Virus record (IMG/VR): IMGVR_UViG_3300044998_000279
Location: 1-23,638 of that record
DNA length: 23,638 nucleotides
Strand: one strand, 5' to 3'
Source: a virus
Shown here: one piece after another, positions 1-23,638 of the stretch
Layout: each line of letters begins with the position of its first letter
Position numbering within the stretch: position 1 is the stretch's first letter
Made by a program: the position numbers and the translations under genes
The notes under the pieces: model-generated
The model's input: the letters and a program-made list of their open reading frames with translations, nothing else
Told to the model about the DNA's origin: nothing
Database searches by the model: none

Positions 1-165
1 GTATGCGGGCTGGTCCTCGATGGTAATCCGTCCACGGAAGTGGAGCGGCCCCTTGTTCGCGGGCCAGTAGTTTTCAAGGACGAATTCTTTGTTCCGTTCC
101 TCCTCCATCTCCTTTACAGCCTGGGGGCTGTATGCTGCTAGTCGCTCTCGTAGTGATTCGGACAA
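1..165 (-). CDS. Partial leftward gene of unknown function, TTG start (C-terminus outside window)
   Basis: Reading leftward, an open frame of 55 codons runs off the left end of the window. It begins with TTG (165-163), and the product starts MSESLRERLAAYSPQAVKEM. An AAAGGAG Shine-Dalgarno sits 6 nt upstream (172-178), which is as strong as any in this window and is the reason for choosing TTG. An in-frame ATG about 20 codons further in has no comparable ribosome site. The visible part is charged and helical (Glu/Arg/Lys-rich up to about residue 28), then carries aromatic segments (NYWPANKGPLHFRG). I do not recognise a family. It is the first gene after the divergent control region and is transcribed away from the recombination operon, so it may begin a second early operon. 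Confidence is good for a gene and nil for its function. Confidence 0.7.
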   Translation of the reverse strand, partial: MSESLRERLAAYSPQAVKEMEEERNKEFVLENYWPANKGPLHFRGRITIEDQPAY

Positions 166-190
166 TTTTCGCTCCTTTCGGCTCAAATGG

Positions 191-219
191 TAGACACACG
201 ATACATAGTGCGCTATCTT
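191..219 (+). promoter_or_regulatory. Candidate sigma70-type promoter for the rightward early operon
   Basis: TAGACA at 191-196 (5 of 6 to the -35 consensus) is followed after exactly 17 nt by TATCTT at 214-219 (4 of 6 to the -10 consensus). This predicts a start near 226, about 28 nt before the first rightward gene. The -10 lies inside the palindrome at 213-231. The call rests on consensus matching only. Confidence 0.5.
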
Positions 220-227
220 GTAGTCAA
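198..227 (-). promoter_or_regulatory. Candidate sigma70-type promoter for the leftward gene
   Basis: On the minus strand TTGACT (227-222, 5 of 6 to the -35 consensus) is followed after 18 nt by TATCGT (203-198, 4 of 6 to the -10 consensus). The predicted start is near 191, giving a leader of about 25 nt that contains the AAAGGAG of the TTG-started gene. The element overlaps the rightward promoter almost completely, so the two are unlikely to fire at once from the same molecule. Confidence 0.45.
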
Positions 228-231
228 GTAG
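213..231. promoter_or_regulatory. Imperfect palindrome in the divergent promoter region, candidate operator
   Basis: CTATCTTGTAGTCAAGTAG has arms CTA-CTTG and CAAG-TAG around a TAGT centre, with one extra base in the left arm. It covers the candidate rightward -10 and the candidate leftward -35, so a protein bound here could repress both directions. The small HTH protein encoded just downstream is an obvious but unproven candidate ligand. A short palindrome of this kind can also arise by chance. Confidence 0.35.
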
Positions 232-253
232 CAACTGAGAGGAAATTTCGTGC

Positions 254-433
254 ATGCCTGAACGGATTTTGACCCTCGGAGAGGTCGCCAGGATGCTACA
301 GATCAGCCCTGGCTATGCCCGCCGCCTTGCCCGTGATGGGAAAATCCCCGCCTTCAGGATTGCCTGCAAGGGGACATGGCGCGTGCGGGAACAAGACTTG
401 CAGAACTGGATTGCCCAACGGGCAGGGGACTGA
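254..433 (+). CDS. Small helix-turn-helix DNA-binding protein, excisionase (Xis)/MerR-like
   Basis: This is a 59-aa protein starting MPERILTLGEVARMLQISPG. Residues 6-30 (LTLGEVARMLQ, then a turn, then YARRLARDGKIPA) form a winged helix-turn-helix. The end (GTWRVREQDLQNWIAQ) has the W-R-x-x-x-x-D-L-x-x-W-I signature of the excisionase/HTH_17 family. Known members are recombination directionality factors or small transcription regulators that bend DNA. It is the first gene after the divergent control region, and its stop shares a base with the next start (TGATG), so it is translated with the operon. A GAGAGGAAA stretch about 10 nt upstream is a plausible, slightly distant ribosome site. No integrase is visible here, so a regulatory role is as likely as excision. 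Confidence 0.8.
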   Translation: MPERILTLGEVARMLQISPGYARRLARDGKIPAFRIACKGTWRVREQDLQNWIAQRAGD

Positions 434-1233
434 TGGCTCACTACTACACCGCCGACGGGAAGTTGGTTGAGATGATCCCTGCACGGACCACCGGCAGGGA
501 TAGGAAAATTACCGCCTCTGAAGCAAAGAGGCAAGGCCTCTATCCAAGCGTGACAACCCTCTTGCAGGCCGCCAGCTCTCCGGGGCTGAATCGCTGGTAC
601 GTCCAGACGGCGGTCAAGGCAGCCTACGAAAATCCCTACTCCGGTGGCCCTGTAGATGAATGGATTGCGAACATTGCCGCCAAAGGCTCTGAGATCGCCG
701 AGAACGCGGCAAATCAGGGTACCGCTATCCATGCTTGGATATGCGCATTACTCGGCGGCGCGCCCGTCTCAGAGCCTTTCATGAACATCTCTGCCAGGCG
801 CATCGCACAGATGGCGGTAGATTGGCTGAACTACAAAGGCTACCGGGTCCTCCAGACTGAACGGCCATTCGTCAGCACGGAGTATGGATATGGTGGCACC
901 ATCGACCTCATCGTCGGTAAGCCTGACGGCTCCAGGGCATGGATCGACATCAAGACAAATGAGTTTACTGACAACCCGCCGGATTACAGTGAGCATCGTT
1001 ACCAGATATGTGCCTATGCCCTTGCCCACAACGTGGATTTCAGCGAGGAAGTCTGCGAGATTCTTTACGTGAGCAGAGCAGTGCCAGGTCTCATCGTGCC
1101 AAGGGTGGTCAAGAATCCCAGCAAGGACGTGCGGGCATTCATGGGTATTGCCCATGCATGGGCGACGATGCACGATTGGCGATTCCCGCCAGCCTTCTAC
1201 GACAAGCTGATTGAATTGGAGAGAGGAGAGTAA
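433..1233 (+). CDS. PD-(D/E)XK superfamily exonuclease, RecB-like
   Basis: This 266-aa protein has the RecB-type nuclease core. There is a conserved His after the first helix (GTAIHAW, H100), then GGTIDL (D158), IDIKT (D172-x-K174) and the helix YQICAYA with Q191. These are the metal-binding and catalytic positions of RecB/lambda-exonuclease-like enzymes, which resect DNA ends for recombination. The ATG at 433 overlaps the stop of the HTH gene and has GCAGGGGA upstream. An in-frame ATG 57 nt earlier lies inside the HTH gene and was not chosen. Only three cysteines follow the N-terminus and none forms the C-terminal cluster of Cas4, so an iron-sulfur Cas4 is unlikely. With the Sak4-like ATPase two genes downstream it probably forms an exonuclease/recombinase pair, which is inference from context. 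Confidence 0.85.
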   Translation: MAHYYTADGKLVEMIPARTTGRDRKITASEAKRQGLYPSVTTLLQAASSPGLNRWYVQTAVKAAYENPYSGGPVDEWIANIAAKGSEIAENAANQGTAIHAWICALLGGAPVSEPFMNISARRIAQMAVDWLNYKGYRVLQTERPFVSTEYGYGGTIDLIVGKPDGSRAWIDIKTNEFTDNPPDYSEHRYQICAYALAHNVDFSEEVCEILYVSRAVPGLIVPRVVKNPSKDVRAFMGIAHAWATMHDWRFPPAFYDKLIELERGE

Positions 1234-1559
1234 TGAAGGAACTGATCGCTGAGATTCACGCGGACGCGGTGGAACACGGATGGTGGGATGACCCACGGCA
1301 GTTCCCCGAAGTGGTGGCCCTCATCGATTCGGAGCTTTCCGAAGCCCTGAAAGAATGGAGAGAGGGGAAACCTGAGCACATCTACTACAACCCCAACAAT
1401 CTCAAGAAGCCCGAAGGGGTTGTTGTCGAGCTAGCCGATGCGGTTATTCGCATCATGGACTACTGCGGCGCTCAGGGGCTAGACCTCGAAGAAGCCATCC
1501 GCCTCAAGGTGGAATACAACAAGACACGGCCTTACCGGCACGGGGGGAAGCGGGCATGA
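1233..1559 (+). CDS. MazG-like nucleotide pyrophosphohydrolase
   Basis: This is a 108-aa all-alpha protein with the MazG/NTP-PPase metal-binding signature, EL-S-E (E34xxE37) on one helix and ELAD (E66xxD69) on the next. It ends with the family-typical KVEYNKTRPYRHGGK. Family members hydrolyse nucleoside triphosphates to monophosphates and pyrophosphate using magnesium. Phage versions are thought to clean or rebalance the nucleotide pool, or to affect alarmones. The length fits single-domain phage MazG proteins. Its ATG overlaps the previous stop by one base and follows GAGAGGAGAG, a strong ribosome site. Its own stop overlaps the next start as ATGA, so it sits firmly in the operon. The substrate cannot be read from sequence. 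Confidence 0.85.
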   Translation: MKELIAEIHADAVEHGWWDDPRQFPEVVALIDSELSEALKEWREGKPEHIYYNPNNLKKPEGVVVELADAVIRIMDYCGAQGLDLEEAIRLKVEYNKTRPYRHGGKRA

Positions 1560-2407
1560 ATGAGAGCGATTTCGAGATCAAGGCATGGAAGATTCTCATC
1601 TTCGGCAATGCGGGGACGGGCAAGACAACAGCTGCCCTTTCCGGCGAAGGGAGAAAAGCCTATATGGAGCTGGATATTGGCTCCCTGGCTCGCGCTGTCG
1701 AGGGGTCGCCCATCGACCGGAGCCTGATTGATTACCACCCCTACCGGCTTCCTGCCACCTCACTGAGGGAGCGCGTGCGCCTTTCCTCGGAGCGTATCGG
1801 GCAGTCAGGCAAGGGTGCCATGACCTTCATCTCTCCCCTTTCTGGCTACGCCGACCTGATGTATCAGTTCACCAACGACTTCTGCGACTTCGCTGAGGAC
1901 CCGAACGTTTCGGACATCATCATCGACACCGGCTCGCTCTGCTGGGACCTGTTCCTGCTCGGCTCTCGTGAGGAAGTACAGAAGATGACGCCGCCGGACC
2001 AGTGGAAAAGCGACCTGAACCGGCTCGAATACCAGCGTCCGAACATGATGATCTGGGACATCTGCAACTGGTCTCAGGTGAACGGCAAGAATCTGATCTT
2101 CACCTCTCGCGAGACCTACCAGTGGGCCGGTAACGACTACGACTACAACAACCCGAAGCCGGACGGGAGCAAGCACCTGCCCGGCTATGTGGACGTAGTG
2201 GTCCGCCTGAGCATCAAGAACCGGAAGCCGGTCGGTGTTTTGGACAAGGTTGCCGCCGGTGGTCTTGAACTGACAGGCATGGAGATTGAGTATCCCACCG
2301 TGGCAAACATCACGCGGCTTCTCAAGACTGCCGCCCAGATGCGCCGCCACGGGATTCCCTTCCCGCAGCCGCTTACCTACCAGGCCATGAAAGCCCTCAT
2401 GGAGTAG
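1556..2407 (+). CDS. P-loop ATPase, Sak4/RecA-like phage nucleotide-binding protein
   Basis: This 283-aa protein has a Walker A motif GNAGTGKT (residues 17-24) close to the N-terminus and a Walker B-type strand DIIIDTGS with D124. The compact RecA-like fold, with LIFTSRETYQWAG as a probable later sensor-type strand, matches the phage AAA_24/Sak4 group. Sak4 proteins promote single-strand annealing and homologous recombination during phage replication. The ATG overlaps the previous stop by four bases (ATGA) and follows a GGGGGA-type ribosome site. The RecB-like nuclease, MazG protein and XPF-like nuclease around it support a recombination role. Assignment to an ATPase of this group is firm. 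The specific Sak4 label is moderately sure, since related P-loop proteins act in other phage replication steps. Confidence 0.8.
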   Translation: MNESDFEIKAWKILIFGNAGTGKTTAALSGEGRKAYMELDIGSLARAVEGSPIDRSLIDYHPYRLPATSLRERVRLSSERIGQSGKGAMTFISPLSGYADLMYQFTNDFCDFAEDPNVSDIIIDTGSLCWDLFLLGSREEVQKMTPPDQWKSDLNRLEYQRPNMMIWDICNWSQVNGKNLIFTSRETYQWAGNDYDYNNPKPDGSKHLPGYVDVVVRLSIKNRKPVGVLDKVAAGGLELTGMEIEYPTVANITRLLKTAAQMRRHGIPFPQPLTYQAMKALME

Positions 2408-2411
2408 CAAC

Positions 2412-3236
2412 ATGCTACTGTTGGACAACGACTACATCCGGCTGGGCCAGATGCTCAAAGCTGAATGCCAGCGCAAATCTATCCCCTTCGGGATGGATGA
2501 CCTGAACAAGCAGGGGCTGGGTGACCTCGTCTGGCTGAACAAGAATAACGAGGTGGAGTCGTATGAGATCAAATCTCAGGCCGAGGCCGTCGGTGACCTT
2601 GACCACCTCGAAAAGCAGCTCCAGTCTCAGGCGGCGAATGCTACCCGAATAGGGCTTCTTATCTATGGGCCGCCGTCCGAGATGGCCCCTGACGGGAATA
2701 TCTACACGTATAGCGTCGAGGGTGATGAAGAGCAGTGGTCAGCCGGAGTAGATGCGGGCCTGTGGCGGAAGCTCAAGCGGAGATACTCCCGGCAAAGCTA
2801 CCTCGGCTACCGGACCAAGCTCGCGCGGTTCAGCTCTGACTTTGGCATCGAAGTCTATGAGCTTCCAGGACTGCCAGCTCTCACGCAGCAGATCATTGCC
2901 CTCTACACGGTGGCAACCACCACCGGAAAGACGTTTTCTCGCTACATCAAGGAACGGGTTTACATCGAAGAGACGGACCCTGAACGCAAGCGGATGATCC
3001 TCTCCCTCATCAGTCTTTCCGGCGCAAACATCGGTGAGGAGACAGCTGATGCCATCACTACATGGCTCGAATCCGTGGGCAACCTGAACATGGCAAGCCT
3101 GATCAGGGTCCTTCCAGAGATGGGCGATCTGCTGGCGAAGCAGAAGCTCCGGTCAGGAAAGCGCACGGTCGGGAATGCCACTGTTGCGCGGCTGATGGAT
3201 GCCCTTGGCGTCTCAAGACAGGAGATTGGTATCTAA
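2412..3236 (+). CDS. ERCC4/XPF-like nuclease with C-terminal helix-hairpin-helix segments
   Basis: This 274-aa protein has an N-terminal nuclease domain reading GD (37-38), then E52-I-K54-S after 13 residues, then D62. This follows the GD-Xn-ERKX3D pattern of the ERCC4 branch of restriction-like nucleases, with Ile in place of the first basic residue. After about 120 residues of uncertain character the C-terminal third has two helix-hairpin-helix-like stretches, near residue 198 (SGANIGEETADAITTWL) and near 252 (RTVGNATVARLMDALGV). Nuclease-then-HhH is the architecture of XPF, Mus81 and Hef, which cut branched DNA. It starts 4 nt after the ATPase stop, with GGAG 7 nt upstream. It may resolve recombination or replication intermediates. 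Family membership needs a profile search, and a generic PD-(D/E)XK resolvase is the alternative. Confidence 0.65.
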   Translation: MLLLDNDYIRLGQMLKAECQRKSIPFGMDDLNKQGLGDLVWLNKNNEVESYEIKSQAEAVGDLDHLEKQLQSQAANATRIGLLIYGPPSEMAPDGNIYTYSVEGDEEQWSAGVDAGLWRKLKRRYSRQSYLGYRTKLARFSSDFGIEVYELPGLPALTQQIIALYTVATTTGKTFSRYIKERVYIEETDPERKRMILSLISLSGANIGEETADAITTWLESVGNLNMASLIRVLPEMGDLLAKQKLRSGKRTVGNATVARLMDALGVSRQEIGI

Positions 3237-3608
3237 CCAGCAGTCACGGCAGATGGCCTCATCATTCCCGTGACGGCAAACAGGCTCTCGCTCGACGCGG
3301 ACCGCATGGCCAGCCATGATCTCCGGCGATGCCTTCCTGTAATAGAGAATCGTTATCTTCGGGGGCGGTAGAACTTCGGGAAGCTCTCGCAGCTTCAGAC
3401 GATACTCACCCCACGGCTTGGCAAGCGTCTCCGCGATTTCCTTGTCCCGCTGCTCCTGGAGCCGCTTGCGTTTGCGCTTGTATGAGGATGCGTGAGAGTC
3501 TGAGCAGAATTTCTGGGCTGGCGTGACAGAGTCAAAAGGCTCCTTGCACCAGGGACATTCCTTGACTATCGGGATTCTAACTGAACGTGAGCGATATCCC
3601 GATGCCAT
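3213..3608 (-). CDS. Small protein with two predicted zinc-binding sites
   Basis: This 131-aa basic protein has an N-terminal site CPWC...FCSDSH (C18, C21, C35, H39) followed by a very basic helix (YKRKRKRLQEQR). This is the treble-clef/zinc-ribbon plus basic tail pattern seen in many small phage DNA-binding proteins. A second site, CRHGNDEAICRDC (C111, H113, C120, C123), lies near the C-terminus. I chose the ATG at 3608 because GGTGG lies 5 nt upstream. An ATG four codons earlier (3620) is possible but has no clear ribosome site. Either start overlaps the end of the upstream 187-aa gene by about 30-45 nt. It is the last leftward late gene, and its end overlaps the convergent nuclease gene by 24 bp. 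The function is unknown, and DNA or RNA binding is inferred. Confidence 0.7.
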   Translation of the reverse strand: MASGYRSRSVRIPIVKECPWCKEPFDSVTPAQKFCSDSHASSYKRKRKRLQEQRDKEIAETLAKPWGEYRLKLRELPEVLPPPKITILYYRKASPEIMAGHAVRVEREPVCRHGNDEAICRDCWLDTNLLS

Positions 3609-4140
3609 CGAGTCCACCATCCCAGTGAAAGAGCCATGACGCAAGTCCGCCCAGCTTCCAGAACCAGTGTAGTTCGTAGGTGTTCTGAGAGAACTTGATC
3701 GCTGACGGCTCACCCGCATCTGTTGCCTTTATGTTGGTCATGGCGGCCCCGCCGATGTAAGCGCAGGTCATGATCTCGGAGCCACCCACATCACCGGACA
3801 TCCCCAATGGGGACGCTCCCATCTGTACGTCAGCCACCAGGAACGTCGTTGCGCCGTCCACCGCGTTGATTGTCACGAACTCAACGTTTGGGCACGGTCC
3901 GGAACCACCCATCCCGTCATCTCCATATGGTTCGACAATGAAGGTATTTGACCCTTCGGCGTACTGCTCATCGAGAATAAAGAGGCTGATGGAGCGCTCT
4001 GTCCCATTGTAGATATCGACCAGGTTCCAGACCGCATTCCCGACAATCGCTTCCGCGACCGGCTCACCCACGGGGACCTCGACTATCAGCGCGGACATGC
4101 CGGGCCGTTCGGCCTCATGAGTGAATGTGTAGATGCTCAT
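3577..4140 (-). CDS. Hypothetical protein of the distal virion/tail block (187 aa)
   Basis: No family is recognised. The protein is rich in Gly, Val, Ile and Thr with predicted beta structure, contains a Gly-rich stretch (DDGMGGSGP), and ends with a tryptophan-rich segment holding four Trp (HWFWKLGGLASWLFHW). No signal peptide or clear membrane helix is visible. The ATG follows the previous gene's stop directly (TAGATG), with no clear ribosome site, so translation is probably coupled to the 155-aa gene upstream. An in-frame ATG at codon 15 is an alternative start. Its place after the neck/tail candidates suggests a virion component, perhaps a tail or fibre-associated protein. That is inference only. 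Confidence 0.65.
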   Translation of the reverse strand: MSIYTFTHEAERPGMSALIVEVPVGEPVAEAIVGNAVWNLVDIYNGTERSISLFILDEQYAEGSNTFIVEPYGDDGMGGSGPCPNVEFVTINAVDGATTFLVADVQMGASPLGMSGDVGGSEIMTCAYIGGAAMTNIKATDAGEPSAIKFSQNTYELHWFWKLGGLASWLFHWDGGLDGIGISLTFS

Positions 4141-4608
4141 CTAGTCGTTACTTGCGACCATGACTCCCATCATGGACATCGGCGGAGCTGACGGACCGCC
4201 ACAGACCGGCGCGAACATCGTCCAGTAGGGTTCAACCTTGTTGCCTTCGCAGTCAATTTCTACCACTGCCCACCATGCTCCACCGGCATAGACGAAGGGG
4301 AAGGGAGGTGGGTTGTCCGGCGGAATTTCAGGCGGCTCGCCCAGGCCGTCCCCTGCTTCCGGCGGGAACTCCAGCGGGGGCGGAAGAAACTCCTCCGGCA
4401 GGGGAATGTCGAACGGCAAGAGGGAAAGCGGCGGGATTTCCATCGGGATGCCGGGGTAGTAGCGAGAGCCACCAGCTCCCATGATGGCGTTTGCCGGGTC
4501 TTTCCTGGATTGGGCAGCAGCCCCGAACCCGTTCCTCTCATGAAGGTGCAGCGGGTCCACGTAAGCCAGCGGCTCAATACGTTCATTGATCCCAAATTCC
4601 ATGCTCAT
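4141..4608 (-). CDS. Proline-rich hypothetical virion protein (155 aa)
   Basis: This protein has a polar N-terminus (residues 1-50), a proline-rich spacer and a small C-terminal domain (FVYAGGAWWAVVEI onward, with two cysteines). Residues 52-104 contain 20 prolines mixed with Glu, Phe, Ile and Leu, including PPP at 76-78 and 100-102. This should form an extended or polyproline-II-like rod linking the two ends. The ATG overlaps the stop of the 644-aa gene as ATGA and has CCGGAGA about 5 nt upstream, so it is co-translated with the propeller gene. Proline-rich linkers of this kind suit proteins that span or anchor virion parts. No family is recognised and the role is inferred from position. Confidence 0.7.
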   Translation of the reverse strand: MSMEFGINERIEPLAYVDPLHLHERNGFGAAAQSRKDPANAIMGAGGSRYYPGIPMEIPPLSLLPFDIPLPEEFLPPPLEFPPEAGDGLGEPPEIPPDNPPPFPFVYAGGAWWAVVEIDCEGNKVEPYWTMFAPVCGGPSAPPMSMMGVMVASND

Positions 4609-6539
4609 GCGATTCTCCGGCAGGCAAGAGTAACGATGTAGCTGGTCGAGGTGCGGCCATCTTCCCTGTACATGAGATCAGCTCGCGCATCCTCAATGAT
4701 AGCGGTCCACTTCCGGTTGGAGTCAGCAAACCCGATGGTCACGATGTGACCGGCTGCGTCTACAATTCCCTCGGCGAGGTTCCTACCGTGGGTGAAGAAC
4801 CGCCCTGTTCGTCTGTTGATCTGGTCGGACTCAGCCATGAATTTCAGGGTGAAGAAATCAGACTGTGTATTCTGCTCCCGTTGGATAACATATCGATAGT
4901 CGATTGAGATAGGAAGTGTCAGGTAAGGCGTCACGTCGTCAGGGTTGTTGACGTACATCTTGCCCGCGATGGCGAACTTCCTTCCTGGCAGGACGTTGCT
5001 GGGAACGCCGAGGACGAACGGTCCGGTCTTGGTAATCAATCCCAGATGGTACTGTTCGAGGTCATCGTCCACCTCAAGGCTCAGCTCGATGTAATTTTCC
5101 TCTGAGGCGTGAGCATACCCCCTGATCTGGGTTACGCTCCCGTTGATGTCCGGCGGCCTCCCGCTGTAGAAGCCGGTTCGGAACCCCGTGACAGGAGCCA
5201 GAGTCTTGGGCGGCGGCGAATAGGCTGCCGTGGCAAGGTCAATCTTGTAGATTCGCCATTCACTGTAATCATCGGTCGAGGCGATCATGAATGCCTTGAG
5301 TCTGGCGTTGAACTGCCCGTTCTCAAAATAGCGAGAGGTTATCAGGCCCCACACCCGTCCAATTGAATCATCAATCTGGAGCAAGGCAGGGTGATAGAAC
5401 ATCCCATCCTCATACATCTCCAGATGGCTGAGGTTGATTTTGTCTCCGATAATGTTGGCGGCAACAAGCGCCCCTGTCGGGGTTGGGGCAACGCTGTGGG
5501 CAGACTTGTCCAGCATAAGGCCGATGCCTGGCGTCGCGCCCTGATGAACGGCGGGGGAAATGTCTGTAAGGCTAACGTTTCTTGGGTCAAAGCGTCCCAG
5601 CCCGTCAACAGAAGGAGCAAGCAGCCAGCTCCCCACGTATTTCATCTGCCCGCCGAATTTCAGGTCATTGAACCCTACCTGTTCGGGGGTGAGAGGGATG
5701 AATACTTCGTTCCGGTCGAGACCCCAGATGTTGCCGCCCTTGGTCGCATACAGAAAATACTGTCCTGCGACACCTGCGCCGGTGACGAGAGCTTTAGGAA
5801 CCTCAAGGACGAACGCGTTTGTTGCGTTCGGGTAGATGAAATTCGTGCTGATGGCACCGAACTGCTGATCTGTGCGGTCCGTCCATCGGAGCTGAGGATA
5901 GTCGCCATCTCGGTTGCGAATCCAGAACAGTGAGTTTCGGGTGCTGCCGCCCCACGAGAACATATAGGTTTCGTCCGTGTTCTCGGTGTCAGCGGTGTAA
6001 TTGTAGGCACCTGTCGTGACGAAGTTCTCATTCTGTAAGCCCAGCCAGAGCTCGTTTGCCCAGGTGAAAGAGCAGCCGGAGAAATAGCCGGAGAGGTCAT
6101 CCTTCAGGATGTAAGTGACCGAATCGTCCTCGCGGTCGATAAGGAACAGCTGCTTGCCTGCGGCAAAGAGGATGTCTCCGTTGTCGAGCATCGCCGCAGC
6201 CGCGTAGCCATTGATCTGGGCTACTTCCTCAGAGTCATAGATTGATTCTGAATGGAGCAGCTCGACAGCGCCAGATGGCATGATGAACCCTGGCTGCCGC
6301 GTATCGGCAAAATGTCGCTCTTCGTTGGAATCCCTTGCCATGTTCGGGTCGGTAGCAATGACGCGTCCATACCCGTGATGAAGTGTCTGGATGGGGATTG
6401 TGTCTACCCGTGAGGGAGCAGACGGTTCAAGTAGAACATTGCCCAGTTCGAGGCCGCCTTTCTCTCCGTAGAGAAAAGGGAGAGAGGGGCCATCCTCGAT
6501 CTGAATTGTGATGTCAAAAGACTTCGGGGACGCTACCAC
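4605..6539 (-). CDS. Beta-propeller-like virion protein, candidate tail nozzle/tail tube protein B
   Basis: This 644-aa protein is almost all predicted beta strand. From about residue 110 to 400 it has recurring blade-like segments, such as NGDILFAAGKQLFLIDREDD, NELWLGLQNENF, NSLFWIRNRDGD, YFLYATKGGNIWGLDRN, GSWLLAPSVDGLGRFDPR and GALVAANIIGDKINLSHL. These resemble a beta-propeller. The last 200 residues form another beta-rich domain. In T7-like phages the nozzle protein gp12 is a large propeller encoded directly after the adaptor gp11, and here it follows a 306-aa adaptor candidate. The start is GTG (6539), overlapping the upstream gene by 7 nt, with GAGAAG as a weak ribosome site. The virion role is fairly safe, and the nozzle label is an analogy based on fold and order. 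Confidence 0.6.
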   Translation of the reverse strand: MVASPKSFDITIQIEDGPSLPFLYGEKGGLELGNVLLEPSAPSRVDTIPIQTLHHGYGRVIATDPNMARDSNEERHFADTRQPGFIMPSGAVELLHSESIYDSEEVAQINGYAAAAMLDNGDILFAAGKQLFLIDREDDSVTYILKDDLSGYFSGCSFTWANELWLGLQNENFVTTGAYNYTADTENTDETYMFSWGGSTRNSLFWIRNRDGDYPQLRWTDRTDQQFGAISTNFIYPNATNAFVLEVPKALVTGAGVAGQYFLYATKGGNIWGLDRNEVFIPLTPEQVGFNDLKFGGQMKYVGSWLLAPSVDGLGRFDPRNVSLTDISPAVHQGATPGIGLMLDKSAHSVAPTPTGALVAANIIGDKINLSHLEMYEDGMFYHPALLQIDDSIGRVWGLITSRYFENGQFNARLKAFMIASTDDYSEWRIYKIDLATAAYSPPPKTLAPVTGFRTGFYSGRPPDINGSVTQIRGYAHASEENYIELSLEVDDDLEQYHLGLITKTGPFVLGVPSNVLPGRKFAIAGKMYVNNPDDVTPYLTLPISIDYRYVIQREQNTQSDFFTLKFMAESDQINRRTGRFFTHGRNLAEGIVDAAGHIVTIGFADSNRKWTAIIEDARADLMYREDGRTSTSYIVTLACRRIA

Positions 6540-7453
6540 GATGGGCTTCTCATCGACCAGGGAATATCTTGCTCGAAGGTTTCTTCAATGAGGTACGACG
6601 ACGCACGGAGCGGGGGCATGTACTGAATCTTCGCCGCAGCCCATTCCTGTTCAAGAAGCGCAAGCGTTGAACCAAATCTGACCCTCACTACTTCAGTGCC
6701 GTATTTCTTGTAACAGAGCCGGAGAATCTTGACCGCTGATCCCAGCTGCGCCAGTCTGAACGGGCAGTTCGTCGTGTCCCCATCTTCCTCCAGCCGTGCG
6801 CCTGGATAGACATAGGGCTTGTTCGCGACAAGGACCCCCGTCAGATTCTCCTGATGGCCGGGGAGATAAGAGAAGTGAAGGGTTACTGAATTGTTGCTCT
6901 CAACCGGAGAATAGCCAGCCCATTCCGCTTCCTGCATGTAGCCGTTGCTCAGGGTCATCTTGACCTTGACGGTCTCGATCTGACCACGGGTAGTCACCCA
7001 TGAACAATCCCCGCCTTCGGGATCATCCATATCATCCACCGGATAGTCAGTCTGATTCTGGACAAAACTGAAGGGGACATTTACTCGCTTCCACATCTCG
7101 GAGAGGGCTTCATTGACGCAGGCCTTTACCTCATCCGGATTGAGTAAGAGATAGACAGCAAACGGGTCGCCGTCGTCCAGGTCAAAGGGGCCACCGTGCA
7201 AAACCATTGTATCCGGCGTCTCCGGTACGGAGAGGGAGAGAATCCTGCTCCACGTATTCCCTGTGGCGCTGGCCTCCCTACTGACGAGGAATGCCTGTTC
7301 GATTCCGTACCTGTCGGGGCTTTTGTTGACGATGTCGAATGAGCGGACCGAATGATTGTCCAGATCAACGCTGTCAGCATTGCCGTAGAGAATCAGGCCC
7401 AGGTTATCGAGAGCCGCTTCTTTAATCTGCCGGAGCGTGATGGATTGAGCCAT
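6533..7453 (-). CDS. Hypothetical virion protein (306 aa), candidate head-tail adaptor
   Basis: No clear family motif is visible. The N-terminus is helical (LRQIKEAALDNLGL). A helical stretch (NPDEVKACVNEALSEMWKRV) follows a beta-rich part, and a second helical segment near residues 235-280 (FRLAQLGSAVKILRLCYKKYG...LALLEQEWAAAKIQYM) resembles the helical bundles of neck adaptors. The central part is beta-rich with acidic loops (YPVDDMDDPEGGD). It lies directly before the propeller-like gene, the place of the T7 gp11-type adaptor, but similarity cannot be shown by eye. The ATG follows the glycosyltransferase gene's stop by 9 nt. Only a weak TAGG precedes it, so translation may depend on the upstream gene. 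Confidence 0.6.
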   Translation of the reverse strand: MAQSITLRQIKEAALDNLGLILYGNADSVDLDNHSVRSFDIVNKSPDRYGIEQAFLVSREASATGNTWSRILSLSVPETPDTMVLHGGPFDLDDGDPFAVYLLLNPDEVKACVNEALSEMWKRVNVPFSFVQNQTDYPVDDMDDPEGGDCSWVTTRGQIETVKVKMTLSNGYMQEAEWAGYSPVESNNSVTLHFSYLPGHQENLTGVLVANKPYVYPGARLEEDGDTTNCPFRLAQLGSAVKILRLCYKKYGTEVVRVRFGSTLALLEQEWAAAKIQYMPPLRASSYLIEETFEQDIPWSMRSPSW

Positions 7454-7462
7454 GCCTAGATT

Positions 7463-8956
7463 CTACAAATCCCCCAGGAGTTTTGCATCCCTGACCGCAA
7501 CCCAATCCTCGTAGGTCGGATGGCCGGAGACCTTCTTGCAGTGAAAACCATTGTCGGCAAACCATTGCAGAAGCTCCTCGGCAGAGCACTGCGAGTTTCG
7601 CCGGAGCTGACGCTCCGAGACCTCGAAGATGATCATCTCGGCCGCTCTGAATACTTCTGGGGACCCCTTAATCACGTTCATTTCCTCCCCTTCGATATCC
7701 ATCTTGATGACGGCAAAGGGTCCCTCTACCAGCTCGCTCAGGACCGCGGTCTGAACCATGGGGAAGTATTCCGTCTCAGGGATAAGATAGGCCTCTCCGT
7801 GATTCCCTTTCAGCCCCTTGGCGGTCAGGCTGAAATTCCCGCTGGTGTTGGAGACTGCAAGGGGAATGACCTGAATCGAGTAGCGATTGGCCTGAGCGGA
7901 GTCATTAAGGTATTCGACTGCCTCCGGATTCGGCTCAATGGCTGTTACCTCTGCACCCTTGCTTGCAGCAAGCAGAGAGAAATAGCCGATGCTGGCACCG
8001 ATGTCCAGGAATCTCTTACCTTTTGTAAGGTGCTTACGGAGAATGCTGGATACGGCTGGCTCCCATTCTCCTGAAGATGCGATCATCGGGGAGATATGGG
8101 TGTCCTCCTGAGAAAGACGGATCAGGAAACCGTCCTTGGCCCGCACGAACCAGGGCTGTTCTGCATACCCAACCTTTTCCATCGTCCCCTTTCGATGCCA
8201 GATGATAACGCCCGGCACAGGGCGCGGTGGCCGAACCGCATCTTCCAGAGTGAAGTCATATAGCCCCCAGTGTCTCAGCCGGACCGTGGGATCGATGTAG
8301 CACTTGAACCCAACATCTCTTGCCCGCTGGCAGAATGACCAATCCTCGGATAGGCGATAGATTTCCCCCGATTCCTTCCTGACTGAGATCGGATCAAAGA
8401 ACGGATAGAAGCGGAGAGAGGACGGATGTTGAATCTCAAGGCCCCCATGCCATTCATCCCGGATTTTCTCGAACACGCGTCGATGTACGGCCATGAAACC
8501 AGTAGCCAGGTACTCGACTTCAGCGGGAGGCTGGCCTTCGGCAAAGACAATTTCCTGCTCCGCCTCGGTGGTAAGCAGCCGTATTGCCAGTTCAGGGGAA
8601 TGGCCTGTCCGCTTCACGTAGGCTCCGCCGATGATGTCGTACTCGTAGGCCTTTTCTGCTATTCGCAGGAGATGCTGAGGATCGAACTCGATATCCGAGT
8701 CGATAGAGACAAATACGTCTGCCCTGGATTCAAGGAAGCCAGACGCGCCGCGATTCCTTGCCCTGATAATCAGCGCGTCGTTGACCACGGGCTGAAATGT
8801 GGCATGAATCCCCATGAGGTCACAGATGTGGACAAGGCCCATCATCGCGTTACTGTGCCCTGCCTCGACCTCTCTCCAGTAAGCGTTGGCAACGTAGATG
8901 CCGCCGCCGTTCTGAGATGCTTCATAAAGACGAGGGTAGGGGTGAGATTCTGCCAT
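7463..8956 (-). CDS. Two-domain glycosyltransferase (GT-A, family 2-like) fused to FkbM-type methyltransferase
   Basis: This 497-aa protein has two enzymes. The N-terminal half is a GT-A glycosyltransferase: SIDSDIEFDP carries the D86-x-D88 metal and sugar-nucleotide motif, YLATGFMAVHRRVF is the acceptor-side stretch, and SEDWSFCQRARDVGF holds the ED pair typical of family 2/Anp1-like enzymes. The C-terminal half, from about residue 300, is an FkbM-like SAM-dependent methyltransferase. It has FLDIGASIGYF as the SAM loop near 316, AIEPNPEAVEYL next, and IKMDIEGEE near 418. The ATG at 8956 has GGAAAGGA about 8 nt upstream. The frame stays open for 52 more codons upstream, but through a stem-loop and into the previous gene. 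It probably adds a sugar and O-methylates it. A virion protein or a host surface glycan are both possible targets. Confidence 0.85.
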   Translation of the reverse strand: MAESHPYPRLYEASQNGGGIYVANAYWREVEAGHSNAMMGLVHICDLMGIHATFQPVVNDALIIRARNRGASGFLESRADVFVSIDSDIEFDPQHLLRIAEKAYEYDIIGGAYVKRTGHSPELAIRLLTTEAEQEIVFAEGQPPAEVEYLATGFMAVHRRVFEKIRDEWHGGLEIQHPSSLRFYPFFDPISVRKESGEIYRLSEDWSFCQRARDVGFKCYIDPTVRLRHWGLYDFTLEDAVRPPRPVPGVIIWHRKGTMEKVGYAEQPWFVRAKDGFLIRLSQEDTHISPMIASSGEWEPAVSSILRKHLTKGKRFLDIGASIGYFSLLAASKGAEVTAIEPNPEAVEYLNDSAQANRYSIQVIPLAVSNTSGNFSLTAKGLKGNHGEAYLIPETEYFPMVQTAVLSELVEGPFAVIKMDIEGEEMNVIKGSPEVFRAAEMIIFEVSERQLRRNSQCSAEELLQWFADNGFHCKKVSGHPTYEDWVAVRDAKLLGDL

Positions 8957-8979
8957 CAAGAACGTCCTTTCCAACAATG

Positions 8980-9011
8980 TGATAGGGGTGCCACAAATGA
9001 CACCCCTATCA
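8980..9011 (-). repeat. Perfect 11-bp inverted repeat (stem-loop) between capsid-associated and glycosyltransferase genes
   Basis: TGATAGGGGTG (8980-8990) and CACCCCTATCA (9001-9011) are perfect complements around a 10-nt loop. On the leftward transcript the stem forms 21 nt after the stop of the 151-aa gene and ends 23 nt before the ATG of the glycosyltransferase gene, just ahead of its ribosome site. No T-run follows on either strand, so it is not a standard intrinsic terminator. A partial terminator, an mRNA-stabilising 3' end for the abundant capsid message, a processing site or a translation control hairpin are all possible. Confidence 0.75.
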
Positions 9012-9032
9012 TACTCCACCCCGCTGGAAGGG

Positions 9033-9488
9033 TTAACTGATTCCGTTTCCTCGCAGACCCGGCGGAAGTCCAATGTCCTGGTTGCCAAGGGCAAAGAGGA
9101 AGTTGAAGTCATCCGTCGTGCTGAGCGTTGAGGAAAGAGTTACGCGACCCCGCCACTGGATGTTGTCCGGATTGTAGTTTTCGGGAACGATGTCCTTCTG
9201 ACAGGGTGCCCATACGGTCTGTTGCGGGACACCGGTGGTTCCCACCCGCAGGGCCGCAACCCCGATGGGGTAATAGGTCGAACCGTTGTCCAGGGACACA
9301 TCGAGAAACGCGTTCAGGGTGCGAGTCCCGAAGTTGGCCGTAGACGCCTCGGTAATCATGACGACGAATCCCTCGCCGACACTGAATCCGGCCCGACCGT
9401 TTTCCATCGCATTCGTCGTGGCCTCGGTGACGCTGCTCACATCGAAAGCGACTTCATTTGTGGTGTTTTCGTAGTCAAGAGCAGGCAT
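9033..9488 (-). CDS. Capsid-associated protein candidate (decoration/head protein), 151 aa
   Basis: This small protein is beta-rich and Thr/Ser/Asn-rich. Stretches such as NAFLDVSLDNGSTYYPIGVAAL and IQWRGRVTLSSTLSTTDDF look like an immunoglobulin-like or jelly-roll sandwich. It has one cysteine and no membrane segment. It starts 13 nt downstream of the capsid stop with AAAGGAG at ideal spacing, one of the strongest ribosome sites here, which suits a protein made in high copy with the capsid. Decoration or cement proteins often sit next to the capsid gene. A head-completion protein is the alternative. No family is recognised, so the role is inferred from position and fold type. Confidence 0.65.
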   Translation of the reverse strand: MPALDYENTTNEVAFDVSSVTEATTNAMENGRAGFSVGEGFVVMITEASTANFGTRTLNAFLDVSLDNGSTYYPIGVAALRVGTTGVPQQTVWAPCQKDIVPENYNPDNIQWRGRVTLSSTLSTTDDFNFLFALGNQDIGLPPGLRGNGIS

Positions 9489-9501
9489 CTGGCTCTCTCC
9501 T

Positions 9502-10557
9502 TTAACTGGTGGTACCAGACAGATTGTAGCCGACGAGCCACGCGGCAGAGCGGCGTTGCCACATGGTCGCAGGGTTCACAACCCATCGAATCTGAATGAC
9601 CCGGTAGTACGGGCTGGTGTCCCGCTCACGGTCCTTGACCATGAGGCCCTGCATCTGCGTCCCCATTGCGTAATCCTTGCCGAAGTGGACGCAGGCAAGA
9701 GGGGTGGTCTTGTCGTAGGCGTTGGCTCCGTTCGCCGTGGACGGCGCGTAGGAGTCGTAGCCGATAACCCAGTTCCCCTTGGTGCCAGCCGACGGGTCAC
9801 TGCCGGACACCGCACCCTCTGGCGTGAAGCCAGCGTCGAGGAACGGCGTCCCGTCGTACATGTAAACCTGGCGGTCGAACTGGTCCCTGTTGTAGTCGAG
9901 CAGCTTCAGTTGGCGAAGAATGGCCCCGAACTGAAGGATGTAGATACTGTTCGAGATGAAACAGAGATTGTTCGTCGCGTCCGGCTTTACCACCGGAGCA
10001 ACCTTTCGCCGAAGGTTGTTCAGGTTGTAAAGGAAGCCGTGAGCCTGGGCGTCCGTGACCGTGCCGGGAGCGAGCACAACTTCTGCTGTGTTGGCGCTGG
10101 CATTGACCACCTGCCCATTGAACCGTGGGTTCGAGTCCAGTTGAGTAAAGAGACCGTCAAACTTGCCGTTGTTACTGACTGCAACGGAGTTGATATAGTC
10201 CTCAACGAGCTGGTAGGCGAACGCCTTGGTCTGCGCATCGATCTGCGCCTGACGCGGGTCCTGGATCATGTTCTTCTGCATGAGAATGACAGGGTCCAGA
10301 GGAATGTCGATGTCATAGATCGACAGCGCATTGGCAACCTGCGCGAAGTCAGCCAGCGCCTCGCTGCCAGCCTGGTTCAGGTTGCGCATCGAGGGGGCCT
10401 TGATGTTGGAGATGTAGGGCACGATCTGCGAGAGCTGATCCTGATTCTCGAACGGAATTCTCTCGTAAACCGGCGATTCATCGACCAGGGTCTTGACCAC
10501 GTATTTCTTCAACGGAGGCATGGTCAGCGCCTGGGTCTGGTGCAGTGTGACAGGCAT
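9502..10557 (-). CDS. Major capsid protein
   Basis: This 351-aa protein has the size and placement of an HK97-fold capsid protein. It lies directly after the scaffold candidate and before a small beta-rich protein. The N-terminal arm (LKKYVVKTLVDESPVYERIPF) is followed by a helical part with QAQIDAQTKAFAYQLVEDYINS, which looks like the long spine helix. A central domain contains a His- and Asn-rich stretch (AHGFLYNLNNLRRKV), and the C-terminal strand is YYRVIQIRWVVNPATMWQRRSAAW. Several viral coat families share this VxxRWG-like ending after an aromatic turn. GAGAGG 6 nt upstream of the ATG gives strong translation, and only 3 nt separate it from the scaffold stop. The family call is by pattern and context rather than a search. 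Confidence 0.75.
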   Translation of the reverse strand: MPVTLHQTQALTMPPLKKYVVKTLVDESPVYERIPFENQDQLSQIVPYISNIKAPSMRNLNQAGSEALADFAQVANALSIYDIDIPLDPVILMQKNMIQDPRQAQIDAQTKAFAYQLVEDYINSVAVSNNGKFDGLFTQLDSNPRFNGQVVNASANTAEVVLAPGTVTDAQAHGFLYNLNNLRRKVAPVVKPDATNNLCFISNSIYILQFGAILRQLKLLDYNRDQFDRQVYMYDGTPFLDAGFTPEGAVSGSDPSAGTKGNWVIGYDSYAPSTANGANAYDKTTPLACVHFGKDYAMGTQMQGLMVKDRERDTSPYYRVIQIRWVVNPATMWQRRSAAWLVGYNLSGTTS

Positions 10558-10560
10558 TGT

Positions 10561-11328
10561 TTACCTCTCAGAATCTCCGTTGTCCCAATCCGCCACGATG
10601 TCGCGCCAGAGAGCATCCTTCAGAGATGCTCCGTCCATACCGGCATAGGGGTCTCCTTCGCCGGTAGAAGGGGGCAACGTGGTCGGAGAGACGCCACGGA
10701 ACTGTTGGCCACGCTGAACATTCTGCATTCCCTTGAGTCGTTCCTGTACGCGCCGCTCAACTTCTTCCTCGGTGAGCAGGCCGGAACTGGCCTTCTGAAT
10801 CCGCATGTTCGTGATGGCCTTGATGTAGGACTTGGTGTCGGAGTAGTTCTCCGGCAGCAGTGATTGTGCTTCCTCCTGGCTAAGAGAGTTGATGAACTCC
10901 TCATCCAGAAGCGTGACAATCATGTCTGCTTCTGCCTGTGCAGCCGCCTCAGCGGTAAGAGTCTCAGCTTCTACTCGACGCTGATTCTCTGCAATCTGCT
11001 GACGCGTCCACTCGGCAATTTCCTCAGCACTGCCGTTTTCCAGCAACTGTTGGAGTTGCGCCTGCTCCCGTTCTGCTCGCACTCGTGCGATGTCAGCCTG
11101 AAGGCGGCGCTGATAGATTGCTTGTTCCTCATCCTCCGAGAGCTGCCTCGTAGTCGATTGGACCTGCTCTACGGCGTCCTCATTCGAGGGGCTGGAAGAT
11201 GCAGGCTCACCTTCGCTATCTCCTTCTGGCTCTGCCTGATCTCCCTCCTCACTGAGAGGAGTTCCAAGCCAGCTATTCGCGATAGCGTCCAGGTCCAGAT
11301 CGATGTCCGCGTGCTGAATCTCGCTCAT
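10561..11328 (-). CDS. Capsid assembly scaffolding protein
   Basis: This 255-aa highly charged protein has an acidic, Ser/Glu/Pro-rich, probably disordered N-terminal third (SEEGDQAEPEGDSEGEP). A long helical or coiled-coil middle follows (residues 68-140, rich in Glu, Gln, Arg and Ala) and then a second helical segment (LTEEEVERRVQERLKGMQNV). It ends with a Gly/Pro hinge and a short C-terminal helix. This layout, immediately upstream of the capsid gene, is typical of tailed-phage scaffolds, which bind capsid protein through the C-terminal helix and leave before or during packaging. No protease motif is visible. No Shine-Dalgarno precedes the ATG. Instead it carries the leader motif shared with the giant gene. 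Confidence 0.75.
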   Translation of the reverse strand: MSEIQHADIDLDLDAIANSWLGTPLSEEGDQAEPEGDSEGEPASSSPSNEDAVEQVQSTTRQLSEDEEQAIYQRRLQADIARVRAEREQAQLQQLLENGSAEEIAEWTRQQIAENQRRVEAETLTAEAAAQAEADMIVTLLDEEFINSLSQEEAQSLLPENYSDTKSYIKAITNMRIQKASSGLLTEEEVERRVQERLKGMQNVQRGQQFRGVSPTTLPPSTGEGDPYAGMDGASLKDALWRDIVADWDNGDSER

Positions 11329-11360
11329 GAAGCGAGGATAAAGTGAAAGTCAGCCACTTG
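11329..11360 (-). promoter_or_regulatory. Shared leader motif, copy 2 (before the scaffold gene)
   Basis: Read leftward, this leader has GCTGAC ending exactly 20 nt before the start codon, then TTAT and CTC in the same relative positions as in the leader of the giant gene at 17827. The two are identical at 18 of 32 positions (CAA-3-GCTGAC-7-TTAT-1-CTC). Both have a TGA in frame with the start and no purine-rich ribosome site. It could be a late promoter, an mRNA processing site or an unusual initiation signal, and chance cannot be excluded with two copies. Confidence 0.35.
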
Positions 11361-11374
11361 TAAATAGTAACCGG

Positions 11375-11716
11375 TTATTCTGTGAGATTGTCCGGCCTGA
11401 CAGCGGGATGGGTAGGTGTGCTGACCGTCCTCTTAGCTGTTACCGGAAGGTGCTTCGGGGCATTCTTCAGCGCGTGCCTGGCGAGCTGCATCGTCCTCTC
11501 ACGCGTCATGCCGGGGCCGGTCTCCCGCCCTCTGTAGAAATCTTCCCACGTCTCATCAGTCCTTTTGCCCGGCATTGAGAACGCAGGAGATGTGTAGACC
11601 CTTCGCGCAGGAGTCTCGCACTTTGCACAGAACAAGGGCTTCGAGGAATCAGACGAATGTCGCCGTACCTCATAGGCTGATTCACACCTGTCACAGATAA
11701 AGCTGTAGAATGGCAT
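11375..11716 (-). CDS. FmdB-family zinc ribbon protein
   Basis: This 113-aa protein opens MPFYSFICDRCESAYEVRR and carries two CxxC pairs, C8/C11 and C30/C33. This is the single-zinc ribbon of the FmdB/CxxC_CxxC_SSSS family. The rest is basic and flexible (RTDETWEDFYRGRETGPGMTRERTMQL, then a Thr/Pro-rich tail). The family is common in phage structural clusters next to head genes, where its role is not established. Nucleic-acid or protein binding is assumed. The ATG overlaps the stop of the giant gene by one base (TAATG), with GGGAG about 9 nt upstream, so the two are translationally coupled. It is the last gene before the scaffold/capsid pair. Confidence 0.8.
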   Translation of the reverse strand: MPFYSFICDRCESAYEVRRHSSDSSKPLFCAKCETPARRVYTSPAFSMPGKRTDETWEDFYRGRETGPGMTRERTMQLARHALKNAPKHLPVTAKRTVSTPTHPAVRPDNLTE

Positions 11717-14700
11717 TAGCGAATTGCTCCCAGTGAAGTGCCGCGCATCTCCCGCGCGAGAATCTTGTTCGTGTCCACGTTCTGCGGTCCGAGCAGTGAG
11801 CGATACCGGATCGGAATTTCACTCTCCATGAATGGATACCAGAGAATCGCATCCTGATTGTTCAACAGGAACTGAATTGCTTCCATGTTCCGGATGGATG
11901 CCGCAAACCTGGAATCCAGCGATGCGCGGTAGGCAAGAGCAGCAATCTCTGCCTGCCTCTTGTTCTGGATTTGGCCCTGCCGCTCAAGGTTGGCAAGGGC
12001 CTGACGGTAAACGATCGCCGGATTGACGTTGATTCCCATGTCCCGATACTGGGCAGCTGTGGCGGAAAGGATGCTCTTGTAAGCATCCAGCAGCTTGCCC
12101 TCAGCATTGCTCAGGCCGATGTATTTAGGCATCCGGTCGAAATAAGTCTCCATGACTTCCCTGGCTCGCTGAAGCTGTTGCACGGCAGGATCGTCAGGCG
12201 TCTGCAATTCCTTGAACTGGGCAACCGTTCGCGGAGAGTAGCGGGAAAGGACTTCCTGCTGTTTCGCCTTGTAGCCATTCCAGTCAATGTCGTTGTCGGG
12301 GATGATGCCCGCTTCGGTCACAATGTCCCGGCTGAGACGCTCCGGCTTGATAGCGTTGTACTCAGCCATGAGGCGGAAAAGCTCTGTTTGGTTTCCGCCA
12401 AGACTTTCAACTTCATCCCTCGGTGTTGCTCCAGCCTTAGCCAGGGCATTCTTCATGGCAAGAGACGTGTCAGCTCTGTCCTCCTGAATAGTGGAATAGG
12501 TCTGGCGGAACTCCTCTGGAGTAATCTGGCCCGACATAAGCCTGGCCGAAGCGCGGCTGATCTCCGCGTCGTAGGCATTATTCATTTCGTCCCACGAGGA
12601 GAAAATCGCTTCGCGAGCTGCCGTAGAAGAGCCAACCCTTCTGCCCAGGTCTGAGGTGTATTCTTCCTCCAGCTTCACGATTTCTGGATTCTCCTCACGG
12701 GCAATCCGCTTCAACATCGAAGGAGCACTCTTCCACGAGATGGGCTCTGCATCTGGGAAGCGGTTCCGCTGCCAGTTCTGGAATGCGGCATCCAACCTCT
12801 CAGACGGCAACGGCATCCTTGGGTTGAGGCCCATGAACTCCATCGCGGACTGAGCGCCAAGACTCAGAGGATTAATGTTCCCTGTGTAGGAATCTTCATT
12901 CAGTTCCCGAACGGTATTGCCGACGAAGATCGGGGAAACCATTTGCAGCGCAGCAACAGCACGGTCTCGCGGTGATTGCACCGGCCTGCCGAGGAAGTCA
13001 TGGCCCCGAATCTGGTCAATGATGCCACCAAGGACGGGGTTGCTGCGTCCTTCAAAGAAGTTCTCGATCGAAGCCAGCCGGTCGGCTAGAGAAAGATTGA
13101 ACTCCCCTGCTCTATTGCCTGCAATGATCTGTGCATACAGCTTCGGAGCCTGATTGCCCCAGCTCAACCCCAGATAGCCGCCGCTCTGCCCAAGAGGGCC
13201 GGTAATCATCCCGCCAGGCTTGCGGGGGTCAAGCGCAGCCCACGAGTCCATTTCCTCTTTGAACTTGTCCGAGGTCCCGGTAATCTCAGCGATGCTTGCG
13301 GCAAAGGCGGTCCTGAACAGCGCTTCCCTCATCAGGAGAGAGGTTGCAAGATACCCCTCAGGGCTGTTCGGATTCCGGAGCATCTTCGAGACAGAATTGA
13401 TAAGGCCACCCCTCGCTCGGAAGAATCCAGGAACGAACAGCAGAGCCGACTCAATCGCCTGCCTGTCCCTGCCGGTAAGCGACTGCGCCCGCGAAAGACC
13501 ACCAAGGGCATTGTTCGCCTGCCTGATGATGGCATTCGAGATTTCCTCCGGCGTTGACTGGAAAAGGTTGGCCTCGCGGTTAAGCCTTTCCAGGGAAGGG
13601 ATGCCGTCAATGAACTCCTTGGACGCCGCCGGTCCGAAGGCGCGGATCATCTGGACATCCGCTTCCAGCGTGTCAATCAGGTTCATCTTGTTGATAGTCT
13701 GCATCCGGTCGAAGGCAATCCTGTCCATCTTGGCCATGAAATTGCCAGCCCGCCGAAGCCCTGGAATCGACTGGAAGATGTTCGCGGTTGGCTCTACGCC
13801 AGTGACGCTTGCGCGGCCAATGCCCATGCCACGGTTCACGCGGTCGATGAGCTTGTTCCTGAACACGGGATCAGCCATGAGAGTCATCCACCCCTCATCA
13901 CTGACCGCGTGGCGGTAATACTGGGAAAACATCTTCGCCGTCGAAGATGGGTTCATTGCCATCCCGATGAGGCCCTGAACTGTAGAGAATGAACCGTCGC
14001 CTGTGATTACGCTGGCCGCAACCCTGTTCATCGCCCTGGCTGCTTTGTCAAAAGCGCCAAAGGTCGGCTTGTTGAGCAGGACTCCACTGAGCTTTTCCCA
14101 ATCCTCTGCATACTCTGGAGACTTCCATTCAGCAGGCTGGATTTTCTGTCCCCGCCGGAGCAGGTTGACTGCATCAGGGTCTTTGAGCCACGTCTTGACC
14201 GTGTCCCACGTCGAGTTTTCATTGATCTTGTTCAGGACATTCGAGGCCTGGGTCAGTCCCCATTCGTTGGCAGGGATGAGCATCTCGGAAAGGGTTGGCA
14301 CCGTTTCCGCTCCATTGATGGCCGTCCTCGCCTGTCGTGTAGGGTCGGTCTCCGCATTGCGGAGAATCTCATAGAGATCAGTAATGTCCGTCCGCTGAGA
14401 CGGCTTCAGGGCAAGGATTCTGCCATCCGGAAGAATGATGCGCCCCTGCGGGGCATAGTGGCGAAACTCCTCTTTGAGTAAGTTCCGGACCAATCCACGG
14501 CTACCTGCAAGCTGCTCGATGGACTGGAGCTGCTTTCTGTAGGAGCCAAGGATATTGCGAAGGCTGGGGTCGAGGTTCAGGAAAAGCTCCTGATTCCGCG
14601 CGGCGAACAGGAAGCTGCCGGAGAGCAGGTCATAAATTTGCTGCTTCGCTGCATCAGGGATACCTTCGAGGTGGCTGCCCCATTCATTTATCGGCCTGGC

Positions 14701-17700
14701 AGCGCGACGCAGGACAGCCTCCATCCTCGCATTCGGGTCCTTGATCTCCTTGACTGAACGTGCCCACGCTGCTTCCTCAGCCTTGTCAAATCCAGCTTTG
14801 ATCTGACGCTTGGAGGCAAGGGTGTGAGAACCATCGGCGATCTTTGCCAGCATCTGGTCAGTGAGCCTTGTGGCAACTCGCTCCAGTCCCCCGTAAGCAA
14901 TGTCCGCCATCTGTGCAGCAGATGCCTCGCCGTTGAAGTGGGCGGCAGCAAGGGCTTCAACTCTCTCATTCTTGTAGCCGGTGCCCATCACGGTCCGGCG
15001 GAGCCAGCCGCCGACACCCTTGCGCCATGCATCAGGGTCAATGCGCGAATACGCAGCGCTCTTAGGGGTGTTCAGGAGACGAATAGCATTCCTCGCCCCC
15101 ATCTCGAAAATCTGCTGTTCGGCAAGGTTGCTCAACTCGCCAAGAGCCGCCTGTGCAGGCTTGGGCAACGCCGCAGTGTAGCTCCTGGCAAGCGACTGGT
15201 ACTCATCCATGAGCTGATTGAACGCGCCCTGAGTAAGACGCTTCCCGCTGACATGCTGCTGAAGATCAGAGAGTACCCAGTTACTGATCTCCTCGGACTG
15301 ACGCAGGAAACGCTCCTGTGCCTGTAGCGAGGATGCTCCGACAGACTCACGAAGCCTGTCCCATGATTCTGCTCGCTGGGTGATAGCTTCCGTGTACAGC
15401 TGGGCAGCCTGATCTGCTTCCTCCTTCGCTGCGGCAAGAGTGGCTTCCAGCACCTGCTGGTTGTTGGAAATCACCTGATCGATGCGGAGGACTTCAGCAT
15501 CTTCAACTGCCAGCTGCCCCCTCAGGCCTTCGAGATTGATATCAATCTCATCGAGCTGCTTCGCCCTGCGAATGACATCTTCAGGCAGAGACGGGTCCAG
15601 GCCGGAACGGGCAAGAGCAATGTCCCGTTCATCAAGTCCCAGACTGCTACGAGCTTCCTCAAGCTGTTGAATTTGGCTGATAAGGCTTTCCCGCCTCGCC
15701 TCGGCAATCGCACGCTTGTTCAGAAGTTTGACTGTGCGGACATCCTTAATACCGGCATCCCTGAGAGCGCGCGCTGTCGGCTTCTGTCCAGGCTCCCAAA
15801 CAGTGAAGCGGGTGGCATCATCGAGCGGTATGAACCGCGTTCCTTCAGGTCTCTGGCCGTTAACAGGGCGGACCAGCTCCAGGTCTCTTGCTTCCTGTTC
15901 GGCGATCTTGATTCGCTCTGCGATGTCTCCGACGTCTGCGCCCTCTTTACGGAGTCTCGCCTGTTCCCGCCGGAGCACCTGCACCCGTTCGCGTGCATCT
16001 CTCACCGCCTGTTGCTGCGCCGCAACTGACTCGACTCCCTCGCCGATTGCTTCCTCTACAGACTTGCTGGGAGCTACATACTCAACATCAACGCCGGGTT
16101 TGCCGTCTTTCCAGCCGAACGACTTGACCCTATAGCGGCCAGGCCTGCCAGGAATCTGGATCAGCTTTCCCTGCATCTCTTTGACCGTTCGTGCAAACGG
16201 TTCGTTTACAAGAGCCTGGAAGCGGTTGCGTTCCTCCATCGCGAGGCGGGACAGCTCTGCATCCGAAGCCATGTACGACTTCAGGCCACTTTCAGCCTCA
16301 CCCACTGCTCGGTGAAGATCGATGTATCGTGCTACTTCCTCGGTCAGGCCGGAAAGGTCAGCACCCTTCGCCCTGCGAACAAGGTTGTCGTAAGCGCCTT
16401 TGACATCGTTGTTTGTGATGAGAGCAGAGAGGTAACGCCGCCCGGCAGAACGCGCACCGGACGGGAGATTCTTCAGGATTTCTTCCTGAGCCGCTTTCCT
16501 CGCCGCCTGCGCGTCCTTAACAGCCTTCTTGTAGGCTCCGGCGGATTCCTTACTCAGCTTTTCCTGCTCTAAAAGCTGACGTACACGCTCATACGCCTGG
16601 AGCTGCTCATCAGTAGGCTTGCCTACGAGGTCGGAAAGGGTTCCTTCCTTGCCTTTCGTAAAGCGAAGTTCTCCGAATCCAGCCGAGCCTTCCTCCAGTG
16701 CCCTCCACCGCTCCTGAGCCTGGACCATCGTTGCATAACGCTGGACTGCAACAGCGTCGCCTTCCCTTGCGGCGCGGACGGTCCTGCCAAAGTCGTAAAT
16801 GTCATCAACAAGCAGGCTCGGAGAGCCGGACTCCCGCATGTAGTTCAGAAGGTGTCGCAACGCTTCCGTCTGGTCCTTCATGGACTCTTTGACGGCGTCG
16901 TCAATGTTCGGGTTGCTCATCGCCGCTTCACGGGCGGCAATCTGCTCGCTCAGCCCGCGCTGGTCAACGACGGTTCGCTCCCCGTCCTGTGTCATGTACT
17001 TCGGGTAACGAACGTTTGAGCGAACGACTCCGTCATCAATATCTTCGGCGTAAGCAATGGGCTTCTGCCTGTTCTTGAGGATCATCTCCGTTTCACGTGC
17101 TCGCCGGAGCGAATCGAGACGCGAGATTCCTGCCCATCCACCACCAAAAGCCCCAAGGATAGAGCCTGGGGTGCCCGCCACTTCACCGCCAACACCCGAC
17201 CCCGCTCCTGCGGACGCAAGCATCGCAAGGTATTGCTTCTGGCTGAGCGAACCGCGACCGGCAACCTCGGTAAGAAGGGTCAGCAGTTTCCCCGCTTTGC
17301 CCGCCGCCTGTGCGCCAGCGGTGGCTTTTCGGGCAACACCGATACCAAGGAGGTTAGTCGGGTCCAGAAGCAGGCCAGCGGCCCCTTCAAGGCCCCTGCC
17401 GGTAATCCGCGTCGCTTTACCAGCCACCCCACCGGCGACAGGGATATCGTTAGCCCTGTCCTCCGCAGCAGTTGTTGCAGACCTGATCCCTCGTGTTGCC
17501 AGCTGCTTGGGAGTTCCGAGCTTCAGGTTCGGAGCAAGGTGTTCCTCTTTCGAGGCGTCGAACCACAGCGCTCCCTTAATATCGCCCTTTGCAATCTTCC
17601 GCAGGGCAGGGATGGCAAGCACCCGCTCGACCGGCATCTCCTCGACGCCGCGAGAGAATGACTCAATGCCTTTAAGGGCTGTTCCGGCTACATCGCCGCC

Positions 17701-17826
17701 GAGGGAAAGAAGGGAGCCAAGGCCGCCGCCAAGCTCTGACTTGCCGCGCGCCCTGGCAGCCTCGATCTCTCGCTGTCTGCGGCGTTCGTTGATCGCCTCA
17801 AGCAGGCTAGCGCGGTAGTCGTTCAC
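11716..17826 (-). CDS. Giant virion protein (2036 aa), candidate internal/ejection protein
   Basis: One gene fills a quarter of the window. Gly/Ala-rich amphipathic stretches near residues 32-60 and 205-240 are followed by long charged helical or coiled-coil regions (about 600-660 and 700-830). A helical, mildly hydrophobic part from about 1260 to 1600 (for example AASVITGDGSFSTVQGLIGMAM, YLATSLLMREALFRTAFAASI) may insert in membranes. The C-terminus is again helical. I see no lysozyme, transglycosylase or peptidase motif. The 1260-1500 part faintly recalls large polyvalent-protein helical domains. Giant helical proteins after the portal are often packed in the capsid and ejected with DNA, and a tape measure is the other option. 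The GTG start has no Shine-Dalgarno, but the frame is closed by a TGA 24 nt upstream and no other start lies between. Confidence 0.7.
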   Translation of the reverse strand: MNDYRASLLEAINERRRQREIEAARARGKSELGGGLGSLLSLGGDVAGTALKGIESFSRGVEEMPVERVLAIPALRKIAKGDIKGALWFDASKEEHLAPNLKLGTPKQLATRGIRSATTAAEDRANDIPVAGGVAGKATRITGRGLEGAAGLLLDPTNLLGIGVARKATAGAQAAGKAGKLLTLLTEVAGRGSLSQKQYLAMLASAGAGSGVGGEVAGTPGSILGAFGGGWAGISRLDSLRRARETEMILKNRQKPIAYAEDIDDGVVRSNVRYPKYMTQDGERTVVDQRGLSEQIAAREAAMSNPNIDDAVKESMKDQTEALRHLLNYMRESGSPSLLVDDIYDFGRTVRAAREGDAVAVQRYATMVQAQERWRALEEGSAGFGELRFTKGKEGTLSDLVGKPTDEQLQAYERVRQLLEQEKLSKESAGAYKKAVKDAQAARKAAQEEILKNLPSGARSAGRRYLSALITNNDVKGAYDNLVRRAKGADLSGLTEEVARYIDLHRAVGEAESGLKSYMASDAELSRLAMEERNRFQALVNEPFARTVKEMQGKLIQIPGRPGRYRVKSFGWKDGKPGVDVEYVAPSKSVEEAIGEGVESVAAQQQAVRDARERVQVLRREQARLRKEGADVGDIAERIKIAEQEARDLELVRPVNGQRPEGTRFIPLDDATRFTVWEPGQKPTARALRDAGIKDVRTVKLLNKRAIAEARRESLISQIQQLEEARSSLGLDERDIALARSGLDPSLPEDVIRRAKQLDEIDINLEGLRGQLAVEDAEVLRIDQVISNNQQVLEATLAAAKEEADQAAQLYTEAITQRAESWDRLRESVGASSLQAQERFLRQSEEISNWVLSDLQQHVSGKRLTQGAFNQLMDEYQSLARSYTAALPKPAQAALGELSNLAEQQIFEMGARNAIRLLNTPKSAAYSRIDPDAWRKGVGGWLRRTVMGTGYKNERVEALAAAHFNGEASAAQMADIAYGGLERVATRLTDQMLAKIADGSHTLASKRQIKAGFDKAEEAAWARSVKEIKDPNARMEAVLRRAARPINEWGSHLEGIPDAAKQQIYDLLSGSFLFAARNQELFLNLDPSLRNILGSYRKQLQSIEQLAGSRGLVRNLLKEEFRHYAPQGRIILPDGRILALKPSQRTDITDLYEILRNAETDPTRQARTAINGAETVPTLSEMLIPANEWGLTQASNVLNKINENSTWDTVKTWLKDPDAVNLLRRGQKIQPAEWKSPEYAEDWEKLSGVLLNKPTFGAFDKAARAMNRVAASVITGDGSFSTVQGLIGMAMNPSSTAKMFSQYYRHAVSDEGWMTLMADPVFRNKLIDRVNRGMGIGRASVTGVEPTANIFQSIPGLRRAGNFMAKMDRIAFDRMQTINKMNLIDTLEADVQMIRAFGPAASKEFIDGIPSLERLNREANLFQSTPEEISNAIIRQANNALGGLSRAQSLTGRDRQAIESALLFVPGFFRARGGLINSVSKMLRNPNSPEGYLATSLLMREALFRTAFAASIAEITGTSDKFKEEMDSWAALDPRKPGGMITGPLGQSGGYLGLSWGNQAPKLYAQIIAGNRAGEFNLSLADRLASIENFFEGRSNPVLGGIIDQIRGHDFLGRPVQSPRDRAVAALQMVSPIFVGNTVRELNEDSYTGNINPLSLGAQSAMEFMGLNPRMPLPSERLDAAFQNWQRNRFPDAEPISWKSAPSMLKRIAREENPEIVKLEEEYTSDLGRRVGSSTAAREAIFSSWDEMNNAYDAEISRASARLMSGQITPEEFRQTYSTIQEDRADTSLAMKNALAKAGATPRDEVESLGGNQTELFRLMAEYNAIKPERLSRDIVTEAGIIPDNDIDWNGYKAKQQEVLSRYSPRTVAQFKELQTPDDPAVQQLQRAREVMETYFDRMPKYIGLSNAEGKLLDAYKSILSATAAQYRDMGINVNPAIVYRQALANLERQGQIQNKRQAEIAALAYRASLDSRFAASIRNMEAIQFLLNNQDAILWYPFMESEIPIRYRSLLGPQNVDTNKILAREMRGTSLGAIR

Positions 17827-17858
17827 GCTAGGAGAATAACAAAGAGGTCAGCAGGTTG
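17827..17858 (-). promoter_or_regulatory. Shared leader motif, copy 1 (before the giant gene)
   Basis: The 33-nt gap before the GTG of the giant gene has no Shine-Dalgarno. It contains CAA-3-GCTGAC-7-TTAT-1-CTC at the same distance from the start codon as in the scaffold leader. These two are the clearest starts without a ribosome site that do not directly abut an upstream stop. Function is unknown, and a phage-specific promoter or initiation signal is a guess. Confidence 0.35.
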
Positions 17859-17859
17859 C

Positions 17860-18936
17860 CTAGTTGATACTCCGGCCCAGCATCGGCTGCATACTCGGAA
17901 TAACGTTGCCGCCGGGGGCGACAAGTTGCCTGCCTGCACGGGTCATGAGCATCTGCATTGCCTGTGTTCGGGCATTGGCTTCGTCAACGGCGGCAGCTCG
18001 CTCACCAAGGAGCTTGTCCAGCGCAAGCCGTTCACGGTTGTAAGCCAGGATAGCTTCTTGCTGCGCTCTCTGGGCTGCAAGATTTTGCTCTGCGATCCAC
18101 TTCTGCGCATCGGTGGCATATCGCTGGTTAGCCGTGCTTGCATTCCAGTAACCCTGTTGGGCGGCGAGCCGTTCCCGTTCAAGGGCAAGAGCATTAGCCT
18201 GTTGAGCAGCCTGGGCCTGGAGCATAGCCTGCTGGTTGCCCTTTGTCGCAGCCAGCTTGTCACGCTCTAGCTTTAGCATTTCTGCCTGATAATCTCTTGG
18301 CTGAGTCGTAGGAGATGCTGGAACAGACTGGTATCCGACCACCATTCCACCAGGAGAGAGAATAGGGCTTCTGGTGTAGCCGGTGGCAGCGCGATGAAGC
18401 CGGTCATCGATGACGGCTCCATTCTTCGCGCCCCTGAGAATGTTGCGTGCACCCCTCGCAAACCGCGCTTCACTTGGGTCAACCGCGCTGATAACTTCGC
18501 CGAGGCCTGCCGAAGGAGCAAGAGAAGCCTTTGCCTGAGTAGAAAGCCCTGTCGCGGCCCTCTTGAGCTGGGTCTTTTCAACCGCACGAATTGCATTCTC
18601 CATCGTAGGCTTTTCGGAGGGCGAGGACTTGGGGGCAATGACAGCGGCAGAGCCAGGCGGGAGGAAAACATATTCCTCCGCAGCGGGGTCGCTGCCCCCA
18701 TCGCCGACAAGGATCATCGAGGGAGAGTTGACATCATCCTCAATTGGTCCCTTTACCGCACCATTAGCAGCCTTCCGGAGTTTGTTCAGGGTCAGCGCGA
18801 GCCTTGCTTGCTTACCAGTCTTGCCCGAATCACCCGCATGAGCACGGGCGAACTCCTGAACGCCCATGCCCGCAGCCTTGGCCTTTCGGGTAAGAGCGCC
18901 GGGATTCTTGATTGCGCCCTGAATCCACTTTTCCAT
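17860..18936 (-). CDS. Ala/Gln-rich helical virion protein, candidate ejection protein (358 aa)
   Basis: The N-terminus has WIQGAIKNPGALTRKAKAAG (residues 4-23), matching the W-I-x-x-A-I-K-x-P-G-A-L-x-x-K pattern that recurs in many phage virion proteins and open reading frames of unknown role. A linker (residues 60-220) with Pro/Gly/Ser follows. A long Ala-, Gln- and Arg-rich helix (about 225-335) contains the near-repeats ALALERERLAA and AILAYNRERLAL, and so probably forms a coiled coil. The start overlaps the upstream stop by one base (TAATG). It stands immediately before the giant gene. Together with the 235-aa protein it resembles the size-graded sets of internal ejection proteins of short-tailed phages, by analogy only. 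Confidence 0.65.
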   Translation of the reverse strand: MEKWIQGAIKNPGALTRKAKAAGMGVQEFARAHAGDSGKTGKQARLALTLNKLRKAANGAVKGPIEDDVNSPSMILVGDGGSDPAAEEYVFLPPGSAAVIAPKSSPSEKPTMENAIRAVEKTQLKRAATGLSTQAKASLAPSAGLGEVISAVDPSEARFARGARNILRGAKNGAVIDDRLHRAATGYTRSPILSPGGMVVGYQSVPASPTTQPRDYQAEMLKLERDKLAATKGNQQAMLQAQAAQQANALALERERLAAQQGYWNASTANQRYATDAQKWIAEQNLAAQRAQQEAILAYNRERLALDKLLGERAAAVDEANARTQAMQMLMTRAGRQLVAPGGNVIPSMQPMLGRSIN

Positions 18937-19643
18937 TAGCGGAACCTCGTCAGGGGATTGGGGAACTTGATCGGAATCCCAAGCCCAAGATTGCGGCGAA
19001 AGTCGTCAAGGAAATTCTTACCACCCTGAGAAGATGAAGTTGTTTGAGGCCTTTCTGCAGCTGGCGCAGGAGCTTGTTCAACGACAAGTGGCGGAGCCTG
19101 TTCGGTCACCGCTGGGGACTGAGTCTCTTGACCCGGTTGAGAAGTGGCACGTCCACGGAGAACGTCATAGAGCGCTTTAGCCTGGGCCACCCGCTCCATA
19201 ATATCCGTGGGCTGCTGCTGAGGCATGTTCTGGAGCAGCCACAGGTAATCATCACGGTTACGCTGTCGCATTGTTGCGTCGTTGCTCAGGGCCATGCTGT
19301 TCCGCCAGTGAGCAGTCGAGGCCGCGATCTCCGAGCTGGCATCGATAGGGTTGTAACCTACGCCGCTGCGAGACAGTTCAGGAATGTAAGGGGCACGTTC
19401 ACCCTGGAGACCGATCAGGGAGACCAGGTTTTCAAAGTCTTGCTGTTCCTGTTCAGCGCGGGCAAGGTCCGCGGGGCTGATATTCCCGCCGGTCATTGAT
19501 TCTTCATCCGGCTGAGAGGACTGAATACCCATGAGGATATCCATGATTTCCTGATCGGAATAGTTGTTGGCCAGAAGCTCGTCGATCAGGCTGAGGACAT
19601 CATCCTGGCTGGAGCGTCTCGTCCGTTCCTGGCGCGGCGGCAT
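18936..19643 (-). CDS. Hypothetical virion-block protein (235 aa)
   Basis: The N-terminal helical segment (DDVLSLIDELLANNYSDQEIMDILMGI) is followed by a Gln/Glu-rich stretch and then a mixed region with LSNDATMRQRNRDDYLWLLQNMPQQQ. A Pro/Ala/Thr/Gln-rich spacer (about 160-210, QAPPLVVEQAPAPAAERP) precedes a basic C-terminal tail (FRRNLGLGIPIKF). No family is recognised. I chose the ATG at 19643 because GGAGG lies 9 nt upstream. A TTG nine bases earlier is directly against that site and is too close. The gene overlaps the upstream 137-aa gene by 44 nt, so the two frames share DNA. By position it belongs with the portal-proximal set before the giant gene, and a structural or ejection role is inferred. 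Confidence 0.6.
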   Translation of the reverse strand: MPPRQERTRRSSQDDVLSLIDELLANNYSDQEIMDILMGIQSSQPDEESMTGGNISPADLARAEQEQQDFENLVSLIGLQGERAPYIPELSRSGVGYNPIDASSEIAASTAHWRNSMALSNDATMRQRNRDDYLWLLQNMPQQQPTDIMERVAQAKALYDVLRGRATSQPGQETQSPAVTEQAPPLVVEQAPAPAAERPQTTSSSQGGKNFLDDFRRNLGLGIPIKFPNPLTRFR

Positions 19644-20013
19644 AGCCTTCAACCTCCAACAATGCCTGTTCTAGGAGAGAAGGATACCCTTCGGGGGTTA
19701 CCTGCGCAATATCAGGCGCAAGCAGATGGTCGAAATAGGGCATCAGGCTCCTTGCAGATGGCCCGATAATGCTCTCTCCAAGAGCAAGCATATCCTCGAT
19801 CTTCTTGCTGAAGGCTTCGGGTCCCACCTGCTGGATTTCCTGAACATGCTGTTCTGTTGGCCTGCTGATGAAATCCTGCCAGATTTCCATTGGCTCTGGC
19901 TCCGGCGGCGGGACAATAGCCTCATTGAAGGCCGTGCTTGCAACCATCCGGTCGCCGTGAAGCGACCCCTGAATCTCACGGCGAATTTGCTGAACAAACC
20001 TGTCTGCTACCAT
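19600..20013 (-). CDS. Hypothetical portal-proximal protein (137 aa)
   Basis: No family is recognised. The N-terminus is helical (VADRFVQQIRREIQGSLHG) and is followed by a short acidic, proline-rich linker (VPPPEPEPMEIW). The rest is helical with acidic residues and ends in a flexible Gly/Pro tail. No cysteines, no signal peptide and no membrane helix are seen. Its ATG directly follows the portal stop (TAAATG), with GCAGGAGCG upstream at good spacing, so it is made with the portal. Its last 44 nt overlap the next gene in a different frame. A role in head assembly or DNA ejection is possible from position, but nothing in the sequence shows it. Confidence 0.6.
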   Translation of the reverse strand: MVADRFVQQIRREIQGSLHGDRMVASTAFNEAIVPPPEPEPMEIWQDFISRPTEQHVQEIQQVGPEAFSKKIEDMLALGESIIGPSARSLMPYFDHLLAPDIAQVTPEGYPSLLEQALLEVEGYAAAPGTDETLQPG

Positions 20014-21912
20014 TTAACGCTCCTGCGGGATGCTGGGCGCGACACCGTTGCCCGGTCCGGTCGGGTTACGTGGTGCGGAAACTGCCCTGCCGCCCCCGCT
20101 CATGGGACTCATCATCCCCTCACGGTGGCGGTCGCCGGTTCCCATCTCAGGCTGACCGGGCGGCATACCAGCAGCGCCGCCTGAAACTGCCGCAGCCTGG
20201 GCCAGAACCGGATCATCTGCCAGCGCCCCGCTGATAATCAGCTGCATGTACTCCGGCGACTTGCGAACGGTGTCGAGGATGATCTGCTTGCGCTCGGCTT
20301 CAGGGTTCTGAACTCCGGCGTGCTTTGCGCCCCGCTCCCAGCTCCAGAGTTGTTTGTCCACCATCAGGGCAGCATACTGGCCGCGAGCCATAAGCTCCTG
20401 CTCACTGAAGGCCTGGAGCTCACAGCTCAGGTCATAGTAGTCGTTGATCATCTGCGGGGTAATGTGGAACCTTGTACGGTCACCCTTGAGGCCGGTCTGC
20501 GAAATGGAGTAGCCGGTGATGTTCAAGGGGATGTTGAAGTTCGTGACTGCCCGCCACGTCATCTGAACGATATCGGTGAGGATTCCGGCGAGGCCCGTCT
20601 TGATAGGGCCAACCATGTCAGCAGCTGCTTCCAGTGCAGCTGTAAAGGTGCTGCCGGGTGTCCTTGTGCCGATGTTGCCTCTTGCCATACTGGTAACACC
20701 AGCACGGTCATAGAAGCTAAGCATCAGGTTGAGGACGTTGACAGCCTCAGTGCCCATGTTTGGGGGCACTTTGTAATCAAAGTCCTGCCCAGGCGCGAGG
20801 CGCATCATCTGACCAAGCGGAATGTCTACATTAGCCTGGTCTGAATTGCCGATGTTGCCGGGTGTCGGCGGTGTGGTGATGACCGCGACCGGCATCGAGG
20901 CCATGATTCCCCATGCAAGCAACCCTGTGAGGACCGTGTTGATGTACGGGTCAAGAGCAAAGAAGGGGAACACGGTAGAGACCCGCTCAAGCGCAGGGTC
21001 GGGGATAGAGGTGGTCATCCCGTAGCGCCAGATGTACGGGATTTCACCGAACTCGTTTTCGTACTTGAAATAGTTTCCCCCGACCTCGATGTAACAGTAG
21101 TCCGGAGTCCAGACTTCTGCCATGACCACATTGTTGCCCATACCGGAGGGCTGCATTTCCTCAGAGAACATTCCTCCCCTGGGGAAATCGTTGTTCATCA
21201 GGACGCTGGCCTGTTCATCCTGTGAATAGGGAACGATCTTGCCGTCCCTCGTGGCACGGAGATTGAGGGCAGCGAGAGATGCCGCGAGAGGTTTGTAGCC
21301 GTACTCAACCACGTACTCAGGCTCCTCGGCGCGGTCGGGGAAGAAGGTTGCAGAGTCAATCTGCGTGATTGCGAACGGGTTCGGGCTGCGAGGGTTCGCC
21401 ATGAAGTCAGCGACCTTCGCGTTGTATTCGGACCACTCCTGATCTGTCGGGTTTTCGCCAGGGCTTTCCGGATACCCCTTCAAATACTGGCGGCGCATCT
21501 TGAAAATGCCGATGCCATCACCCGTGAGCTGGTCACATGCCTTATAGAAGTAGTCAACTTTGTGTATCCGGCCATAAGACTGGATCAGTGGCCATGCTGA
21601 AGATGCAAGGTAGGCGGCCACCTCCCTTTCGGCAGGGTCATCCATGTTGAGCGGGAGGCGGTCGAACTGAGGGGCATTCTTGGCAATCATGCCGTTAATA
21701 GTCTGAACCAACGCCCACGGCAGGGGGTTTCGGACACCCCAGCCGACCAGTTTCTGGAAGGTCTTGGGCGTCCGTGTCTGAATCCGCAAGGCCCTGATGC
21801 GGCGGATTTGCTTTGTGACCTTGACCGTCTCGTCGTAAATCCGGCGCTGTTGCTGAATCGTCCGGCTGACGAGGGTCGATTCGCTTGAGGACATGGGCAA
21901 AGGTTTCGGCAT
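20014..21912 (-). CDS. Portal protein candidate
   Basis: This 632-aa protein directly follows the large terminase. The N-terminal helical region (QQQRRIYDETVKVTKQIRRIR), the stem-like helical portion near residues 390-440 (NVLNLMLSFYDRAGVTSMARG then FTAALEAAADMVGPIKTGLAGILTDI) and the beta-rich wing are typical of phage portals, the dodecameric channel at the capsid vertex. The last 70 residues are Gly/Pro/Met-rich and probably disordered. The start overlaps the terminase stop by one base (TGATG), and AGGTG is the ribosome site. An in-frame ATG at codon 7 is an alternative. The assignment rests on size, order and fold character. No catalytic motif exists for this family, and the exact type (SPP1-, P22- or T7-like) cannot be told. 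Confidence 0.7.
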   Translation of the reverse strand: MPKPLPMSSSESTLVSRTIQQQRRIYDETVKVTKQIRRIRALRIQTRTPKTFQKLVGWGVRNPLPWALVQTINGMIAKNAPQFDRLPLNMDDPAEREVAAYLASSAWPLIQSYGRIHKVDYFYKACDQLTGDGIGIFKMRRQYLKGYPESPGENPTDQEWSEYNAKVADFMANPRSPNPFAITQIDSATFFPDRAEEPEYVVEYGYKPLAASLAALNLRATRDGKIVPYSQDEQASVLMNNDFPRGGMFSEEMQPSGMGNNVVMAEVWTPDYCYIEVGGNYFKYENEFGEIPYIWRYGMTTSIPDPALERVSTVFPFFALDPYINTVLTGLLAWGIMASMPVAVITTPPTPGNIGNSDQANVDIPLGQMMRLAPGQDFDYKVPPNMGTEAVNVLNLMLSFYDRAGVTSMARGNIGTRTPGSTFTAALEAAADMVGPIKTGLAGILTDIVQMTWRAVTNFNIPLNITGYSISQTGLKGDRTRFHITPQMINDYYDLSCELQAFSEQELMARGQYAALMVDKQLWSWERGAKHAGVQNPEAERKQIILDTVRKSPEYMQLIISGALADDPVLAQAAAVSGGAAGMPPGQPEMGTGDRHREGMMSPMSGGGRAVSAPRNPTGPGNGVAPSIPQER

Positions 21913-23510
21913 CAGACACCTATCCAGCTGCTACGCTCGTTGTTCCAGACTTCATTGAATGCAGCTTCCTCTGCCAAAGATTGCTGCATGGCCAGGATGG
22001 GGTCAACCCCTGAACCAGTGAGCCGGTAGTCAGAGATCATAAGGGATTCGTTCCTCTCCGGCGAAAAGAATCCGGCGCGGTGGTGGACAAGGAAATAGAT
22101 AAGGGCCTTGATAGCGTCATTGTTACGCTGCTCCGGCTCGCCAAGGATGTTGTTTCTCTTCTCTCGCTTCCATGTTGAGAGTTCCCAGCGGAGACGCTCG
22201 CAGCGGTTGGCAATCTGGATCGTCCATCCATTGATGCCGGTGAGGTACGAGGAAAGAAGGCGGATTTCCTCGGCGTAGCGAGAGCCTCTTGTCCGGTAGC
22301 CGGTCATGTTCGGGGTTGCAACATTCACCGGCCCGAAGTTGTCATCACGCCTGCGCCATTCTTCAGCCGGGGTTGAGCCACCGCCGATGCCGTGCTGGTT
22401 GCCCGCATAAGGGTCAATGACGCCTTCCTGCATGAACGGCCACCATTCCCGTTTGGCACAGAGGGCCTTGACCTGCTGATGGTTCAGCTGCTGTGCGACC
22501 ACTTCGTCGATGACGCGGATTGTCTTGCCGATGATCTGAATGGCAAGAACCACATAGCGGGAATGTCCGGAGTAGCCGGGGTCAATCGCCGCGTAGACGG
22601 GCAGATACTTCTTATCGCCGTCCTGTCTGACCCATTCCACGTTAGCCACGTGTTCACGGGGCTTGAAAATCTTAGAGAAGATGATTTCGGGGCTGGAAGC
22701 AGGTACCCCGACAAGCCTTCTGAGGTATTCGTCCCATCCGGCTGCTTCCTGTCCAGGGTCCTGGGCAAAGAGAGCCGTGGATTTCAGTCTGAGATATGCA
22801 GGGTCTTTCAGCCCTTCCGGATAGATGACGCGGTTAGAATGAGTCGGACTTGACCACGCCTTGGCATGGTCCTCATTCGGCCAGCGTCTCCATTTCTTCC
22901 AGAGAACTTCCATCCACGGAGCCGTGTTCTCAAAGGTGCCCGCGAGCCAGACCTGCGCACGGCGGGTTGACGCACGCTCAATCGCATGGCGGTAGACGCT
23001 GAAGCTCATCTTGCCCGGCTCACAGAGACCGAGGTAGTCCGGCGCACGGGACATAAGGCTCTGCTCATCAGCCCCTGCCTTGGTCTCTACCACCGCACCC
23101 CACTTCGTTTCCATCACGCAGGGCTGATAGCGATTCTGAGGCCATGAAACACGGCTGATCCAGTCAAGGCTCTGGCAGGCCTCAACGATGTACTCGAACT
23201 CCTGCCGTGAGTCCTCGTAGGTCTGGCCGATGAGCCATTGGAGGTCGGAGTATGGCAGCCATGTAACCATGTCCATCGCCATCGAGAGGGACTTGGAGCC
23301 ACGGATACCGCCCGTGGTCATCTTCACCATCGCAGGGTGAAAATGCGCCTGCTCGATTACGCGGGAAATAGGACGGTAGCCGCCGGTTTCCTTGCGGATG
23401 TTGGCCTGGACAACAGTGAGGTTTCTCCAGACCTCTTCCTTTTCCTCAGGGAAAGGCGAGCCAAGGCCCCTGTCCATCCGCTGGATTTCGATGGGGCGGA
23501 GGTCAATCAC
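21912..23510 (-). CDS. Terminase large subunit (packaging ATPase and nuclease)
   Basis: This 532-aa protein has the two terminase domains. The N-terminal ATPase has GGIRGSKS (residues 67-74), the terminase GGxRxGKS motif with Ser instead of Gly at 72, and a probable Walker B region, APDYLGLCEPGKMS, that keeps a Glu. The C-terminal RNase H-like nuclease shows the three expected acidic positions: AAIDPGYSG (D310), GVIDPYAG (D366) and NNDAIKAL (D465). It threads genome DNA into the procapsid and cuts the concatemer. The start is GTG, overlapping the upstream stop as GTGA, with GAGG 7 nt upstream. An ATG 11 codons later is possible but has no better site. The portal follows with a one-base overlap. 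Confidence 0.9.
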   Translation of the reverse strand: MIDLRPIEIQRMDRGLGSPFPEEKEEVWRNLTVVQANIRKETGGYRPISRVIEQAHFHPAMVKMTTGGIRGSKSLSMAMDMVTWLPYSDLQWLIGQTYEDSRQEFEYIVEACQSLDWISRVSWPQNRYQPCVMETKWGAVVETKAGADEQSLMSRAPDYLGLCEPGKMSFSVYRHAIERASTRRAQVWLAGTFENTAPWMEVLWKKWRRWPNEDHAKAWSSPTHSNRVIYPEGLKDPAYLRLKSTALFAQDPGQEAAGWDEYLRRLVGVPASSPEIIFSKIFKPREHVANVEWVRQDGDKKYLPVYAAIDPGYSGHSRYVVLAIQIIGKTIRVIDEVVAQQLNHQQVKALCAKREWWPFMQEGVIDPYAGNQHGIGGGSTPAEEWRRRDDNFGPVNVATPNMTGYRTRGSRYAEEIRLLSSYLTGINGWTIQIANRCERLRWELSTWKREKRNNILGEPEQRNNDAIKALIYFLVHHRAGFFSPERNESLMISDYRLTGSGVDPILAMQQSLAEEAAFNEVWNNERSSWIGV

Positions 23511-23638
23511 TGCCGCGCCTCAATCCGAGGGGTGTTCTTGTAGAGCGTTCCCCACAGCTGACGGATTTTCGGGCTTCCTGCCTCTCTGATCTCCTGAAGG
23601 CGCACGAGGAGGGGGTCATTCGCGCCGGATTTTGCTCT
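23507..23638 (-). CDS. C-terminus of an unknown gene directly upstream of the large terminase
   Basis: A 43-codon frame enters from the right end and stops at TGA, overlapping the terminase start (GTGA). The visible part is basic and helical (LVRLQEIREAGSPKIRQLWG, then TLYKNTPRIEARQ). A small terminase subunit would normally stand here, and the basic end would fit, but 43 residues cannot show it. The 4-nt overlap and the open frame support a real, co-translated gene. Confidence 0.65.
   Translation of the reverse strand, partial: RAKSGANDPLLVRLQEIREAGSPKIRQLWGTLYKNTPRIEARQ

Follow-up and report, generated by a model that had tools for sequence, protein, structure and literature searches.

The IMG/VR virus record IMGVR_UViG_3300044998_000279 (positions 1 to 23,638, the 23,638-nucleotide stretch of DNA analyzed here and referred to below as the window) carries, among its head genes, a gene for a 497-aa protein in which a GT-A glycosyltransferase (GT) domain is fused to an FkbM methyltransferase domain. 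This protein is probably a two-step virion-decorating enzyme that attaches a sugar to a protein of the particle and then O-methylates the sugar. The GT-A domain would transfer a sugar from a host nucleotide-sugar onto a protein of the assembling particle, and the likeliest acceptor is either the capsid protein or a small protein whose gene immediately precedes that of the enzyme. With SAM as methyl donor, the FkbM domain fused to it would then O-methylate the transferred sugar, leaving the glycan capped. In this scheme, we infer the donor sugar, the protein acceptor, the order of the steps and the role of the sugar as methyl acceptor. Virion modification, which a sequence-only reading of the same DNA had already put forward, is the best reading because both the placement of the gene and the pairing of a GT with a methyltransferase recur in many unrelated phages, and the evidence favors it over modification of the host envelope or of DNA. 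Among tailed phages, to our knowledge, few have documented virion glycosylation, and most of these are mycobacteriophages.

The gene occupies positions 7463..8956 on the minus strand, with the ATG at 8956 and the stop codon at 7463-7465. Its frame is intact: reading through it gives 497 codons plus the stop, with zero internal stops. A ribosome-binding-like sequence, GGAAAGGA, is located at 8972-8965, 8 nt upstream of the ATG. An alternative in-frame start at 9112, which would lead to a longer protein, is unlikely, since the extended frame would overlap the gene of a 151-aa protein. The GC content of the GT half and that of the methyltransferase half both resemble that of neighboring genes, and thus the gene bears no mark of recent insertion. 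The sequence-only reading had described the coordinates and content of the gene correctly, leaving out its strand, and the residues that it singled out (D86, D88, SEDW, with SED at 203-205, and RARDVGF) are all present in the translation. The AF2 model of the protein, built from 68 sequences, has a mean pLDDT of 86.5 and consists of two compact domains joined by a loose linker. We conclude that the gene is genuine and undamaged and that it belongs to a pattern seen repeatedly. In the 76-nt gap that separates it from the 151-aa gene, there is a 14-bp hairpin without a T run (8980..9011, minus strand); the 91-nt region that holds the hairpin has an MFE of -35.6 kcal/mol (z -3.2). The hairpin could set the level of the enzyme lower than that of the capsid genes. 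A promoter-like site lies ahead of it at 9036..9008, and an Rfam search of the window returned no match.

The GT-A domain comprises residues 1-240 (8237..8956, minus strand). Residues 30-236 are matched by the profile of phrog_1574 (E=3e-25), a GT family that carries no assigned function. The Pfam profile PF00535 matched the same half with E 2e-4 and 21.7 bits, just under its curated cut-off of 23.3; we therefore name this half GT-A/phrog_1574 and not a Pfam GT2 member. As judged from the model, the half adopts a GT-A fold: its best match among solved structures is A197 of STIV (2c0n; Z 17.5, rmsd 2.5 A over 170 residues), followed by LH3, Mnn9 and COLGALT1. The last three enzymes act on proteins or protein-linked glycans. 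Conservation of individual residues was counted over 106 non-redundant relatives. The DxD motif, D86-S-D88 (8693..8701, minus strand), has D at both positions in 105 of 106 relatives, with one gap, while E204 and D205 of the SEDW motif (residues 203-206; 8339..8350, minus strand), the probable catalytic base region, are found in 106/106. H229 is kept in 105-106 of the 106. The profile match, the match of the model to 2c0n and the preserved DxD motif thus bear out the earlier assignment of this half to the GT-A enzymes.

A linker (residues 241-297; 8066..8236, minus strand), partly disordered in the model, with pLDDT under 50 at residues 245-266, connects the GT half to an FkbM SAM-dependent methyltransferase domain (residues 298-472; 7541..8065, minus strand). 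Two FkbM models, PF05050 (3.9e-14, 53.6 bits against a curated cut-off of 22.7) and TIGR01444 (3.4e-21, 76.2 bits against 37.7), match residues 316-472. The methyltransferase half is, therefore, a genuine FkbM member, and the full FkbM-like SAM domain claimed from inspection of the sequence does exist in the same polypeptide, clearing both curated cut-offs. The SAM-binding motif I, DIGASIG (residues 318-324; 7985..8005, minus strand), has D318, G320 and G324 invariant in A2, and K418, D420, E422, G423 and E425 are invariant in the FkbM signature KMDIEGEE (residues 418-425; 7682..7705, minus strand). Structurally, this half aligns with the FkbM enzyme 2py6 (Z 14.2, rmsd 2.3 A over 163 residues), as it does with many class I enzymes. 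The RNA methyltransferases that make up most of the whole-model Foldseek list were rejected as a clue to function, since this is a generic Rossmann match. Profile search and structure prediction, which had been recommended as checks, confirm both domains, and neither domain is degraded, the catalytic motifs of both being all intact.

The head genes around the enzyme gene all lie on the minus strand. The major capsid protein (MCP; 9502..10557, minus strand) was identified by phrog_212 (9.9e-17) and by the MCP of L198, a relative of the window phage (E 3.9e-24, 34% identity). Between the MCP and enzyme genes is that of the 151-aa protein (9033..9488, minus strand), which has a syntenic 155-aa homologue in L198 (E 9.7e-6) and no match in isolate phages. 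Its model is mostly beta, but with a pLDDT of 50, too low for a claim about its fold. Directly downstream of the enzyme gene, in the connector/adaptor position, is the gene of a 306-aa protein (6533..7453, minus strand), with an L198 homologue at the same position (E 5e-10) and no family match in Pfam and PHROG profile searches; a 644-aa gene comes next. The gene map thus agrees with the placement described earlier, in one orientation between a capsid-associated gene and neck/tail candidates. The MCP is a candidate glycan acceptor, and the 151-aa protein is a candidate acceptor or decoration protein. Further upstream, the capsid gene and a scaffold-like gene are preceded by the gene of a 2036-aa protein (11716-17826, minus strand), possibly an internal or ejection protein; L198 and L180 have long genes, of 1398 aa and 1772 aa, where the window has this one. 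A 113-aa protein recognized by eye as an FmdB-like zinc ribbon (11375-11716, minus strand) is also encoded inside the head gene run.

The gene order in L198 (MCP, 155-aa protein, GT-methyltransferase fusion, 287-aa protein and 650-aa protein) matches that of the window, with which it shares, in the same order, the capsid protein and the 151-aa, 306-aa and 644-aa proteins. The L198 GT branches apart from that of the window, still inside the head-linked cluster, and the L198 methyltransferase domain belongs to the Methyltransf_23 class, unlike the FkbM domain of the window. The two methyltransferase domains are 27% identical over 89 residues (E 5e-6) and, judging from this similarity, may have a common distant origin.

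None of the first 80 viral relatives retrieved by a GT profile search was fused to a methyltransferase. The early view drawn from these loci, that the fusion is nearly unique, was overturned by scans with an FkbM pattern and a subfamily profile, which detected a second GT group. The neighbors of the wider GT family, in a 24-locus sample, include the sliding clamp (17) and the clamp loader (12), as well as nucleotide metabolism genes; those of the subfamily (24 loci, 93 proteins) include 19 members of one major-head family, 12 head-tail adaptors and 12 members of phrog_5707. The order of genes in the second group is MCP, then usually a protein of ~130-155 aa, the GT, and then often a head-tail adaptor. 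On a GT tree, a quick one with several long branches, the window GT is placed in this capsid-linked group and not in the clamp-linked clade; lying in a head module, it does not keep company with replication or base-modification genes. This location bears on the idea that the enzyme modifies phage DNA, a sugar being placed on a modified base and methylation following. The sister GT clade is found beside the sliding clamp and clamp loader, where DNA glucosylation enzymes would make sense, but the membership of the window GT in the capsid-linked group speaks against such a role, as does, more weakly, the fact that no base hydroxylase or hydroxymethylase was recognized in the 23.6 kb of a record that is probably a fragment. 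We regard DNA modification as very improbable. Members of the sister clade, which occurs in T4-like phages (L008, L009, L014, L105 and others), are themselves candidate DNA glycosyltransferases; one clade member is encoded by the clamp-linked Caulobacter phage Cr30.

The frequency of pairing was counted on 106 non-redundant GT domains, each labeled by a capsid gene or by a clamp, clamp-loader or SbcC gene within 3.5 kb. A fused or adjacent methyltransferase was found for 15/21 capsid-linked GTs and for 1/28 clamp-linked ones (Fisher p 5e-7, kinship ignored), the capsid-linked sample coming from a subfamily scan whose seeds were two fused proteins, so that fusions may be overrepresented in it. 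Six of the 21 head-linked GTs have no methyltransferase by that count; among them, L102 carries another class, its FkbM gene and the Methyltransf_24-GT fusion after it both lying downstream of a capsid gene of the GP7-like type. On the same quick tree, the capsid/clamp context requires 1 change, association with a methyltransferase 6 or more and the architecture 9. With its one change of context, the tree offers one pair for a paired comparison of context and methyltransferase, which leaves that test without power. Two GTs followed by a close separate methyltransferase gene, in L007 (MW202753.1, 7974-9468) and L075 (5914-7256), lie near exonuclease/recombination genes, and thus the pairing is not confined to head modules.

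At capsid-linked loci, the methyltransferase is fused C-terminally to the GT in L095, L175, L178, L180, L181 and L198 and N-terminally in L183, L184, L187, L189, L197 and L200, and is encoded by a separate overlapping or adjacent gene in L179, L182, L185 and L190. By Pfam, these methyltransferases are of the FkbM, Methyltransf_23, _24 or _11 class. FkbM is a broad family, and its domains are able to methylate substrates besides sugars. Together with the different Pfam classes found at this site, this breadth would suit separate acceptors, with the GT acting on a virion protein and the methyltransferase on a protein side chain or on another small molecule. Repeated fusion to the same GT, however, fits a shared substrate, and the sugar-methylating type of domain in two analogues, Che8 gp108 (TylF-like) and PBCV-1 A064R, argues in the same direction; we hold separate acceptors to be quite improbable.

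By analogy, virion decoration by such an enzyme has precedents in Che8 gp108, PBCV-1 A064R and Corndog. Mycobacteriophage Che8 is reported to glycosylate its virion, and its GT gp110 is called essential for capsid glycosylation (PMC12363180). Close to gp110, in a set that also includes gp109, lies gp108, which our domain analysis describes as a GT2 and Methyltransf_24 (TylF-like) fusion; a gp108-type gene of the Che8-related phage Seabastian is annotated as glycosyltransferase/methyltransferase. Like the 497-aa protein, gp108 joins a GT and a sugar-type O-methyltransferase in one phage protein, but its gene is located at the right end of the genome, whereas the window gene is in the head module. 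In Corndog, O-methyltransferase and GT genes have been proposed to modify the capsid (PMC4351075). Corndog and Firecracker have an O-methyltransferase and three GT-like genes inside their head genes; these are separate genes situated between portal and protease, in contrast to the fused enzyme that follows the MCP in the window. The best HMM matches to mycobacteriophage GTs had E 0.013 (Firecracker gp35) and 0.023 (Che8 gp110), none significant, and the mycobacteriophage methyltransferases gave no significant match to the window FkbM half. The comparison with mycobacteriophages drawn in the sequence-only reading is thus apt in function, but no homology is detectable for either domain.

The A064R protein of the algal virus PBCV-1 is likewise a single viral polypeptide with both GT and methyltransferase domains, and its methyltransferase acts on the glycan of the capsid protein, where it 2-O-methylates the terminal rhamnose (PMC7019647, PMC9614988). 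Compared by domain make-up, it differs in having two GT domains (GT-GT-MT), and its glycan is N-linked. The capsid protein of the archaeal virus STIV is glycosylated (PMC4187194), and the virus encodes a GT, A197, for which glycosylation of that protein has been proposed (PMC4187194, PMC10551542). While this GT-A enzyme is the closest solved structure to the window GT half, it is 18% identical over the aligned part and does not contain a methyltransferase domain. An uncultured Caudovirales protein in BFVD, named FkbM and 788 aa long, aligns over about the whole 497-aa model.

No isolate phage has a protein covering 80% of the 497-aa protein, and in Rowa and Nyceirae, isolate phages with related MCPs, the corresponding site lacks a GT gene. 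An MCP profile scan retrieved the L198 virus again and nothing else, and single-protein MCP and terminase scans of viral contigs gave no relative. Bacterial envelope pathways commonly contain FkbM methyltransferases and GT2-like enzymes, and the window enzyme could accordingly be thought to modify a glycan on the host surface (LPS, teichoic acid or capsule), for example to block superinfection, being placed in a late operon for timing only. A cyanophage relative located beside tail-collar genes, with a nucleotide-sugar epimerase and a second GT nearby, fits such a role. However, it is capsid and adaptor genes that recur as neighbors, the window shows no other recognizable sugar-pathway gene, and two scans covering 84,980 genomes of bacteria and archaea, both of which relied on short motifs and examined few candidates, revealed no head-linked GT relative. 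A cell-envelope target, allowed for in the sequence-only reading, is thus improbable. A place beside the capsid genes may indicate no more than that the gene is expressed late or that the site is convenient for insertion.

If virion decoration is correct, the presence of a GT-methyltransferase unit in a fixed position beside the capsid genes of many unrelated uncultured phages would suggest that capsid glycans are commoner than thought. It would give phrog_1574, a GT family labeled unknown so far, a probable function and name the capsid protein and the small protein as likely acceptors; the split of the family into capsid-linked and clamp-linked members sets probable protein-modifying enzymes apart from possible DNA-modifying ones. 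That glycans shield the virion from antibodies is speculation. A more general proposal, for and against which we see the chances as evenly balanced, is that uncultured phages share a widespread unnamed virion-glycan cassette, sited after a capsid-associated gene and ahead of the head-tail adaptor. Here, a single GT family would have acquired methyltransferases again and again, with LicD-like or sulfotransferase-like proteins as partners in isolated cases, and these partners would cap a capsid-surface glycan.

In HK97-type phages, the ~130-aa protein encoded between the capsid gene and the GT belongs to phrog_5707 (e.g., L095:5379-5789) and is a candidate glycan acceptor. Other partners of the GT were seen at three loci: two genes with sulfotransferase-like P-loop starts, recognized by eye, follow the GT in L201 (8566-9892), a LicD-like segment accompanies it in L220 (7881-9254), and a second GT2 domain is fused to it in L156 (3497-5221), which suggests other glycan-tailoring partners.
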